A stretch of 64,000 nucleotides of DNA, from assembly GCA_031292255.1 (NCBI GenBank), contig JARLHN010000009.1, forward strand, positions 99,818 to 163,817. Direction: 5' to 3'. The notes beneath the pieces are model-generated. The model was not told the origin of the DNA. It searched no databases and was given only the letters and a program-made list of their open reading frames with translations. Positions within the stretch are counted from its first letter, which is position 1; each line of letters begins with the position of its first letter. This DNA comes from Oryzomonas sp. Its GTDB lineage: Bacteria; Desulfobacterota; Desulfuromonadia; Geobacterales; Pseudopelobacteraceae. The translations under genes and the position numbers were made by a program. This document shows positions 1 through 64,000 of this stretch, piece by piece.

Positions 1-1112
1 GCATCATCGCCCATACCGACCATTCGCCGGTTGCGGCCATGAAGAACGAGCAGCGCCGTTTCTTCGGGGTGCAGTTTCATCCCGAGGTGGTGCATACACC
101 CCGTGGCGACGAGATGCTGGGCAACTTCATCTTCACTGTGTGCGGCTGCAAACCGACCTGGACCATGGCCGGTTTCATCGAAACCGAGATCGCCTCGATC
201 AAGGAAAAGGTCGGAACGGGCAAGGTGATCTGCGCCCTGTCGGGCGGGGTCGATTCCTCGGTCGTGGCGGTGCTGATCCACAAGGCCATCGGCGACCAGC
301 TCCATTGCATCTTTGTCAACAACGGCCTGCTGCGCAAGGGGGAGGCCGAGAAGGTCGTCAATCTCTTTACCAGGCATTTCAAGATCAACCTGGATTACGT
401 GGACGCTTCGACCCGCTTTCTGGATAAATTGGCAGGTGTCAGCGATCCGGAGAAAAAACGCAAGATCATCGGCAACGAATTCATCTACCTGTTCGAGGAA
501 GAGGCCGTCAAGCTGGGGCAGGTGGATTACCTGGCCCAGGGAACGCTCTACCCGGACGTGATCGAATCGGTCTCCATCAAGGGACCGTCGGCGGTCATCA
601 AGAGCCACCACAACGTGGGCGGCCTGCCGGAACGCATGAACCTGAAACTGCTGGAGCCGGTGCGGGAACTCTTCAAGGATGAGGTCCGGCTGCTGGGCAA
701 GGAATTGGGGATGCCGGACGAAGTGGTCCACCGGCAACCGTTCCCCGGTCCGGGGTTGGCGATCCGTTGCATCGGCGAGCTGACCGCCGAAAACCTGGAG
801 ATCCTGCGCGAAGCGGATGCCATCGTGTTGGAGGAGATCCGCAAGGCCGGCCTGTACCGGGACATCTGGCAGTCTTTTGCCGTGCTCCTGCCGATCCGCA
901 CGGTGGGCGTGATGGGCGACGCCCGCACCTATGATTTTACCGTGGCGCTCCGGGCGGTCAATTCCCTGGACGGCATGACCGCCGACTGGGTAAAACTGCC
1001 CTACGAGATCCTGGGCACTATTTCTTCACGCATCATCAACGAGGTCAAGGGGGTCAACCGGGTGGTGTACGACATCAGCCAGAAACCGCCGGCAACCATC
1101 GAGTGGGAGTAG
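1..1112 (+). CDS. guaA: GMP synthase (glutamine-hydrolysing), 5'-truncated by window edge
   Basis: Last step of GMP synthesis: XMP is aminated with ammonia from glutamine, using ATP. The reading frame is open from base 3, so the start lies outside the window. What remains begins in the tail of the class I glutamine amidotransferase domain (GVQFHPE, with the catalytic His). The ATP pyrophosphatase domain follows, with its P-loop SGGVDSS near bases 239-259, then the C-terminal dimerisation domain ending in the family-typical [13 protein letters not shown]. Nothing looks broken. No clear terminator is seen before the next gene at 1226. Confidence 0.97.
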
Positions 1113-1225
1113 TTATTGCGCCGGTGGTTGAACATATGAACAATGAGGGCGGCGCTTGCTCCGCCCGATCGGGATGCGGCAAACAGCACCCCTACTAGAT
1201 AACGACGAACCGGAGGTAAGAGACC

Positions 1226-1723
1226 TTGTCAGACATTTCCTTTGAAGAGATCATGTTCACCATCATGTCCGCCACCCAGGATACTTTCAAGGCTTACATG
1301 AACATCGACCTGCTGGCCGGAAAGGTCGAAAAACGGTTCGATCCGGTGGATTCGGACGTGACCGGCATTGTGGGCATAGCCGGAGACCGGGTCGGCTACA
1401 TCATCTTTGCCACCGACAAGAAGACGGCCCAATGTGTTGCCAAGGAATTGCTGATGGTGGATGAGGCCGACGATGAGTGCATCCGCGATGCGGTCGGCGA
1501 ACTGGCGAACAACATTGCCGGCGCGTTCAAGACCAAATACCACGAGCAGTACGGCAACGTTGCCCTGGGATTGCCGCTGGTGGTTTCCGGCCAGTTGCGC
1601 ACCATTTCCGAGCCGCCGGACCCTAATGAGAAAACCAGCATCAACGTGCAGTGCAAAGGGGTTACCATCCCCTTTACAACGGCCGACGGCGTCATCAACA
1701 TAAAAGTCATGGTGTATATGTAG
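1226..1723 (+). CDS. CheX-like chemotaxis phosphatase family protein
   Basis: A 165-residue cytoplasmic protein of the CheX/CheC type, which dephosphorylates CheY-like response regulators. The signature ExxN is visible as E92-L-A-N95 inside VGELANNIAG, the position of the catalytic Glu/Asn pair in CheX. The start is TTG at 1226, preceded by a good Shine-Dalgarno GGAGG at 1212-1216. No chemotaxis genes lie next to it, so it is probably a stand-alone phosphatase for a response regulator encoded elsewhere. The family is confident; the partner is unknown. Confidence 0.8.
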   Translation: MSDISFEEIMFTIMSATQDTFKAYMNIDLLAGKVEKRFDPVDSDVTGIVGIAGDRVGYIIFATDKKTAQCVAKELLMVDEADDECIRDAVGELANNIAGAFKTKYHEQYGNVALGLPLVVSGQLRTISEPPDPNEKTSINVQCKGVTIPFTTADGVINIKVMVYM

Positions 1724-1895
1724 GCTGTGGCAGCGCCACCGGGCCAAGACGCCGCGCAGGCATCTTACACGACGATCCCCACCACGGCGGCCCTGAAAAA
1801 TCTGTTTCCCCTCCTCAATGAACAATGATACCGCTTCAGGCTTCTTTCCCACAACGAAAGGATGGAGCGGTTACCCGCCTCGGAGGCATAAAACC

Positions 1896-2585
1896 GTGAA
1901 AGAGCTGCTGGAACGGTACGGAGAGCTGCTGCTGGAGGTGGATAGCTGGTTTGGCGACTGCGTCCGGCGTCATGGGGACCGGATCGCCTGCAGCCGGGGC
2001 TGTTCGGCCTGTTGCCGGGGACTGTTCGACATCACCATCCTGGATGCCCTCTACCTGCGAAGCGGGATCGATGCCCTGCCGGAGGCCATTCAACACACTC
2101 TTCGCCTGAAGGCGGCAGACCGCCTTGCTTCGCTGACCTCCTGCAATCCAGCCTTTGTCGAACCCTGGATACTCAACCGCATCCCGGAGGATCAGTGGGA
2201 GGAACTGATGCCGGAAGCGGATGAAACCCCATGCCTGCTCCTGGCGGACGACGGGAGCTGCCTGGTCTACGGGCGGCGTCCCATGACCTGCCGCCTGAAC
2301 GGCATTCCGCTGTTCGATACCTCGGGAGAGGCCATAATGGACGAGTGGTGCACATTGAACTTCAGGGGCGTCGATGCTGCGCTGCCGGAGGATATCCGCC
2401 ATCCCTTCCTTGATCTGTTCGCCCAGGAGCTGCTCCTGTTCCGTGAGCTTACCCGCAGGCTGCTGGGGGAGGCGGTCAATGAGTTGGATACCTTCATCCC
2501 GGCCGCGGTCTTGCTCGATGCCGATATGATCAGTGCTTTCAAGCCTTCGCTAATCTTCGGCACTCACCCAAAAAAGAAACTTTAA
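1896..2585 (+). CDS. YkgJ-family cysteine cluster protein (putative metal-binding)
   Basis: The protein carries CX3CX2CC (CSRGCSACC) near its start and a second group, CLVYGRRPMTCR. This is the UPF0153/YkgJ pattern thought to bind zinc or an iron-sulphur cluster; no reaction is established. The frame is open from an ATG at 1818, but that codon has no ribosome site. GTG at 1896 lies 9 nt behind a CGGAGG at 1881-1886 and is the better start (229 residues). The region after the cysteines shows no further recognisable domain. Confidence 0.75.
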   Translation: MKELLERYGELLLEVDSWFGDCVRRHGDRIACSRGCSACCRGLFDITILDALYLRSGIDALPEAIQHTLRLKAADRLASLTSCNPAFVEPWILNRIPEDQWEELMPEADETPCLLLADDGSCLVYGRRPMTCRLNGIPLFDTSGEAIMDEWCTLNFRGVDAALPEDIRHPFLDLFAQELLLFRELTRRLLGEAVNELDTFIPAAVLLDADMISAFKPSLIFGTHPKKKL

Positions 2586-2658
2586 TCCGGGACGGACGCC
2601 GAAAAACGCCGATAATTTAAAATGTTCCGGGTCTATAGCCCAAAGAAAGGTTTGGGCC

Positions 2659-2748
2659 GATTCCCCCCTTTGACTAAGGGGGGGTAGGGGGGATTTGCTT
2701 CAGAGTCGTGTAAATCCACCTCAGGCCCTCTTTGTCAAAAAGGGAAAT
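2659..2748. repeat. C/G-rich intergenic palindromic repeat
   Basis: Between two converging genes lies a block of C-runs and G-runs around TTTGACTAAGG. A degenerate reverse copy follows (AAATCCACCTCAGGCCCTCTTTGTCAAA), so the two halves can pair. Related blocks occur at 6331, 42009, 46161, 51514, 58118 and 58185. It is probably a dispersed intergenic element that can also act as a bidirectional terminator. Confidence 0.6.
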
Positions 2749-2812
2749 AAAGCAGCGCCTTCGTTTCGGTTATTGTTCCGAAACCTTCAGCCGCTTTGGT
2801 TTTTATCCGCGT

Positions 2813-4933
2813 TCATCCTCTGCCCGTATGATCGGGCTTCACGCGTGGGGCGATCCGTTCCAGGATGGCCTCCAGTTCGGCGGCAGTGTGGACCTCCGGG
2901 TAGCAGGTTCCCATGGCACAGATGGAAAGTGCCGAAGGAGGGTCGCTTGCTTCGAAGGACAGTGCAAGGTTGGGGCAGTAGCGTGACTTCAGGCCGTGCA
3001 GCATCCCCTGCATGGCAGGGTGCTCCCGTGGTCCGCTGAAATGGGCCTCCAGCGGCTCGCTCTCCAACAGGGCCATGGCGTGCAGGCTTCCCAGGTGGAT
3101 CGTGGGCTGGCGCTGGAGGTCGTCATGGCACTCTTTCAACAAACGGCCCGCATGATCCAGCAAATCAGGGCGTGCGGCGTTGCGGGCCAGGCGGATGAGC
3201 GTTTGGGCCGCCAGGGAGAAGGGTGACGGCGTGACGCCGTCGTGTTCCATGGATGCCGCCAGGAGCATGGGTTCGGCATCAAGACCGGTTTTCAAAAAGC
3301 GGCCGCTCTCGGGATCCAGGAAGATTTGCAGCATCTGGTCGGCAAGCAGCAGCGCCTGTGCCAGCCAATCCGTATCCAGGGTGGCTTCGAACAGCTCCAG
3401 CAGGCCGAACGCCAGGAAGGCATAATCCTCCAGAAATGCCGGGACATCGGACGCTTCCCCCAGAAAGCTGCGCAGAAGCCGCCCGTCCTCGCGGCGCAGC
3501 CTCTCCAGCAGGAACAAGGCGGCGCGCATGGCCGATTCCAGGTACGCGGGATTGCCGGCCATCACCCCTCCACGGGCCAGGGCCGCGATCATCAGACCGT
3601 TCCAGGCGGTGAGGATCTTCTCGTCCCTGAAGGGCCGGATGCGCTTCTCCCTTTGCCTTAGCAACAACAACCGGCTCCGTTCCAGCCGCTCGCCGGTTTC
3701 CGCCGGGTCCAACCCTTCTTTGGCACAGAAGTCATCCAGGCTGAGCGTCACGTTCAGGATGGTGTGACCTTCAAAATTGCCCTCATCGGTCACCCGATAG
3801 AACCGGCAGAACAGGTGGGCATCCTCGCCGAGACTTTCCTCGATCTCCCCTTTGTCCCAGACATAATATTTACCCTCAACGCCTTCCGTATCGGCATCCA
3901 GGGCCGCGTAGAACCCGCCCTCGGGCGAGGTCAGCTCGCGGGCGACAAAGTCGAAGATATTTTGCGCCATGCCAAGATAAAAAACTTCACCCGTTGCCTG
4001 GTTCGCCTCCAGCGCCGCCAGCCCGAGCATGGCCTGATCGTAGAGCATCTTCTCGAAGTGCGGCACCAGCCACTCCCGGTCCACGGCGTAGCGGTGCACC
4101 CCGCCTCCCACCTGGTCCCATACCCCGCCGCTGCGTATCCTTTGCAGCGATTGGAGCGCCATCTCCAGCGCCGGGCGGTTTCCCGCCGCTCCCTGCCCGA
4201 TCAGCCACGCCAGGTTGATCGGCATGGGGAACTTGGGAGCGGTCCCGAATCCGCCGTACAGGGGGTCGTACATAGTGCGCAATTGGTTGAAGGATGTATC
4301 TGTTAGATGCTGTAAATTAAAACTTTTATTGACTTGTTTTCCGGATGAAAGGTTGCCCATGGCTTCCATGATGCCGCGGCAGTTGTGTTCGATAAGATCG
4401 GGGCGCTGGCGCCAGAGTGCCGCAATATTGGGGAGCAGTTCCATCAGGCCGCTCATACCGGCGCGTCCGTGCCGGGGGAGATAGGTGACGGCCATGAAAG
4501 GACGCTTGTCCGGCGTCATGAAGATGTTCAGCGGCCAGCCGCCGCTGCCGGTCAACACCTGGGACACGGTCATGTAGAAGTCGTCGATATCCGGGCGCTC
4601 TTCCCGGTCCACCTTGATGCAGACGAAGTGGCTGTTCAGCAGCGCGGCAACCTGATCGTCCTCAAAGGATTCATGGGCCATGACATGGCACCAGTGGCAG
4701 GTGGCGTAGCCGATGGAGAGCAGGATCGGCAGGTTTTCGTCGCGAGCCCTCCCAAAGGCCGCCTCGCCCCATTCATACCACGCCACCGGATTTTCGGCGT
4801 GTTGCAGCAGGTAGGGGCTGCGGGCAAAGATCAGGCGGTTGAAACCCTGGCCGCCGTCGGGCGGGAGCGTGCTCTTATCCAGCGCCCTGAGTCGGGCGAT
4901 ATATGCTGCCATGTCAAGCTTTGCGTGTGTCAT
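2813..4933 (-). CDS. DUF255 / thioredoxin domain-containing protein (YyaL/SSP411-like)
   Basis: A 706-residue protein. The N-terminal thioredoxin-like domain carries the family hallmark [15 protein letters not shown] with the CxxC at residues 79-82. It is followed by a long (alpha/alpha)6-barrel-like region resembling N-acylglucosamine epimerases and glycosidases ([16 protein letters not shown]). This is the full architecture and usual length of the YyaL/SSP411 family, whose reaction is unknown. The start is ATG at 4933 behind GAAGG. It is transcribed divergently from the gene at 5066. Confidence 0.9.
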
Positions 4934-5065
4934 GGGTCACCTTCCCTCTGCAGGCCCGGGAGGCGGTATTAATGTGCGTTTGCAATTGACAACGATTACT
5001 GCGTTGCGATACGTTAAATTGTTCCCATCCGGAAACTGATTATAACAACTTTATGGGGAGGGGTT

Positions 5066-5659
5066 ATGAAAAATGTCTCTTTGCTCGCGTTTTTTCTGCT
5101 GTGCGGCGCATTGACAGTGTTTGCCAGGGATACGCTGCCTACCCCTGAAATATTGGGCAAGGAATCGATTTTTACCGCCCAGCGTCTGGGCGCCTACGAC
5201 ACGATAGTCGTCAGGGCGTTTTCCACCGACGGGGCTGAGTTGGCCAATCTGGACGACGAGGAAAAGAAGATCGTGGAGGAAATCAAGCCGACCATCGTCA
5301 AAAACCTGAAGGAAAGCCTTGTCAAGAACCTGAAAAAGGAAGGCAAGTTCAGGAATGTGCTTGCCAAAGGCGAGCCAAAGGGCAAAGCCGTCATCGTGGA
5401 AGGAAAGTTCACCAGGTTCAACGGCGGCATAGGCGCGGCCAAGTTTTTCCCGGGATGGATGGCGCCGAAGAGCGGCAAGACCAATATCTCGGTTACCGGC
5501 CGCCTGGTTGACGCCAAGACGGGCAAGGAATTGGCCACCTTCAGCGATACCCGATCCGGCGGCGAGGGGGGCGGACTGGGCCGCATCAGGGGGGTCATGC
5601 CGGTCCAGGCCACGGATGAGGGCGAGGAAATCGCCAACTTTATCCGCAAGCTCTACTGA
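5066..5659 (+). CDS. DUF4410-like secreted protein
   Basis: A 197-residue exported protein with a signal peptide (MKNVSLLAFFLLCGALTVFA) cut before RDTLPTPE. The body resembles DUF4410-type proteins: VEGKFTRFNGG, then SVTGRLVDAKTGKELATFSDTRSGG. The function is unknown. The start is ATG at 5066 behind GGGGAGG. A weak promoter-like TTGACA at 4986-4991 lies in the short divergent spacer. There is no Cys for lipidation, so it is probably periplasmic. Confidence 0.7.
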   Translation: MKNVSLLAFFLLCGALTVFARDTLPTPEILGKESIFTAQRLGAYDTIVVRAFSTDGAELANLDDEEKKIVEEIKPTIVKNLKESLVKNLKKEGKFRNVLAKGEPKGKAVIVEGKFTRFNGGIGAAKFFPGWMAPKSGKTNISVTGRLVDAKTGKELATFSDTRSGGEGGGLGRIRGVMPVQATDEGEEIANFIRKLY

Positions 5660-5687
5660 TACCAAGGTGGAATCAAAATGAGTACCA

Positions 5688-5755
5688 GGCGGCAAGGAGC
5701 ATAGCGACGGAGGCGTACTTTTCAGTACGTTGAGGAGTCACCGACGAAGCCAATA
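5688..5755. repeat. Dispersed intergenic repeat with GTAC-flanked hairpin, copy 1
   Basis: GC-rich non-coding block containing GGCGTACTTTTCAGTACG followed by TTGAGGAG and ACCGACGAAG. GTAC pairs with GTAC around a six-base loop. A second copy with the same order of words is at 63653-63720, upstream of glnA. Confidence 0.6.
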
Positions 5756-5841
5756 GCGTAATCGTTTGATTGTTACTTTCGTATGACGACTACAACAGCC
5801 CGCCTGCAATCAGGCGCAGGCTTTTCCCGAGGTACGCACCG

Positions 5842-6267
5842 ATGCGCGAGATCCGCGGCAATATCTGGGACTACCAAAAAACTGCCATGGTTGCCGTCAC
5901 CACCAATGGGCAGGTGACGAAAAACGCGGCCGTCATGGGCCGGGGAGTGGCTGCCCAGGCGGCGCGGCTCTTTCCCTGGTTTCCCGCAAGGCTTGGCGCC
6001 TGCATCGCAGAGAACGGCAACCATGTCCATCACCTGGGCGACAACCTGGTAAGCTTCCCGGTGGAACATTCCCCCTATGAGGTCCCCGACCTGAAACTGA
6101 TCGAGCGGTCTGCCCGTGAATTGGCCGCACTGGCCGACCAAGCGGGTTGGAACATGATCGTGGTGCCGCGGCCCGGCTGCGGGGGAGGGGGGCTGTCGTG
6201 GCATGACGTGCGCCCGCTGTTGGAACCCTATTTCGACGATCGTTTCCTGATAATCACGGCGGGATAG
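5842..6267 (+). CDS. Macro-domain-like protein
   Basis: About 141 residues from ATG 5842, which has GAGGT at 5829-5833. The frame is open from a TTG at 5770, but that part lies in repeat DNA. The pattern fits small macro-like, ADP-ribose-binding folds: IRGNIWDY, VTTNGQVTKNAAVMGRGVAAQAA, and a late VVPRPGCGGGGLSW before a short alpha/beta tail. Such proteins bind or hydrolyse ADP-ribose or related nucleotides. It stands alone, so the substrate cannot be inferred. Confidence 0.65.
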   Translation: MREIRGNIWDYQKTAMVAVTTNGQVTKNAAVMGRGVAAQAARLFPWFPARLGACIAENGNHVHHLGDNLVSFPVEHSPYEVPDLKLIERSARELAALADQAGWNMIVVPRPGCGGGGLSWHDVRPLLEPYFDDRFLIITAG

Positions 6268-6277
6268 CGTCAAAAGC

Positions 6278-6313
6278 CGTCTCTCACAGAGCTCAGGGAG
6301 GCACCGAGAAAAC
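6278..6313. repeat. Half of an intergenic CTCACAGAG-type repeat
   Basis: CCGTCTCTCACAGAGCTCAGGGAGGCACCGAGAAAAC matches the left arm of the paired elements at 27051, 58069 and 60029. No right arm is found before the helicase gene, so it looks like a solo arm. Confidence 0.5.
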
Positions 6314-6330
6314 AGGGGGAAGAACGGGGC

Positions 6331-6373
6331 GTTTATCCTCCCCTCCTGGTTTAGGAGGGGGTGGGGGTGGTAG
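6331..6373. repeat. C/G-rich palindromic repeat
   Basis: CCTCCCCTCCTGGTTTAGGAGG followed by GGGTGGGGGTGGTAG. Related to the blocks at 51514 and 58118. It sits just behind the macro-like gene and at the 3' end of the converging helicase gene, so it may serve as a terminator. Confidence 0.5.
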
Positions 6374-6398
6374 TATTCACAAGTTCTTCCGATTAAGG

Positions 6399-8405
6399 TT
6401 ACTCTCCCAGCATCCTCGCGAAAAAATCAGCTGCCAAATCCACCGTTTCCCCCTGTTTGTCCTCACCGCCTTGGTTCGATGAATCGATCAGCAGGTGCTC
6501 CGGTATCTCGGCCAGGAAACGGCTCGGCTTGCGCTCCTCGAGAGTGCCGTACTTCCTGCGCGTCAGACAGCGGGAGATGGTCAGGTGCTGCCGGGCGCGG
6601 GTGATGCCGACATAGCATAACCGTCGCTCCTCGGCGCAGCTCGGGTCCTCCTCCATGGAGCGTTTGTGGGGGAGAAGTTCCTCTTCCAACCCCACCAGAT
6701 AGACATGGCTGAACTCCAACCCCTTGCTGGAATGCAGCGACATGAGTGTGACGCTATTGTGGCCGAGCTCCTTGTTGTCCTCTGATTTTTCCTCGTCCAT
6801 CAGCGAGATCCGTTCCAGAAAGGCCGACAGGGTGGCCCTGGGGGTTTGGGCCTCGAATATGGCCAGGGAGTTGACTACCTGCTCGATGTTCTCGATCCGC
6901 TTGCGGGCCTGGGAGGCGTCGTTCAGGGTGCGGTACATCTCGTCTTCGATGCGCAGGCGGTTGAAGAGGGCATTGACCTGGGCGCCCATGTTGGTGCGGC
7001 TGAAACCGGCGATAACCTCCTTCATCATCCTGTGGAAGGCCCCTACCATCTTCTTGGACGACTCCGGGATATCGGCGATCTCCGCCACACGGCCCAGGGT
7101 CTCGAACAGTGCAACATTGTGCTCCAGGGACCATTGGTTGAGGCGAACCAGGGTAGTGTCGCCGATGCCCCGGCGGGGAAAATTGATGATGCGCAAGAGG
7201 GATGCCTCGTCGCCGGGATTGTCGATGACGCGCAGGTAGGCCACGGCGTCCTTGACCTCCTTGCGCTCGTAGAACTGCTGCCCCCCCACCACCACATAGG
7301 GAATGCGTTCCAGGCGCAGTTTTTCTTCAAAGGCCCGGCTCTGTGCGTTGGAGCGGTACAGCACGGCGAAATCTGACCAGGCGAGTTTGTCGCGGAACTG
7401 CTCCAGCATCATGCTGTCAACCACCCTGGCGGCTTCTTCCCCCTCGTCGGTCGCAACGATCATATCGATACCTCGTCCCTGGCCGCCGGCTGTCCAGAGC
7501 GCCTTGTCGGTGCGGACCGGATTGTTCCTGATGACGCTGTTGGCCGCATCCAGGATCGAACTGGTGGAGCGGTAATTCTGTTCCAGCTTGATCACCCGGC
7601 ATCCGGGGTAGTCCTGTTCGAAATTGAGGATGTTCTGCACCTCGGCCCCGCGCCAGCCGTAGATGGACTGGTCGTCGTCCCCCACCACGCAGATGTTGCC
7701 GTGCCTCTTGGCCAGAAGCGAGATCAACAGGTACTGGGAGGCATTGGTGTCCTGATATTCATCCACCATGATGTAGCGGAAGCGTTCCTGCCAGTACCCC
7801 AGGATGGCGGCGTTTGATTGCAAAAGTCCGACCGAGAACATGATGATGTCGTCAAAATCGATGGCGTTGAAGCCTTTGAGCAGTTCCTGGTAGCGGGGAT
7901 ACACGGCGGCCGCGGCCAATTCGAGTTTGTCGTCGTGGGCCGGCTTGAAGTCGGCCGGCCCGATCAGGCGGTTTTTGAGGCCGGATATTTTCCACAGGAT
8001 CAGGTCCGGGTCGCATTGCTTCGGGTCGATGTCCCGTTCGCGCATGGCCTGCCGCAGTACGCCGGACTGGTCCGACGAGGAGTAGATCGAGAAGTTGGGC
8101 TTGAAGCCCACGGCCCGGATGTCGCGCCGCAGGATGCGCACCCCCAGGGAGTGGAACGTGGAGATGACGATCCCGTCCGCTGTCCTGCCGGCCATGGCGC
8201 CGACGCGCTCCTTCATCTCCCGGGCCGCCTTGTTGGTGAAGGTCACGGCCAGGATGTTGTCGGCGGAGATGCGTTTGTCCTTGAGCAGGTGAACGATGCG
8301 GGTCGTGATGACCTGGGTCTTGCCGGAACCTGCCCCGGCCAGGATCAGCAGGGCGCCTTCGGTTTGGTTGACTGCCTGTTGCTGCGGCGGATTGAGTCGT
8401 TTCAT
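6399..8405 (-). CDS. UvrD/Rep-family ATP-dependent DNA helicase
   Basis: A 668-residue SF1A helicase. Walker A is GAGSGKT at residues 24-30, the DExx box is DEYQDTN near residue 215, and the family motifs GDDDQSIYGWRGAE and VTLMSLHSSKGLEF are present. It unwinds DNA 3' to 5' with ATP. Its length fits Rep or PcrA; no extra nuclease domain is present. No strong ribosome site is seen before ATG 8405. It is divergent from ppk across about 110 bp. Confidence 0.93.
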   Translation of the reverse strand: MKRLNPPQQQAVNQTEGALLILAGAGSGKTQVITTRIVHLLKDKRISADNILAVTFTNKAAREMKERVGAMAGRTADGIVISTFHSLGVRILRRDIRAVGFKPNFSIYSSSDQSGVLRQAMRERDIDPKQCDPDLILWKISGLKNRLIGPADFKPAHDDKLELAAAAVYPRYQELLKGFNAIDFDDIIMFSVGLLQSNAAILGYWQERFRYIMVDEYQDTNASQYLLISLLAKRHGNICVVGDDDQSIYGWRGAEVQNILNFEQDYPGCRVIKLEQNYRSTSSILDAANSVIRNNPVRTDKALWTAGGQGRGIDMIVATDEGEEAARVVDSMMLEQFRDKLAWSDFAVLYRSNAQSRAFEEKLRLERIPYVVVGGQQFYERKEVKDAVAYLRVIDNPGDEASLLRIINFPRRGIGDTTLVRLNQWSLEHNVALFETLGRVAEIADIPESSKKMVGAFHRMMKEVIAGFSRTNMGAQVNALFNRLRIEDEMYRTLNDASQARKRIENIEQVVNSLAIFEAQTPRATLSAFLERISLMDEEKSEDNKELGHNSVTLMSLHSSKGLEFSHVYLVGLEEELLPHKRSMEEDPSCAEERRLCYVGITRARQHLTISRCLTRRKYGTLEERKPSRFLAEIPEHLLIDSSNQGGEDKQGETVDLAADFFARMLGE

Positions 8406-8460
8406 AGATGATCAGGTGTACCACAAGCGGCGCTGTTGTGGCAAACCCGTTTCACGCTTG

Positions 8461-8488
8461 TTGCTAAGTCATAAAAATTATGTAATAT
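8461..8488 (+). promoter_or_regulatory. Putative sigma-70 promoter for ppk
   Basis: TTGCTA (8461-8466), 16 nt, then TAATAT (8483-8488), about 25 nt before the ppk start region. Judged by eye only. Confidence 0.4.
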
Positions 8489-8513
8489 CATCAGGTGAAA
8501 ATCAATCCACGTC

Positions 8514-10784
8514 ATGGAGATCACGGTGATAGCCTCTCCCCATACCAAGAAACAACCCCCGACTAAGGCTGAGCGAGGCAAGGCGGACAAGGCGAACGCT
8601 CCACCGGAAAAGGCACCCGGAGCCAAAGCATCAAAGCGTAAGCCCGCTGCGGCCGCGGGGGAGGGAACTTCGGCGGCGCCCGTGTTCGACCTGAACGACA
8701 GCGAATGGTATCTCAACCGCGAGCTGACCTGGCTGGGGTTCAACCAGCGGGTGCTGCACGAGGCCGAGGACAGCCGTACGCCCCTGCTTGAGCGCCTGAA
8801 GTTCATCGCCATTGTCAGCTCCAACCTGGACGAGTTCTTCATGAAGCGTATCGGCGGCCTCAAGCAGCAGATCGGCGCCGTCATGCGGGAACTGACCCTG
8901 GACGGCCGCACGCCCCGCCAGCAGGTACAGGAATGCCACCTTGTCATCCGCGCTCTGGAGGCCAAGAAAGACCAGCTTTTCTGCCAGATACGCTCCATGC
9001 TGGAGGAAAAGGGCATCGCCATAGAATCCTATGGTGAGCTCACGTCTAAAGAGAAAAAAACGATCCGTGAACATTACTATACCAATATATTCCCCTTGTT
9101 GACCCCCCAGTCGATCGACCCGGCCCATCCGTTCCCGTTTATTTCCAACCTGTCGCTCAACCTGCTGGTGACCCTGCGCTATCCCAGGGCGCGGGAGGTG
9201 TCCCTGGCGCGGGTCAAGGTCCCGGTCGGTCTGGGAACGCCCCGTTTCATCAGGGTGGGGAAGGGCGATCATTTCGTCTGCCTGGAAGACGTGATGATGA
9301 ACAACCTGGACATGCTCTTTCCCGGAATGAATATCGTTAGTTGCGAAATCTTTCGGGTGACCCGCAATTCCAATACCGAGAGGGATGAAGACGAGGCCGA
9401 CGATCTGATGGCCATGATCGAGTCCGAGTTGAAGGAGCGTAAATTCGCCCCGATCGTGCGCATGGAGATCGGAACCGGCATGGACCCGGTCCATCGCGGC
9501 CGTCTGGCGGCTGAGCTGGAACTGGATGAGGAGAACGATGTCTTCGAAGTTCCCGGCCTTCTTGCCATGCGCGACCTGTTCGAACTGGTCGGTCTCGATT
9601 ATGCCCGGCTGCACGATCCGCCTCATTACCCCATCGAGCATCCCCAGTTGCAGACGACGCGCAACATCTTTCACATCATCCGCGATTGCGGGTCTATTCT
9701 CCTGCAGCACCCCTACGAATCCTTCTCCACCTCGGTGGAGCGCTTCCTGCGTGAAGCGGCCACCGACCCCAAGGTGCGCGGCATCAAAATGACCCTCTAC
9801 CGCACCTCTGTTCAGGGCCGCATCATCGATTCCCTGGTGCTGGCAGCCCAGAACGGCAAGCAGGTGGCTGTGGTGGTGGAACTCAAGGCCCGTTTCGACG
9901 AGGCTGCCAATATCCGGTTGGCGGAACGGATGGAAGAGGCCGGTATCCATGTGACCTACGGCGTGGTCGGGCTCAAGACCCATTGCAAGGTGATCCTGGT
10001 GGTGCGCCAGGACTACAATGGACTGCGGAGATATGTTCACATAGGCACCGGAAACTACCATGCCGAAACAGCGCGCATCTACAGCGATCTGGGGTTTTTG
10101 ACCTGCGACCAGACCATCGGCCAGGATGTGACGGAACTCTTCAACTACCTGACCACCGGCTTTATGGCGAAACGCAACTACCAGAAGATCGTGCCGGCGC
10201 CCCGCATGCTGAAAAAGGCGCTTCTGTCGCGGATTGAACGGGAAATCGAACTGCATCGCCAAAAAGGGGGCGGTTTGATCCAGTTCAAGATGAATGCCCT
10301 TGAGGACGGCGACATCGTCAAGGCGCTCTACCGCGCATCCCAGGCCGGGGTGAAGATCGACCTGGTGGTGCGCGACACATGCCGGCTCCGCCCCGGAATT
10401 CCCGGACTTTCCGAAAACATTCGCGTCATGAGTATCGTCGGGCGTTTCCTGGAACACTCCCGCCTTTATTATTTCAGGAATGGCGGGGCCGATGAATATT
10501 TCATCGCCTCGGCCGACGCCATGAAGCGCAACCTGGAAGCGCGCGTTGAGGTTCTCTGCCCGATCGAGTCCCCGGAGTTGACCAAAGAGTTGCGAGCCAT
10601 CTTCGATATCCATATCTCCGACCAATGCTCGGCCTGGGATATGCAACCGGACGGCAGCTATATCCAGCGCATGCCTGTCGCGGAGTCTTCCCCCTGCGGC
10701 AGCCATCACTTGATAATTGAGCGGGCTTCCAAGCGTCTCAGGGAATCCCTTAAGCAAAAGAAAAAACTCAGGTTGAACCCATGA
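8514..10784 (+). CDS. ppk1: Polyphosphate kinase 1
   Basis: Reversibly builds polyphosphate from the gamma phosphate of ATP. The order is complete: the N domain (DLNDSEWYLNRELTWLGFN), the Ser-Asn-Leu-Asp-Glu-Phe segment (SSNLDEFFMKRIGG), then two phospholipase-D-like domains. The catalytic His is at about residue 509 in VHIGTGNYHAETARIYSDL. The first 45 or so residues are low-complexity Lys/Ala/Pro and not conserved. ATG 8514 has no ribosome site. GTG 8526 has GGAG six bases upstream and may be the true start. A rho-independent terminator follows at 10821. Confidence 0.96.
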   Translation: MEITVIASPHTKKQPPTKAERGKADKANAPPEKAPGAKASKRKPAAAAGEGTSAAPVFDLNDSEWYLNRELTWLGFNQRVLHEAEDSRTPLLERLKFIAIVSSNLDEFFMKRIGGLKQQIGAVMRELTLDGRTPRQQVQECHLVIRALEAKKDQLFCQIRSMLEEKGIAIESYGELTSKEKKTIREHYYTNIFPLLTPQSIDPAHPFPFISNLSLNLLVTLRYPRAREVSLARVKVPVGLGTPRFIRVGKGDHFVCLEDVMMNNLDMLFPGMNIVSCEIFRVTRNSNTERDEDEADDLMAMIESELKERKFAPIVRMEIGTGMDPVHRGRLAAELELDEENDVFEVPGLLAMRDLFELVGLDYARLHDPPHYPIEHPQLQTTRNIFHIIRDCGSILLQHPYESFSTSVERFLREAATDPKVRGIKMTLYRTSVQGRIIDSLVLAAQNGKQVAVVVELKARFDEAANIRLAERMEEAGIHVTYGVVGLKTHCKVILVVRQDYNGLRRYVHIGTGNYHAETARIYSDLGFLTCDQTIGQDVTELFNYLTTGFMAKRNYQKIVPAPRMLKKALLSRIEREIELHRQKGGGLIQFKMNALEDGDIVKALYRASQAGVKIDLVVRDTCRLRPGIPGLSENIRVMSIVGRFLEHSRLYYFRNGGADEYFIASADAMKRNLEARVEVLCPIESPELTKELRAIFDIHISDQCSAWDMQPDGSYIQRMPVAESSPCGSHHLIIERASKRLRESLKQKKKLRLNP

Positions 10785-10820
10785 GTTGAAACCCTGATTT
10801 TATGCGTTATAATTATGTAC

Positions 10821-10848
10821 AACGGTTGCCTCGGCAGCCGTTTTTTTT
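10821..10848 (+). terminator. Rho-independent terminator of ppk1
   Basis: AACGGTTGC, loop CTCG, GCAGCCGTT (a 9-bp stem with one G-T pair) running directly into eight T. It lies 37 bases after the ppk1 stop and isolates it from the hydrogenase operon. Confidence 0.85.
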
Positions 10849-10983
10849 GGGGTATGTCGGAACGGCGATTAAAGAAATTAATTGCAATAGAACATTTTTA
10901 TATTATACTTCAAATAAAAATATATTCGATACCTTCCTATAATGATTGAAGATAGGTCACTCCAGCAATGAAGGGGGTTGCGA

Positions 10984-12123
10984 ATGAGCCAGTGGGATGA
11001 CGACGCGAAAAATGGTTTGATAGAACGCAATTACAACGGTCGCGAGTACTCCGTGGGAGAGATCCTCAGGGAGCGGGGGGTTTCCCGGCGTGATTTTCTG
11101 AAGTTTTGTTCCGCCATGACGGCGGCCATGGCCCTGCCGGCCACGTTTGCCCCCACGGTGGCACAGGCCCTGGACGAGGTCAAGCGCCCGCCGCTGGTCT
11201 GGCTGGAGTTTCAGGACTGCGCCGGGGATACCGAGGCGTTGCTGCGCTCCGCCAACCCGACCGTGGCGGAGATCGTCCTGGACATCCTATCCGTCGATTA
11301 CCACGAGACCATCATGGCCGCTGCCGGACACCAAGCTGAAGCTGCCCTGGAAAAAACCATCACCGATTATAAGGGCAAGTATATCTGCGTAGTCGAGGGG
11401 GCGATCCCCATGAAGGACGGCGGCGTCTATGGATGCGTCGGCGGCAAGTCGCACCTCGACCGGGCGCGCCAGGTCTGCGGCGGCGCCCTGGCAACAATTG
11501 CGGTGGGCACCTGCGCCGCCTTTGGCGGCATCCCGGCTGCCGTGCCCAATCCTACCGGTTCCGTCGGCGTCAGGGAGGCGGTCCCCGGCGCAACGGTCAT
11601 CAACCTGCCCGGATGCCCGGTCAATGCCGACAATCTGACCGCCACCGTGGTGCATTATCTGGTATTCGGCAAGATCCCGGCCCTGGACGGTCACGGCAGG
11701 CCGCTGTTCGCCTACGGCAAACGCATCCACGACAACTGCGAGCGCCGTCCCCATTTCGATGCCGGCCAGTATGTGGAACACTGGGGTGACGATGGTCATC
11801 GCAAGGGTTTCTGTCTCTACCGGATGGGGTGCAAGGGGCCGGCCACATTCCACAATTGTCCCACCCAGCGCTACAACGACAAGACCAGTTGGCCGGTAGG
11901 CAGCGGTCACGGTTGCGCCGGATGTTCGGAGCCGGCTTTCTGGGACACCATGGGTCCCCTGTACAAACGCCTGCCCAACGTGCCCGGTTTCGGCATCGAG
12001 CATACTGCGGACGAGATCGGTATCGGCCTGGCGGCCGGCGTCGCGGCGGCCTTTGCCGTCCACGGCGCGTTGAACGCCCTGCGGAAAGACAAAGAACCCA
12101 GCGACGAAACCAGGGAGGGATAG
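10984..12123 (+). CDS. hyaA: [NiFe] hydrogenase small subunit, Tat-exported, membrane-anchored
   Basis: Electron-transfer subunit of a periplasm-facing uptake hydrogenase. The Tat signal is SRRDFLKF at residues 34-41; start ATG 10984 follows GAAGGGGG. Cluster ligands in order: C79 and D82 (QDCAGDTEALLR), GTCAAFGG and PGCPVN for the proximal site; IHDNCERRPHF and CLYRMGCKGP for the distal site; HNCPT and HGCAGC for the medial 3Fe site. A C-terminal hydrophobic segment anchors it. The second proximal Cys of typical small subunits is replaced by Asp82, giving a 3Cys-1Asp set. First gene of the four-gene operon. Confidence 0.95.
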   Translation: MSQWDDDAKNGLIERNYNGREYSVGEILRERGVSRRDFLKFCSAMTAAMALPATFAPTVAQALDEVKRPPLVWLEFQDCAGDTEALLRSANPTVAEIVLDILSVDYHETIMAAAGHQAEAALEKTITDYKGKYICVVEGAIPMKDGGVYGCVGGKSHLDRARQVCGGALATIAVGTCAAFGGIPAAVPNPTGSVGVREAVPGATVINLPGCPVNADNLTATVVHYLVFGKIPALDGHGRPLFAYGKRIHDNCERRPHFDAGQYVEHWGDDGHRKGFCLYRMGCKGPATFHNCPTQRYNDKTSWPVGSGHGCAGCSEPAFWDTMGPLYKRLPNVPGFGIEHTADEIGIGLAAGVAAAFAVHGALNALRKDKEPSDETREG

Positions 12124-12126
12124 GCA

Positions 12127-13824
12127 ATGGCCAAGATAGTGGTTGACCCGATTACCAGGATTGAAGGACATCTTCGCATCGAGGCCGAGATCAATGACGG
12201 CAAGATTACCGATGCCTGGAGTTCCAGCACCATGTTCCGCGGTATCGAGAAGATTCTCAAGGGGCGCGACCCGCGGGATGCCTGGTTCTGGACCCAGCGT
12301 TTCTGCGGCGTCTGCACCACCGTGCACTCCATCGCCTCCATCCGGGCCGTTGAGGATGCACTCAAGATCAAGATCCCTCCCAACGCCCAGTTGATCAGAA
12401 ACATCATCATCGGCATCCAGAACGTGCAGGATCATGTCATCCACTTCTATCATCTGCATGCCTTGGACTGGGTGGACGTGACCTCGGCCCTCAAGGCCGA
12501 CCCGGCCAAGACTTCGGCCCTGGCCGCTTCGCTTTCCGATTGGCCCAACAACTCCGCAACCTACTTCAAGTCGGTTCAGGACAGGCTCAAGTCCTTCGTG
12601 GCCTCGGGCCGTCTCGGCCCCTTTGCCAACGCCTACTGGGGCCACCCGGCCTACAAGCTCCCCCCCGAGGCCAACTTGATGGCAACGGCCCACTATCTTG
12701 AGGCCTTGGAGTGGCAGAAGGACATTATCAGGATCCACGCCATCCTGGGGAGCAAGAATCCCCATCCCCAGACCTTTCTTGTTGGGGGGATGTCGATCCC
12801 CATCGATCCCGACTCCCAGAACGCCCTCAACGCCGACAAGCTGGAGGAGATCAAGCGCTTGCTGAAAAAGGCCCAGGATTTCGTGGAAAAGGTCTATATC
12901 CCGGATCTCTTGGCAATTGCCTCCTTCTACAAGGAGTGGGCCGCTATCGGCGGCGGGGTGGGCAATTTCCTCTGCTACGGCGAGTTTCCCGATGCGGCCG
13001 GCAATCTCTGGTTTCCCCAGGGCGCCATCCTGGGTAAGGATCTCACCAAGGTGCTGCCGGTGGATCAGAAAAAGGTGGCCGAATATGTGGACCATTCCTG
13101 GTACGAATACACCGGCGGCCCGAAAAAGGGGCTCCATCCCTTTGATGGCGAAACGGAAGAGCATTACAGCGGCCCCAGGCCCCCCTACGAATTCCTGGAT
13201 ACGGACAAAAAATACTCCTGGGTCAAGGCGCCGCGCTATGACGAAAAGGCCATGGAGGTAGGCCCCCTGGCCAGGGTGCTGGTGGCGTACGCATCCGGCC
13301 ACAAGGAGGCCAAGGCGGCGGTGGATATGGTGCTGAACAAGCTGGGTGTCGGCCCCGAGGCGCTCTTCTCCACCTTGGGGAGGACCGGAGCCCGCGGCAT
13401 CGATTGCCTGCTGATCGCCCGCAAGACTCCCGCGTGGCTGGACGAGCTGATCGTCAACATCTCCAAGGGGGATTACCGCATTCATGCCAACGAGAAATGG
13501 GATCCGAGCGAATGGCCCGCCGAGGCCAGCGGCTACGGCTGGCATGAGGCGCCGCGTGGCGCCTTGGGGCATTGGATCAAGATCAGGGACCAGAAGATCC
13601 TCAATTACCAGGCGGTTGTCCCTTCCACCTGGAACGCCTCTCCACGCGACGCCAAAGGGCAGCGCGGACCCTATGAAGCCGCCCTGGTCGGAACCCCGGT
13701 GGCCGATTCCGCCAAGCCGCTCGAGATCCTGCGCACCGTCCACTCCTTTGACCCGTGCCTGGCCTGCGCCGTTCACGTGATGGATGCCACCGGCAACGAA
13801 GTGATCAAGGTAAACGTTTCCTAG
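12127..13824 (+). CDS. hyaB: [NiFe] hydrogenase large subunit
   Basis: Catalytic subunit carrying the Ni-Fe(CN)2CO site; oxidises H2. The N-terminal ligand motif RFCGVC has C60 and C63. The C-terminal DPCLACAVH has C544, C547 and H550, so a 15-residue tail after His550 should be removed by the protease at 14543. GGGAGG lies just before ATG 12127, and the gene starts 3 bases after the small subunit stop. Length 565 is normal for group 1 enzymes. Maturation genes hypABCDEF are not in the window. Confidence 0.96.
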   Translation: MAKIVVDPITRIEGHLRIEAEINDGKITDAWSSSTMFRGIEKILKGRDPRDAWFWTQRFCGVCTTVHSIASIRAVEDALKIKIPPNAQLIRNIIIGIQNVQDHVIHFYHLHALDWVDVTSALKADPAKTSALAASLSDWPNNSATYFKSVQDRLKSFVASGRLGPFANAYWGHPAYKLPPEANLMATAHYLEALEWQKDIIRIHAILGSKNPHPQTFLVGGMSIPIDPDSQNALNADKLEEIKRLLKKAQDFVEKVYIPDLLAIASFYKEWAAIGGGVGNFLCYGEFPDAAGNLWFPQGAILGKDLTKVLPVDQKKVAEYVDHSWYEYTGGPKKGLHPFDGETEEHYSGPRPPYEFLDTDKKYSWVKAPRYDEKAMEVGPLARVLVAYASGHKEAKAAVDMVLNKLGVGPEALFSTLGRTGARGIDCLLIARKTPAWLDELIVNISKGDYRIHANEKWDPSEWPAEASGYGWHEAPRGALGHWIKIRDQKILNYQAVVPSTWNASPRDAKGQRGPYEAALVGTPVADSAKPLEILRTVHSFDPCLACAVHVMDATGNEVIKVNVS

Positions 13825-13837
13825 AAAGGGGGCAGGT

Positions 13838-14503
13838 ATGAGCGGGCAGTGCAAATTCAAGAATTACATCTGGGAATTGCCGTTACGCTGGTGTCACTGG
13901 ATCAATGTGATGTGCATCGTCGTGTTGTCGGTGACCGGCTTCTTCATCGGCACGCCATTCTCGTTCGGCCGTTCTGCATCTGATTTTACGATTGGATGGA
14001 TTCGTTTTATCCATTTTACGGCCGCCTATCTGTTTGCCGTCAGCGTGATCTCGCGGGTGCTTTGGTCGTTCATTGGCAACAAATACGCCGGCTGGAAGGA
14101 ATTTTTCCCCCTGGCCACCGACAAGGGGCGCCAAAAGTTTATCGGGATGCTGCGGTATTATCTGCTGATCGACAAGGATGTGCCCGAGACCGTTGGGCAT
14201 AACCCCCTGGCCACGACCGCCTATATCGGTCTGTTCTGCATCTATTCGATCATGATCCTGACCGGTTTTGCGCTGTATGCCGAACACGCGCCCGGCTCTC
14301 CGATGTATCGGGTGTTTGGATTCATGTATGCCATGTTCAGCAACCAGGGTATGCGCCTGACCCACCATTTCTGCATGTGGCTGATCGTCGGCTTTGTCAT
14401 CAACCATATCTACAGCGCCTGGTTGATGGACATCAAGGAGCATGGCAGCGAGATCTCCAGCATGTTCTGCGGCTATAAATTCACCGTAAAAAAAGAGGAT
14501 TAG
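13838..14503 (+). CDS. hyaC: Ni/Fe-hydrogenase b-type cytochrome subunit
   Basis: A 221-residue membrane protein of the HyaC/HydC type. It takes electrons from the small subunit and passes them to the quinone pool through two b haems. Four hydrophobic segments are visible. Candidate haem His residues are in RWCHWINV, IRFIHFTAAYLF, LTHHFCMWL and VINHIYSAWL. AAGGGGGCAGG precedes ATG 13838, 14 bases after the large subunit. Its presence indicates a respiratory, quinone-linked hydrogenase. Confidence 0.93.
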   Translation: MSGQCKFKNYIWELPLRWCHWINVMCIVVLSVTGFFIGTPFSFGRSASDFTIGWIRFIHFTAAYLFAVSVISRVLWSFIGNKYAGWKEFFPLATDKGRQKFIGMLRYYLLIDKDVPETVGHNPLATTAYIGLFCIYSIMILTGFALYAEHAPGSPMYRVFGFMYAMFSNQGMRLTHHFCMWLIVGFVINHIYSAWLMDIKEHGSEISSMFCGYKFTVKKED

Positions 14504-14542
14504 CGACTGTATTGCGTCTATGCCATGAAACGGGAGAAAGTT

Positions 14543-15040
14543 ATGAATCCATGTGACACATCCGCGGCCATTTTGGTGCTCGGCATCGGCAACCTGGTGA
14601 TGGGCGACGACGGGGCCGGCGTGCGGGTTGTCCAGGAACTTCGGAAGCGCTACCTCTTTCCTCCCCATGTGGAGATCATGGATGGGGGCACCCTGGGGCT
14701 GGACCTCCTGCCCAAGCTGGAGGGGATCGGGCGGCTTCTGGTGGTGGATGCGGTTGAAACGGGAGGCGAGCCGGGAACACTGGTGCGGCTGATGGGGGAG
14801 GAGTTGCCGATTGCCCTTCAAACCAAGGTTTCTCCGCACCAGATGGGACTCAAGGATCTTCTTGCCGTGGCGGAACTGATGGGACACTCCCCACGGGAGA
14901 TGGTGCTGGTCGGTATCCAGCCTGCCGGTATCGGGATGGGTGTCGAACTCTCTCCACATGTTGCTGGACGGCTTGAAGAAATGATATCCAACGTAGTGAC
15001 AAATCTGAATGAATGGGGTGTTGAAGCACACCCCGTCTAA
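14543..15040 (+). CDS. hyaD: Hydrogenase maturation endopeptidase (HyaD/HybD type)
   Basis: Removes the C-terminal tail of the large subunit after Ni insertion. Family motifs: VLGIGNLVMGDDGAGVRV at the N-terminus with the Ni-sensing acidic residue region, VVDAVETGGEPGT, and SPHQMGLKDLL with the ligand His. An upstream ATG at 14525 is in frame, but GGGAG at 14532-14536 points to ATG 14543 (165 residues). Its stop overlaps by 4 bases the stop of the converging gene at 15037. Confidence 0.93.
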   Translation: MNPCDTSAAILVLGIGNLVMGDDGAGVRVVQELRKRYLFPPHVEIMDGGTLGLDLLPKLEGIGRLLVVDAVETGGEPGTLVRLMGEELPIALQTKVSPHQMGLKDLLAVAELMGHSPREMVLVGIQPAGIGMGVELSPHVAGRLEEMISNVVTNLNEWGVEAHPV

Positions 15041-15465
15041 CCGAGCTTTTTTTTCATTTCCAGGACATTTCCGCCATTGTTTTTTTTGTACTCCACGGAA
15101 TCCATCAATGACCGGATGATGAAGATGCCGCGCCCCTTTTCGCCGAGCTGGTCCGATTCGAAACTGGGGTCAGGTACGTTGGTGAGGTCAAAACCCTGAC
15201 CGCTGTCATAAATCTTGATACAGATCTCCTGGTTGGAGGCGCTGATGCGGATCTTGATCTCCTTATTGGGGTCGGCTGCATTGGCGTGTTTGATGGCGTT
15301 TACCACGCCCTCGGTCAGCACTACATTGAGGTGGTGCGCCAATGCTTCCCGGTCCCCCTTGAAACGGTCCAGCTCCCGCGCCACATTCTCGCCGATCTTG
15401 CCGATCATGCTCAGGTAACGGGTCTGGTTGGGTACAACTATCTCGATGTCGATGATGTTCTTCAT
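15037..15465 (-). CDS. RsbW-like anti-sigma factor / serine-protein kinase
   Basis: A 142-residue HATPase_c protein. It shows the N box in VVNAIKHAN, the G1 box YDSGQGFD and the G2-like GEKGRGIFIIRSLMD, as in RsbW/SpoIIAB kinases, which phosphorylate a STAS partner and bind a sigma factor or another target. The frame is open further upstream, but ATG 15465 has GAGGT in front. Last gene of a minus-strand operon, 49 bases behind the STAS gene. No sigma factor gene is adjacent, so the output target is unknown. Confidence 0.88.
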   Translation of the reverse strand: MKNIIDIEIVVPNQTRYLSMIGKIGENVARELDRFKGDREALAHHLNVVLTEGVVNAIKHANAADPNKEIKIRISASNQEICIKIYDSGQGFDLTNVPDPSFESDQLGEKGRGIFIIRSLMDSVEYKKNNGGNVLEMKKKLG

Positions 15466-15514
15466 GACAACCTCGTGGATGAGAAGGCTGCTGGTATGTG
15501 AATGAGGGCCGTGC

Positions 15515-15850
15515 TCAGTAGCTTTCCAGCGCATCATCAACAGTCTGAAAGATGTCGAATACCCTGTGCAGGCGGGTCAGCTCGAACATCGACTTGACCT
15601 GGCTCTGGAGTCCGGAGAGTTTAAAGCTCCCCTGGCGCGCGGACGCATTCTTGAATCCTGATACCAGCACTCCCAATCCGGAACTGTCGATGAAGCGCAC
15701 CTCTTTGAGATCGATCAGCAGGTCTTTCGTCCCGCTGTCGAACAGGCGGTTCAGTTCGGCCTTGAGTTCGTCGGAGTTGTGTGCGTCAAGGCGCTCCTCT
15801 TTTACGTAAATGATCCTGACGGCTCCGTTGACTTCGATCTTTAATTGCAT
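15515..15850 (-). CDS. STAS-domain anti-sigma factor antagonist (RsbV/SpoIIAA-like)
   Basis: A 111-residue single STAS domain. The conserved phosphorylation loop VRFIDSSGLGVLVSG places Ser56/Ser57 at the site phosphorylated by RsbW-type kinases and dephosphorylated by PP2C phosphatases. AAGGAG precedes ATG 15850. It sits between the PP2C fusion (15905) and the kinase (15037), which completes a partner-switching trio in one operon. Confidence 0.93.
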   Translation of the reverse strand: MQLKIEVNGAVRIIYVKEERLDAHNSDELKAELNRLFDSGTKDLLIDLKEVRFIDSSGLGVLVSGFKNASARQGSFKLSGLQSQVKSMFELTRLHRVFDIFQTVDDALESY

Positions 15851-15904
15851 GGTTAACTCCTTTTTTTTGTCCTCCTGGCGCTTGGCCGGGAAACAGTGGT
15901 GTAT

Positions 15905-18900
15905 TTACAGTATCTTGAGCACAACCAGCGAGATATCGTCCTGAAAGGTTTCAGAAGCGGTGAAGTCTCTGACCGCCGTATAGAACGATTCGATGATCTC
16001 CCGGGCCGGCAGGTGCCGTTGCGTGCCCAGGAGAGCGCAAACACGCTCGTTTCCGAATAATACGTCACGGTCGTTGCGCGCCTCGGTCAAGCCGTCCGTA
16101 TAGAAGAGCAGCACATCGCCCGACTTAAGTTCGAAACTGCGCTCCTCGAACACCACCGAGGTCTTGACGCCGAGGATCAAGCCTTCCGTATCCAGCTCGA
16201 TGCATAATTGCTCTCCCTCCCGACTGATCATGGGGCGGTTGTGACCGGCATTGGCGAAGGAGAGACGGCCGGTGGCAGAGTTATACTTGGCGTAGAACAT
16301 GGTGATGAACAGTTCGGCGCGGGTCAGATCATCGTAAAGCTGGCTGTTGAGGAGTTGCAAGATGGCGCTGGCGCTGTTGGCCGAATTGACCTGGGCGCGC
16401 AGCAGGGTGCGTACCTCGGCCATGATCAGGGCCGCGCCGACGCTGTGCCCGGAAACGTCGGCGATCAGCAGATCGATGGTTTGACTGTCCCGTTTGAAAA
16501 AATCATAATAATCCCCCCCCACATGGGCGGCCGAGATACAGCGGCCCGCCAAGTCTATCCCGAACGTTTCCGGGGCGGCGTCGGGCAAAAGCGATATCTG
16601 GATCTGCTGGGCGATCTCCATATCCCGCATGACCCGAGCCTTTTCAAGGAGAGCCTGCTCCTTTTCATTCCGTTCGTGTTCTTTTGCCTCCATCTCGCGA
16701 ACAATAGTGGCTGCCTGGGCCAGTTGGCCCGCCAGGCTGCACAGCAGGCTGATGAACTCCTCAGTGAATATTCCCGTGATCGACTTGGAAAAAACCGATA
16801 GAACACCCAATGACGGCTCTCCCTCGCGGAAAATGGGGAGATAGGCGCAGGAGACGATTCCCTCCGCAAGCGTCTGTTCGAGGTTGATGGTAGCCTCGAT
16901 CTGACTGGTGTCGTTGACGAAATGCGGTTTGCGGTCCAACATCGCCATATCCCAGTAAGCTGCGTTTTCCATGAACCAGTGGTTCTGGTTGATGGGGCGC
17001 CGGTTGCTCCCCTGATAGCTTTTGACCGCAAGGGTGCCGTTGCCGTTGCGCAGTTGGATGATGGCCACATCCAGCCTGAATTCCTTGAGCAGCAGGCTGA
17101 GCAGGTCATCCATGATGATCTGGAGATCAAGGGTGCGGTTGATGATCTCGGATGCCTTCAGGCGGACGTAGAGGGCTTCGCGGCTCTGATCAAGGGAGGT
17201 GCGGACGGAACTGAAGATGTCGTAGACCGATTCCATGCGCGATCCCATGTCGGAGAGAAAACTTTCCACAATAGCCCCGGCGGCGGCTGCCCCGACCGAT
17301 CCGGCCAGGGTCTTCTCGGCGAAACGCTTGAGGTTTGGGAGTTCGAACTCGGAAACGTTGCCGTCCGGACGTATCTCCCGGTTGCCCAGGTGACTGCTGA
17401 TTGCCTTGTGCGCATCCGCTTCTCCGATGAATTTGGCCATCAGGTTGACGAACTGGCTGATGGTGACCGGTTTGGAGAGGCGTTTGGTTTCGGCCGGATG
17501 GTCGTAGGCGCGTTCCAGATCGTAGATGCCGATGAAACGTTGTACCTGCTCGCGCTCAGCCTCGTCCTGGCGTAACAGGATCGAGCAGAAGATATAGGCG
17601 CTGACGTTGAACAGCATGCTCCAGAACAGGGAGTGACTCCACAGGTCCATGTTGCTGAGACCGAACAGTTCGGTCGGTTTGAGAAGTCCGATGCCGAAAG
17701 GACCTTTTGTGAGCAGGTCCGTCCCAAGCCAGCCGGATTTGCTGAACGAAGGCAGCAGCAGGGTATAGGTCCATATCAGAAAGCCGAACAGGATGCCGGT
17801 AATGGCGCCGGTTTTGTTGCCGCGCTTCCAGTAGAGGCCGCCCAGCATGGCCGGAAGGAACTGGCAGGCGGCCGAGAAGGAGATCAGCCCCATGTTGACC
17901 AGCATATAGGTGTCGCCAACCATCCGGTAGTAGAAATACCCCAGAAAGATCACCAGGAAGATGCCCAGACGTTTCAGGTTGATCAGCAGATAGGGGAACC
18001 AGGGTTGGGGGGTGAACCGAACGATGACCGGCATGAAGATATTGTTGAGCAACATGGTGGATATGGCGACCGACTCCACCATCACCATCCCGGCGGCGGC
18101 AGACAAGCCTCCCAGGAAGGCAAGCAGGGCGATGGGGCCGTGCCCGCTCAAAAGCGGGATGCTGATAACGAAAAAATCGGCGCCGCTGCTGCTGCCGGTG
18201 GTCATGATGCCACCCATGGCAATCGGCATGACAAACAGGTTGATCAGGAAGAGGTAGGCGGGAAAGAGCCACATGGCCTTGGTAATGTGTCTTTCGTCCG
18301 AATTTTCGATCACCATGACATGGAATTGGCGCGGCAGGAGCATGATGGCGGCCATGGACATGGAAAGCATGGTGAAGGACGGTATGTAGTCCGGATCGTT
18401 TCTGGCGCCGCCGAAGGTGAAAAGCTGTTCGAACAGTTCGGGACGGGCGGCATGAAAACGGGTGAAGATATCGCCGAAACCGTCGTACAGGTAATAGGTG
18501 ACGAAGATGCCCACGCCGAGCAGGCTGACCAGTTTTACCAGCGATTCGAACGCCACGGCGGCGATCAATCCCTCGTGGCGTTCACTCGATGCCAGCCTGC
18601 GGGCTCCGAAGATGATACTGAAGACCGACAGGATCAGTGCCAGCAGCATGCCGGTCGGCACCGTCAGTTCCGTACCGTTGTGGGGGATGTGGATACGGTT
18701 GGCCTGGAATCCGCTGATCAGGTAGAAACTGGTGGAAACGGCCCGAATCTGCAAAGCGATATAGGGCATGATGCCCAGTATGGAGATCAGGGACACCAAG
18801 GCGCCAAGCCAGAGGGATTTGCCGTAGCGCAGGCTGATGAAGTCGGCGATCGAGGTGATGTTGTTCTCCTTGCTGATCCGAACGATGCGGCGCAAGAGAA

Positions 18901-19156
18901 AAAACCAGGAAAAGGCGGTCAAAGACGGCCCGACGTAGATCATCAGGAAGTCCAGGCCGGTGGTGGCAGCCTTGCCGACGCTGCCGTAAAAGGTCCACGA
19001 TGTGCAATAGACCGCTATGGACAGGGAGTAGACGTAGGGGTTGTCGACGATGCTCCGGCCGGTTTCCTTGCGGCGATGGGCATACCAGGCGATCAGAAAG
19101 ATCAGCGCGGTGTAGAGGGTTGATATGATGGCCGCGTGGGCAAAGCCGGAATTCAC
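15905..19156 (-). CDS. SSS transporter-like domain fused to GAF and SpoIIE-type PP2C phosphatase
   Basis: A 1083-residue fusion. Residues 1 to about 525 are a multi-pass sodium:solute symporter-like region (NPYVYSLSIAVYCTSWTFYGSVGKAA), like the input half of CbrA-type sensor kinases. A linker near 530-640 resembles the STAC segment. A GAF-like domain spans roughly 650-820, followed by a coiled coil. The PP2C/SpoIIE domain is about 840-1083, with the metal-binding acids GGDYYDFF near 883, ADVSGHSVGAAL near 900 and FYTDGLTEARN. Where CbrA has a histidine kinase this protein has a phosphatase, so it probably dephosphorylates the STAS protein at 15515. GTG start; GTGA overlap with the small gene upstream. 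Confidence 0.9.
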   Translation of the reverse strand: MNSGFAHAAIISTLYTALIFLIAWYAHRRKETGRSIVDNPYVYSLSIAVYCTSWTFYGSVGKAATTGLDFLMIYVGPSLTAFSWFFLLRRIVRISKENNITSIADFISLRYGKSLWLGALVSLISILGIMPYIALQIRAVSTSFYLISGFQANRIHIPHNGTELTVPTGMLLALILSVFSIIFGARRLASSERHEGLIAAVAFESLVKLVSLLGVGIFVTYYLYDGFGDIFTRFHAARPELFEQLFTFGGARNDPDYIPSFTMLSMSMAAIMLLPRQFHVMVIENSDERHITKAMWLFPAYLFLINLFVMPIAMGGIMTTGSSSGADFFVISIPLLSGHGPIALLAFLGGLSAAAGMVMVESVAISTMLLNNIFMPVIVRFTPQPWFPYLLINLKRLGIFLVIFLGYFYYRMVGDTYMLVNMGLISFSAACQFLPAMLGGLYWKRGNKTGAITGILFGFLIWTYTLLLPSFSKSGWLGTDLLTKGPFGIGLLKPTELFGLSNMDLWSHSLFWSMLFNVSAYIFCSILLRQDEAEREQVQRFIGIYDLERAYDHPAETKRLSKPVTISQFVNLMAKFIGEADAHKAISSHLGNREIRPDGNVSEFELPNLKRFAEKTLAGSVGAAAAGAIVESFLSDMGSRMESVYDIFSSVRTSLDQSREALYVRLKASEIINRTLDLQIIMDDLLSLLLKEFRLDVAIIQLRNGNGTLAVKSYQGSNRRPINQNHWFMENAAYWDMAMLDRKPHFVNDTSQIEATINLEQTLAEGIVSCAYLPIFREGEPSLGVLSVFSKSITGIFTEEFISLLCSLAGQLAQAATIVREMEAKEHERNEKEQALLEKARVMRDMEIAQQIQISLLPDAAPETFGIDLAGRCISAAHVGGDYYDFFKRDSQTIDLLIADVSGHSVGAALIMAEVRTLLRAQVNSANSASAILQLLNSQLYDDLTRAELFITMFYAKYNSATGRLSFANAGHNRPMISREGEQLCIELDTEGLILGVKTSVVFEERSFELKSGDVLLFYTDGLTEARNDRDVLFGNERVCALLGTQRHLPAREIIESFYTAVRDFTASETFQDDISLVVLKIL

Positions 19157-19410
19157 TGTTGTGGGTTCTCCGGGGTTTTATCGGCGGTGTGGCTGACGGC
19201 CAGGGTGAAAAGATAGATGACAAAGATGGAAACCGCCCAGCCGAGGAAAAAGTAGAGGAACATGAGCGGGTAGCCGAAGATGGTGCTCGGCTTGTTGAAG
19301 ATATGAAGGAAGGGAAAATTCATCATGATAAAGCCCACGACGAACAAAATGACCCATGATTCCCGGAATTGGAGCCGTCGCAGGAGCTTGTTACGCAGCC
19401 GGTTCGTCAT
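19153..19410 (-). CDS. Small 2-TM membrane protein, putative partner of the SSS domain
   Basis: 85 residues with two hydrophobic spans (WVILFVVGFIMMNFPFLHIF and a second about residues 46-71) and short charged ends. ATG 19410 has GAGG 8 bases upstream. It overlaps both neighbours by four bases (TCAT upstream, GTGA downstream), so all three are translated together. Small 2-TM proteins commonly precede SSS transporters (for example DUF485/YjcH before ActP). This one may play that role for the fused SSS domain. That is inference from position and size. Confidence 0.75.
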   Translation of the reverse strand: MTNRLRNKLLRRLQFRESWVILFVVGFIMMNFPFLHIFNKPSTIFGYPLMFLYFFLGWAVSIFVIYLFTLAVSHTADKTPENPQQ

Positions 19411-20969
19411 TGCGCAAGCCTCGCGTAGATCGGGCTGGTGAGGGTTTCGGGAGAAGCGGCGGTGGAAACGTTCAGCACGATACCCTCCGACCCATCCGGC
19501 GGTTGGAAGTTGTTTCGCTGCAATTCGAGGATTTCCAGCCGGCCGTCGGAAACGCTCTTGCCGGCAGTTTCCCGTTCCACCAATCGGCGACGCTGCTCCG
19601 GGTCCGGGCAGGAGCATTGCAGCACGACGCACGGCACTCCGAGTCTTGCAGCCAGCCGGCTAAAGGGTCGGCGCTGCTCACGGCTGATGAAGCAGGCATC
19701 GATGATAACGGAACGGCCCGCAACGAGTTCGGCCTCCGACAGGCGCAACAGTTCGGCATAGGTGGCCTCGCTTGCCGCGGCCGAGTAGAGACCGGTTTCG
19801 AACGGTATGCGCATGGCGGTATCCGGCGGCAGGCTTGCCATCTGTTTGCGGACCCTGTCCGAATTATAGGTTGCCATGCCGAGCTCAAAGGAGAGTTGCG
19901 CCGCCAGCGTGCTTTTACCGCTCCCGGTCAGGCCGCAGGTGATGAAAAGGGTGGTTTTCAGGCGCTGCCGTTCAAGGTAGCCACGCGCCAGCCGGAAATA
20001 TCCGGCGGCCCTCATCCCGGCTTGTTCCCGCTCCTGTTGTTCGATACCGGTGTCGCTCTGGCGGAAGCTTTCCACCTTGCCCCGCACGAACGCGCGATAA
20101 AGCTTGTAGAAATCAATCATCTCACAAAGGCCGGAATCACCGGAAGCGGTCAGGTATTCATCGAGTACCGCCTCAGCCAGGTCGTGACGGCGGTGATAGT
20201 CCAGATCCATGAGGAGAAAGGCGACATCGGCGGCAGTGTCGCAGTAACGGAAGCGCTCGTTGAATTCGATGCAGTCGAAGATGTGAATCCTGCCGTCGGT
20301 CAGGCAGATGTTTTCCAGATGGATGTCTCCGTCGCATTCCCGGATGAACCCGCCTGCTATCCGCCCTTCGAAGATCTCTGCCCTGTCTTCGATGAATGAT
20401 GACACCCATTCCCGGATCACCTCCAACTCCTGGAAAGAGAGCGGCGTTTGCGGGTTGGCCGCACACTGGGCAAAATTTTCCTGCCAATTGGCCAAGATCC
20501 GTTCCCGTTGGCCGTAAACGCTTATGGCGGGCGAGGTTGCGGCGGCGTGGTGGAACGCGGCAATGACCCTGGCCACTGCCCGCATGTCGGCCGTGGTTAC
20601 CTCTCCGCGTTCCACCAGCCGGTCAAGCATCCGTTCAGCCGGCAGCCGCCTCATCTTGACGGCATAGTCGATAACCGGGCCGTCGCCGAAGAAGGCGGCT
20701 CCGCCCGGGGACTCACGCACCTCGACAACTCCCAGATAGATATCCGGGCAGAGACGGCTGTTGAGCCGTACCTCCTCATGGCAGTAAAATCGGCGTCGGT
20801 CAATGGTGGAGAAGTTGAGAAACCCGAAATCCACGGGTTTTTTGATCTTGTAGGCGGTGTCGCCCGCCAGGAATATCCAGGAGACATGCGTCTGGATCAA
20901 CTCGACGGAGCTGACCGGCTCCGGGTAGGCGTCTATTTTTAATAATGATTTTATGATATAACGTTGCAT
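19407..20969 (-). CDS. Bifunctional aminoglycoside-phosphotransferase-like / P-loop kinase protein
   Basis: About 520 residues. The N-terminal half is an APH-like kinase fold with the catalytic-loop pattern CDGDIHLENICL and the metal-binding IFDCIEFNERFRYCD. The C-terminal half is a zeta-toxin/AAA_33-like P-loop kinase, FITCGLTGSGKSTLAAQL. This two-domain type is widespread and its substrate is unknown; there is no reason to call it a resistance gene. The frame is open to 21002, but ATG 20969 is preferred. First gene of the partner-switching operon, overlapping the small membrane gene. Confidence 0.85.
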   Translation of the reverse strand: MQRYIIKSLLKIDAYPEPVSSVELIQTHVSWIFLAGDTAYKIKKPVDFGFLNFSTIDRRRFYCHEEVRLNSRLCPDIYLGVVEVRESPGGAAFFGDGPVIDYAVKMRRLPAERMLDRLVERGEVTTADMRAVARVIAAFHHAAATSPAISVYGQRERILANWQENFAQCAANPQTPLSFQELEVIREWVSSFIEDRAEIFEGRIAGGFIRECDGDIHLENICLTDGRIHIFDCIEFNERFRYCDTAADVAFLLMDLDYHRRHDLAEAVLDEYLTASGDSGLCEMIDFYKLYRAFVRGKVESFRQSDTGIEQQEREQAGMRAAGYFRLARGYLERQRLKTTLFITCGLTGSGKSTLAAQLSFELGMATYNSDRVRKQMASLPPDTAMRIPFETGLYSAAASEATYAELLRLSEAELVAGRSVIIDACFISREQRRPFSRLAARLGVPCVVLQCSCPDPEQRRRLVERETAGKSVSDGRLEILELQRNNFQPPDGSEGIVLNVSTAASPETLTSPIYARLAQ

Positions 20970-21107
20970 GGGAGCGACTCTCTTGGGTAAGAATTCTACC
21001 ATTAAAACAGCTCTTCCGCAAGCAACAGGCCGTTCTGATATTCATTTGACGGTCATAAGGTTTCATGTTAGGTTTTATCATACTTTTCAACAATGAGGAA
21101 TGCCGCT

Positions 21108-22817
21108 GTGAAGCTCAGTTTACTATTGATACTACTGTCCGCCGTTCTGCTCTCATCCTGTGCGACGACCGGTTCCCGGACGCCTGACGAACCCGCGACG
21201 GCCCTTACGGCGGACGCGGGCCACTCCCGAGCCCTGTATCTTTATTCACGGGCCCGTTTGGCGACCTATGACGGCGATTTTCCCACAGCCCTGTCCATTC
21301 TGCGGGATGCCCTTGAACTGGACCCGGCATCCGCCTTTCTCAACAACGCCGTTGCCGAGGTCAAGCTGAAAATCGGGCAGGCGCAAGAGGCCCTGGAATA
21401 CTTCGACAAGGCCATCAAGCTCGACCCAACATATCGCGAATCCTATGTGATGGCCGGTACGACCCTGTCATCCATCGGCAAGGACCGCGAAGCGCTCGAC
21501 TACTTGCGTAAAGCGGTCCAGCTCGATCCTTCACGGGAAGACGCCTATCTGCACCTGGCTCTGGCCCTGTCACGGCTCAACGAGTACGAGGAGACCGTCA
21601 GCACGCTGAAGTCGCTGATCAAGATCAATCCGGATTCTCTTTTGGGCTATTACTATCTCGGCCGGGCCTACAGCCAGATGAAGCTTTACCGCGACGCGGT
21701 GGGGTACTTCAAAAAGACCCTTGAGCTGCACCCTGAATTCGAACAGGCCGCCCTTGACATGGCCGCCTCGTATGAGGCCCTGGGAGACTATTCCCAGGCA
21801 ATAGAGATCTATAAGAATCTTGTGGACGATGATGACAGCAAGGTGGCGGTCCTGCAGCGTCTGATACAGCTTCTTATCCAGCAGCGCCGCTTCGGGGAAG
21901 CACTTGAACTACTGGAGCGTGCAGCGGATTCAGGGCTTTCCGGCCCGGAAACGATGCGCAAGATCGGGTTGCTCCACCTTGAACTGGAACAGTATGACGA
22001 TGCCATCAAGGTCTTCAGCGGCATGCTTGAGAATGATTCGAGCGCTGACCAGATACGTTTCTATCTGGGAATGACCTATGAAGAAAAAGGGGATGTTGAC
22101 CGCGCTTACACCGAATACACCAAGATACCTCACGGTTCGCCCGCGTACCTGGATGCCATCGGGCACATCGCCTTTATTCTCAAGGAAAAGGGCAAGACCG
22201 ACCAGGCGGTGGAGATGCTCAAGGATGCCATTGCCGGCAATCCGGGGCAGCTCGATCTGTATCTCAACCTTTCCACACTCTATGAGTCTCTCGGCAAGAC
22301 CGACGAGGCGCTGGCCCTGGTGCTGGGCGCTGAAAAGGAATTCCCGAACGAAGCCCGCCTGTATTTCCGTATCGGCGTTCTTTACGACAAACAGGGCAAA
22401 AGGAACCAGTCCATCGAACAGATGAAGAAGGTTCTCGCCATCAATCCCCAGGATGCCCAAGCGCTCAATTACCTGGGCTACACCTATGCCGAGATGGACG
22501 TCAATCTCGACCAGGCCCTGGAGTACCTCAAGCAGGCCGTCGCTCTCCGTCCCAATGACGGATTCTTCGTGGACAGCCTCGGCTGGATCTACTTCAAGAT
22601 GAAAAAGTACGATGAGGCCGTGAAATACCTGGAAGAAGCGAACCACCTGGTAGAGGAGGATTCCACCATTGCCGAGCACCTGGGGGACGCCTATTATGCC
22701 AAACGGGATTACCATAAGGCTTTGCAGCTTTACAAACGGGCGCTGAAGATCGAACCGGAACGCAAGGAGTTGGCGGACAAGCTGCGCAAGCTCAAAGGGG
22801 AGCCCGGAGATCGATGA
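21108..22817 (+). CDS. TPR-repeat lipoprotein
   Basis: About 569 residues with a lipoprotein signal (KLSLLLILLSAVLLSSC, lipid Cys at residue 18), then some thirteen tetratricopeptide repeats through to the C-terminus (for example DLYLNLSTLYESLGKTDEALALV). Such proteins are scaffolds for outer-membrane or cell-envelope complexes; no partner is evident. ATG 21093 has no ribosome site, while GTG 21108 has GAGGA eight bases before it, so 21108 is chosen. Divergent from the operon ending at 20969. Confidence 0.88.
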   Translation: MKLSLLLILLSAVLLSSCATTGSRTPDEPATALTADAGHSRALYLYSRARLATYDGDFPTALSILRDALELDPASAFLNNAVAEVKLKIGQAQEALEYFDKAIKLDPTYRESYVMAGTTLSSIGKDREALDYLRKAVQLDPSREDAYLHLALALSRLNEYEETVSTLKSLIKINPDSLLGYYYLGRAYSQMKLYRDAVGYFKKTLELHPEFEQAALDMAASYEALGDYSQAIEIYKNLVDDDDSKVAVLQRLIQLLIQQRRFGEALELLERAADSGLSGPETMRKIGLLHLELEQYDDAIKVFSGMLENDSSADQIRFYLGMTYEEKGDVDRAYTEYTKIPHGSPAYLDAIGHIAFILKEKGKTDQAVEMLKDAIAGNPGQLDLYLNLSTLYESLGKTDEALALVLGAEKEFPNEARLYFRIGVLYDKQGKRNQSIEQMKKVLAINPQDAQALNYLGYTYAEMDVNLDQALEYLKQAVALRPNDGFFVDSLGWIYFKMKKYDEAVKYLEEANHLVEEDSTIAEHLGDAYYAKRDYHKALQLYKRALKIEPERKELADKLRKLKGEPGDR

Positions 22818-22905
22818 GTTTTCATCCGGAAACGGCACTTTTCCGCCCATGCGGCGTCAATCTTCTGGCTTACTTGTGACTTCGGCCGTTGGCCTCACCC
22901 TTCGG

Positions 22906-22922
22906 GCGCCTTCGCGGTCCAA
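22906..22922 (-). repeat. 17-bp repeat, inverted arm 1
   Basis: Reverse complement of TTGGACCGCGAAGGCGC. It pairs exactly with the direct copy at 23010-23026, 87 bases away. A third copy is at 63739-63755. Confidence 0.75.
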
Positions 22923-23009
22923 TTTTGCAAGCAAAATTGTGCGGCATACCGATGTACGCCTCCGCGCAACCCCTTGATTTTCTGGCCGGACGACAACGAG
23001 CTGAGCGAG

Positions 23010-23026
23010 TTGGACCGCGAAGGCGC
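23010..23026 (+). repeat. 17-bp repeat, inverted arm 2
   Basis: TTGGACCGCGAAGGCGC, perfect inverted partner of 22906-22922. The pair occupies the 300-base spacer between the TPR gene and the peptide-binding protein gene; nothing else is recognised in that spacer. Confidence 0.75.
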
Positions 23027-23120
23027 TCCGAAGGAGACGACCATAAGGTCGAGTCAAAAATTGCACGTTTCCGAATTGAAAACCATTAGTTTCTCATCCG
23101 GAGATACCGGATGGAAACTA

Positions 23121-24743
23121 ATGAGCGCGGTGCGCCGTCTCAGGCTGCTGCTCCCGGCCTTTTTACTCGCCGTTACCGCATGTACCCAATCGCCGGCGCC
23201 GTCCCGTGGCGGCGCCCATGATGACAAACCCGCCTATGGCGATGCCCTGGTGGAGGGGACCATCGGTGATGCCTCCACCCTCATTCCGCTCCTGGCGTCC
23301 GACAGCTCGTCCCATGCCGTGGCAGGACTGGTCTACAACGGTCTGGTCAAATATGACAAAGACCTGAAGATTGTCGGAGACTTGGCGGAATCCTTCGACA
23401 TTGCATCGGACGGGCTCACCATCACCTTTCACCTGCGCAAGGGGGTGAAGTGGCACGACGGCGCCCCCTTCACCTCCCGCGACGTGCTCTACACCTACCG
23501 GGTCACCATCGACCCCAAGACCCCCACCGCCTATGCCGAGGACTTCAAACAGGTGAAAAGCATTGCCGCACCTGACGATCATACCGTCCGGGTGACCTAC
23601 GGCGCCCCCTTTGCACCGGCCCTGGCCTCGTGGGGGAACGCCATCCTGCCGGCGCACCTGCTGGAGGGCAAGGATATCACCAAGAGTACCCTGGCACGCG
23701 CACCGGTCGGCACCGGTCCGTACCGCTTCAAGGAGTGGGTCGCCGGCCAGAAAATCGTGTTGGAATCCAACCACGACTATTTTGAGGGGCGGCCCTGGAT
23801 CGACCGTTACATCTACCGCATCATCCCCGACACCTCCACCATGTACATGGAACTCAAGGCGGGCGCCGTCGACATGATGGGGCTGACGCCGGTGCAGTAT
23901 GCACGCCAGACAACCGGGATCCGCTTCACGTCACTGTTCAACAAGTACCGCTATCCCTCATCAAGCTATGTCTATATGGGCTACAACCTGCGCCATCCGC
24001 TCTTTCGGGACAAGCGTATCCGCCAGGCCCTGACCGCGGCCATCGACAAGGACGAACTGATCCACGGCGTGCTGTTCGGCATGGGGCAGAAGGCGGTGGG
24101 GCCGATTGCTCCCGGACGCTGGGCTTACAACCCCCATGTCAAGGACATCGCCTATGACCCCAAGCATGCGGCCGAGCTTCTGGCCCAGGCCGGGTGGAAG
24201 GAAAAAAACAGCGACGGCATCCTGATGAAAAACGGCAAACCGTTCAGTTTCACCATCCTGACCAACCAGGGGAACCAGCAGCGGCTGCTGACATCCCAGA
24301 TCATCCAGCAACGATTGAGGTACGTGGGGATCGACGTGAAGATCCGCGTCGTGGAGTGGGCCACGTTCCTCAAGGAGTTCGTGGACAAGGGGAATTTCGA
24401 GGTGGTCATGCTTGGGTGGAGCACATCGCCAGACCCGGACATGTTCGATGTCTGGCACTCCAGCAAGACCAATCCGGGCGAGTTGAATTTCGTCGGCTTC
24501 AAGAACGCCGGGGTGGACCGCCTGCTGGTGGAGGGGCGCAGCACCTTCGACATCGAAAAACGCAAGAAGGCCTATTTCCGCATCCAGGAGATCATGGCCG
24601 ATGAACAGCCCTATACCTTCCTCTACGTGCCGGATGCCCTGCCGGTGGTCAGCTCCCGTATCCGTGGCGTGAAACCGGCCCCGATCGGCATCGGCTACAA
24701 CCAGATCAAGTGGTACGTGCCCAAGGCCGAGCAGGTGTACTGA
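23121..24743 (+). CDS. Peptide/nickel-type ABC transporter substrate-binding lipoprotein (SBP_bac_5)
   Basis: A family 5 extracellular binding protein of about 540 residues. The lipoprotein signal is [12 protein letters not shown] with lipid Cys at residue 21. Family segments are [35 protein letters not shown] and [14 protein letters not shown] 23121 is chosen because it places the signal peptide at the N-terminus; the longer open frame upstream runs through repeat DNA. The permease gene follows 1 base after its stop. Ligand class is peptide-like by family only. Confidence 0.93.
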
Positions 24744-24744
24744 T

Positions 24745-25731
24745 ATGATACATTATCTCTTCAAACGTCTCCTGATGTTGATCCCCCTTATGGTCGGCAT
24801 AACCCTGATCACCTTTACGGTGGTCCATCTGGCGCCGGGCGAGCCGGTTGAGATGCAAATGGCCATGAACCCCAAGGTGGGCAAGGAGGCCCGGGAGCGG
24901 CTGCGCAAATTCTACGGCCTGGACAGGCCGCTGCAGGAGCAATATTTCACCTGGGTCGGCAGGCTGGCGCGGCTGGACCTGGGCCGCTCCTTTTCCACCG
25001 ACAACCGGCCGGTCAGGGACAAGATCACGGAACGCCTGCCCATCACCCTGTCCCTCAACATCATCGCCCTGGTGTTGGAATTCGGCCTGGCGGTCCCCAT
25101 CGGCATCCTGGCCGCCACCCACCGTGATACCTTGTTGGACAAGGGGATCACCGTCTTTGTCTTCGTCGGTTTTGCCGTGCCGACCTTCTGGCTGGCGCTG
25201 CTCTTGATGTACCTGTTCGGCGTCAAGCTGAACTGGCTTCCCATATCCGGGCTGCATACCCTGGGGAGCGACAGTTATGGGTCGATTCGCTATATCGGCG
25301 ACATGGCCAGGCATCTCTGCATGCCGATACTTGTGGCCTCCTTCGGCAGCCTGGCCGGGTTGTCGCGCTACATGCGCTCGTCCATGCTGAACGTGATAGG
25401 CCAGGATTACATCACTACCGCCCGGGCCAAGGGGCTTTCCGAGCGGGTCGTGATTTACAAACATGCCCTGCGCAACGCCCTTTTGCCGCTGATCACCCAG
25501 GCGGGTCTGGCCATTCCCGGCCTGATCGGCGGGAGTGTCATATTCGAGACCATCTACGCCATCCCCGGCATGGGTCAGCTCTTCTATCAAGCGGTCATGT
25601 CCCGCGACTATCCGGTGGTGATGGGTATCGTAATCATCGGCGCACTCTTGACCCTGATCGGCAACCTGGTCGCGGATATCTGCTATGCCGTGGCCGACCC
25701 GCGCATCAGGGAGGGGAGGGGGGTGCAGTGA
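24745..25731 (+). CDS. ABC transporter permease, DppB/OppB type
   Basis: A 328-residue inner-membrane permease with six hydrophobic spans, a typical N-terminus ([24 protein letters not shown]), and the EAA-loop and tail segment [22 protein letters not shown]. It pairs with the DppC-type permease that overlaps its end by four bases (GTGA). It forms the pore for the binding protein at 23121. Confidence 0.95.
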
Positions 25732-26582
25732 TCGGACGCCATTCCTATATCCGGGCCGTATTCTGGCCGCGTCTGGCCCATAACAGATTCGCCGTGGCCG
25801 GAGCAGTCGTCGTGCTGTTGATGCTGGCGGTTGCCCTGCTGGCCCCCCTCATCGTGCGCTTCAGTCCCAATGAGATCAACGCCTGGGCGGTTCTGGAACC
25901 CCCTTCCCTGAAACACTGGTTCGGCACCGACGATCTGGGGCGCGACGTGTTCAGCCGGGTCATCTTCGGGACGCGGATATCCTTGCTGGTCGGGTTTGTG
26001 GCAGCCGGAATCGCCGTGCTGATCGGCACAATCCTGGGCCTGGTGTCCGGGTTTTACGGCGGCTGGATCGACAATATCCTCATGCGGATCGTTGACATCA
26101 TGTTCTGTTTCCCGACCTTTTTCCTGATCCTGGCGGTGATAACCTTTCTGCGGCCGTCCATCTGGTACATCATGATCGTCATCGGCCTGACCGGATGGAT
26201 GGGAGTGGCCCGGCTGGTGCGGGCCGAGACCCTTTCCATTCGCGAAATGGACTACATTATGGCCGCCCGTTGCATCGGCTGTTCCGACAGGCGCATCATC
26301 TTCCGCCATATCCTGCCCAACGCCGTCTCGCCGGCCCTGGTGGCGGCCACCCTGGGCATCGCCGGCGCCATATTGACCGAGTCGGCCCTCTCGTTCCTCG
26401 GCATCGGCGTCCAGCCGCCCACCTCCAGTTGGGGCAACATCCTCACCTCAGGCAAGGATTACCTCGAATTCGCCTGGTGGCTGTCCCTGTTTCCCGGTCT
26501 GGCCATCCTGGTGACGGTGCTGGCGTACAACCTGTTGGGGGAGGGGATCAGGGACGCCCTGGACCCCCGCGTCAAACGCTGA
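25728..26582 (+). CDS. ABC transporter permease, DppC/OppC type
   Basis: A 284-residue second permease, GTG start at 25728 overlapping the stop of the first. Family segments are [24 protein letters not shown], the EAA loop ([19 protein letters not shown]) and [14 protein letters not shown]. The operon ends here, and the next gene converges 18 bases later. The two ATPase subunits (DppD/DppF) usually found downstream are missing, so this importer must borrow ATPases encoded elsewhere. Confidence 0.95.
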
Positions 26583-26600
26583 TCCCCGGCCAAACCAATG

Positions 26601-27020
26601 TCACACGATGCTGCATATGGCAATCAAGGCTTCCATGAAATTGGTGGTGGTCAAAAGTCCCACCAGATCGCCGTTTTTGTCGGTTACGCACAGGCCGTAG
26701 AGTTTTTTGTCGTGAACCAACTGAGCGGCCTGGCAGAGTGGCGCATCGGGCTGGATGGTATAGGGATTGGGGTTCATGGCGTCTTTGACCGTGGCCTTGG
26801 AGAGCACGTAATGCACCTCCCAGGTATCCAGGGAGGTTGACTTGCCGGGTGTGTATTCCTTGATCATCCGATCGGTGATCAGACCGCAGAACTTCCCCTT
26901 GCAGGTAACCGGCAGGCGGCGAATATTCTTCTCCTTCAACAGGTGGATCGCTTCGATAATGGTGGCGTTTTCCTCGATGGTGACAGGGTTGGGGGTCATC
27001 CATTGCGCGACGGTTTGCAT
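26601..27020 (-). CDS. CBS-domain pair protein
   Basis: About 139 residues made of two CBS domains (VAQWMTPNPVTIEENATIIEAIHLL and VKDAMNPNPYTIQPDAPLCQAA). They form one Bateman module that senses adenine nucleotides or similar ligands. ATG 27020 has AAGGAAA upstream; the open frame continues further but without a better start. Converges on the permease operon. No fused effector domain, so the regulated partner is unknown. Confidence 0.9.
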   Translation of the reverse strand: MQTVAQWMTPNPVTIEENATIIEAIHLLKEKNIRRLPVTCKGKFCGLITDRMIKEYTPGKSTSLDTWEVHYVLSKATVKDAMNPNPYTIQPDAPLCQAAQLVHDKKLYGLCVTDKNGDLVGLLTTTNFMEALIAICSIV

Positions 27021-27050
27021 GGCGGTTTCCTTTCGTATCCCCTTAAACAT

Positions 27051-27276
27051 CGTCTCTCGCAAAGCTCACAAAGGCACGGAGAAAAACACGTAACCATGGA
27101 ACTTCAGAATTAAATTACCTTGGATTACATAAAAAATATGCTGATTAACGTCGATCTTCAGCTAACGGTCAAGTCCCCCATTAATAAAGGGGTATTTGAC
27201 CCAGCCTTACTTCGGGTTTTAGTTCCGAAATATGTAGTTCCCTGCTTTTTGATTCTCTTTGTGCCTCTGTGAGATA
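27051..27276. repeat. MITE-like intergenic element A (paired CTCACAGAGG arms)
   Basis: Left arm CTCACAAAGGCACGGAGAAAA (27065-27085) and right arm TTCTCTTTGTGCCTCTGTGAG (27253-27273) are near-perfect reverse complements about 170 bases apart. The interior contains a small palindrome, 27169-27199, starting TCAAGTCCCCC. No reading frame inside. It fills the spacer between two minus-strand genes. Confidence 0.6.
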
Positions 27277-27288
27277 CCTGTTTTTAGA

Positions 27289-27993
27289 TCACATCCCCAG
27301 AAATGCCTTTTTTACGTGCTCGCTATCGAGCAGGTCCGTTCCCCCTCCGGCCAGGACGACCCGGCCGGTCTCCAGCACATAGGCACGGTTGGCGATCTTC
27401 AGGGACTGGAATACGTTCTGCTCAACCAGCAGGATGGAGACCCCCTGCCGGTTGATCTCCTGGATGATTTCGAAGATTATCTTGACAAACAGCGGCGAAA
27501 GACCCAGCGACGGCTCATCCAGCAGCAAAAGCTTCGGATTGGCCATCAGGCCGCGTGCTATGGCCAGCATCTGTTGCTCGCCGCCCGACATGGTGCCCCC
27601 CAACTGCTTTTCCCGCTCCTTCAGGCGGGGAAACATGCCGAACACCCGCTCCACGTTCGCCTCGCGTGTTTTCCTGGCGCTCTTGATATACGATCCCATG
27701 CGCAGGTTTTCCAGGACCGTCATCTCGGGAAATATCTTCCGTCCCTCGGGGACCTGGACGATGCCGCGCTCCACCACCTGGTAGGATTCGAGCTTTTCGA
27801 TATCCTCTCCAAGGAAGGTGATGCTGCCGGAGGCCGGTTTCACCAGGCGGGAGATGTTCTTGAGGGTGGTGGATTTGCCGGCGCCGTTGGCGCCGACCAC
27901 GGTGACGATCTCTCCCTCATGGACCTCCAGGCTGATGTCCCAGAGGACCTTCAGGTCGCCGTAGCTGAAGTTGAGTTTGTCGATGGTTAACAT
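27289..27993 (-). CDS. livF: Branched-chain amino-acid ABC transporter ATP-binding protein LivF
   Basis: A 234-residue ABC ATPase with Walker A GANGAGKST, the signature MSGGEQQMLAIARGL and Walker B LLLLDEPSLGLSP. The short LivF form ends soon after the H-loop region (LLVEQN). ATG 27993 has GAGGT upstream. Last gene of the livKHMGF order. It is separated from livG by 166 bases, so it may have its own ribosome or promoter input. Confidence 0.95.
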   Translation of the reverse strand: MLTIDKLNFSYGDLKVLWDISLEVHEGEIVTVVGANGAGKSTTLKNISRLVKPASGSITFLGEDIEKLESYQVVERGIVQVPEGRKIFPEMTVLENLRMGSYIKSARKTREANVERVFGMFPRLKEREKQLGGTMSGGEQQMLAIARGLMANPKLLLLDEPSLGLSPLFVKIIFEIIQEINRQGVSILLVEQNVFQSLKIANRAYVLETGRVVLAGGGTDLLDSEHVKKAFLGM

Positions 27994-28159
27994 GAAGACC
28001 TCGATAAAACCTCTTATACATCGCACGCGGATCAAATTCGATAACTTCGGATTAAAAACAGCTCAAAGGCATTCAGGTTCAGAATCAAATTGTTATCAGA
28101 ATTCATCTGATGTTGTCCGCGTGAAGCAGATTTCGATTTTTCTTTATTTCAAGATTTTG

Positions 28160-28873
28160 TTACTCACTGCCCAGATAAGCCGCAACCACATAGGGATTGC
28201 CGACGATCTCCCGCGGCGTCCCTTCCGCCAGTTTCTCGCCCGAATTGAGCACGACGATCCGGTCGGATATGCGCATGATGGCCTTCATGTCGTGTTCGAT
28301 GACCATCTGGGTTATGCCCAGATTCTTGATTGCGAGGATCAATTGAATGAGTTCTTCGCTTTCAGCCGGATTGAGGCCGCCCATGACCTCGTCCAAAAGC
28401 AGCAATTTGGGCTGCGTTGCAAGGACTCGGGCCACTTCAAGCTTTTTGCGTTCACCGATGGGCAGGCCGCCGGCCAGGAATCCGGAGCGGTGTCCCAGGC
28501 CCACCACCATGATCTGCTCCATAGCCATGTCGCGGGCCTTTTTCAGCGAGTTTGTCCGGCAAAGCGCGCCAACCATGACATTGTCCACAACGCTCATCCC
28601 GGCCAGCGGCCGCACCTTTTGCCAGGTGCGGGCCATGCCCAGCTTGCAGACCTTGTCCGGTTGGAGGCCGTGCATGCTGCGGCCGTCAAAGACGACATCC
28701 CCCCTGGAGGGAGGATAATAGCCGGTGATGCAGTTGAACAGTGTCGTTTTCCCAGCGCCGTTGGGGCCGATCAAACCCATGATCATTCCGTGCCCTATCT
28801 CGAAGGACACGTCGGAGTTGGCCGACAGGCCGCCGAAAAACTTGCTGATATGCTTGATCTCAAGAATGGGCAT
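28160..28873 (-). CDS. livG: Branched-chain amino-acid ABC transporter ATP-binding protein LivG
   Basis: A 237-residue ATPase with Walker A GPNGAGKTT, family signature GLPIGERKKLEVARVLATQPKLLLLDE and the long LivG-type insertion after Walker A. Its ATG overlaps the livM stop (TGATG), so it is translationally coupled. Energises import through LivH/LivM. Confidence 0.95.
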   Translation of the reverse strand: MPILEIKHISKFFGGLSANSDVSFEIGHGMIMGLIGPNGAGKTTLFNCITGYYPPSRGDVVFDGRSMHGLQPDKVCKLGMARTWQKVRPLAGMSVVDNVMVGALCRTNSLKKARDMAMEQIMVVGLGHRSGFLAGGLPIGERKKLEVARVLATQPKLLLLDEVMGGLNPAESEELIQLILAIKNLGITQMVIEHDMKAIMRISDRIVVLNSGEKLAEGTPREIVGNPYVVAAYLGSE

Positions 28874-29937
28874 CAGGCCGCCTCCTTCCGTTTTCCGAAG
28901 GCCAGCTTCTTCGCGAATCCCAACACGCCGTCGGGCATGAAGAGGATTACCACCACAACCAGGACGCCGTAGATCAGGACATGGGCGTGGGACAGGTTTT
29001 CGGTCAGAAAGCCACCGAAAGCCGAATCAGCGCTGACAACGCCAGAATTTATCAGTGATTCGCCGATCACGTTGCTGCGCAGTGCCTCCGAGAGCGGCAC
29101 CAGCACCAGCGCCCCGATCACCGGCCCGAAGATGGTGCCGATACCGCCGATGATGCAGATCAGGACAATCTGCACCGACAGGTCCAGCGCCAGTACCGTG
29201 GATGGATCGATAAAGCCGACATATACGGCATAGAGGCTTCCGGCCAGCGAGGTGAGCACCGCTGATATGGAGAGGGCGACGTTTTTGTAGATGGTCAGGC
29301 TGATGCCTAGAGAATGGGCTGCGTCCTGGTCTTCGCGAATGGCCTGGAAATAATACCCCAGTTTCGAATTCTGCAAAAGCCAGGTGACCAGGATGACGAG
29401 CAGCACGAATACCAGGCCGGTATAGTAGAACGGCACCTTGGAGGAAAAGTCGGTGATGATGGTCCCGCCGATCTTCAGCGGCGGAATATCCGTGGCCAGG
29501 ATACCTTCTGCGCCGTTGGTGAGGTCCTTCAGGTTCAGGGCCGATACCCGGAAAATCTCGGCCACGGCGATGGAGGCCAGGACGAAGTACGGCCCCCGCA
29601 GGCGGAAACAGATGCTGCCGATGATCAGCGCCACCAGCAGGGCCACTGCCATGCCGACCCAAATGCCCAGCCAGGGAGGAACCTGGCGGAATTGCATAAG
29701 CATCATGGTGGTGTAGGCCCCCATGCCGAAATAGGCGCAATGACCGACCGAATACTGGCCGGTGTAGCCCCCCAGGAGGTTCCAGCTCGACCCCATGACG
29801 ATGCTGATGAATATCAGGATCATGATATGCAGGGCATAGGTGCTTTCAACAAACCGTGGCAACAGGAAGAGCAGGACGATCACAACAAGGCCCGCCATGG
29901 CCGGGAGAACGCCGATATTTTTGAAGAGTGGCTTCAT
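28873..29937 (-). CDS. livM: Branched-chain amino-acid ABC transporter permease LivM
   Basis: A 354-residue permease with about ten hydrophobic spans. LivM family segments are NLLGGYTGQYSVGHCAYFGMGAYT and GGIGTIFGPVIGALVLVPLSEALR. Lies 16 bases behind livH. Works with LivH as the transmembrane channel. Confidence 0.95.
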   Translation of the reverse strand: MKPLFKNIGVLPAMAGLVVIVLLFLLPRFVESTYALHIMILIFISIVMGSSWNLLGGYTGQYSVGHCAYFGMGAYTTMMLMQFRQVPPWLGIWVGMAVALLVALIIGSICFRLRGPYFVLASIAVAEIFRVSALNLKDLTNGAEGILATDIPPLKIGGTIITDFSSKVPFYYTGLVFVLLVILVTWLLQNSKLGYYFQAIREDQDAAHSLGISLTIYKNVALSISAVLTSLAGSLYAVYVGFIDPSTVLALDLSVQIVLICIIGGIGTIFGPVIGALVLVPLSEALRSNVIGESLINSGVVSADSAFGGFLTENLSHAHVLIYGVLVVVVILFMPDGVLGFAKKLAFGKRKEAA

Positions 29938-29953
29938 GGTCGCATCGTCCCCG

Positions 29954-30820
29954 TCACACGTTGGATTTGCCCATCAGGCCTGAAGGCTTTAACAGCAGCA
30001 CCAGCAGGAACAGCACGAACACCACCACCTCTTTCCAACCTGCGCCGAAGTAGACACCGCCGATCGACTCGGCCACGCCGATCAGGATGCCGCTCAGGGT
30101 CGCGCCGACGATGCTCCCCATCCCCCCCAGGACCGTGATGACGAAGGCCTTGAGGGTAAAGGTGCTTCCTACCTGGGGAAAGATATAGTAAGTCGGCGAG
30201 ATCAGGGCGCCTGCGGCGCCGGCCAGCGAAGCGCCGAGACCGAAGGCGATGATGGACATGCGTTTCACGTTGATCCCCATCAGCTGCGCCGCCTCGCGAT
30301 CCTGGGCCGTTGCCCGGATGGCCTGGCCGGTGTCGGTTTTCAGCAGGAACCAATACAACGCCACGGTGATAACCGCCGTTATGGCGAAGGAGATCAACAG
30401 CGGGGTAGAAATGGATATGCCCAGGATATCGAAACTGCTGGAGGAATAGGACGTGGAAAGAATCTTGTAGTCCGAGGTGAAGGCCAGCATGACGCTGTTG
30501 CTCATCACCAGCCCCAAGCCGATTGTCAACAGGATCTGGTTCTGGGGCAGGGTGCCGAGTATGCGGTTGATGAACATTTTCTGCAGAAAGCCGCCGTAGA
30601 GGAACATGAGCGGTATAATGACGACAATCGAGATGAACGGATCGATGTTGAATAGGGTGAACAGGTAGAAGGTGCCGTACATGCCGAGCATCAACAGGTC
30701 GCCGTGGGCGAAGTTGATCACCCGCATGACGCCGAAAATGATGGTCATGCCGATGCCGATCAGGGCGTAGACGCCTCCGATCAGGATGCCGCTGATCAGG
30801 GATTGCATGAAGATAGTCAT
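29954..30820 (-). CDS. livH: Branched-chain amino-acid ABC transporter permease LivH
   Basis: A 288-residue permease with the LivH pattern GGVYALIGIGMTIIFGVMRVINFAHGDLLMLG near the N-terminus and FVITVLGGMGSIVGATLSG later. ATG 30820 follows GGAG. A perfect 13-bp hairpin lies between it and livK. Confidence 0.95.
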   Translation of the reverse strand: MTIFMQSLISGILIGGVYALIGIGMTIIFGVMRVINFAHGDLLMLGMYGTFYLFTLFNIDPFISIVVIIPLMFLYGGFLQKMFINRILGTLPQNQILLTIGLGLVMSNSVMLAFTSDYKILSTSYSSSSFDILGISISTPLLISFAITAVITVALYWFLLKTDTGQAIRATAQDREAAQLMGINVKRMSIIAFGLGASLAGAAGALISPTYYIFPQVGSTFTLKAFVITVLGGMGSIVGATLSGILIGVAESIGGVYFGAGWKEVVVFVLFLLVLLLKPSGLMGKSNV

Positions 30821-30837
30821 CGAAAATTCTCCGAATA

Positions 30838-30867
30838 CTGAAGGGGCGGGAAGACCCGCCCCTTCAG
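30838..30867 (-). terminator. Intercistronic hairpin between livK and livH
   Basis: CTGAAGGGGCGGG and its exact reverse complement around a four-base loop (13-bp stem). There is no long T-run on the transcribed strand. It is better read as an attenuator or an mRNA 3'-end stabiliser that keeps the binding protein more abundant than the permeases. Confidence 0.65.
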
Positions 30868-30871
30868 TATG

Positions 30872-32029
30872 TTATTTCCAGCCGGGGAACGGATAAACCG
30901 GCTTCTTGGAAACATACTTGGGCGGATAGACCGTTTGGTGCGCGCCGTTCTGTATCTGTTCCACCAGCATCTGATGCTTGTTCTGGTTGGTGTAGCCCTC
31001 ATAGTCGGCGAATTTCACTTCGCCCATGATGCCGTTCCACGAGCCGCTCTTCAAAGCCAAGCGGAGCTTTTCCCGGTTGTCGCCGGCCTTGGCCGCGGTT
31101 TCGGCCATGATCATCATCGACTCGTAGGCGGTGGCGGCGTGATAGGTTGGTTCCTTGCCGAATTTGGCGATGTAGCGCTTGTTGAAGTCCTTGGCCCCCG
31201 GCCAGTTCACGTCGCCGGTCCACTGGGTGCTGGAAAAGACGCCGTTGGAAATGGCCCTTTCCTTGGCGAACGCCACGGTGGCGAAGCCGGCGCCCGCACC
31301 GAGGAACGCCTGGGGCGTGAGGCCGATCTCGCGGGACTGGCGCATGAGCAGGATGGCGTCAGCCACGTAGGAAACCATGAAAACCAGGTCGGGGTTCTTG
31401 GATTTGATCTTGGTCAGGGTTGAGCGGTAGTCGGGTGATCCCGGCGCATAAGCCTCTTCCGCCACGACTCTGATGCCCTTTTTGCCGGCATAATCCTTGG
31501 CGGATTTTGCGCCAGACGTCCCGAAATCAGTGTTCTCGTTGATGATGGCGATAGTCTTGGGTCTACCCAGGCTGGTCGCCATGTCGAGCAGGATGGTGGC
31601 ATAATCGTAGGTGGTGGCGCTCAAGCGGAAGGTCCACTTCAAATTTTGACGGGTAATTTCTTCTTTCGAAGCTACCGGGATAAGCAGCGGTGTCTTGTAC
31701 TTTTCGGCCAGCTTGGCTATGGCGTTGGCGCACTTGGAACTGTAGGGGCCCACAATGCCGGCCACCTTGTCGCGGGTGGCCATTTTTTCAAAGGCTGCCA
31801 TGGACTTCTCCGGTTTCCCGGTGTCATCCTCCCTGACCAGTTCCACGTCGATGCCTTTTTTCTTCAGGTCCTCCAGGGCCAATGTAACGCCGTTTGTCAA
31901 GTTCTCTCCAATGGGGGCTTCTGGGCCGGTAATCGAGTTGACAAATCCGATTTTTACCTTGGCGGCATGGGCTGCCACCGGCAATGCCAATATCAGAGCC
32001 AACGCCGTTGCCTGAATCTTTCCGAACAT
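30872..32029 (-). CDS. livK: Branched-chain amino-acid ABC transporter substrate-binding protein LivK-like
   Basis: A 385-residue periplasmic binding protein. The signal peptide ends near AHA-AKVKIGFVNSITGPEAPIGENLTNGV, followed by the type I fold seen in LivJ/LivK (VAGIVGPYSSKCANAIAKLAEKYKTPLL). GAGGAGG precedes ATG 32029. First gene of the liv operon. The true ligand may be an amino acid or a small aromatic acid; the family alone cannot decide. Confidence 0.93.
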   Translation of the reverse strand: MFGKIQATALALILALPVAAHAAKVKIGFVNSITGPEAPIGENLTNGVTLALEDLKKKGIDVELVREDDTGKPEKSMAAFEKMATRDKVAGIVGPYSSKCANAIAKLAEKYKTPLLIPVASKEEITRQNLKWTFRLSATTYDYATILLDMATSLGRPKTIAIINENTDFGTSGAKSAKDYAGKKGIRVVAEEAYAPGSPDYRSTLTKIKSKNPDLVFMVSYVADAILLMRQSREIGLTPQAFLGAGAGFATVAFAKERAISNGVFSSTQWTGDVNWPGAKDFNKRYIAKFGKEPTYHAATAYESMMIMAETAAKAGDNREKLRLALKSGSWNGIMGEVKFADYEGYTNQNKHQMLVEQIQNGAHQTVYPPKYVSKKPVYPFPGWK

Positions 32030-32480
32030 ACTGACCTCCTCGGGTTCATGATTGACGAATAAGGTTCACAACCAATCGACCATTATCAAAATGATGTTTT
32101 ATTTTATCGCATAATAGCGGTTTAAGCAAGACTCCAGAACAAACGGGATGTAAAATCAGCCATGTGCCGGCAGCAACGTGACGACAAGGTCTTTTTTGAA
32201 GAAGATTATGGGCGGCATGCCGGCTTTCGTGCCAAGTCCCTCAGGGGCCTAAAGGGGTTAGGGGTGGGTGAAGCTGCAACATGCTCATTCCATGGCAGTC
32301 TTCCCCCCTCCCTGACTCTCCCCCGCAAGGGCGAAAGGATTTTATTCATAGCTTACGTGATACAAGGTACTAACCGCACGGAACACTAACCGCAGCAATC
32401 CTGATTGTATTTGTCTTATTACAATGATACTTTAAAACGACAAAGTGTCCATTGATAACGAAGAAAGAGGTGCAGGGATT
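32030..32480. other. Divergent intergenic region, no gene seen
   Basis: About 450 bases between livK and the divergent TPR gene. AT-rich near livK, as expected for a promoter region, but no promoter or operator can be named with confidence. A C-rich stretch near 32305-32330 resembles the dispersed C/G repeats. Confidence 0.5.
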
Positions 32481-33713
32481 ATGATATTTGCCGGTATCCG
32501 GGTTATGTCACTTATGCTCCCACTGTTGGCCGCGGCACCGGCCTTGGCGGGAATACAGCTTTACCGTGGGGAAATGGAGGCCATAACTACGCCCAGCACG
32601 ACCTGTGAAGGTTTTTTGGGAAAACGCCCCACGACCCTGGTCATAATCGAGGATAGCGCCCAACCGGGCTTGAACGGCTATCTTGAAAACGACGTGCTTG
32701 CCATAGGCAAGCTTGCCGGTTCGGATTCGGCCTATCTGAGGGTCAGCTATCCGGGGCAGGGCGGCAGCGGAAATACCATATCCCTGTCCCGCTCCGGCGC
32801 AACGAAGCTAACGGGAAAACTGAGCGGCACCGTTAACGTCAATCTCTGCACCTTTACGATTGGCCATCTGACACTTGACCTCGTAGATGACAAAAAAACC
32901 GCTGCCGCCACTCTCCAGCGGCTGGCTACCGAGTTTGAAGCCCAAGACACGCTTTACCGAGCCTTTTCTCTCAATAAGAACGGCAATTACGAGGAGGCGA
33001 TGCCGCTCTTCGAAAAATCCCTCGGTCTGGCCGATGCGGTTTTCGGTCATGGTTCTTTGCAACTTAATCATTATATCATGGGGTTGGCGAACTGCTATGC
33101 AAAGCTCGGCCGTGACAAGGAGTTCAATGCCCTCTTTGACCAACGGATCAGCACCTCCGACGAGACCCTCAAAAGGGTGCTTACCAGGATTCGCGTGAAC
33201 GCCCTTGCCCAAGAGGGGCGCATGCTGTTTGCCAAGACCGAGTATGAAGCGGCGCTGAAGATCCTGATGCAGGCCTACCAGCTCAACCCCAAGAACATGG
33301 ACAGCATCCATACCGTCATGGCCGTATATATCCACAGCGGCCGTTACAGCGAGGCGGTAGCTTTTCTCGAACAGGCGGGCGCCAAACTTGAACAGGCGGG
33401 CGACCGCAAAGAGATCAACGATATTATTGCCCTGGTATATTTCAGAAAGGGGCTGAAGGATGCCAAAGATGACAAAGATGCAGAGACCTCGCTGCGCAAG
33501 GCGGTAGCCTTGGACCCGCAAAACGCCCAGTACCTTGAGGCGCTGGCGCGGATGCGCCACAAGGCAGGCCACTTCGACGAAGCAGAGCAACTGCTCAACC
33601 AGGGGTTGGAGCAGATCACGGATGAGTCGTCACGCCGTGAGATCATGGCGGTACGGGAAAAGCTGCGCCAGACCGAAATGATTATCAAAAAGCTTCAGTC
33701 GGCGGGTAGCTGA
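32481..33713 (+). CDS. Secreted TPR-repeat protein
   Basis: About 410 residues. Signal peptide MIFAGIRVMSLMLPLLAAAPALA, then a small beta-rich N-terminal part (GIQLYRGEMEAITTPSTTCEGF), then several TPR-like helical repeats. A GTG at 32445 is in frame, but ATG 32481 has AGAGG upstream and starts the signal peptide. Its stop overlaps the start of the UbiD gene (TGATG). Function unknown. Confidence 0.75.
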   Translation: MIFAGIRVMSLMLPLLAAAPALAGIQLYRGEMEAITTPSTTCEGFLGKRPTTLVIIEDSAQPGLNGYLENDVLAIGKLAGSDSAYLRVSYPGQGGSGNTISLSRSGATKLTGKLSGTVNVNLCTFTIGHLTLDLVDDKKTAAATLQRLATEFEAQDTLYRAFSLNKNGNYEEAMPLFEKSLGLADAVFGHGSLQLNHYIMGLANCYAKLGRDKEFNALFDQRISTSDETLKRVLTRIRVNALAQEGRMLFAKTEYEAALKILMQAYQLNPKNMDSIHTVMAVYIHSGRYSEAVAFLEQAGAKLEQAGDRKEINDIIALVYFRKGLKDAKDDKDAETSLRKAVALDPQNAQYLEALARMRHKAGHFDEAEQLLNQGLEQITDESSRREIMAVREKLRQTEMIIKKLQSAGS

Positions 33714-35554
33714 TGGGATACCGTAATCTGCAGGAATGTGTCGGCGACCTGGAGCGCCGCGGCATGCTGCTGCGAATCGGTACGCCGCTCGATCCGCGTC
33801 TCGAAATCGGGGCTGTCCAACGGCGCGTCTACCGGGCCGGCGGGCCGGCGCTGCTCTTCACCAACCCGGTCAATTGCAGCTTTCCCCTGTTGGGCAACCT
33901 GTTCGGCACCCTTGAGCGAACCCGCTACATCTTCCGTGACAGCCTGGCCGACATCCGTTGCCTGGTTGATGCCAAGATCAACCCGTTATCCCTGGTCAAA
34001 CACCCGATGGACGCCCTGAAGGCTCCCTTTGCCGCTTGCCGTCTCCTGCCCAAAACCGTCTCCCATGCACCGGTGCTGGAATGCCGCACAACCTTGCCCC
34101 GCCTGCCCCAGGTCGTATCATGGCCAAACGATGGCGGGGCCTTCATCACCCTGCCGCAGGTCTACACCGAAAGTCCGGTCAAACCCGGTTTCGGCGCGTC
34201 CAATCTGGGGATGTACCGGGTGCAGATCTCCGGCAACAACTATGTTCCCGACAAGCAGGCCGGCCTGCACTACCAGATCCAGCGCGGTATCGGGGTACAC
34301 CATGCCGAGGCCATTGAACGGGGCGACCTGTTGCGGGTGAACGTCTTTGTGGGCGGCGCCCCCTCCATGACCGTGGCAGCGGTCATGCCGCTGCCGGAAG
34401 GGATGCCGGAGATCTCCTTTGCCGGGCTTCTTGGCGGCCACCGCATACCCATGGCGCCCTTGGCGGGGCACCTGCCGGTCTCGGCAGAAGCCGATTTCTG
34501 CATCTGTGGTGTGGTCGATCCCGGAAAAACCTTGCCGGAAGGCCCTTTCGGCGACCATCTCGGCTACTACAGCCTGACCCACGATTTTCCCTTCATCCAG
34601 GTGGAAGCGGTTTACCACCGCCGTGACGCCATCTGGCCCTTTACCACCGTCGGGCGCCCCCCCCAGGAGGACACCAGCTTCGGCGCCTTTATCCATGAAT
34701 TGACCGGCCCCCTGATCCCGACCGTGGTCACCGGCGTCAGGGAGGTTCATGCCGTGGACGCCGCGGGCGTGCATCCGCTGCTGTTGGCCGTGGCCAGCGA
34801 GCGGTATGTCCCCTATGCGTCGGAGCGCCGGCCCCAGGAACTTCTGACCATTGCCAACGCCATCCTTGGCCAAGGCCAGCTCTCCCTGGCAAAGTACCTG
34901 ATCATCGCTGCCCATGAAGACGCACCCGGCCTGCATACCCACGACATTGCCGCCTTTTTCCGCCACATGCTGGAACGGGTGGACTGGCGCGCTGACCTGC
35001 ACTTCCAGACCGCCACCACCATCGACACCCTGGACTACAGCGGCACCGGGCTCAATGAGGGGTCCAAGGTGGTCATCGCAGCCGCCGGGCCGCCAAGGCG
35101 CATCCTGGCAACCGAGGTGCCGGCAGGACTGGAACTGCCGCCCGGTTTCGGTCCGGCCCGGGTCTGCCTGCCCGGCATCCTGTCGATCCAAGGGCCACGG
35201 TCAAGACAGGGGAGGGGTGAGAGCGACCCGGCCATCGAAGAGTTCTGCCGTTTTTATGGTGAGAGGTCCGGTTTCGATGGCTTTCCCTTGATCATCATCT
35301 GCGATGACGCCCCCTTCACTGCGGCAACCCTCAATAATTTCCTCTGGGTGGCCTTCACCCGCTCAAACCCGGCCACGGACATCTACGGTATCGGTGCTTC
35401 ACAGTACGCAAAGCACTGGGGTTGCAGCGGGCCGTTGGTGATCGACGCCCGGCTGAAACCGTTCCATGCCCCGGTGTTGGAGGATGACCCGGAAGTTGAA
35501 CGAAAGGTTGAATCATTGGGTGCTAAGGGCGGTCCGTTGGAAGGTTTTATTTGA
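33713..35554 (+). CDS. UbiD-family decarboxylase
   Basis: A 613-residue member of the prenylated-FMN decarboxylases. Family segments are MYRVQISGNNYVPDKQAGLH (cofactor-binding Asn/Arg region), GGAPSMTVAAVMPLPEGM and the catalytic EGPFGDHLGYYS with its conserved Glu and Asp. It may act in quinone synthesis (UbiD/MqnL) or on an aromatic acid; length and sequence do not settle this. No ubiX prenyltransferase is in the window. Coupled to the TPR gene before and the ABC gene after, an unusual setting. Confidence 0.88.
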   Translation: MGYRNLQECVGDLERRGMLLRIGTPLDPRLEIGAVQRRVYRAGGPALLFTNPVNCSFPLLGNLFGTLERTRYIFRDSLADIRCLVDAKINPLSLVKHPMDALKAPFAACRLLPKTVSHAPVLECRTTLPRLPQVVSWPNDGGAFITLPQVYTESPVKPGFGASNLGMYRVQISGNNYVPDKQAGLHYQIQRGIGVHHAEAIERGDLLRVNVFVGGAPSMTVAAVMPLPEGMPEISFAGLLGGHRIPMAPLAGHLPVSAEADFCICGVVDPGKTLPEGPFGDHLGYYSLTHDFPFIQVEAVYHRRDAIWPFTTVGRPPQEDTSFGAFIHELTGPLIPTVVTGVREVHAVDAAGVHPLLLAVASERYVPYASERRPQELLTIANAILGQGQLSLAKYLIIAAHEDAPGLHTHDIAAFFRHMLERVDWRADLHFQTATTIDTLDYSGTGLNEGSKVVIAAAGPPRRILATEVPAGLELPPGFGPARVCLPGILSIQGPRSRQGRGESDPAIEEFCRFYGERSGFDGFPLIIICDDAPFTAATLNNFLWVAFTRSNPATDIYGIGASQYAKHWGCSGPLVIDARLKPFHAPVLEDDPEVERKVESLGAKGGPLEGFI

Positions 35555-36483
35555 ATATGTCCGCAGCCATAACTACCCACAGCCTTACCAAACGTTACGG
35601 CGGCCTGACTGCCCTGGACAACTTTGACCTGGAAGTGGCCCAGGGATCGATCTTCGGCCTGCTGGGGCCGAACGGCGCCGGCAAGACCACCCTGATCCGC
35701 GTCCTGACCACGTTGATGCGCCAGACCTCGGGAGAGGCCTTTATCGAGGGGCTGGATACCCGAAGCCTTGGGCGTGAGATCCGTCGACTGATCGGGGTGG
35801 TGCCCCAGGAAAACAGCCTGGACCGTTACCTGACCGCGCGGGAAAACCTGGAGCTGCACGCCCGGCTGCACGGCATGGAGCCCCGGCACTACCGGAAGCG
35901 GATCGACGATTTGTTGGAACTGATGGGGTTGGTGGCCCGGCAGAAGGATTTTCCCGATACCTATTCGGGCGGCATGCAGCGCAGGCTGGTGGTTACCCGG
36001 GCGCTGCTGCATGAGCCGCGGGTGCTGTTCCTGGACGAGCCGACGACCGGGCTCGATCCCCAGTCGCGGCGGGCGGTGTGGGACTATATCAAATCCATTG
36101 CCGGCAGCATGACCATCTTTTTGACCACGCACTACCTGGAAGAGGCCGAACAGCTCTGTGACCGGATCGCCATCATGGATCACGGCAAGCTGATTGCCCT
36201 GGGCAGTACCCAAGAGCTGAAGGACCACTTGGCCGGGGGGACGTTCTACCTGATAGAATTTGGGGAAGACGCCGAGCGGTATGGGGCTGTTCTCAGGAAT
36301 ATGGCCTGTGTGCGGGAGGTCGAGGTGAACGGAAACTCGGTCTGCGTGGGGCTCGAAAGCTGGGAATGCCTCTCCGAGGTGATTACCGCCTTGAACGGTG
36401 CCCCGGTGCGGCGCATCGCCCTGCGGGAACAGACGCTGGAAGACGTGTTTCTCAGCCTGACCGGCGAGAAGGTGAGGGAGTAG
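35551..36483 (+). CDS. ABC-2 exporter ATP-binding protein (DrrA-like)
   Basis: A 310-residue ATPase with Walker A GPNGAGKTT, signature YSGGMQRRLVVTRAL and Walker B VLFLDEPTTGLDP, then a C-terminal domain typical of DrrA/CcmA-type exporters ending LEDVFLSLTGEKVRE. TTG 35551 has GGAAGG six bases upstream and overlaps the UbiD stop. ATG 35557 is the alternative. It partners the permease that follows. Confidence 0.93.
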   Translation: MNMSAAITTHSLTKRYGGLTALDNFDLEVAQGSIFGLLGPNGAGKTTLIRVLTTLMRQTSGEAFIEGLDTRSLGREIRRLIGVVPQENSLDRYLTARENLELHARLHGMEPRHYRKRIDDLLELMGLVARQKDFPDTYSGGMQRRLVVTRALLHEPRVLFLDEPTTGLDPQSRRAVWDYIKSIAGSMTIFLTTHYLEEAEQLCDRIAIMDHGKLIALGSTQELKDHLAGGTFYLIEFGEDAERYGAVLRNMACVREVEVNGNSVCVGLESWECLSEVITALNGAPVRRIALREQTLEDVFLSLTGEKVRE

Positions 36484-37238
36484 TGTTCAAAGGGGCCTTT
36501 GCCATCTGGCGTCGCGACATGCTGGTCCTGCGCCGCAGCATACTTTCCGAGATGACGGCGGTGGTGGCCTATCCGCTGACCATCTACCTGGCGTTCGGCA
36601 TCGGCATGAAAGGGTACATCGGCTTGGTGGACGGCGTGCCCTACAGCCTGTTCATCGCACCGGGGCTGATCACCATGACCGCGGTCAACGCGGCCTACAG
36701 CGAAAGCACCTGGAGCCTCTGGTTCCACCGGAAGGTGCAGTTTACCATCGAATCCTATCGGGTTACCCCCATTTCGGTATCGGAGATCGTGATCGCCAAG
36801 ATACTGTCCGGCTTGTCCCACGGGCTGATCAAGGGGCTGGCCGTGGGGCTGGTGATCTTCGTCATCACCCCGTTCCGCTTCTCACCGGCGCATTTACTGG
36901 CGTACCTGGCCTTCCTGATACCCGGTTCGGCCTTGTTCTCCTGCGCCGGCGTAATCTGCGGCACGGTCATGGACAAGCCCGAGACCATCGGCAGGGTCGA
37001 AGCCATCTTCATCATGCCGCTGATCTTCATGTCCGGACTGTTCTTTCCGCTCTCCTCCTACCCGGCCAACGTCGCCCCCTGGATCAGGGTGCTGCCCACC
37101 ACTGCCCTGTTCGAGGGGGCCCGTCACGCCCTGGTCAGCGGCGTCTTTCCCGTGAATTCCGCCCTCCATGTAGCGTTCACGGCCGTGCTGACCTTTGTGG
37201 CGGCGGTGTGGATATTCCGGCTGAAAATGTCGGAGTGA
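36483..37238 (+). CDS. ABC-2 type exporter permease
   Basis: A 251-residue membrane protein with six hydrophobic spans, of the DrrB/NodJ type (KGYIGLVDGVPYSLFIAPGLITMTAVNAAYSESTW and MPLIFMSGLFFPLSSYP). The GTG start at 36483 shares a base with the ATPase stop; the open frame upstream is only read-through of the ATPase gene. Substrate unknown. NodJ-like exporters move small polyketide or glycolipid molecules. Confidence 0.92.
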   Translation: MFKGAFAIWRRDMLVLRRSILSEMTAVVAYPLTIYLAFGIGMKGYIGLVDGVPYSLFIAPGLITMTAVNAAYSESTWSLWFHRKVQFTIESYRVTPISVSEIVIAKILSGLSHGLIKGLAVGLVIFVITPFRFSPAHLLAYLAFLIPGSALFSCAGVICGTVMDKPETIGRVEAIFIMPLIFMSGLFFPLSSYPANVAPWIRVLPTTALFEGARHALVSGVFPVNSALHVAFTAVLTFVAAVWIFRLKMSE

Positions 37239-37258
37239 GGCAGTTAATCAAAGCACAA

Positions 37259-37288
37259 CGCCCTTCTGGAAAGAATTCCAGAAGGGCG
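37259..37288 (+). terminator. Hairpin after the ABC exporter operon
   Basis: CGCCCTTCTGGAA, loop AGAA, exact reverse complement TTCCAGAAGGGCG (13-bp stem). No T-run follows. It lies 20 bases after the permease stop and probably serves both converging operons. Confidence 0.65.
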
Positions 37289-37291
37289 CCG

Positions 37292-37335
37292 GTACATTCA
37301 CATATGCGGAGTCGTACACTCACATGTGCGGAGTA
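37292..37335. repeat. 22-bp tandem duplication
   Basis: GTACATTCACATATGCGGAGTC followed at once by a copy differing at three positions (GTACACTCACATGTGCGGAGTA). Located between the hairpin and the 3' end of the OmpA-like gene. Confidence 0.8.
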
Positions 37336-37339
37336 ATTA

Positions 37340-38344
37340 CTATTTTCCGCCGCAGGTAAAATTTGCTTCAATGCGACGGTTTTTCTGTTTGCCTGCGGAA
37401 GTCTTGTTATCCGCTATCGGTTTGGTGGGACCGAAGCCCTTGGCGCCTAAACGTTCCGGAGCTATCCCAAAATGTTTGACGAGATAATTACGAACACTGT
37501 CTGCGCGACGCTGGGAGAGCTTCATGTTCATCTCTTTCAAACCGGCATTGTCCGTATGTCCCTCGATGACGCCTTTGGCGTCAGGAAACTCTTTGAGAAA
37601 ATCAGCCAGTTTTTTTAGCTCATCATGATACCGGGGTTTGATGTCGGCTTTGTTGGTATCAAACTTGATATCAAGTTCCGTCGGGCTGCAGAGTTTTGCC
37701 TGTGCTTTAGGTTGAATTGGAGCAGGGGCATTTACAGAAGCATTTACGGAAATATTTGCCGTGCTTTTGGCCGTACCACCGTCACCACTGCAAATCAAAG
37801 TATAGGCGGCATCAACACTGGGGGTTATTGTCAGGGAGCCTTGTGGTCGTACAGCACCAATGCCGGGCTGAATGTCGCAATTTGTCGCGTTCCGGGAACT
37901 CCACAACAAAGATGCGGTCTCACCCTTGATAATTGTATTCGGAGTAATCATCAGATTGTCGGAAGGTGCCGGAGTAGCCGGAGCTTGTATGACCGGAACA
38001 GGCTCCTCTTTGACCGCCTGTGAAGGACAGAGGGCATTGGTTTTTGCCGTTGCCTGTTTTGCCAGCGCTACACCCTCCTCGGTGTGACATGCCCTGAAGA
38101 CGTCAAAGGCGCTGTTCTTGGTAGCCTCGGCAGCCTTGAATTCATCGGGGCAGACTTTGTCTTTTCCGGCCTGACGCGCTGCTTCCACCGCCCGGTCTGC
38201 CTCTTGCATCTCAGAGCGGATATAATAACCCGGTACGTTCCCTCGTCCGGTATTAACTTCGTAATGGGCACAACCGGACAACATCCCCAATGAAGTCAAA
38301 GTGATAACAAGAAACGACACCCTCAACATGTTTGACATCTTCAT
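37340..38344 (-). CDS. OmpA-family peptidoglycan-binding lipoprotein
   Basis: A 334-residue protein. Lipoprotein signal ending LGMLSGC (lipid Cys 25), a helical region, a central Ig-like segment (PNTIIKGETASLLWSSRNATNCDI), then a C-terminal OmpA domain with the peptidoglycan contacts (VIEGHTDNAGLKEMNMKLSQRRADSVRNYL and NRRIEANF). It anchors the outer membrane to the cell wall. Stands alone with about 140 bases of AT-rich upstream sequence. Confidence 0.92.
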   Translation of the reverse strand: MKMSNMLRVSFLVITLTSLGMLSGCAHYEVNTGRGNVPGYYIRSEMQEADRAVEAARQAGKDKVCPDEFKAAEATKNSAFDVFRACHTEEGVALAKQATAKTNALCPSQAVKEEPVPVIQAPATPAPSDNLMITPNTIIKGETASLLWSSRNATNCDIQPGIGAVRPQGSLTITPSVDAAYTLICSGDGGTAKSTANISVNASVNAPAPIQPKAQAKLCSPTELDIKFDTNKADIKPRYHDELKKLADFLKEFPDAKGVIEGHTDNAGLKEMNMKLSQRRADSVRNYLVKHFGIAPERLGAKGFGPTKPIADNKTSAGKQKNRRIEANFTCGGK

Positions 38345-38486
38345 TCATCCCTCCTTTGGCAAATTTTAATTGAATACATTTCAATTTTTTTAGCACTAAA
38401 ATTCTATGGAGTCAATATCGACCCTGATAAATCTGGATTTGTTCGGGGATAAATGCGAATTATCCGATGTCCGGCGCAGGTTCCGA

Positions 38487-38990
38487 TTATTTCTCTACCG
38501 GGGTACGGTTGATGGTCTCTTGCGGATGGCTATTGGCGCTGCAAAGTTCCCCCAGATGCAAGAATGCATTAAATAACATTGTTTTGCTTTTGTCGTCAAA
38601 AGTATTAATAACTACTGTATGAATGGGTAAATCAGTTCCATTAATCCTGTATATAGCCGGTTTATCAAAATTCAATATTATGAAATCCGTGTAATCACTA
38701 CCGACTTTAGATTGATGATTATTCAGGCTCGAAAAATCAATTCCGCTGAATTTTATTTCATACGGGGTGCCGACAGGAAATGTGCCAAATACTTTATACT
38801 CCAATATACAGTTGTCTATTTTTATGTATTCGTAACTTTCCTGCCGCGCGACCGAGGTATTGCTTGGCATGGTTTTTTTGATTAAATTGACGGTATCATC
38901 ATAGGAAAGGCCGTTATCGCCGTATGCGACGCAACTCATTGATAACAATAAAATTGCGACTATGACCGGTATGATGTTTACATGTTTCAC
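38487..38990 (-). CDS. Small exported protein of unknown function
   Basis: 167 residues from a GTG at 38990 with GGAGG four bases upstream. An N-terminal signal peptide (HVNIIPVIVAILLLSMSCVAYG) precedes a mixed alpha/beta body with one clear feature, NCILEYKVFGTFPVGTPYEIKFSGIDFSSL. No family is recognised. Its start overlaps the end of the tRNA nucleotidyltransferase gene by four bases. It is more AT-rich than its neighbours, which may mean later acquisition. Confidence 0.7.
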   Translation of the reverse strand: MKHVNIIPVIVAILLLSMSCVAYGDNGLSYDDTVNLIKKTMPSNTSVARQESYEYIKIDNCILEYKVFGTFPVGTPYEIKFSGIDFSSLNNHQSKVGSDYTDFIILNFDKPAIYRINGTDLPIHTVVINTFDDKSKTMLFNAFLHLGELCSANSHPQETINRTPVEK

Positions 38991-40231
38991 GCTTCCTCCA
39001 ATTTTCTTGGCCGGCCGGTTTTTCCGTCGCAGCCGCCCCGCAGCATATCGATCCTTTTTTGCAGGATAAAATCGGGCCGGTTTTCCGGCGCCATCCCCTC
39101 CAGCCGGGCAATGTCGATCCCCAGCTCCGTGGTGGTCATGGCTGCAACCCGAACAGCCCGATCCCATTCCTCCCTTTCAAACATTCCATCGGGCTTGTCC
39201 GCCTGAGACACCTGGAGCAGGATCTCCCCAATCTCGGCCTTCAGGGCCTGCTGCGCCGTCTTCAGCCGGGTGGAGTCCCGCAATTCACCCCATCGGTTGA
39301 GCATGCCGTGCAGCCTGCTGGTCCAGGCCAGGGCCGCGCGGTATCCGGAGGGGAGGCGCAAGCGTTCGCACAGGCTGCGGGCCATGTCAAAACCCGCATC
39401 ATCGTGGCCGTGGTGCTTGGGGTAGAGCGCCGGGTCGGTGGACAGCTTGCCGATATCGTGAAAAAAAGCGCAGAACCGGGCCAAGGGGTTGTCGGTGCGC
39501 TCGGCTACCCGTTGCAACACCTGCACCGCATGGCTGAACAGGTCCCCCTCGGGATGGTGCTGCAATGGTCCGGCCGGGATGGCGGGCATGGCAAAGAGTT
39601 CCGGCAGATAGCCACCGCCTGCGTCGAATTGGAGCATGCGCGTAAAAAAACGCTCCGGATCTTCAGCCTCCAGGGCTTTCAGCATCTCGCGCGAATAACG
39701 CTCCACCGGCACAAGACTGAGCGGCTGCCGCCAGTCTTGCTCCCGGATAAGTGCCTCGCATCCGGGTGTCATGCGCCAACCGTCGGCCTCGAACCGGAAA
39801 GCGCGGAATATGCGTAGCGGATCATCCCGGAACGAGTAGGATGAACAGGCTGCCAGCCGTCGTTCTTCCAGGTCGCGCCTGCCGTGGAGGGGGTCGATAA
39901 TCCCGCCGTCCAGGGGCATGGCCATGGCGTTGACGGTAAAATCGCGCCGGGCAAGGTCCTGCGCAAGGGCGTTGCCCAGGTCGGCCAGCAGCGTTACCTC
40001 GATCGCGCCGAACGCCTGGACATGCCTGAACCAGATGGGAGTCGTGCTTTGGGGCACGACCCGACGGAAGCCGCAGGCAACCAGTTCGGCCTCATCCAGG
40101 CAGGCTGCCAGATCGATATCGGTACCCTCCCGCCCCAGCAAATGATCCCGCACACTGCCTCCCACCAGGAGGATACGTTCATGGCTTGACGGAGGAAACA
40201 GCTCTTTGAGAAAGGCTATGGTCGTGTTCAT
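38987..40231 (-). CDS. CCA tRNA nucleotidyltransferase / poly(A) polymerase family protein with HD domain
   Basis: About 414 residues. The head domain carries the nucleotidyltransferase motif LLVGGSVRDHLLGREGTDIDLA (catalytic Asp pair), then RDFTVNAMAM and the RNA-binding region DPLRIFRAFRFEADG. An HD motif, FCAFFHDIGKL, follows. It adds or repairs the 3'-CCA of tRNAs; A-adding and CC-adding split enzymes share this form, so the exact activity is not settled. ATG 40231 overlaps the stop of the upstream gene (ATGA). Confidence 0.9.
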   Translation of the reverse strand: MNTTIAFLKELFPPSSHERILLVGGSVRDHLLGREGTDIDLAACLDEAELVACGFRRVVPQSTTPIWFRHVQAFGAIEVTLLADLGNALAQDLARRDFTVNAMAMPLDGGIIDPLHGRRDLEERRLAACSSYSFRDDPLRIFRAFRFEADGWRMTPGCEALIREQDWRQPLSLVPVERYSREMLKALEAEDPERFFTRMLQFDAGGGYLPELFAMPAIPAGPLQHHPEGDLFSHAVQVLQRVAERTDNPLARFCAFFHDIGKLSTDPALYPKHHGHDDAGFDMARSLCERLRLPSGYRAALAWTSRLHGMLNRWGELRDSTRLKTAQQALKAEIGEILLQVSQADKPDGMFEREEWDRAVRVAAMTTTELGIDIARLEGMAPENRPDFILQKRIDMLRGGCDGKTGRPRKLEEA

Positions 40232-41133
40232 GTACACTTTTTCATCCCATGCTGCCTGACGCCGTAAAGACCGGTCAGCAGGTTTTCACCCGGCGGAGCG
40301 GCCAGGGCGTCCTTCAGGCAGCCCAGAGCACCGATCCGCTCGAACAGCACCACGGTGCGCATCACTGCATCCTTTGCCAGTTCATCAGGCGTCTCGTTTC
40401 TCTCCTCGCCGGTAACGGGATGACGCCAGGTGCCGAACAATTCACCGGGATCATTCCCGGACCGGACCAGGGGATGGAACAGTTGCCGCGCGTGCCTGAA
40501 CAGGGGGACCGGCAGGCAGGCCAGCAGGCGGGCGACAAGTTTCCAGGGGGTACAGTCGTACATGGCCTGGATGCGGCAGTGCAGCCAAAGAGCCCGTTCC
40601 AATGCCCGGCGCGGCACGCTCCCCTCGGGGTCGAACAGAAGGGCGACGGCCGTGACGAGTTCGGCCCGGATGGCGGGCGTCATCAGGGTATCCAGCCGCT
40701 TTGCCGGGAAAACGACGCCCTGTCGGGAAAAATGGCAATCGATGGCGGTCTCCACCCGGTAGTGGCGGCCGATGTCCCTCAAGCCGCTCTGGGCAAATAC
40801 AAAGGGGTGGAAGACGATGTCGGCTTGCATGTGGGAAAGGACCCCCAGGAGGCAGGCCTGCAACCCGGCCGGAAGACCTTCTGCCCCATGGGCCTCCTCG
40901 ATCCTGATCAGCGGCGCATAGCTGTTGCCGCCGGCATCGTGGAAGCGATGGGCCAAAGCCAGGGCTGTGGGGCCGTGTTGGCCCTGGAAGAGGTGCATCA
41001 GGGTATCGGGCAGGACCGCGCCCGCCAGGTAGAGTGCCCGGTTTTCATGGATGAGGGCGGAAACGCGGCTCGTGTCTTCCAACCGGGCCAGGGATCGTTC
41101 GGCCAGCAGCCAGTGGGTCAGTTCCTTGGGCAT
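40228..41133 (-). CDS. Zinc-dependent phospholipase C-like protein
   Basis: About 301 residues with the zinc-PLC-like arrangement: PKELTHWLLAERSL at the start, YLAGAVLPDTLMHLF, then GVLSHMQADIVFHPFVF, and HYRVETAIDCHF, supplying His and Asp metal ligands. The cellular role of these bacterial proteins is unknown, and no signal peptide is present. ATG 41133 is preceded by GGAG. First gene of a coupled three-gene set with the nucleotidyltransferase and the small exported protein. Confidence 0.8.
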   Translation of the reverse strand: MPKELTHWLLAERSLARLEDTSRVSALIHENRALYLAGAVLPDTLMHLFQGQHGPTALALAHRFHDAGGNSYAPLIRIEEAHGAEGLPAGLQACLLGVLSHMQADIVFHPFVFAQSGLRDIGRHYRVETAIDCHFSRQGVVFPAKRLDTLMTPAIRAELVTAVALLFDPEGSVPRRALERALWLHCRIQAMYDCTPWKLVARLLACLPVPLFRHARQLFHPLVRSGNDPGELFGTWRHPVTGEERNETPDELAKDAVMRTVVLFERIGALGCLKDALAAPPGENLLTGLYGVRQHGMKKCT

Positions 41134-41205
41134 GGTATGGCGTTCTCCGGGTTGTGATCGCATCGGCGATTAAATAGGCACATCCTGGCGTAGGGGCGTA
41201 GTGCA

Positions 41206-41242
41206 GGCGCCCTGATTGGGCGAACAGCAGTTCACCCCTACA
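41206..41242. repeat. GGGGCGAAC-type intergenic palindrome
   Basis: GCGCCCTGATTGGGCGAACAGCAGTTCACCCCTAC: TGGGCGAAC pairs with GTTCACCCC across a short loop. Lies upstream of the phospholipase-like gene; resembles dispersed intergenic palindromes. Confidence 0.45.
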
Positions 41243-41322
41243 ATTCAGATATTTAACCACCGAAACAATAAAAAAGAAAGCGCGGGCGTTGAAGGGCCGC
41301 CGTTAGTGGCATACAATCGTCG

Positions 41323-41617
41323 TCATACCCTCCAGAGCCGTTTTAACGTACCGGTTTTTCTGGAGCCGATCAAACCGATGTATTCATCGAAAACTTCGTG
41401 AATAAGGCAATAGGTGACCGGGCCTGAATCAAAATACAACTCCTTGAGAACCACATATTGACCAGCGAGCAGATATGGCTCCTCAGTTCCGGCATAGTTG
41501 TTTTCGGACAAGAGGGATTCCGCTTCTTCAACTCTCGCAAGAAACGCATCGGCTATTTCCGGTCTGTGCCGTTCCGACAATCCCAGCGCATACCGCCTGA
41601 CCCTGCTTTATATTCAC
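41323..41617 (-). pseudogene. RelE/ParE-type toxin, frameshifted remnant
   Basis: The intact stretch of 85 residues (from TTG 41580) matches the middle and end of ParE toxins: EIADAFLARVEEAESLL, then VVLKELYFDSGPVTYCLIHEVFDEYIGLI. The first strand and helix expected of a full toxin are missing from this frame. A GTG at 41617 starts VNIKQG in another frame, which joins the toxin frame by a one-base shift near 41600 (RRYALGLSERHRPEIAD). It lies 8 bases behind the antitoxin remnant. Probably inactive. Confidence 0.65.
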
Positions 41618-41625
41618 CGGAGCGC

Positions 41626-41901
41626 TTAAGCGGGCGTTTTATCATTCCTCAGCTCTTTTCTGATGGAATCAAAAAAATCATAGTTCTTCGCCACGACATC
41701 TCCGAGACCGGATCGAAGTTCGTACCACCCCCGTTCCACGGAATCGATAAACGCCTTTTATTCGTCGGCACTTCGCACGTACATGCGAAGCGAATCCCTG
41801 AGAATATCTTGCTCCGTACGCCCCTCTGACTGGGCTACCCGTTTCAGGTTCATAGTGTCATTTTCATCGAGTCTAAGCCCTAATTGCCTGGATCTGGCCA
41901 T
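41626..41901 (-). pseudogene. Ribbon-helix-helix antitoxin with internal stop
   Basis: Starts ATG 41901 and reads MARSRQLGLRLDENDTMNL, with a helix region VAQSEGRTEQDILRDSLRMYV, like RHH antitoxins. A TAA at 41758-41760 ends it after 47 residues. The same frame then continues without a start as KAFIDSVERGWYELRSG and on to KTPA before a final TAA at 41626-41628. The continuous homologous-looking tail means one codon mutated to stop. It may still make a short DNA-binding piece. Confidence 0.7.
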
Positions 41902-42008
41902 TTAGTCACCTCTTTGATAGCTTTGATATCATTGTAAAACAATACATATCATCGGACAAGGGACTTGTGAAAACCACCACCCGACCATTCCTAAACCAGA
42001 AGATAAAA

Positions 42009-42045
42009 AGCCCCCTCCTTGATAAGGAGGGGGGCAGGGGGGTAA
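42009..42045. repeat. C/G-rich palindromic repeat
   Basis: CCCCCTCCTTGATAAGGAGG followed by GGGGCAGGGGGGTAAG: TCCTT pairs with AAGGA around GAT, flanked by C-runs and G-runs. Same class as 2659 and 58185. Confidence 0.55.
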
Positions 42046-42153
42046 GTAAAATGTGAGTCCTTTCGAGGGCCGTCAATAACTTTTAACACCGGGGAACCAC
42101 TAAGTGGAGTATAATATTTAAAAAGAAACATGTATTGTAGAGAGGAGACCGAC

Positions 42154-42546
42154 ATGAAAAAGCTTCTTCGGACAACTTTGGCTATCGTTGCCATCCTCAT
42201 GGTTTGCACAGCGCCCTGTCATGCTGCCCGAGGCGGGCGTGGCGGCGGCTATGGCTGGCATGGAGGGGGGTGGGGCTGGGGTCCCATACTTGGGGCTGAA
42301 GCTTTAGGACTGGGGTTGATGGAGATGTCTTATCCGTATGCTTATCCGTATGCTTACCCGTATGCTTACCCTTATCCCGCACCTGTTATTCAGGAACCTG
42401 CAACCGAAATGTATGTCCAGCCCAGCCCACAGCCGGTACAGACAGGATACTGGTATTACTGTAGTGATTCTCAGGCATACTACCCATATGTCAGGGAATG
42501 CCCCGGCGGATGGATGAAAGTGGTGCCATCACCACCACCCAGGTAA
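42154..42546 (+). CDS. Small Gly/Tyr/Pro-rich exported protein
   Basis: 130 residues. Signal peptide KLLRTTLAIVAILMVCTAPCHA, a glycine-rich stretch (RGGRGGGYGWHGGGWGWG), four PYAY-type repeats, and a conserved-looking end WYYCSDSQAYYPYVRECPGGWMKV found in many small proteobacterial envelope proteins. Function unknown. ATG 42154 is preceded by AGAGGAG. A perfect TATAAT lies at 42110-42115, with no good -35 at the usual spacing. Confidence 0.8.
   Translation: MKKLLRTTLAIVAILMVCTAPCHAARGGRGGGYGWHGGGWGWGPILGAEALGLGLMEMSYPYAYPYAYPYAYPYPAPVIQEPATEMYVQPSPQPVQTGYWYYCSDSQAYYPYVRECPGGWMKVVPSPPPR
42331..42378 (+). repeat. 12-bp tandem repeat inside the Gly/Tyr-rich gene
   Basis: Four units of TAYCCGTATGCT (the fourth degenerate), each encoding Y-P-Y-A. 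Unit length is a multiple of three, so gain or loss of copies would keep the frame. Confidence 0.85.
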
Positions 42547-42564
42547 TTTTGAGCCCGGAGATTT

Positions 42565-42624
42565 CATTAGGCGGAGCAAAGCTCCTGCACGAACCCTGCC
42601 TCGGCAGCATCTCGTGACCTAATG
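42565..42624. other. Compact three-way-junction structure (possible RNA or mobile element)
   Basis: CATTAGG (42565-42571) pairs with CCTAATG (42618-42624). Inside are hairpin GGAGC-AAA-GCTCC (42573-42585) and a second arm CACGA ... TCGTG with an apical CTGC-CTCG-GCAG. It lies 19 bases after the preceding stop codon. Confidence 0.55.
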
Positions 42625-42679
42625 GAACATCTGGGTTGAACTAGCAATAAACGTCTTATACGACGAGAGGGAAAATTAC

Positions 42680-42724
42680 AGGGACACCATAGCGATTCAT
42701 ATTTTTAATTGGCATGGTGTCCCT
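42680..42724. repeat. REP-like inverted repeat AGGGACACCAT
   Basis: AGGGACACCAT and its exact reverse complement ATGGTGTCCCT, 23 bases apart. The GGGACA...TGTCCC form resembles palindromes mobilised by REP-associated tyrosine transposases. Confidence 0.6.
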
Positions 42725-42753
42725 CTATTATCCGGTCTTTCGCGTGATCGGTG

Positions 42754-43179
42754 TTAGATTTCCTGGTTGGAAAGATAGACTTCAAGCTCTTGTACCCGCC
42801 GTTTTAGCATTTCGTATGCAAAACCATTGGCAGATATTCCCTGCAATGTTCCCCCTTCATTCGGATCGAGAGCATATGATAAATCCTGCTCGGCAGTGCG
42901 CCATGCGAGCCATTTCCTCTGGGAGTTTTTCAACAGCTCCTGTTTCGGTTTTGCCAGTTTTCCCATCAGTGTTTTGTAGAGCTGATTCAATCGATTGTCC
43001 ATTTTACCGATTGCATCTCCAGAACAGTCGTTCATGGTTGCCGTTACACCTTCAGATTTATCCAAGCAAGCGGAATATGCGGCATCAATCGCAGCGATCT
43101 CGGTATCTTGGGCTGCATGACCGGAAACGACCGACAACAGGGTTATCGCTAGGCAGACCGTGATTGTAAGTTTTCTCAT
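42754..43179 (-). CDS. LprI/DUF1311-family exported protein (lysozyme inhibitor-like)
   Basis: 141 residues. Signal peptide RKLTITVCLAITLLSVVSGHA, then the DUF1311/LprI pattern: CLDKSEG...MNDCSGDAIGKMDNRLNQLYKTLM and LKNSQRKWLAWRTAEQDL. The family includes mycobacterial LprI, which inhibits lysozyme; in other bacteria its role is open. ATG 43179 follows AAGGAG. No operon partner. Confidence 0.85.
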   Translation of the reverse strand: MRKLTITVCLAITLLSVVSGHAAQDTEIAAIDAAYSACLDKSEGVTATMNDCSGDAIGKMDNRLNQLYKTLMGKLAKPKQELLKNSQRKWLAWRTAEQDLSYALDPNEGGTLQGISANGFAYEMLKRRVQELEVYLSNQEI

Positions 43180-43313
43180 GTTTTCTCCTTGCTTAAGCAT
43201 AAAAGTGTATATTTAACAACACAATACACATTGTCACTGAAAGCAGGCCTTGAAATAAACCGAGCATCTTGGAGGCCTGAACATACGGGGACCCTTCGAG
43301 AGCTTTGAACAGT

Positions 43314-43343
43314 TTGCATTTGTAATCTGTAAATGTATATAAT
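43314..43343 (+). promoter_or_regulatory. Putative sigma-70 promoter for the small PilZ gene
   Basis: TTGCAT (43314-43319), 18 bases, TATAAT (43338-43343), about 30 bases upstream of the PilZ start. Confidence 0.5.
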
Positions 43344-43373
43344 AGAAGAAGAAAATCGTGGAAGGTGGATGCG

Positions 43374-43634
43374 ATGATTAATACAAGACAAGAAACAAGA
43401 ACGATATCCAGCGAAAAATGCGAAATTAAAAATGGCGGTTCGGTGTATGAATGCAGGCTCGTGGACATCTCGTCCTCTGGTGCGAAGGTGACCTGTTTTG
43501 GTTTTTTGCAGGAGACTTGGCCAGGAGACAAATGTGTTTTGCATTTATACGATGAAAGCGAAATACCATGTCAAGTCAAGCACATTGCTGCATCAAATAT
43601 TGGTCTTAGTTTTGCTCGTGTTAATAATGAATAA
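43374..43634 (+). CDS. Small PilZ-like protein
   Basis: 86 residues. RLVDISSSGAKVTCFGF matches the PilZ core pattern (D/N-x-S-x-x-G) that contacts cyclic di-GMP, and NIGLSFARV fits the closing strand. The usual N-terminal RxxxR is only partly seen (RQETR). GAAGG lies 8 bases before ATG 43374. Probably a single-domain c-di-GMP effector; binding not certain. Confidence 0.65.
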   Translation: MINTRQETRTISSEKCEIKNGGSVYECRLVDISSSGAKVTCFGFLQETWPGDKCVLHLYDESEIPCQVKHIAASNIGLSFARVNNE

Positions 43635-43701
43635 TAACGCAATGCTACCAATTCATTCTTGTCTTGGCTGATGACACAAAGATTGATACGGGAGGTAATT
43701 C

Positions 43702-43747
43702 GGGACAGATCTATTTATTGTTCATGAATGAAAAATAGATCTGTCCC
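43702..43747. repeat. REP-like inverted repeat GGGACAGATCTATTT
   Basis: A 15-base arm, GGGACAGATCTATTT, and its exact reverse complement AAATAGATCTGTCCC, with a 16-base loop that itself holds TTCATGAA. No gene inside. Confidence 0.8.
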
Positions 43748-43799
43748 CATTTTCCTTTTTGAAACACACTTAGCATCCTGGAAGCCTACCGGCACCCTT

Positions 43800-44309
43800 T
43801 TATGGATCGGTAATTACAGTATGCAGGGGAGAAAGTGCATTTTCTTTTCCGCTAATTGATTCTATTACAATCCTTACGACAGCGGTCTTTATGATGTTCT
43901 GGTTTTTCATAGGGGAGAATGCATAACTGGAGGGTACATATTTTTGCACCATTTTCTCCAGGATTCTTCCCTTTTCATCCTGCCCTTCCACAAATTCGGC
44001 TTTTCCAAAACAGATAACGCTTTTGTAAACCTGACTGATCCCGCAACCTTGTTCCCAAAGCACCTGCGGGCCGATCTCATCCACCATAAAGCAGACACGA
44101 GGATCGGCCCGCAGCGCATCTATCTTGCGGCCGGCCAACCCGCAGTGGAAGTAGATGCTCCCTTCGAAAAACAGGTAGTTCACGGCAATGATGTATGGAC
44201 CCTCTTCAGTCGTTACAGCCAATCTACCGACCGGCATGCGTTCCAGTAAATGTTCCATTTCCCGGGAGGTCTTCATTGCTCGTTCTTTACGCCGTGGTTC
44301 TGTTTTCAT
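43800..44309 (-). CDS. Pyridoxamine 5'-phosphate oxidase-like flavin protein
   Basis: Up to 169 residues of the split-barrel flavin-binding family (RMPVGRLAVTTEEGPYIIAVNYLFFEGSIYFHCGLAGRKIDALRADPRVCFMVDE), close to NimA/PPOX-type proteins. They bind FMN or similar and reduce small molecules; the substrate here is unknown. A second in-frame ATG eleven codons later is an equally possible start. Isolated gene; a spacer of about 215 bases follows with nothing recognised. Confidence 0.85.
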   Translation of the reverse strand: MKTEPRRKERAMKTSREMEHLLERMPVGRLAVTTEEGPYIIAVNYLFFEGSIYFHCGLAGRKIDALRADPRVCFMVDEIGPQVLWEQGCGISQVYKSVICFGKAEFVEGQDEKGRILEKMVQKYVPSSYAFSPMKNQNIIKTAVVRIVIESISGKENALSPLHTVITDP

Positions 44310-44526
44310 TCGTTCTCTTTTTCCAATCGCCCAACAGGGTTGGAGGATCCGCCCAAAAAATAAATCCGTCCGTTTTTTTCTTCAGGGTTTCCCCTGGTGT
44401 GACGGTTGCGAGATTGAACGTCGAGCTTATTGCATGATTGCATGCCAGACCCTGCGATGCAACCAGACCGCCCGATCTTCATTTGGCGGGCAATATCGGT
44501 TGCGCCGAGGCCTTGTTCTTACCCAG

Positions 44527-45285
44527 TTATTCGGCGTCGGTGACCTTCCCATCCACAAATATCACCTTCACGTCATGATAGACGAAGATTGTCTTTGCGC
44601 CCAAAAGGATCTGCTTCTCAGGGAGGCCCAGGATCGCGGCCACTTCCTCCAGCGTTTGGCCGAGCCGGATTGTTCTGGTCGCACTGCCGGCTTCGTGCGG
44701 CTTGGGGGGAACGGTTGCGGGGGGCTGCTCAGCGGTGGGGCGGCTTTCCACGGTTTCCGGGAGTGGTTCTCCTCCTATGGCCAGCCACTCTCCGATGTCA
44801 TTCAGAAGTTGCTGCGTGGTCACCGTTGCCAGACCGCCATCAAACTGAAAACGGACTGAGGCCTGCAGCGGTGTCGGGCCCCGCGTGCCACTGCCGGGTA
44901 CGACATAGGTTGCGACGCTGTAAAGATCGAGTTGCACGTAGTCGCTACCGGTGCGGACGCCATACAAGTAGAGCCGTTCACCGGGTTTTAGGGCACCGTC
45001 GCGGACATTGCCCAGGGGCAGATCCCCGCCGCCGGCAACGACGATCTGGTGGTTCCTCACCGCGTTCGGTTTGAACACATTGCTGGGGCGACCCGCCCGT
45101 AGCCCCTCGCGACGAGGTATCAGCACGCTGCCAATTTCATTGAAACCGCCAAAGAATCCCGGGGTCGTAATGCGGTAGTGGCCCTTCACTGCCATTTCAG
45201 CCTCATCACGGGTGACAGCAAACGATGTGCAGGCCGTAAACAGCGGAATCAGAATCACTGAAAAACGGATGATATGGTAGAGCAT
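44527..45285 (-). CDS. Exported protein with SmpA/BamE-like C-terminal segment
   Basis: 252 residues with a signal peptide (IIRFSVILIPLFTACTSFA), a middle part starting GHYRITTPGFFGGFNEIGSVLIPRREG, a proline-rich linker, and a C-terminal TRTIRLGQTLEEVAAILGLPEKQILLGAKTIFVYHDVKVIFVDGKV. That last part resembles the BamE/SmpA fold (G-x-T-x-x-E-V-x-x-x-L-G-x-P). Function unknown. AAGGA precedes ATG 45285. Confidence 0.7.
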   Translation of the reverse strand: MLYHIIRFSVILIPLFTACTSFAVTRDEAEMAVKGHYRITTPGFFGGFNEIGSVLIPRREGLRAGRPSNVFKPNAVRNHQIVVAGGGDLPLGNVRDGALKPGERLYLYGVRTGSDYVQLDLYSVATYVVPGSGTRGPTPLQASVRFQFDGGLATVTTQQLLNDIGEWLAIGGEPLPETVESRPTAEQPPATVPPKPHEAGSATRTIRLGQTLEEVAAILGLPEKQILLGAKTIFVYHDVKVIFVDGKVTDAE

Positions 45286-45370
45286 GTCATTTTCCTTTCT
45301 GGACAGTACTGAAAATTGCGGATCGGGTTATCATCAGACGTCTATGATTTCAGGAAAACTATTGAAAGGT

Positions 45371-45409
45371 TGCGTCTCCATTTCCCATTTTGTGGAGAAT
45401 GGGGACGCG
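45371..45409. repeat. REP-like inverted repeat GCGTCTCCATT
   Basis: GCGTCTCCATT pairs with AATGGGGACGC (one G-T). An inner CCATTTTGTGG forms a second short stem. Third palindrome of this style within 3 kb. Confidence 0.55.
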
Positions 45410-45443
45410 ACTCTAACTGATTCTCTCTTAAAGGGGGCTGCCC

Positions 45444-45458
45444 TTGACACGAGACAAT
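45444..45458 (+). repeat. 15-bp inverted repeat flanking the FmdB gene, left arm
   Basis: TTGACACGAGACAAT, exactly inverted at 45976-45990. Confidence 0.85.
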
Positions 45459-45499
45459 TGAATTTACTTCAAAAAGGTCTCATATCAAGGGCAGATCCA

Positions 45500-45871
45500 T
45501 CAGCTTTTCTCCTCAGCTTTATCTTTAGTGATAGTCGGTTTTTCAGCAACCGTACTCTTCGTTTCAATTTGATTTGGAGCGGATGATTGAGTTGCAGGTG
45601 ATACTGTTGTCTCTGACGGCGTTGCGTCTGTTGATACAACTTCCGTCGCAGCTCCTGCAGTCGTATCGCCCCCTGAGTCGGTATATTCTGCTTTTGTGCC
45701 GTAACCGTCACCGAACCATCCAGCACCTTTGAGGCTGAATGAGACAGCTGACACTAACTTACGGACAGTCCCGCCACATTTAGGGCATCGGTCTGCGGGT
45801 GGGTCTGAGAACTTTTGACGAAGTTCAAATTGAATGTTACAGGAATTACAGCGATATTCGTAAACTGGCAT
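45500..45871 (-). CDS. FmdB-family zinc ribbon protein
   Basis: A 123-residue protein. The N-terminal FmdB zinc ribbon reads YEYRCNSCNIQFELRQK and DRCPKCGGTVRKLVS (two CxxC pairs). A Ser/Thr/Ala-rich, probably disordered tail follows. FmdB-type proteins are suspected regulators; the role is unproven. GAGGA precedes ATG 45871. The whole gene lies inside a 547-base interval bounded by a 15-base perfect inverted repeat. Confidence 0.9.
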   Translation of the reverse strand: MPVYEYRCNSCNIQFELRQKFSDPPADRCPKCGGTVRKLVSAVSFSLKGAGWFGDGYGTKAEYTDSGGDTTAGAATEVVSTDATPSETTVSPATQSSAPNQIETKSTVAEKPTITKDKAEEKS

Positions 45872-45975
45872 TTAATCATCCTCATAAATTAGTTACGTGG
45901 TCAGGTTAAAGTTTCATGCAGAGAACGTATGTGTCCAGCCCCTGAAATGAGACATTTGGGGGGTGAATTCGAGTC

Positions 45976-45990
45976 ATTGTCTCGTGTCAA
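45976..45990 (-). repeat. 15-bp inverted repeat flanking the FmdB gene, right arm
   Basis: ATTGTCTCGTGTCAA, the exact reverse complement of 45444-45458. Similarity extends weakly outside (GCTGCC versus GCAGCC). Confidence 0.85.
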
Positions 45991-46160
45991 CGGCTGCTTG
46001 CCTAACTCGTTATTAAGTGGTAAACGCGAGCATGCGCGTGAACCGGTGATCAACCCAAACAGAACAATTTCCCCATAAAACCATATCACTCATCCGCCAT
46101 CTCAAACGCAAACCGGCGCCCGGAATGATTCCGCGGCGCCGGTTCAGATTCAACAGCAAA

Positions 46161-46194
46161 TCCCCCTCAATCCCCCTTTATCAATGGGGGAAGT
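46161..46194. repeat. C/G-rich repeat at the nrdJ 3' end
   Basis: CCCCCTCAATCCCCC followed by TTTATCAATGGGGGAAG: CCCCC pairs with GGGGG around a short AT-rich loop. May terminate nrdJ. Confidence 0.5.
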
Positions 46195-46208
46195 ATAAAC
46201 AAAATCGG

Positions 46209-48449
46209 TTAGGCACATTCCGAATACCCGCACACCCGGCAGACCGAACAGCCTCCTTCGTGCTCCACGATGCCGCCGCAATCGGGGCAGGCGCCACGTT
46301 CCTGTGTGGCGGTCTCGGCTTCGATATCGTAGCCGCTTGCCACCATGTGGGCCTGGATAGCCTTGGCCACGGCGTCGGCGCAGGAGAGGATGCGGTTGTC
46401 GCCGAACCCGGAAGGGCAGTGGCAAGAGATCCCCAAGAGCTGCTTGATGACCTGGCGGGCCTGGACGCCGCTACGCCAGGCCAGGGACACCATGCGGCCG
46501 ATGGCCTCGCTCTGGGACGCGGCGCAGCCGCCGGCCTTGCCCATGGTGGTGAAGAGTTCGAACAGGCCGGAGTTGTCCTCGTTGATGGTCACGTAGAGCG
46601 GTCCGCAGCCGGTCTGCATCTGGTGGGTCCACCCCTTGAGCGCCTTGGGACGGTCGCGCTTGATGGCCTTCTTCTCATCTTCCACCGGCGTGGCGGCGAC
46701 GATGGTCTGCTGTTCCTCTTTCTTGCCGGTGGTGAGCACCTGTTCGTCGCGGGAACCGTCACGGTAGATGGTGACGCCCTTGCAGCCGGTCTCGTAGGCC
46801 AGCATGTAGGCCTTTTCCACGTCGTCCATGGTGGCCGAGTTGGGGAAGTTGACCGTTTTGGAGACGGCGTTGTCGGTGTAGAGCTGGAAGGCCGCCTGCA
46901 TCTGGATATGGTCTTCCGGGGTGATGTCGTGGGCGGTGACGAATACCCTGCGCACCTCTTCCGGCACCTCGGGGATGTCGTGGAGGGTGCCTTGCTCGGC
47001 GATCTTCTTCATCAATGCCTCGGAATAGAAGCCGCGTTCCTTGGCGATCTGTTCGAAGATCGGGTTGACCTCCACCAGCACGTTCTTGTCCATGACGGTA
47101 CGGATGTAGGAGACGGCAAACAGCGGCTCCACGCCCGAGGAGGCATTGGAGATGATCGAGATGGTGCCGGTGGGCGCAATGGTGGTGACCGTGGCGTTGC
47201 GCATGGGCGGCGCGCCCTTTTTGTCGAAGATCGAGCCCTTGAAGTTGGGGAAGGAACCGCGTTGCTTGCCCAACTCCTGGGATGCCAGATGTCCCTCGTC
47301 GTTGATGAACTTCATCACCTTTTTGCCCAGCTTGATGGCTTCTTCGGAGCTGTAGGGCACCCCCAGCAGGATCAGCATGTCGGCCCATCCCATGACCCCC
47401 AGGCCGACCTTGCGGTTGGCGTGGGTCATGTCGTGGATCTCTTGCAGGGGGTAGCTGTTGGCCTCAATGACGTTGTCCAGGAAGTGGATCGAGTCATGTA
47501 CGACGGTTTTCAGCTTCTTCCAGTCAACGGTGTTGTCCTTGATGAATTTTCCCAGGTTGATGGAGCCCAGATTGCAGGATTCATAGGGGAGCAACGGCTG
47601 CTCGCCGCAGGGGTTGGTGGATTCGATCTCGCCGATGTGGGGGGTCGGGTTGTCGCGGTTGAGGCGGTCCAGGAAGATGATCCCCGGCTCACCGTTTTCC
47701 CAGGCCTGCACCACGATGCGGTGAAAAACCTTGCGGGCGTTCATGGTGTTGAAGATCTTCTTGTCCCTGGGGTTGATCAGGTCGTACTCCTCGTCCCGCT
47801 CCACGGCCTGCATGAATTTCTCGGTCAACCCGACGGATATGTTGAAGTTGTTGAGATGCTTCTGGTCGGCCTTGCACATGATGAAATCCATGATATTAGG
47901 GTGATCGACCCGCAGGATGCCCATGTTGGCGCCGCGCCGGGTGCCGCCCTGCTTGATGGTTTCCGTGGCGATGTCGAATACCCGCATGAAGGAGAGCGGA
48001 CCGCTGGAGATGCCGGTGGTCGAGCTGACCACGTCGTTGGCCGGGCGCAGGCGTGAAAAGGAGAAACCGGTGCCGCCTCCGGATTTGTGGATCAGGGCGG
48101 TGAACTTGACCGCGTCGAAGATCTCCTCCATGGAGTCGCCCACCGGCAGGACGAAGCACGCGGAGAGCTGCCCCAGTTGGCGGCCGGCGTTCATCAGGGT
48201 CGGGGAGTTGGGAAGGAATTCAAAGTTGGTCATCATGCGGTAAAACGTGGCGGCCAAGCCCTTGAGGTCGGCCTTCTTGTCGAACGTCCTATCGGGTGCC
48301 GCAATGGTTTCGGCCACCCGGCGGAACATGTCGGCCGGCGTCTCCAGCACCTTGCCCTCGGCATCACGCCTCAGATAGCGCTTTTCAAGGACGGTTGCGG
48401 CATTTTGGGAAAGACCGGGAATTGTATCGTGTGCAGGTTCCTTTTTCAT
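46209..48449 (-). CDS. nrdJ: Ribonucleoside-diphosphate reductase, adenosylcobalamin-dependent (class II)
   Basis: A 746-residue enzyme that makes deoxyribonucleotides using a B12 radical. Visible features: PNSPTLMNAGRQLGQLSACFVLPVGDS (redox Cys), GGGTGFSFSRLRP, NPCGEQPLLPYESCNLGS with the active-site Cys, and APTGTISIISNASSGVEPLF. The C-terminal zinc-finger-like tail CPDCGGIVEHEGGCSVCRVCG is typical of this class. AAGGAG precedes ATG 48449. No class I or III reductase is nearby. Two NrdR-like boxes lie upstream. Confidence 0.96.
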   Translation of the reverse strand: MKKEPAHDTIPGLSQNAATVLEKRYLRRDAEGKVLETPADMFRRVAETIAAPDRTFDKKADLKGLAATFYRMMTNFEFLPNSPTLMNAGRQLGQLSACFVLPVGDSMEEIFDAVKFTALIHKSGGGTGFSFSRLRPANDVVSSTTGISSGPLSFMRVFDIATETIKQGGTRRGANMGILRVDHPNIMDFIMCKADQKHLNNFNISVGLTEKFMQAVERDEEYDLINPRDKKIFNTMNARKVFHRIVVQAWENGEPGIIFLDRLNRDNPTPHIGEIESTNPCGEQPLLPYESCNLGSINLGKFIKDNTVDWKKLKTVVHDSIHFLDNVIEANSYPLQEIHDMTHANRKVGLGVMGWADMLILLGVPYSSEEAIKLGKKVMKFINDEGHLASQELGKQRGSFPNFKGSIFDKKGAPPMRNATVTTIAPTGTISIISNASSGVEPLFAVSYIRTVMDKNVLVEVNPIFEQIAKERGFYSEALMKKIAEQGTLHDIPEVPEEVRRVFVTAHDITPEDHIQMQAAFQLYTDNAVSKTVNFPNSATMDDVEKAYMLAYETGCKGVTIYRDGSRDEQVLTTGKKEEQQTIVAATPVEDEKKAIKRDRPKALKGWTHQMQTGCGPLYVTINEDNSGLFELFTTMGKAGGCAASQSEAIGRMVSLAWRSGVQARQVIKQLLGISCHCPSGFGDNRILSCADAVAKAIQAHMVASGYDIEAETATQERGACPDCGGIVEHEGGCSVCRVCGYSECA

Positions 48450-48524
48450 GAATGGTTCTCCTTGTGGCGTGAAAAAATCGAGTTATTTTGAGGAATTGGG
48501 GGTAGAATGGAATACTCGCGCAAA

Positions 48525-48571
48525 ACCACAATATTTGGTGGAACATGGAAAATAAACCACAACATATATGA
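48525..48571 (-). promoter_or_regulatory. Tandem NrdR-like boxes upstream of nrdJ
   Basis: Box 1 ACCACAATATTTGGTG (48525-48540) and box 2 ACCACAACATATATGA (48556-48571) resemble the NrdR consensus (ACACWATATATWGTGT). Their starts are 31 bases apart, three helical turns, as usual for NrdR pairs. NrdR would repress nrdJ when nucleotides are plentiful. Confidence 0.6.
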
Positions 48572-48644
48572 CAAGTCAATATAATATTTACGGAATATTT
48601 CCGGCAAACCTAACGTGCTGAAATAAACATTAAAATAGCTCTTC

Positions 48645-48906
48645 TGCCACGGAGACGCAGAGACACGGAGAAAATCATAGAGGTTTTTCCAGCAATGTCC
48701 GGTTAGTAAATTGGCTTTGTCTGAAACATGCGATAAGGTCTATTCCTCCCCTTGTGGGAGGGGGAGCTAACCGCAAATACCAAACCGGACAACGCTGAGC
48801 TTTTTTAAATATTCCCGCATCCGGAATGGTGAAGGGAATTTAGACCAAAACGGTGCCTAAGCCTTTGTAATGTTTATCTCAGTGGCTCTGCGGCTCTGCG
48901 GCAAAT
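48645..48906. repeat. MITE-like intergenic element B (paired GCCACGGAG arms)
   Basis: Left arm GCCACGGAGACGCAGAGACA (from 48646) and right arm CAGTGGCTCTGCGGCTCTGC with GGCAAATA (to 48906) are complementary in outline, about 200 bases apart. The interior has CAATGTCCGGTTA and CCAAACCGGACAACG as an inner inverted pair. Non-coding, in the 530-base spacer before the beta-helix gene. Confidence 0.55.
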
Positions 48907-48981
48907 ACTTTTTCCGAACAAAAAATTTACAGCATCCCTGTATGTGTGGTAGAACCTGCTCATCACCAAATGGAGCACCAT

Positions 48982-50205
48982 GTGAACAACCTTTTTTCCC
49001 GGATCATCGGCATCTGCCTCACAATCATGCCCCTGGCCGGTTGCCAGAATACCTTTGTCGCGAGTGGGGAGATCCCGCTCAACAGAAGCGCGATGTCTGC
49101 CCGGCTCCAGGGCATTGTCCCCCTTGAGCCCGCCACCCCGCCGGCCTCTTGCGCCTTTGACGGGCCGCAAACACCCCCCCGGAACACTATTGATGATCGC
49201 AGTTACGAAAATGCGACCCTCACCGAAGATGTGACCTGGCGCGGAACCGTGCTGATCAGAGGGTCTTTGGTGGTTGCCCCCCAGGCGACGCTTCGCATCG
49301 AACCGGGGACGACCGTGCGTTTTGCCCGGATTGAGGGCGGCCTCGGGAAGGCCCGGCTGGTTGTCATGGGACGCATCCAGAGTATCGGCACGGCCGAACG
49401 CCCGATCCTGTTTTCCGTAGCCTCTCCCGCACCGGTCAAAGGCGACTGGGGCGGTATCCTGCTGCTCTCCACCGAAAAGCACAACCAGTTCGAACATACT
49501 GCCGTCGAAGGTGCGGAAACGGGCCTTGAAGCGCGCTTTTCGACCCTTACCGCCAAGTCGGTGCGGATCTCCCTCTCAAAAACGGGGCTGGCCTTGCGCG
49601 ACAGCGTCGTCAGCGTCGAAGCGTCGGGTTTTTCTGCCTGCGAGACCGGCATTGAGGTCCATGACGGTGAATTCGAACTGCGCGACAGCAGCGTGAGCAC
49701 GAACCGGCTGGGCATGCTCCTCTCTCGCTCGTCGGTCGTCCTGGTGTCCACCAGCGTGACCGACAACGGCCAACAGGGGGTACGGTCCGATGATTGCCGC
49801 CTCAGGATCAGTTCATGCAGTATCTCGTCGAACGGCGGCGGAGCCGTGGTAACGGGCGGAGAAGGCCTGATTTTCATGACGCGCTTCACGCACAACAAGG
49901 ATATTGCCCTGCAACTCGGCTCCGCCCGCATGAAGGTCAACCGGTCTCTTTTTGCCGACAATGACCACGATGCCCTGCGGATCGAGGACGGCAGCGCAAC
50001 GGTCTGGGGTTGCGCCTTCCGCGGTAACGGCGGCTTCAATCTCTACAACGCCGGCCGGGAGGATGTGGCTGCCGTGCAGAACTGGTGGGACTCAAACGAG
50101 GAAAAGGCCATTTCATCCAAGATATTCGACAGTTCGCGTGATCCGCGTTTCGGCGCGGCGCAGCTCTTTCCCTGGCTTTCCAGCCAACCGTCCATTCTGC
50201 CTTGA
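48982..50205 (+). CDS. Right-handed beta-helix lipoprotein
   Basis: About 407 residues. Lipoprotein signal NNLFSRIIGICLTIMPLAGC (lipid Cys 21), then a parallel beta-helix of repeats with the pattern seen in PbH1 proteins: TWRGTVLIRGSLVVAPQATLRIEPGTTVRF, later KHNQFEHTAVEGAETG and LRIEDGSATVWGCAFRGNG. Such proteins often bind or cut polysaccharide; no catalytic residues can be named. GTG 48982 has GGAG eight bases upstream; in-frame ATG 48970 is less likely. Ends just before the desulfurase gene. Confidence 0.8.
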   Translation: MNNLFSRIIGICLTIMPLAGCQNTFVASGEIPLNRSAMSARLQGIVPLEPATPPASCAFDGPQTPPRNTIDDRSYENATLTEDVTWRGTVLIRGSLVVAPQATLRIEPGTTVRFARIEGGLGKARLVVMGRIQSIGTAERPILFSVASPAPVKGDWGGILLLSTEKHNQFEHTAVEGAETGLEARFSTLTAKSVRISLSKTGLALRDSVVSVEASGFSACETGIEVHDGEFELRDSSVSTNRLGMLLSRSSVVLVSTSVTDNGQQGVRSDDCRLRISSCSISSNGGGAVVTGGEGLIFMTRFTHNKDIALQLGSARMKVNRSLFADNDHDALRIEDGSATVWGCAFRGNGGFNLYNAGREDVAAVQNWWDSNEEKAISSKIFDSSRDPRFGAAQLFPWLSSQPSILP

Positions 50206-50216
50206 AACGATATCCC

Positions 50217-51359
50217 ATGTCCATCTATCTCGATAATGCGGCAACATCCCACCCCAAGCCGGAATCCGTCTACCAGGCGGTCATGCACGCCATGCGGGAG
50301 ATCGGCGCTTCGCCGGGACGCGGCGGGCACCGCTTGTCCCTGGAGGCGGGACGCCTGCTGCTCCAGGCCCGGGAAGCGATTGCTGCCCTGTTTTCCATCC
50401 CCGACTCGTCGCGGATCATCATGACCCACAGCGCCACCGAGGCGCTCAACCTGGCGCTTCGGGGCGTCCTTGTCCCCGGCGACCATGTCGTCACCACCTC
50501 CATGGAGCACAATTCGCTGATGCGCCCCCTGGCTGCCTTGCGCGCATCGGGCGTGGAGGTGACCGTCGTCAGGGGCGACGGCACGGGCATGGTGGACCCC
50601 GCCGATGTCAGACGCGCCCTGCGGCCCGCCACCCGTATGATCGCCCTTGCGCATATTTCCAACGTATGCGGCGCAATCCAGGCAATCGACAGCGTGGGGG
50701 CAATCGCACGGGAAGCCGGTGCGTTGTTTCTGCTGGATGCGGCCCAATCGGCGGGCAGCGAACAGATCGATGTGATCAGGACCGGCATTGACCTTCTGGC
50801 TGCGCCGGGCCACAAGGGTTTGTACGGTCCCCAGGGGACCGGCTTCCTCTATGTCTCGCCGGCCGTCCCCCTGAAGCCGCTCCTTCAGGGAGGGACCGGC
50901 AGCAGTTCCACTGCCGAGGAGCAGCCTCTGACCCTGCCGGATGGATTTGAAGCAGGGACCCATAACCTGCCCGGCATCGCCGGGCTCAAGGCCGGGATTG
51001 AATTCATCCTGGACCAGGGCGTTGCCGCCATCAGGGACAAGGAACGCCGGCTGGTCACATTGGCTGCGGAATGCCTGGCCGAGATGCCGGAGGTCACGCT
51101 CTATGGCCCCTCCGACCCGGCCTTGCGGGGCAGCGTGCTTTCTTTCACCGTTCTTGGAACCGACCCTGCCGCCTTGGCGTTCATGCTTGACCACAGCCAT
51201 AACATCGCGCTACGCGCCGGTTTACACTGCGCGCCAGAGGCGCACCGCACCCTGGGCACCTTTCCCGGCGGCACCCTGCGCATGAGCCCGGGCTGGTTCT
51301 CCACGGGCGAAGAGATTGCTATTTTCTGCAATGCCGTTGTAGAATGCTGCCGTCCGTGA
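50217..51359 (+). CDS. Cysteine desulfurase family protein
   Basis: About 380 residues, PLP-dependent. MSIYLDNAATSHPKPESVYQAV at the start, PLP region THSATEAL and DAAQSAG, PLP-lysine in APGHKGLYGPQGTGF, and the catalytic-Cys loop ALRAGLHCAPEAHRTLGT. It releases sulphur from cysteine for cluster or thionucleoside assembly. A TTG at 50202 overlaps the previous stop, but ATG 50217 fits the family N-terminus. No SUF/ISC genes are adjacent. Confidence 0.93.
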   Translation: MSIYLDNAATSHPKPESVYQAVMHAMREIGASPGRGGHRLSLEAGRLLLQAREAIAALFSIPDSSRIIMTHSATEALNLALRGVLVPGDHVVTTSMEHNSLMRPLAALRASGVEVTVVRGDGTGMVDPADVRRALRPATRMIALAHISNVCGAIQAIDSVGAIAREAGALFLLDAAQSAGSEQIDVIRTGIDLLAAPGHKGLYGPQGTGFLYVSPAVPLKPLLQGGTGSSSTAEEQPLTLPDGFEAGTHNLPGIAGLKAGIEFILDQGVAAIRDKERRLVTLAAECLAEMPEVTLYGPSDPALRGSVLSFTVLGTDPAALAFMLDHSHNIALRAGLHCAPEAHRTLGTFPGGTLRMSPGWFSTGEEIAIFCNAVVECCRP

Positions 51360-51371
51360 AAATCATACAAT

Positions 51372-51608
51372 CCGCCACGGAAAGACGGAGACGCAGGGAA
51401 AATCGAATGTCCCCTCTCCCAGCCGGACACCTCTGAGGCCCAAAGGGGAGGGCTAGGGAGGAGGATGATCAACCACCTCCCGACCCCCTCCTTATCAAGG
51501 AGGGTAAGAGTGAGTGTTTTTCCTCCCCTCCTAGTTTAGGATGACCCTCTGGGGCCTAAAGGGCCGGGGGTGGTAGCCATTCTCATCTCCGTGTCTCTGT
51601 GGCAGTTT
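51372..51608. repeat. MITE-like intergenic element C
   Basis: Left arm CCGCCACGGAAAGACGGAGA and right arm TCTCATCTCCGTGTCTCTGT with GGCAG are complementary in outline about 180 bases apart, matching elements B and D. The interior contains the 63-base repeat at 51514. It fills the spacer before the PIN-PhoH gene. Confidence 0.55.
51514..51576 (-). repeat. 63-bp repeat, inverted copy 1
   Basis: Reverse complement of the block at 58118-58180, with 60 of 63 bases identical by eye. Confidence 0.85.
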
Positions 51609-51654
51609 ATAGTGTTTGTTCGATTGATTAATCCTCCCGACAGAAAGGCCTTCC

Positions 51655-52971
51655 GTGAAAAACTTCATCCTCGACACCAACGTACTGCTGCACGACCCGC
51701 AATCTCTGTTCAAGTTTCAGGACAACAACATCATCATCCCCATAACCGTCATTGAAGAGGTTGACCGGTTCAAGAAGGACATGAACGAAACCGGCCGCAA
51801 TGCCCGCCAGATCTCGCGCATCCTCGATACCATGCGGGAAAAGGGATCGTTGGCGGCCGGCGTTACGCTCCCCGGCCAGGGGTCCCTGCGGGTCGAGTTG
51901 TTCAGCGAGATCTATCTCAAACGCCTGCCGGTCGATCTGCGGGTGGACAGCGGCGACAACCGCATCCTGGCCGTAGCCCTGGATATGCGCGACCGCTTTC
52001 CCGACACCGAACTCATCTTCGTCACCAAGGACACCAACCTGCGCATCAAGGCCGATGCCATCGGCCTGACTGCCGAAGATTACGAATCAGACAAGATCGA
52101 TATCCAGGACCTGTATTCCGGGACCCGCAGCGTGACGATGGCGCCCGATGCCGTGGACCGTTTTTACGGACAGAACTGGCTGGAGGCGCCTGATGGGCTC
52201 TCCCCCAACGAGTTCATCACCATCGAGGACAGCACCAACCCCTCCCATACCGCCATCTGCCGCTACGATGCGGTCAGCGGACACATCGTCCCGGTGCGCA
52301 AGATACCAAAGGAGGGGATATGGAGTATCTTCGCCCGCAACCGCGAGCAGTCCTTTGCCATGGATGTGCTGATGGACGACACTATCAAGCTGGTTACCCT
52401 TGTGGGCAAGGCGGGCACCGGCAAGACGCTTCTGGCCATTGCCGCCGGCCTGCACAAGACCGCCGAGGAGAATGTCTACAACCGCCTGCTGGTTTCCCGG
52501 CCCGTATTCCCCATGGGCAAGGACCTGGGGTTTCTGCCGGGCGATATCGAGGAAAAGCTGACCCCCTGGATGCAGCCGATCTTTGACAACGTGGAACTGC
52601 TCATCTCGGGCCACGAATCGGAGAAGCGCCACAGCAAGGGTTACAAGGAACTGATGGCCATGGGGCTTCTGGATATCGAGCCTCTGACCTACATCCGCGG
52701 CCGCTCGATTCCCAACCAGTACCTGATCGTGGATGAGGCCCAGAACCTCACCCCCCATGAGATCAAGACCATCGTCACCCGGGTGGGGGAGGGCACCAAG
52801 ATCATCCTGACCGGCGACCCCTACCAGATCGACAACCCCTACGTGGATTCGTCCAGCAACGGCCTGAGCTTCCTGGTGGAAAGGTTCAAGGGGGAGAAGA
52901 TCGCCGCCCACGTGACCCTGACCAGGGGCGAACGTTCGGAATTGGCGGAACTGGCGGCGAATCTGCTGTAA
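51655..52971 (+). CDS. PIN-domain / PhoH-family ATPase
   Basis: A 438-residue protein. N-terminal PIN-like nuclease fold (NFILDTNVLLHDPQSLFKF and DSGDNRILAVALDMRD with the acidic ligands), then a PhoH ATPase with Walker A VGKAGTGKTLLAI near residue 252 and Walker B LIVDEAQNLTP. PhoH2-type proteins are RNA helicase-nucleases. GTG start at 51655 behind AAAGG. A terminator follows at 53013. Confidence 0.93.
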   Translation: MKNFILDTNVLLHDPQSLFKFQDNNIIIPITVIEEVDRFKKDMNETGRNARQISRILDTMREKGSLAAGVTLPGQGSLRVELFSEIYLKRLPVDLRVDSGDNRILAVALDMRDRFPDTELIFVTKDTNLRIKADAIGLTAEDYESDKIDIQDLYSGTRSVTMAPDAVDRFYGQNWLEAPDGLSPNEFITIEDSTNPSHTAICRYDAVSGHIVPVRKIPKEGIWSIFARNREQSFAMDVLMDDTIKLVTLVGKAGTGKTLLAIAAGLHKTAEENVYNRLLVSRPVFPMGKDLGFLPGDIEEKLTPWMQPIFDNVELLISGHESEKRHSKGYKELMAMGLLDIEPLTYIRGRSIPNQYLIVDEAQNLTPHEIKTIVTRVGEGTKIILTGDPYQIDNPYVDSSSNGLSFLVERFKGEKIAAHVTLTRGERSELAELAANLL

Positions 52972-52983
52972 TAATAAGTATAT

Positions 52984-53083
52984 TTGCCACGAAGGCACGG
53001 AGGAGAATCGAAGGTTCCCTCCCCCAGCGGGGGAGGAACCAAGATTTTTTTTGACGTTCTCCGCGTCTTTGTGGCTAATAAAG
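52984..53083. repeat. MITE-like intergenic element D with embedded terminator
   Basis: Left arm TTTGCCACGAAGGCACGGAG and right arm TTCTCCGCGTCTTTGTGGCT are complementary in outline; 100 bases in total. The shortest and clearest copy of the class. Confidence 0.6.
53013..53052 (+). terminator. Rho-independent terminator after PIN-PhoH gene
   Basis: GGTTCCCTCCCCC pairs with GGGGGAGGAACC (one bulged base, tiny loop), then AAGA and eight T. Lies inside repeat element D. Confidence 0.7.
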
Positions 53084-53093
53084 AAAGGTAGTT

Positions 53094-53816
53094 ATGACAC
53101 CTGAACAAGCACGCGATAAAATCATTTTTGCCCTGGATGTGCACGGCTTGGACGACATCGGCCGCTGGGCGGCTCAACTGGCGGGTCACGTGGGGATGTT
53201 CAAGGTCGGCAAGGAGCTATTCACCTCGTGCGGCCCCGAGGCGGTCAGGACCGTGCAGCGTCACGGCGGGCGGGTCTTTCTCGACCTCAAGTATCACGAC
53301 ATCCCCAACACCGTGGCCAAGGCAATGGTCGAGGCTGCCCGGCTGGGGGTGCAACTGGCCAACCTGCACGCCATGGGGGGCGAGGAGATGATGGCAACGG
53401 CCGCCGCCGCGGTGCGCAAGGAGTTTGGCGACGAGCGTCCCCGGCTCCTGGCAGTGACCATCCTGACCTCATCCACGGTTGAAACCCTGCGCCAGGTGGG
53501 TATTGAACGGCCGGTGGAAGAGATGGTCGTCCGTCTGGCCCGCTTGGCCAAGGATTCCGGCATGGACGGCGTGGTTGCCTCGCCGTTGGAGATCGGGCCG
53601 ATCCGCGCGGCCTGCGGACCTGATTTTCTGATCGTCACCCCAGGCGTACGGCCGTCGTTCGCCTCGTTGGACGACCAGAAGCGCGTCATGACCCCGGCCG
53701 AGGCGGTCGCGGCCGGAGCCGATTACCTGGTGATCGGCCGGCCCATCGCCAAGGCCGGAGATCCTGTGGCCGCAACCCGGATGATCGTGGATGAGATCGC
53801 AGGGGGCTGTCCATGA
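53094..53816 (+). CDS. pyrF: Orotidine 5'-phosphate decarboxylase
   Basis: 240 residues; the final step of UMP synthesis. The catalytic segment DLKYHDIPNTVAKAM carries the Asp-Lys-Asp set, and the phosphate-binding end is VTPGVRPSFAS...YLVIGRPIAKAGDPV. AAAGG precedes ATG 53094. Its stop overlaps the rlmB start (ATGA). Confidence 0.97.
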   Translation: MTPEQARDKIIFALDVHGLDDIGRWAAQLAGHVGMFKVGKELFTSCGPEAVRTVQRHGGRVFLDLKYHDIPNTVAKAMVEAARLGVQLANLHAMGGEEMMATAAAAVRKEFGDERPRLLAVTILTSSTVETLRQVGIERPVEEMVVRLARLAKDSGMDGVVASPLEIGPIRAACGPDFLIVTPGVRPSFASLDDQKRVMTPAEAVAAGADYLVIGRPIAKAGDPVAATRMIVDEIAGGCP

Positions 53817-54556
53817 AGGGCGAACTGGTTTTCGGCGTCAACCCGGTCAGGGAGGCCCTGCGCGGTGAGCGCGGAGCCTTCGAGCTATATGTGCAATCCT
53901 CGGCAACCGACCATCGCCTCGAAAAGATCCTCAAACTGGCCGAAGAGCGGGGCGTCCCGGTTCACCGGCGCGAACGCGACGACCTGACCAAGCTGTGCGC
54001 CTCCAGTCATCACCAGGGTATTGCGCTCATGGTGGAGCCCTTCAAGTATACCGACCTGGACGATCTGCTGGCCGGCATCGATGCTGCGGGACGTAACGGT
54101 TTTCTGCTGGTCTTGGACGGCATCCAGGACCCTCACAACCTGGGGGCGCTGATCCGCACCGCGGCCTGCGCCGGCTGCGACGGCGTCATCATCCCCAAGG
54201 ACCGGGCCGCCGGTGTCACTCCGACCGTGGAAAAGGCATCGGCCGGCGCGGTCGAAACCATTCCGGTTGCCCTTGTTACCAATGTTGCCCAGACCCTCCA
54301 GATATTGAAGGATGGCGGTTATTGGGTCTTCGGTCTGGCCGGCGAGGCCGGGCAGTCGCTCTACGATGTGGATTTCTCCGGCAAGGTGGCCCTGCTGGTG
54401 GGGAACGAAGGGGAGGGGATTCGCCCGCTGGTGCGCAAGCAGTGCGACGTGGTCCTGTCGATCCCCCTCCATGGCGGCGTAGCCTCCCTGAACGCATCGG
54501 TGGCCGGCGGGATCGCCATGTTCGAGGCTGCGCGTCGGCGCGGCGTTTCGGCATGA
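53813..54556 (+). CDS. rlmB: 23S rRNA (guanosine-2'-O)-methyltransferase RlmB
   Basis: A 247-residue SPOUT methyltransferase. N-terminal substrate-binding part (LVFGVNPVREALRG), then the knotted domain with VLDGIQDPHNLGALIRTAACAG, LLVGNEGEGIRPLVRKQCD and IPLHGGVASLNASVAGGIAMFE, the SAM-binding signature of TrmH/RlmB. Methylates G2251 in E. coli. Coupled to pyrF. Confidence 0.95.
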   Translation: MKGELVFGVNPVREALRGERGAFELYVQSSATDHRLEKILKLAEERGVPVHRRERDDLTKLCASSHHQGIALMVEPFKYTDLDDLLAGIDAAGRNGFLLVLDGIQDPHNLGALIRTAACAGCDGVIIPKDRAAGVTPTVEKASAGAVETIPVALVTNVAQTLQILKDGGYWVFGLAGEAGQSLYDVDFSGKVALLVGNEGEGIRPLVRKQCDVVLSIPLHGGVASLNASVAGGIAMFEAARRRGVSA

Positions 54557-54566
54557 ACAACCCTTC

Positions 54567-56318
54567 GTGAGTACAACTGCCTCTGAAATACCCTCACCCG
54601 AACAACGCCTGAACCTCCTCAAGAGCCTTGTGAAGCCGACCCTGATGCTGGCCGCGGGGCTGGGCATTGCGGGTGGCTTTGTGCTGATCGCCCAGGCTCT
54701 GATCGTGGCCCGGGTGGTGCACCGGGTCATGATAGACGGCGCCGGTTACCGGGAGGTGCTGCCGCAACTGCTCCAGCTTCCTCCCCTCATGCTGCTGAGG
54801 GCCGGACTCTCCTGGGTCTCGGAGCGGGTCGCCTTTGCGGCCTCGGCCGTTATCCGTCGGGAGGTACGCAACGATCTCTTTCAGCGCCTGCTGGATGCCG
54901 GTCCCTTGTGCCTCAAGGGAGACCGGGCCGGTGAGGTGGCCACGGTGATCGTGGACGGCGTGGAGGCGCTGGAAGGGTACTACAGCCGTTACCTGCCCCA
55001 CCTGGCCGTAATGGCCATGGTGCCGCTCTCCATCCTGGCAGCGGTTCTCCCCGCCGACTGGATCTCGGCCGGTATCATGCTGTTCACGGCTCCCTTCATC
55101 CCTTTTTTCACCATCCTGATCGGCCGCGGCGCCGAACGGCTCAATCAACGCCAGTGGCAATCCCTGGCCCGCCTGGGTGGCTATTTTCTCGACCGGGTCA
55201 ACGGTCTGGCCACCCTGCGCATGTTCAACGCCTCGCGCCGCGAGGCGTTGATGATCGCCGGCATCTCGGACGACTACCGCCGGGCCACCATGTCGGTGCT
55301 CTACGTTGCCTTCCTCTCTGCGCTGGTCCTGGAATTCTTTGCCACGGTCAGCGTGGCGCTGATGGCGGTGATCATCGGTTTTCGACTCCTGAAGGGGGGC
55401 ATGGCCTTTCAGGACGGTTTTACCGTGCTGCTTCTGGCGCCTGAATTCTACCTGCCGCTACGCCTGATGGGGAACTACTATCACGCCCGCATGGAGGCCA
55501 TCGGAGCGGCCGAGCGCATCTTCAGCCTGTTGGATACCCCGGTCGCCCCCCGACCGGCGGCGCCTTGCCCACTGCCCGCCATCTCTCCGCTCCGGATCTG
55601 CTTTGAAGATGTCAGCTTCCGTTATACCCCGGATTCCGCTCCCGCGATCAACGGCGTCACGCTCTCCCTGGCGTCAGGCGAACGGGTGGCCCTGGTAGGA
55701 CCCAGCGGGGCGGGAAAAAGCACCCTGGCGGCCTTGTTGCTGGGCTTTGCCCTGCCGGAACAGGGACGGGTGCTGGTCAATGGCGTGGACCTGGCGGCAT
55801 GCGATCCCGACCAATGGCGGCGCTTGGTGGCCTGGGTTCCCCAGCGCCCGCATATCTTTCACGGCACCATGCGCGACAATATCCGCCTGGGACGCCACGA
55901 TGCCTCCGACCTGGACATTCTCCGGGCTGCCGGCCAGGCCCGCTGCGAGGAATTTATCGCCCGCCTGCCCCATGGGCTGGATACCGTCATCGGCGAACAG
56001 GGGGCCGGCCTGTCCGGCGGGCAGGCGCGGCGCATCGCCCTGGCACGGGTTTTCCTCAAGGACTGCCCCCTGATCATCACCGATGAGCCGACCGCCGGAC
56101 TGGACGCCCGCTCCGAGGCAATGGTCCGCGAGGCGCTCAATGAACTTGCCGGGGGCCGGGCAGTGCTGTCCATTGCTCATCGCCTGGCCACCCTGGAGGA
56201 TGCCGACCGGGTCGTTGTCATGAACGAAGGAAGGATCGTCGAGCAGGGGGGGTATGATGAACTGAAGGCTGCGGGCGGGCTGTTCGCCCGGATGGTGGCC
56301 GCGGGGGAGGGGCCATGA
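54567..56318 (+). CDS. cydD: Thiol reductant ABC exporter subunit CydD
   Basis: 583 residues: an ABC transmembrane domain (six hydrophobic spans) followed by an ATPase with Walker A GPSGAGKST near residue 377, signature LSGGQARRIALARVF and Walker B ITDEPTAG. With CydC it exports cysteine or glutathione to the periplasm, needed for cytochrome bd and other haem proteins. GTG start at 54567, ten bases after rlmB; no clear ribosome site. cydAB are not adjacent. Confidence 0.93.
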   Translation: MSTTASEIPSPEQRLNLLKSLVKPTLMLAAGLGIAGGFVLIAQALIVARVVHRVMIDGAGYREVLPQLLQLPPLMLLRAGLSWVSERVAFAASAVIRREVRNDLFQRLLDAGPLCLKGDRAGEVATVIVDGVEALEGYYSRYLPHLAVMAMVPLSILAAVLPADWISAGIMLFTAPFIPFFTILIGRGAERLNQRQWQSLARLGGYFLDRVNGLATLRMFNASRREALMIAGISDDYRRATMSVLYVAFLSALVLEFFATVSVALMAVIIGFRLLKGGMAFQDGFTVLLLAPEFYLPLRLMGNYYHARMEAIGAAERIFSLLDTPVAPRPAAPCPLPAISPLRICFEDVSFRYTPDSAPAINGVTLSLASGERVALVGPSGAGKSTLAALLLGFALPEQGRVLVNGVDLAACDPDQWRRLVAWVPQRPHIFHGTMRDNIRLGRHDASDLDILRAAGQARCEEFIARLPHGLDTVIGEQGAGLSGGQARRIALARVFLKDCPLIITDEPTAGLDARSEAMVREALNELAGGRAVLSIAHRLATLEDADRVVVMNEGRIVEQGGYDELKAAGGLFARMVAAGEGP

Positions 56319-58054
56319 GGGATATTGTGCGCCTTCTGAAGCTGGCCTGGCCCCATCGTGCCTGGTTGTTGGCCGCCCTTGGGCTCTCCCTGGCGACGCT
56401 TTTGGCCAATGTGGGGCTCCTGGCCCTGTCGGGATGGTTCATCGCCGCCATGGCCCTGGCCGGGATCAGCGGTGTCCCCATGAATTACTACTATCCGGCG
56501 GCCGGCATCCGTGCCCTGGCGATCTGTCGCACTCTGGGGCGCTACGCCGAACGCGTGGTCGGCCATCAGGCGTCGCTGCGGATCCTGGCCGGCCTGCGGG
56601 TCTGGATCTATCGCCGCATCGAACCGCTGGCCCCGGCCCGGTTGGAGGGTTACGCCAGCGGTGATCTTTTGAGCCGCATCCGGGCCGACATCGACAGCCT
56701 GGACACCTTTTACCTGCGCCTGCTGGCGCCGGTGCTGACCGCACTGTGCGCCGGCCTGCTGTTCATCATGTTCCTGTGGTGTTTCAGCCCGGCGGTTGCC
56801 CTTGCAACAGCCGGGCTGTTGCTCGTGGCAGGCGGTTTTCTGCCGCTGGTGGTTCACCTGCTGGGCCGTAAACCGGGTGCGCGGGTGACATGGACCTCGT
56901 CGGAACTGCGCACGGCCGTGGTGGACGGCCTTCGGGGGATGGAAGAACTGCTGGCCTACGATGCCGCAGAGCGCCAGAAGGAGCGGGTGAAGGAGCTTAA
57001 CCGGCGCCTGTTGGCCGATCAGGCCCGCCTGGCCGGATTGTCGGGTATCTCTGCCGGTGGGGTGGGGCTCTGCTCCGGCCTTGCACTCTGGCTGGCGCTG
57101 GTAATCTCGATCCCCCTGGTTCGCACCGGTTCCCTGAGCGGACCGCAGATGGTCATGCTGGGGCTTTTCTGCCAAGCCGCCTTTGAGGCGGCCCTGCCGC
57201 TGCCCTCTGCCTTTCGCCTGCTGGGGCAAGCCTTGGCGGCTGCACGGCGCATATTTTTCCTTGTGGACGAACCCCCGGCGGTCAGGGAACCCCATGAGCC
57301 GGCGCCGCCACCGGAAAATGCTGCTCTCAGCCTGCGCGGGGTGGGCTTCAGTTACGGGGATGGTGCCGCAACCCTGGAGAGGATTGACCTGGAGTTGTCG
57401 CCTGGCCGCAAGGTGGCCGTGGTTGGTGGAAGCGGCGCCGGAAAGAGCACTCTGCTGGCCCTGCTGCTCCGTTTCCGGGAGTATGATAGCGGTTCCATAA
57501 TCCTGGGAGGGCGGGAAATCAGGGAGTATGACGGCGAAGACGTACGCAGGCTGATGGCGGTGGCCGGACAACAGCCATTTTTGTTTAACGCTACCCTGCG
57601 GGAGAATCTGCTGATCGCCCGGTTCGGGGCCGGTGAAGATGAAATGGTTGCGGCGGCCCGCATGGCGGGGGTTCACGACGAGATCGCCGCCCTTGCGCAC
57701 GGGTATGATACAGAGGCTGGCGAAGGTGGGGTGAAGCTCTCCGGCGGCCAGGTGCGCCGTCTGGCCATTGCCCGGGCAATCCTTAAGGATAGCCCGGTCC
57801 TCTTGCTGGACGAACCAACGGAAGGTATGGACGCTGCTGCCGCCCGTTCATTATTGGAGAGGGTTTTTCAGTATGCGGAGGGAAGGGCGCTTTTGGTGAT
57901 TACCCACAGCCGGATCGGGTTGGAGGCCATGGACGAGGTGGCGCTCATGGATGAGGGGCGCATCGTTGAGCGCGGCAGTCACGCCCAACTGCTGGCGCGC
58001 AGCCGCCGTTACCGGGACATGTGGGCGCTGGATGATGGAATGACGGAGAGGTGA
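56315..58054 (+). CDS. cydC: Thiol reductant ABC exporter subunit CydC
   Basis: 579 residues: transmembrane domain (LLALSGWFIAAMALAG, a CydC hallmark), then an ATPase with Walker A GGSGAGKST near residue 370, signature LSGGQVRRLAIARAI and Walker B LLLDEPTEGMD. GGGGAGG precedes ATG 56315, which overlaps the cydD stop by four bases. Forms the heterodimer with CydD. Confidence 0.93.
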   Translation: MRDIVRLLKLAWPHRAWLLAALGLSLATLLANVGLLALSGWFIAAMALAGISGVPMNYYYPAAGIRALAICRTLGRYAERVVGHQASLRILAGLRVWIYRRIEPLAPARLEGYASGDLLSRIRADIDSLDTFYLRLLAPVLTALCAGLLFIMFLWCFSPAVALATAGLLLVAGGFLPLVVHLLGRKPGARVTWTSSELRTAVVDGLRGMEELLAYDAAERQKERVKELNRRLLADQARLAGLSGISAGGVGLCSGLALWLALVISIPLVRTGSLSGPQMVMLGLFCQAAFEAALPLPSAFRLLGQALAAARRIFFLVDEPPAVREPHEPAPPPENAALSLRGVGFSYGDGAATLERIDLELSPGRKVAVVGGSGAGKSTLLALLLRFREYDSGSIILGGREIREYDGEDVRRLMAVAGQQPFLFNATLRENLLIARFGAGEDEMVAAARMAGVHDEIAALAHGYDTEAGEGGVKLSGGQVRRLAIARAILKDSPVLLLDEPTEGMDAAAARSLLERVFQYAEGRALLVITHSRIGLEAMDEVALMDEGRIVERGSHAQLLARSRRYRDMWALDDGMTER

Positions 58055-58117
58055 TAGATACGACAGGTTCTCTCACTTGCTCATAGAGGCATAAAGAACA
58101 CAAAAAACAAGTAAAAA

Positions 58118-58180
58118 CTACCACCCCCGGCCCTTTAGGCCCCCGAGGGTCCTCCTAAACTAGGAGGGGAGGAAAAACGC
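58118..58180 (+). repeat. 63-bp repeat, copy 2
   Basis: Begins CTACCACCCCCGGCCCTTTA and ends AGGAGGGGAGGAAAAACGC. Inverted relative to 51514-51576 (60 of 63 identical by eye). Confidence 0.85.
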
Positions 58181-58184
58181 CCGG

Positions 58185-58236
58185 TTCATCCCCCTCCTGG
58201 TTTAGGAGGGGGTCAGGGGGTGGTTGAGGGGTTTCC
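58185..58236. repeat. C/G-rich palindromic repeat
   Basis: ATCCCCCTCCTGGTTTAGGA followed by GGGGGTCAGGGGGTGG. Same class as 42009 and 2659. Confidence 0.55.
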
Positions 58237-58359
58237 TACGAAAGTATCGAAGAGGAAAATGCCTTTCAGTAACAGGGTGATTTACACTAAATTTTTCTTT
58301 GGGTCATAGCCCCTTTGTTTTTCTCTGTGTCTCCGTAAGCTCCGTGAGAGATAGCCCTT

Positions 58360-59880
58360 TTAGGTATCCTTAATGCCCCCTGTTTCGAACATGCCGCTCC
58401 AGTCCATCTTCTCCGTTATTTTCCGAAAGTGGTAGCCATAGATGGCAAAGGTGATGGCGAGAGGGAACAGGCGCGGCCGCCTGATAAGGGACCAGAAAAA
58501 GAGCTTCCAGAACGGGAACCGCTCCTTGCCGATCACCCCCAGCATGATGATGGATTTGAAGAATGCCCCGCAATAGCCGGACTTCACGTGAAAACTGCCT
58601 TGCCTGAGAGGCCGGTACTCGCGGAGAAAGCCGGTTACCCGTTTGTAGTAGTTCTTCGGGGCATAAATGCTGGTAAGTATGCTCCGATAACCATTGACAA
58701 GCGTCTCCGCTTTCATGCGGGGGATAAAGTTGAGGGAAACGGCCGTGTTGTTGCCGGAGGTGTCCCCCAGTAATCGACCTTCCTTGAAAAGCCGCTGGTG
58801 AAGTTTGGTGCCCCGCAATGCGGTGAGCATTCCGACCATGGCCGTGGCAATGCCGCTTTCCTGGATAAAGTGGATCTGCCGCTCGAAGATCGACAGGGGA
58901 TCGCTGTCGAACCCGACGATAAATCCGCCCTGGACCTGCAAGCCCGCGTGCTGGATCTTTTTGACGCTTTCCAGGAGATTGCGGTTCCTGTTCTGGACCT
59001 TGCCGGTTTCGTTCAGGCAATCTTCATCCGGGGTTTCTATGCCGATGAACACCTCTTCAAAGCCGGTCCGTACCATGACGTCCATGAGAGACGGGTCGTC
59101 CGCCAGATCGATCGAGACCTCGGTATAAAAAGTAAATGGGTGCTTGTGCCGCTCCATCCATGCCTGAACCGCCGGAAGGGTTTCGTTCTTCAGCTTGCGT
59201 TTGTCGCCGATGAAGTTGTCGTCCACAAAGAAGATGCCGCCTCGCCATCCCCACCCATAGAGGGCGTCAAGTTCCCCGGTCAGTTGGACGGTGCTCTTGG
59301 TCCGCGGCTTGCGCCCGAACAGTTGGGTAATATCGCAAAACTCGCAGTCGAAAGGGCATCCCCTGGAATATTGGATGTTCATGGCAGCGTATTTCGAGGG
59401 ATCTATGAGCTTCCAGAGCGGGATGGGCGTTTCCCGCACTTCTGCCCACTGTTCGGTAACATAGCTGTGTTCCGGCCGGCCGCGGTCAAGGTCATGGAGG
59501 AACCGGGGAAGGGTAACCTCGGCTTCACCCAATACCAAGTGATCTGCTGAATCGAACTCTGCCGGAGCGGCAGTGAAGAGCGGGCCCCCCACGACCGTCC
59601 TGGCCCCCAGGCGGCGACAGCGGGCCAGGACCTCGTTGACGGATTCCTTCTGGACAGCCATGGCGCTGATGAAGACATAGTCCGCCCATTGGATCTGCTT
59701 ATCGGAAAGAGGCTGCACATTCATATCCACAAGCCGCTTGTCCCATTCGGCGGGCAGCATGGCGGCTACGGTCAAAAGCCCCAACGGCGGGAAGGCGGCC
59801 TTTTTTCCGATGAACTTGAGTGCGTGGCGGAAACTCCAGAAGGTGTCAGGGTAGTGGGGGTAAACGAGAAGAATTTTCAT
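58360..59880 (-). CDS. B12-binding-domain radical SAM protein
   Basis: 506 residues. N-terminal cobalamin-binding-like domain (MKILLVYPHYPDTFWSF, VGGPLFTAAPAEF), then a radical SAM domain with the cluster motif GCPFDCEFCDITQLFG near residue 177, and a C-terminal DUF4070-like part (RVTGFLREYRPL). Many relatives modify lipids, hopanoids or natural products by methyl or C-C chemistry; the substrate is not predictable. AAGGA precedes ATG 59880. Confidence 0.9.
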   Translation of the reverse strand: MKILLVYPHYPDTFWSFRHALKFIGKKAAFPPLGLLTVAAMLPAEWDKRLVDMNVQPLSDKQIQWADYVFISAMAVQKESVNEVLARCRRLGARTVVGGPLFTAAPAEFDSADHLVLGEAEVTLPRFLHDLDRGRPEHSYVTEQWAEVRETPIPLWKLIDPSKYAAMNIQYSRGCPFDCEFCDITQLFGRKPRTKSTVQLTGELDALYGWGWRGGIFFVDDNFIGDKRKLKNETLPAVQAWMERHKHPFTFYTEVSIDLADDPSLMDVMVRTGFEEVFIGIETPDEDCLNETGKVQNRNRNLLESVKKIQHAGLQVQGGFIVGFDSDPLSIFERQIHFIQESGIATAMVGMLTALRGTKLHQRLFKEGRLLGDTSGNNTAVSLNFIPRMKAETLVNGYRSILTSIYAPKNYYKRVTGFLREYRPLRQGSFHVKSGYCGAFFKSIIMLGVIGKERFPFWKLFFWSLIRRPRLFPLAITFAIYGYHFRKITEKMDWSGMFETGGIKDT

Positions 59881-60028
59881 ACTGCCAGTCCTTGCGGCGA
59901 TCCGGCGGAGGTGGTTGAGGTTGGAAGGTTCACCTAGTAAAAAGGATACAGCAGTTATCGGAAATGCAATGTAAATCTATTGTAAAAATCCTGGGGACAA
60001 TATGTCCTCCCACCCGATCACTGTCGTT

Positions 60029-60194
60029 CGCTCAAGCTCACAGAGACACAAAGAACACCTTGAGCAAGGCAGGAAAATCAATGACGCCTGATGGATGGTT
60101 TTACCCGAAGAGGTGTTTGTTTCTGACAGAGTATCTCAGTGTCCATCGGCTTTTCCGGTTTTCTCTGTGCCCCTGCGATCTCAGTGAGGGATAG
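60029..60194. repeat. MITE-like intergenic element F
   Basis: Left arm CTCAAGCTCACAGAGACACA and right arm TTCTCTGTGCCCCTGCGATC with TCAGTGAGGG are near-complementary, about 100 bases apart. Non-coding spacer between two minus-strand genes. Confidence 0.6.
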
Positions 60195-60198
60195 TCTG

Positions 60199-61374
60199 TT
60201 ATGAACCGCCATACTTCTCGTCAAACCTGCGGAAATACCCCTCCCGGCACCAGTTCTCCACATCCACCAGCGCTTGAAATGCCTCTTCAAAGTCGTTTTG
60301 TCCAAGGGTAAACACCCCATGTCCATAGACGATGGCCCGCCCCGGCTCCGCGATGACCGGAGGGACGTTTTTGGCAATCCCTCCAGCCCCGATCTCACCC
60401 GCCACCACGGGGGTTTTGCACACTATCCTGACCTTGGGGCAATCCTTCCAGCAGTCGGTTATGGAACAGTGTTCCTTCTCGTCACACAGCATACTCATCA
60501 CCACGGCGAAGCGAGGGTGTCCGTGCAGGATGGCGCGGCAGCCTGCGGTTTCAAAGATGCGGCGATGGGCCACCAGTTCGCTTGAGGCGGTGATGCCGAC
60601 GGTGGAGCTGTTTTCAAAGGGGACCGGATCGATGCAGCCCGCCAGTTCGTCCAGACTGGAAGCAGTTTGGGATATGTAGATCAGATCGCCGTTTGAGTAG
60701 GAGATGTTGCCGAAAAACGAATCGACCAGGCCCCGCTCTACCGTGTAACGCCCCACGTGCGCCATCTCATCGAGGATCTGGGCCTTTTCCCGCAGGGGGC
60801 CCTTTCTGAATTTCAACCCGGAAGCAGTGAGCGGCATCAGCCACTTTCTGCGGAACTCGTCAAAGGCTTGGGCTTCGCCCGGCAGTTTGAAGCCATGCTC
60901 CACAACATCTTCCAGGTATTTGATGAAGGTGGAGTGAAACACGGACGACCAGTTGATAAAGGCCTGTTCGACGGTCAAGGCCCCGCTGGCAATTATGCCG
61001 ATGTCCTCGACGATGATCCCTTTGCGGTTGCCCAGCGCCCGCGCAATTGCCTCCGCCGGATCGTCGCCGAGATCGCTGTGTCGCAGGATCGGAATGTCGT
61101 GCAGGAAGGTGCGGGTCTCGGTATCGCGCGGCACGATTACGTGTTCGCCGGCGCCGGCCCGTTGAAGCAGGAAAAGAGCAAAGGGGAGGGTGGGCGCAGC
61201 GGCGCAGAGCGCCAGGCAGTTGAGACGCCCGAGAACGGATGCCGCCAGACGCGCCAGCACGGCGTCCCCTGCGGCGATCACGGCATCGTCCTGTGCGGCA
61301 AAGGCGATCTTTTCCGGCATTGCCGACCGGTCGGCGATCAATTTGCTGCTGTATTTTTCTATTTGGTCATACAT
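60199..61374 (-). CDS. Tandem class II aldolase/adducin-family protein
   Basis: About 391 residues. The C-terminal half is a class II aldolase fold with the zinc-site motif ILHGHPRFAV (near residue 283) and IVYGHGVFTLG, plus YSNGDLIYISQTASSLDEL. The N-terminal half has a related but degenerate form (RKGIIVEDIGIIASGALTVEQAF) without the HGHP motif, suggesting a duplicated, inactive half. Reactions in the family include fuculose- and ribulose-phosphate cleavage; not known here. ATG 61374 overlaps the M23 gene stop (ATGA). Confidence 0.85.
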   Translation of the reverse strand: MYDQIEKYSSKLIADRSAMPEKIAFAAQDDAVIAAGDAVLARLAASVLGRLNCLALCAAAPTLPFALFLLQRAGAGEHVIVPRDTETRTFLHDIPILRHSDLGDDPAEAIARALGNRKGIIVEDIGIIASGALTVEQAFINWSSVFHSTFIKYLEDVVEHGFKLPGEAQAFDEFRRKWLMPLTASGLKFRKGPLREKAQILDEMAHVGRYTVERGLVDSFFGNISYSNGDLIYISQTASSLDELAGCIDPVPFENSSTVGITASSELVAHRRIFETAGCRAILHGHPRFAVVMSMLCDEKEHCSITDCWKDCPKVRIVCKTPVVAGEIGAGGIAKNVPPVIAEPGRAIVYGHGVFTLGQNDFEEAFQALVDVENWCREGYFRRFDEKYGGS

Positions 61375-62204
61375 CAGGGAACGGAATCGGGGATGTTGGT
61401 AAACAGAACCGAACCGTCGGCCAGGATGGTTTTGCGGAAATGGACCCTGTGCTTCGACGATGCCGACTGAATCTTGGGCAACGACGTGGTACTGCCGGGC
61501 ATGAATGCCGGCGTAACGTTGACGCCTGCCTGCCATGCCTCGAAATGGAGGTGGGGCCCTGTCGAGCGTCCGGTATTGCCGGACAGGGCGATGGTCGTCT
61601 CTGTGTCGACAGGTTGTCCCTGGGCGACCAGCAGGCGGCTGTTGTGGCCGTATATGGTGATCATTCCGTTGTCGTGCTCGATCAGCACCGTGTAACCGTA
61701 GCCGGAGCGCAGGCCGCTGTAGACCACGACCCCGGGCGCAACCGCTTTAACGGGCGTCCCCTCGGGGATGGCGATGTCGATGCCGTTGTGGTGGCGCAAT
61801 TTCCCATCGATGGGATCGATGCGCATGCCGACGCCGGAGGTTATGGTGCCGCCCACTTTTGGAAGGTGCGGTTCAAAGGTTGCCGGTGACATTTCCCGTG
61901 GATTGAGCGATGCTCTGACCGTCTTTTCCACTATGTCATTCAAGGAGACTTCCCTGACTTTTTCGTTTTTTGCCGTTTTCTTGTTTTTGGAAGGTGCTGG
62001 GCCATACTCTTTGATGACGACCTTGGCTTTCTTGTCCTGGGGCGCATCGGTAAACGTCTCAACGCCGTCAATCGTAACAAAGCGGTATATGTCGGCCCGG
62101 CAGTAGACGGGCAACGCCGAAAAGGCTACACTCACCGATAATATCGCAAGAAATTGTCTCCCGGTCGATGGGAAAATGTTCTGTTTGTGCGCAATTACTT
62201 TCAT
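61374..62204 (-). CDS. M23-family peptidase with N-terminal DUF4124-like segment
   Basis: 276 residues. Signal peptide-like start with FLAILSVSVAFSALPVYCRA, a DUF4124-like YRFVTIDGVETFTDAPQD, then the LytM/M23 domain with the zinc ligands in LRHHNGIDIAIP and GPHLHFEAW. Such enzymes cut peptidoglycan cross-links or act as amidase activators when degenerate; the ligand residues look intact here. No ribosome site is clear at ATG 62204. Coupled to the aldolase gene. Confidence 0.92.
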   Translation of the reverse strand: MKVIAHKQNIFPSTGRQFLAILSVSVAFSALPVYCRADIYRFVTIDGVETFTDAPQDKKAKVVIKEYGPAPSKNKKTAKNEKVREVSLNDIVEKTVRASLNPREMSPATFEPHLPKVGGTITSGVGMRIDPIDGKLRHHNGIDIAIPEGTPVKAVAPGVVVYSGLRSGYGYTVLIEHDNGMITIYGHNSRLLVAQGQPVDTETTIALSGNTGRSTGPHLHFEAWQAGVNVTPAFMPGSTTSLPKIQSASSKHRVHFRKTILADGSVLFTNIPDSVP

Positions 62205-62311
62205 TAGTGCTTGTCGTCCGATGGCATTTCTGTTAGAAAAAAAGTCTTTTCACTTTATACAGCATCCACGCGTTTTCTGCAATTCAATCAATCCTTCCGG
62301 GGAATTTTGCA

Positions 62312-63025
62312 ATGTTTCAGTATTTTGACAAAATCATTAAGGGGACCGAGCGCGAAGATTGCCTGGTAATCCTTCAAAATCTGAAGGAGTCGGTCGGGAC
62401 GAGATTCTCCTTTTTGAACTATTTTAAAGAAATCCCGGTGTCCTATGATGCCAGGCTGATCAATGTGGATAACGAAATGGCCGAGTTTGAGGTACATGAC
62501 TACCAGGCAAAGGTCATTTCCCTGGAACACAAGACCCTGATTCGCTCCCATGAAAGGTTCTCCTTCCGCGAAGATATGATCGGAGAAGCCTTCTACGTCA
62601 ATGTCGCCCGGAAAAAAGCCATAATCTGCAACTTCGGCTACGCCAAGATCAGATCGGATATGCGGCGTTATGTGAGGGTCTTGCTCGACCGGCCGCTTGA
62701 AGTCGACATGATCGTTGAAGAGGATATACTCAAGGGGAGTGTCAAGGATATCTCCCTTGGCGGTGCATCTATAGATGTCGGGGCCATGGAGCAGTTTCCC
62801 GGTGGGGCGGACATCAATATATTACTAAAGCTTCCCGACATTTCCAGCGGATCGATACACGAGGTCGGGGTCACCGCGACGGTCATAAAGGTATCCGGGG
62901 ATAATGCCCCGTATTCGTGTGTTGTGGAATTTCACCCGGAAAGGAATTCCCAACAACAGATATCGTATTACATCAACCAGCGTCAGGTTGAAATCATCAA
63001 GGAGCTTAAAGAACAGACTTTGTAA
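62312..63025 (+). CDS. PilZ-domain protein with N-terminal extension
   Basis: 237 residues. An N-terminal region (MFQYFDKIIKGTEREDCLVIL) of about 100 residues resembles a YcgR-like N-domain. The PilZ domain follows: RYVRVLLDRPLEVDM with the RxxxR-like start, VKDISLGGASIDVG (the D-x-S-x-x-G), and VVEFHPERNSQQQISYYI. It should bind cyclic di-GMP. GGGGAA precedes ATG 62312. Divergent from the M23 gene. Confidence 0.85.
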   Translation: MFQYFDKIIKGTEREDCLVILQNLKESVGTRFSFLNYFKEIPVSYDARLINVDNEMAEFEVHDYQAKVISLEHKTLIRSHERFSFREDMIGEAFYVNVARKKAIICNFGYAKIRSDMRRYVRVLLDRPLEVDMIVEEDILKGSVKDISLGGASIDVGAMEQFPGGADINILLKLPDISSGSIHEVGVTATVIKVSGDNAPYSCVVEFHPERNSQQQISYYINQRQVEIIKELKEQTL

Positions 63026-63168
63026 AACACGACACATTGCTGCCTGTTTCGTGGGCATTTTATTGCAGGGATGTCGTTTTTTTGTGCAAAGTAATTGTGT
63101 AGCATTACCGGCGTCATTATCGCTAGTTTTTAACCATTTAATATTGCTGTGATCTTGGAAAAATCATA

Positions 63169-63185
63169 TTGGCAGAGTGCTTGCA
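63169..63185 (+). promoter_or_regulatory. Sigma-54 promoter upstream of glnB
   Basis: TTGGCAGAGTGCTTGCA has the GG (-24) and GC (-12) dinucleotides ten bases apart, as required for RpoN. It lies 100 bases before the PII start. An upstream activator site was not found in the 100 bases inspected. Confidence 0.75.
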
Positions 63186-63245
63186 GCAATCAACAAAATG
63201 TGCGCAGCAGCTTATGGCTTGCATTTTGACCGATAATTCATATAA

Positions 63246-63623
<378 letters not shown>

Positions 63624-63652
63624 TTCCGGTTTCAAATCAAAGATGACATCAA

Positions 63653-63720
63653 GGTGGCGAGGATAGAGGCGACTAAGGCGTACAAGCAGTACGTTGAGGA
63701 GCCGAAGACGAACCAACGAC
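63653..63720. repeat. Dispersed intergenic repeat with GTAC-flanked hairpin, copy 2
   Basis: GTGGCGAGG, GAGGCGACTAAGGCGTACAAGC then AGTACGTTGAGGAG and CCGAAGACGAA: same word order as 5688-5755. Lies between glnB and glnA. Confidence 0.6.
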
Positions 63721-63738
63721 AATTTGTCAGAGCATAAA

Positions 63739-63755
63739 TTGGACCGCGAAGGCGC
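63739..63755 (+). repeat. 17-bp repeat, third copy
   Basis: TTGGACCGCGAAGGCGC, identical to 23010-23026 and to the reverse complement of 22906-22922, in the glnB-glnA spacer. Confidence 0.75.
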
Positions 63756-63859
63756 CCCGCAGGGGGAGGCCGGAGGCCTCGTCAAGATGCCGCTTTGATT
63801 TGGAATTTGACTAAGGTACCAATGTTGTTTATTACCTATCCCCCCGAAAGGAGAAACTG

Positions 63860-64000
63860 ATGACCCCGAAACAAGTAGTAGAATTTGCCAAGGAAAACGG
63901 CGCACTGATGGTTGATTTCAAATTCATGGATTTTGTTGGAATCTGGCAGCATTTCACCACACCGATCAGCGAATTTGGCGAGGATATATTCGAGGATGGC
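63860..64000 (+). CDS. glnA: Glutamine synthetase type I, 3'-truncated by window edge
   Basis: 47 residues are present from ATG 63860, preceded by AAGGAG. TPKQVVEFAKENGALMVDF and the FKFMDFVGIWQHFTTP segment match the N-terminal domain of bacterial glutamine synthetase. It makes glutamine from glutamate, ammonia and ATP. Its position behind glnB fits the usual nitrogen operon. About 235 bases of repeat-rich spacer separate it from glnB. Confidence 0.93.
   Translation, partial: MTPKQVVEFAKENGALMVDFKFMDFVGIWQHFTTPISEFGEDIFEDG

Follow-up and report, generated by a model that had tools for sequence, protein, structure and literature searches.

A five-gene run in Oryzomonas sp. probably encodes a receptor of the same SLC5/STAC kind as CbrA, CrbS and RpuS, in which a SpoIIE-type PP2C phosphatase forms the output and feeds an RsbV/RsbW-like switch; the coupling, ligand and target in this system are those that we infer below. 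SLC5/STAC transceptors have been studied mainly as kinases, and the best-studied relatives drive a histidine kinase. At issue for these proteins is whether the transporter part drives the output. The host lineage is the Geobacter order, where sequence comparison indicates that a four-gene set is conserved and points to a membrane input into a partner switch.

The run lies in the window, the whole stretch of 64,000 nucleotides that was analysed. An earlier note had described five minus-strand genes with overlaps, and both the coordinates and Pfam confirm the genes as real and as described. The genes, and the domains of the fusion protein, are as follows.

19407–20969, minus strand: APH-like/AAA_33 P-loop kinase, 520 aa, first gene of the run
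19153–19410, minus strand: 2-TM protein, 85 aa, resembling CbrX in place and topology
15905–19156, minus strand: SLC5(SSS)-STAC-GAF-PP2C fusion, 1083 aa, GTG start
17522–19144, minus strand: SLC5 transporter-like domain of the fusion, residues ~5–545 (CbrA alignment; Foldseek; pocket residues)
17246–17479, minus strand: STAC-like helical bundle, residues ~560–637 (alignment to the STAC part of 10ed_A; helices in the model)
16763–17167, minus strand: GAF domain, residues ~664–798 (Pfam GAF_2 8.5e-14; 2qyb sequence match and Foldseek)
16589–16762, minus strand: long helix between GAF and PP2C, residues 799–856 (single helix in the AF2 model)
15908–16579, minus strand: PP2C/SpoIIE phosphatase domain, residues ~860–1083 (Pfam SpoIIE 5.2e-50 over 892–1082)
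15515–15850, minus strand: STAS anti-anti-sigma-like protein, 111 aa (Pfam STAS 5.5e-22)
15037–15465, minus strand: RsbW-like serine kinase/anti-sigma-like protein, 142 aa, ATG at 15465 (Pfam HATPase_c_2 4.1e-26)

The start of the 2-TM gene overlaps the preceding APH/AAA_33 gene (ATGA), and the start of the fusion overlaps the 2-TM gene (GTGA). The product of the first gene matches Pfam AAA_33 at 1.1e-29; its APH match, just 0.0073, is below the cut-off. Plasmid and phage records with a match numbered 387 and 11, and none of them reaches 80% coverage of the fusion.

The SLC5-STAC part of the fusion is homologous to CbrA: residues 8–635 match the SLC5-STAC part of P. putida CbrA (10ed_A, PDB 10ED) at 1.6e-71. 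The fusion has the SLC5 (LeuT-fold) domain of SLC5/STAC sensor proteins, and the alignment, reaching residue 635, includes the STAC bundle behind it. In Foldseek the SLC5 domain matches NIS, SGLT and a sialic acid symporter, and the NCBIfam VC_2705 symporter model matches part of the fusion at 3.9e-8. The STAC helices span residues 566–577, 579–590, 606–621 and 623–637 in an AF2 model (pLDDT 81.9) whose domain placement is uncertain because pTM is 0.58; in CbrA, according to the available part of PMC13022988, the STAC bundle docks under the SLC5 core. Residues 664–841 match a GAF structure from Geobacter sulfurreducens (2qyb_A, 3.5e-52).

The output of the fusion is SpoIIE/PP2C and not HisKA plus HATPase, which places the protein outside the histidine-kinase subfamily of SLC5/STAC sensors. 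Together with the CbrA match, this output bears out the earlier description of a CbrA-type sensor in which a serine phosphatase replaces the kinase. The PP2C metal-binding acids, whose loss would have told against that description, are all kept on alignment: D882, D885, D900 and D1021 occur in 37/37 rows and D1074 in 36/37, with one gap. In Foldseek the domain matches RssB, Rv1364c and SpoIIE. Alignments to RsbV (6m36_B) and SpoIIAA (1th8_B) identify S57, in the motif DSSGLG, as the STAS serine equivalent to the phosphosite. The RsbW-like protein matches RsbW (6m36_A) at 3.4e-11, also aligns to SpoIIAB (1til_A), and carries GHKL kinase-fold boxes, which we take to be N, G1 and G2. With motifs intact in the phosphatase, the STAS serine and the kinase boxes, the partner-switching set proposed earlier is upheld. 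It resembles the RsbU/RsbP/RsbZ-RsbV-RsbW and SpoIIE-SpoIIAA-SpoIIAB systems in joining a PP2C, a STAS protein and a kinase with their defining residues, but differs from them in that its input is a transporter-like membrane protein and the unit has no sigma gene.

The closest parallel in arrangement is CbrXA of Pseudomonas (PDB 10ED), which shares the SLC5-STAC part, a lysine at the Na2 site and a small 2-TM gene upstream with an overlapping start. CbrA continues into PAS and histidine kinase domains and acts with the response regulator CbrB, whereas the window fusion continues into GAF and PP2C and is accompanied by STAS and RsbW-like proteins. CrbS/MxtR and RpuS are closer in the SLC5-STAC part but, unlike the fusion, have a histidine-kinase output. 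Two loci stand for them: L110, CrbS/MxtR-like by its order of PAS, HisKA, HATPase and receiver domains, is 39.3% identical, and L217, assigned to RpuS of pNGR234b because its neighbours in the sequence are a transporter-like and a regulator-like gene, is 38.3% identical, against 29.8% for CbrA. The CrbS/MxtR and RpuS histidine kinases serve acetate and pyruvate use. No paper on SLC5-STAC-PP2C proteins of Desulfuromonadia was found among the matches listed (titles and abstract starts); Korycinski 2015, the STAC founding paper, may list such fusions, and the accessible text of a review (PMC7918813) records SSS with GAF, PP2C_SIG and HATPase in Actinobacteria.

The 2-TM protein, with hydropathy maxima at residues 20–38 and 54–72, holds CbrX's place, as its gene lies directly upstream of and overlaps an SLC5-STAC sensor gene. 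Homology to CbrX was undetected with the Amphritea CbrX-like stand-in L212 (12.8 bits; best of 2,000 decoys, 12.5), and PDB sequences searched with the protein or its profiles gave nothing meaningful, with no CbrX among the chains retrieved. Relatives found with its family profile sit directly upstream of SLC5-STAC sensors whose output is PP2C, histidine kinase or GGDEF-EAL, and the profile has no match below 1e-5 elsewhere in those sensor loci. The motifs of the family are kept across phyla and the gene is under purifying selection, with dN/dS of 0.18–0.45 against four same-genus copies. These family data, and the co-occurrence described below, support the earlier suggestion that the small gene and the SSS part are conserved partners. 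CbrX binds CbrA, packed on TM3/TM8 (PMC13022988, in the portion available), and such a partner is in print for Pseudomonas and Azotobacter (PMC6591292, likewise in part); here, judged by gene position and topology, it turns up in several phyla and forms a family that has conserved motifs of its own. Human SLC5 offers a further likeness in SGLT-MAP17, where an SLC5 protein is likewise paired with a small membrane subunit, as read from Foldseek structure titles. MAP17 itself is presumably unrelated to the window's 2-TM protein.

Deduplication left 73 PP2C-type loci with sufficient flanking sequence. Small gene, STAS and RsbW all occur in 64 of them and none of the three in seven; the other two were scored as lacking the small gene only because their SLC5 hit is split. 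As scored, the three genes are jointly present or absent in 71/73 loci. The gene order expected to recur in relatives is therefore found, as a conserved core of four genes: 2-TM, SLC5-STAC-GAF-PP2C, STAS and RsbW-like kinase. The APH/P-loop gene, which the earlier note had counted as a member of the system, was rejected as a core part because it is present in 47 and absent from 17 of the 64 complete loci. A quick tree, whose branches are long, places the PP2C type in a single supported group amid the histidine-kinase types.

These loci bear on the reading that several phosphatases feed a general switch made up of STAS and RsbW. The fusion would be just one input to it and might act chiefly on another STAS protein. 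We consider this unlikely. It is favoured by nine orphan SLC5-PP2C paralogs that have neither STAS nor RsbW, in eight genomes also holding the full unit, and by three further SpoIIE-type domains in the Oryzomonas genome, one beside a HATPase-like gene (L216). Against it, small gene, STAS and RsbW travel together, and RsbW is present in 54/57 genomes; with the unit so common, the orphans' company with it is expected by chance and is uninformative. Two genomes, G017 (100% complete) and G047 (99%), have neither a near full-length fusion nor RsbW. Comparing them with unit-bearing kin gave no candidate for a dedicated sigma factor: G017 and G047 each have 4 sigma70-region-2 genes, and their kin 4–6 and 4. 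No kinase target emerged, and the unit itself has no sigma factor gene.

The pocket of the fusion is formed by Y50, T52, W54, T55, F70, Y74, K208, S267 and F427, of which K208 aligns to the Na2-site lysine K196 of CbrA. K208 is kept in 79/80 PP2C rows bearing the small gene and in 57/57 histidine-kinase rows. Across 36 PP2C rows conservation is 71.2% in the SLC5 part and 98.5% at the nine residues, the latter a level reached by 0/20,000 random site sets and by 1/20,000 matched for residue type; among SLC5 columns at least 85% conserved, the main-family pocket is not above the rest (0.946 vs 0.961). With core and pocket conserved, the SSS family core claimed for the fusion holds. Three of the nine residues differ between CbrA and the window protein (S53/T52, A56/T55, F248/S267), and over 14 pocket and neighbour sites L110 equals the window protein at 12, L217 at 10 and CbrA at 8. 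The pocket has drifted in the orphan PP2C paralogs without the small gene (compared at 13 sites, nine taken from the CbrA paper plus four neighbours added here, leaving out the split L080 and L148, a copy of L069); some kinases without the small gene keep theirs. The nine orphans are not nine independent cases, since they require 4 changes on the tree, 2 of them forced by supported branches. That the SLC5 part is a degenerate transporter retained merely as a membrane anchor is very improbable: the drifted orphan pockets and the failure of the Pfam SSF model to match the fusion at E up to 1 speak for it, but pocket and K208 are near-invariant in the family bearing the small gene. The CrbS/RpuS-like sensors without the small gene, and the highly conserved SLC5 columns outside the pocket, were counted against the main explanation.

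The same 36 rows bear on the possibility that the true sensor is GAF or some other cytoplasmic cue, with SLC5-STAC as a modulating transporter or anchor and the 2-TM gene acting mainly in translation coupling. For the earlier proposal that solute transport or binding may be turned directly into STAS dephosphorylation, CbrA offers a caution: in the available text of PMC7096432, transport and kinase signalling by CbrA are largely separable and its SLC5 part modulates kinetics; CbrA without that part activates its targets as wild type, and histidine showed no effect on the kinase. Sequence-altered CbrX still supported CbrA translation, and cbrX was dispensable for growth on histidine (PMC6591292, PMC13022988, each in part). 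A 4-nt overlap of small gene and fusion occurs in 58/80 PP2C-type loci, in keeping with coupling, but in only 7/51 histidine-kinase-type loci. GAF is moreover the least conserved domain (0.574) and SLC5 the most (0.712; pocket 0.985), and coupling alone would not need 2-TM motifs kept across phyla under purifying selection. We consider the GAF reading unlikely. GAF as a possible alternative input was itself counted against the main explanation.

Under the preferred reading, a receptor acting through its SLC5-STAC part, a single change of output from kinase to phosphatase would have occurred in Desulfuromonadia, as the tree suggests. The 2-TM protein would sit on the SLC5 core as CbrX does, and binding or protonation changes in that core may move the STAC bundle. 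The signal would then pass from STAC through GAF and the long helix to the PP2C switch element; helical linkers have been suggested to control PP2C dimers in general (PMC12143880, in the part available). Active PP2C would dephosphorylate S57 of STAS, and unphosphorylated STAS would capture the RsbW-like kinase, freeing the kinase target. As the unit has no dedicated sigma gene, the probable target is either a general sigma factor or a regulator of another kind.

A more far-reaching version is offered tentatively, and we would not expect it to hold in full. The 2-TM protein would be an ancient working subunit of a large SLC5-STAC receptor branch, the Geobacter-like complex a proton-linked receptor of a small monocarboxylate whose occupancy leads to STAS dephosphorylation without a kinase cascade, and the PP2C paralogs minus the subunit would have changed or abandoned their ligand. 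The acetate or pyruvate class of ligand is suggested because the pocket is CrbS/RpuS-like; no 2-TM gene of this kind was found beside the CrbS-like L110 or the RpuS-like L217. The same receptor with a PP2C output, and paralogs lacking the small partner in which the pocket has drifted most, are natural material for direct tests of whether the transporter part drives the output.

SLC5 proteins with a diguanylate cyclase output are already in print (PMC7096432, in the text available). One such relative, the SLC5-GGDEF-EAL protein L213 of an Azoarcus plasmid, is 43.2% identical in SLC5 and is accompanied by a 2-TM gene from the family described above (E 4.4e-14); it differs in its c-di-GMP output and at 6/14 pocket and neighbour sites. 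L213 thus has the small gene yet carries asparagine at the site of Y74, an observation counted against the main explanation.

The gene for the SLC5–STAC–GAF–PP2C fusion is preceded by an APH/AAA_33 gene and by a small gene encoding a 2-TM protein, and is followed by genes for STAS and an RsbW-like kinase. An earlier note had described these five minus-strand genes, and they were borne out, positions included.

2-TM gene: minus strand; ATGA overlap with the preceding gene, GTGA overlap with the fusion
STAS gene: minus strand; starts 54 nt past the fusion
RsbW-like gene: minus strand, start ATG 15465; 49 nt past STAS

Clear Pfam matches in the five genes are SpoIIE, GAF, STAS, HATPase_c_2 and AAA_33, with APH only a weak match. 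Pfam returned no SSF match in the window's fusion protein, a gap filled by PDB sequence search, in which residues 8–635 match the CbrA SLC5–STAC structure 10ed_A (1.6e-71). The same kind of search matched the GAF domain to 2qyb_A (3.5e-52), by title the GAF domain of ‘membrane protein, putative’ from Geobacter sulfurreducens. The nearest named record with the fusion protein is from Oryzomonas japonica (91%; L114). Plus-strand genes at 12127–15040, which we take to resemble NiFe hydrogenase large subunit, cytochrome b and maturation protease genes, run convergently to the RsbW-like gene and share its terminal 4 nt (15037–15040).

All 57 related genomes were matched in a fusion search, though the full fusion is not in all of them. 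RsbW relatives (E up to 1e-10) are found in 54; they are absent from G017 (100% complete), G047 (99%) and G030 (52%), where the matches listed include no near full-length or SLC5-covering fusion match. The fusion is fragmented in G003, G007, G029, G035 and G044; in G003, of the same genus, the gene is broken into two frames near the PP2C domain start (L031, about 8412–8688). Among 92 deduplicated loci with phosphatase-output (PP2C-type) sensors, 79 have the small gene, STAS and RsbW, and 10 have none of the three; of the remainder, L066 and L129 were scored small-less because the SLC5 match is split, and L140 stops 127 nt past the fusion. When at least 2.2 kb upstream and at least 1 kb downstream are required, 73 loci remain: all three genes in 64, none in 7, and two split-match cases. 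The APH gene is present in 47 of the 64 complete loci. In a sample of 395 genomes from the phylum, scored on the two best candidates per genome, 78 have a fusion match at 1e-60. Seventeen of these carry the full-length fusion, all in the window organism's class; in the other 61, among the matches listed, the alignment stops before PP2C.

The 2-TM protein is under selection at the protein level: comparison of its gene with four copies from the same genus gives dN/dS values of 0.45, 0.19, 0.18 and 0.19. A profile started from 26 PP2C-type and 5 histidine-kinase (HK-type) proteins and then iterated placed a relative directly before the sensor gene in 163 of 182 loci (duplicate loci counted) and found nothing below 1e-5 elsewhere in those loci. 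The set includes HK-type sensors from records whose titles name Nitrospirae, Alpha- and Betaproteobacteria and Chloroflexales. The 19 small-less loci comprise 11 PP2C-type orphans (L051, L052, L053, L058, L068–L071, L080, L148, L149) and eight others, some short (L098, L100, L102, L107, L110, L113, L176, L184). A 4-nt overlap of the small gene occurs in 58/80 PP2C-type, 7/51 HK-type and 6/9 unclassed loci. The profile of the 26 PP2C-type proteins alone detects a small gene (4.4e-14) before an Azoarcus SLC5–GGDEF–EAL protein; in this locus (L213, 3287–6677) the gene encodes 64 aa, and the EAL protein probably begins before its annotated start (3735), since the upstream frame is open and SLC5-like. 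In Amphritea (L212) the order is dksA, gluQRS, a 58-aa gene taken as CbrX, a CbrA-like gene and a sigma-54 regulator. With the iterated profile the 58-aa protein reaches 12.8 bits and the best of 2,000 shuffled decoys 12.5, and homology of the small family to CbrX is therefore not shown. SLC5–GAF–histidine-kinase relatives in the order's genomes (L073–L078) each have their own 2-TM gene, preceded by a conserved gene whose product is about 806 aa long.

Nine pocket residues named in a CbrA study (PMC13022988) map to Y50, T52, W54, T55, F70, Y74, K208, S267 and F427 of the window fusion. Over 36 PP2C rows, excluding orphan L148, these sites are 98.5% conserved, against 71.2% for the SLC5 part; STAC stands at 69.3%, PP2C at 62.9%, the joining helix at 59.8% and GAF at 57.4%. 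None of 20,000 random nine-site SLC5 sets was as conserved, and one of 20,000 residue-type-matched sets. Compared with SLC5 columns at least 85% conserved, the main-family pocket is unremarkable (0.946 versus 0.961; 14% of control sets as low). K208 corresponds to CbrA K196, the lysine occupying CbrA's Na2 site, and coupling of the SLC5 domain to protons, not sodium, is therefore expected. Of 14 sites in and next to the pocket, the window's fusion shares 12 with the CrbS/MxtR-like L110, 10 with L217 (taken as RpuS; no small gene found there) and 8 with CbrA, a pattern hinting at a small monocarboxylate ligand rather than histidine.

A non-conservative change at seven core-pocket sites, T/S and Y/F swaps being allowed, occurs in 7/9 small-less PP2C-type copies, against 1/80 small-bearing copies and 0/57 HK-type sensors. 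The single small-bearing exception (L062, G013) has valine for the Na2-site lysine. In the orphans, 13 pocket sites are down to 67.5% and other conserved SLC5 sites are 90.7% intact; control sets fell as low in 0.005% of draws. HK-type sensors without a detected small gene show no core-site change (0/10; four of these gained a small gene after profile iteration), and L213 has asparagine at the Y74 site despite its small gene. A link between small gene and pocket intactness is therefore confined to the PP2C group. The same observations slightly lower the odds of two readings: that the state of the SLC5 core sets PP2C activity on STAS is still probable; an ancient working 2-TM subunit in a proton-linked monocarboxylate receptor, driving STAS dephosphorylation without a kinase cascade, stays unlikely. 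A quick maximum-likelihood tree built on 155 rows gathers every one of the 89 PP2C-type rows, together with five truncated or unclassed ones, into one 94-row group (SH-aLRT 99) placed among the HK-type rows, which is compatible with one switch between kinase and phosphatase output; CbrA is a long branch of unsure placement.

An AF2 model of the fusion (49 rows; pLDDT 81.9, pTM 0.58) joins GAF and PP2C by one helix (799–856), which fits the control of PP2C dimers by helical linkers proposed in PMC12143880. Foldseek matched the PP2C part to RssB, Rv1364c and SpoIIE, the membrane part to NIS, SGLT and a sialic acid symporter, and GAF to 2qyb; 10ED is not among the 50 matches listed. According to PMC7096432, PMC6591292 and PMC13022988, the CbrA kinase signals without its SLC5 part, which modulates kinetics, histidine has no effect on the kinase, and the CbrX sequence is dispensable. 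On these findings, the earlier note's central idea, that solute transport or binding directly brings about STAS dephosphorylation, is no more than plausible.

The PP2C acids D882, D885, D900 and D1021 are present in 37/37 rows; D1074 is in 36, the remaining row having a gap; STAS S57 lies within a DSSGLG motif, and the RsbW-like kinase is alignable with RsbW and SpoIIAB. The window organism's genome has six sigma70-region-2 genes and four SpoIIE-type domains. Unit-less G017 and G047 have four sigma70-region-2 genes each, and their unit-bearing kin 4–6 and 4; with counts so similar, no dedicated sigma factor was assigned to the unit. A second RsbW-like gene (60% identical) occurs in two genomes (L214, 6917–7357; L215, 7010–7450), with no PP2C, STAS or SLC5 profile match within the surrounding 14 kb. 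Three of 13 HATPase_c_2 matches in the window organism's own genome exceed the cut-off, the window's gene being by far the strongest (91.6 versus 31.4 bits). Elsewhere in this genome (L216, C35, 4475–6676) a second PP2C gene adjoins a HATPase-like gene (25.1 bits, below the cut-off), together with a 110-aa gene that is STAS-like by reading and unmatched by the STAS profile.
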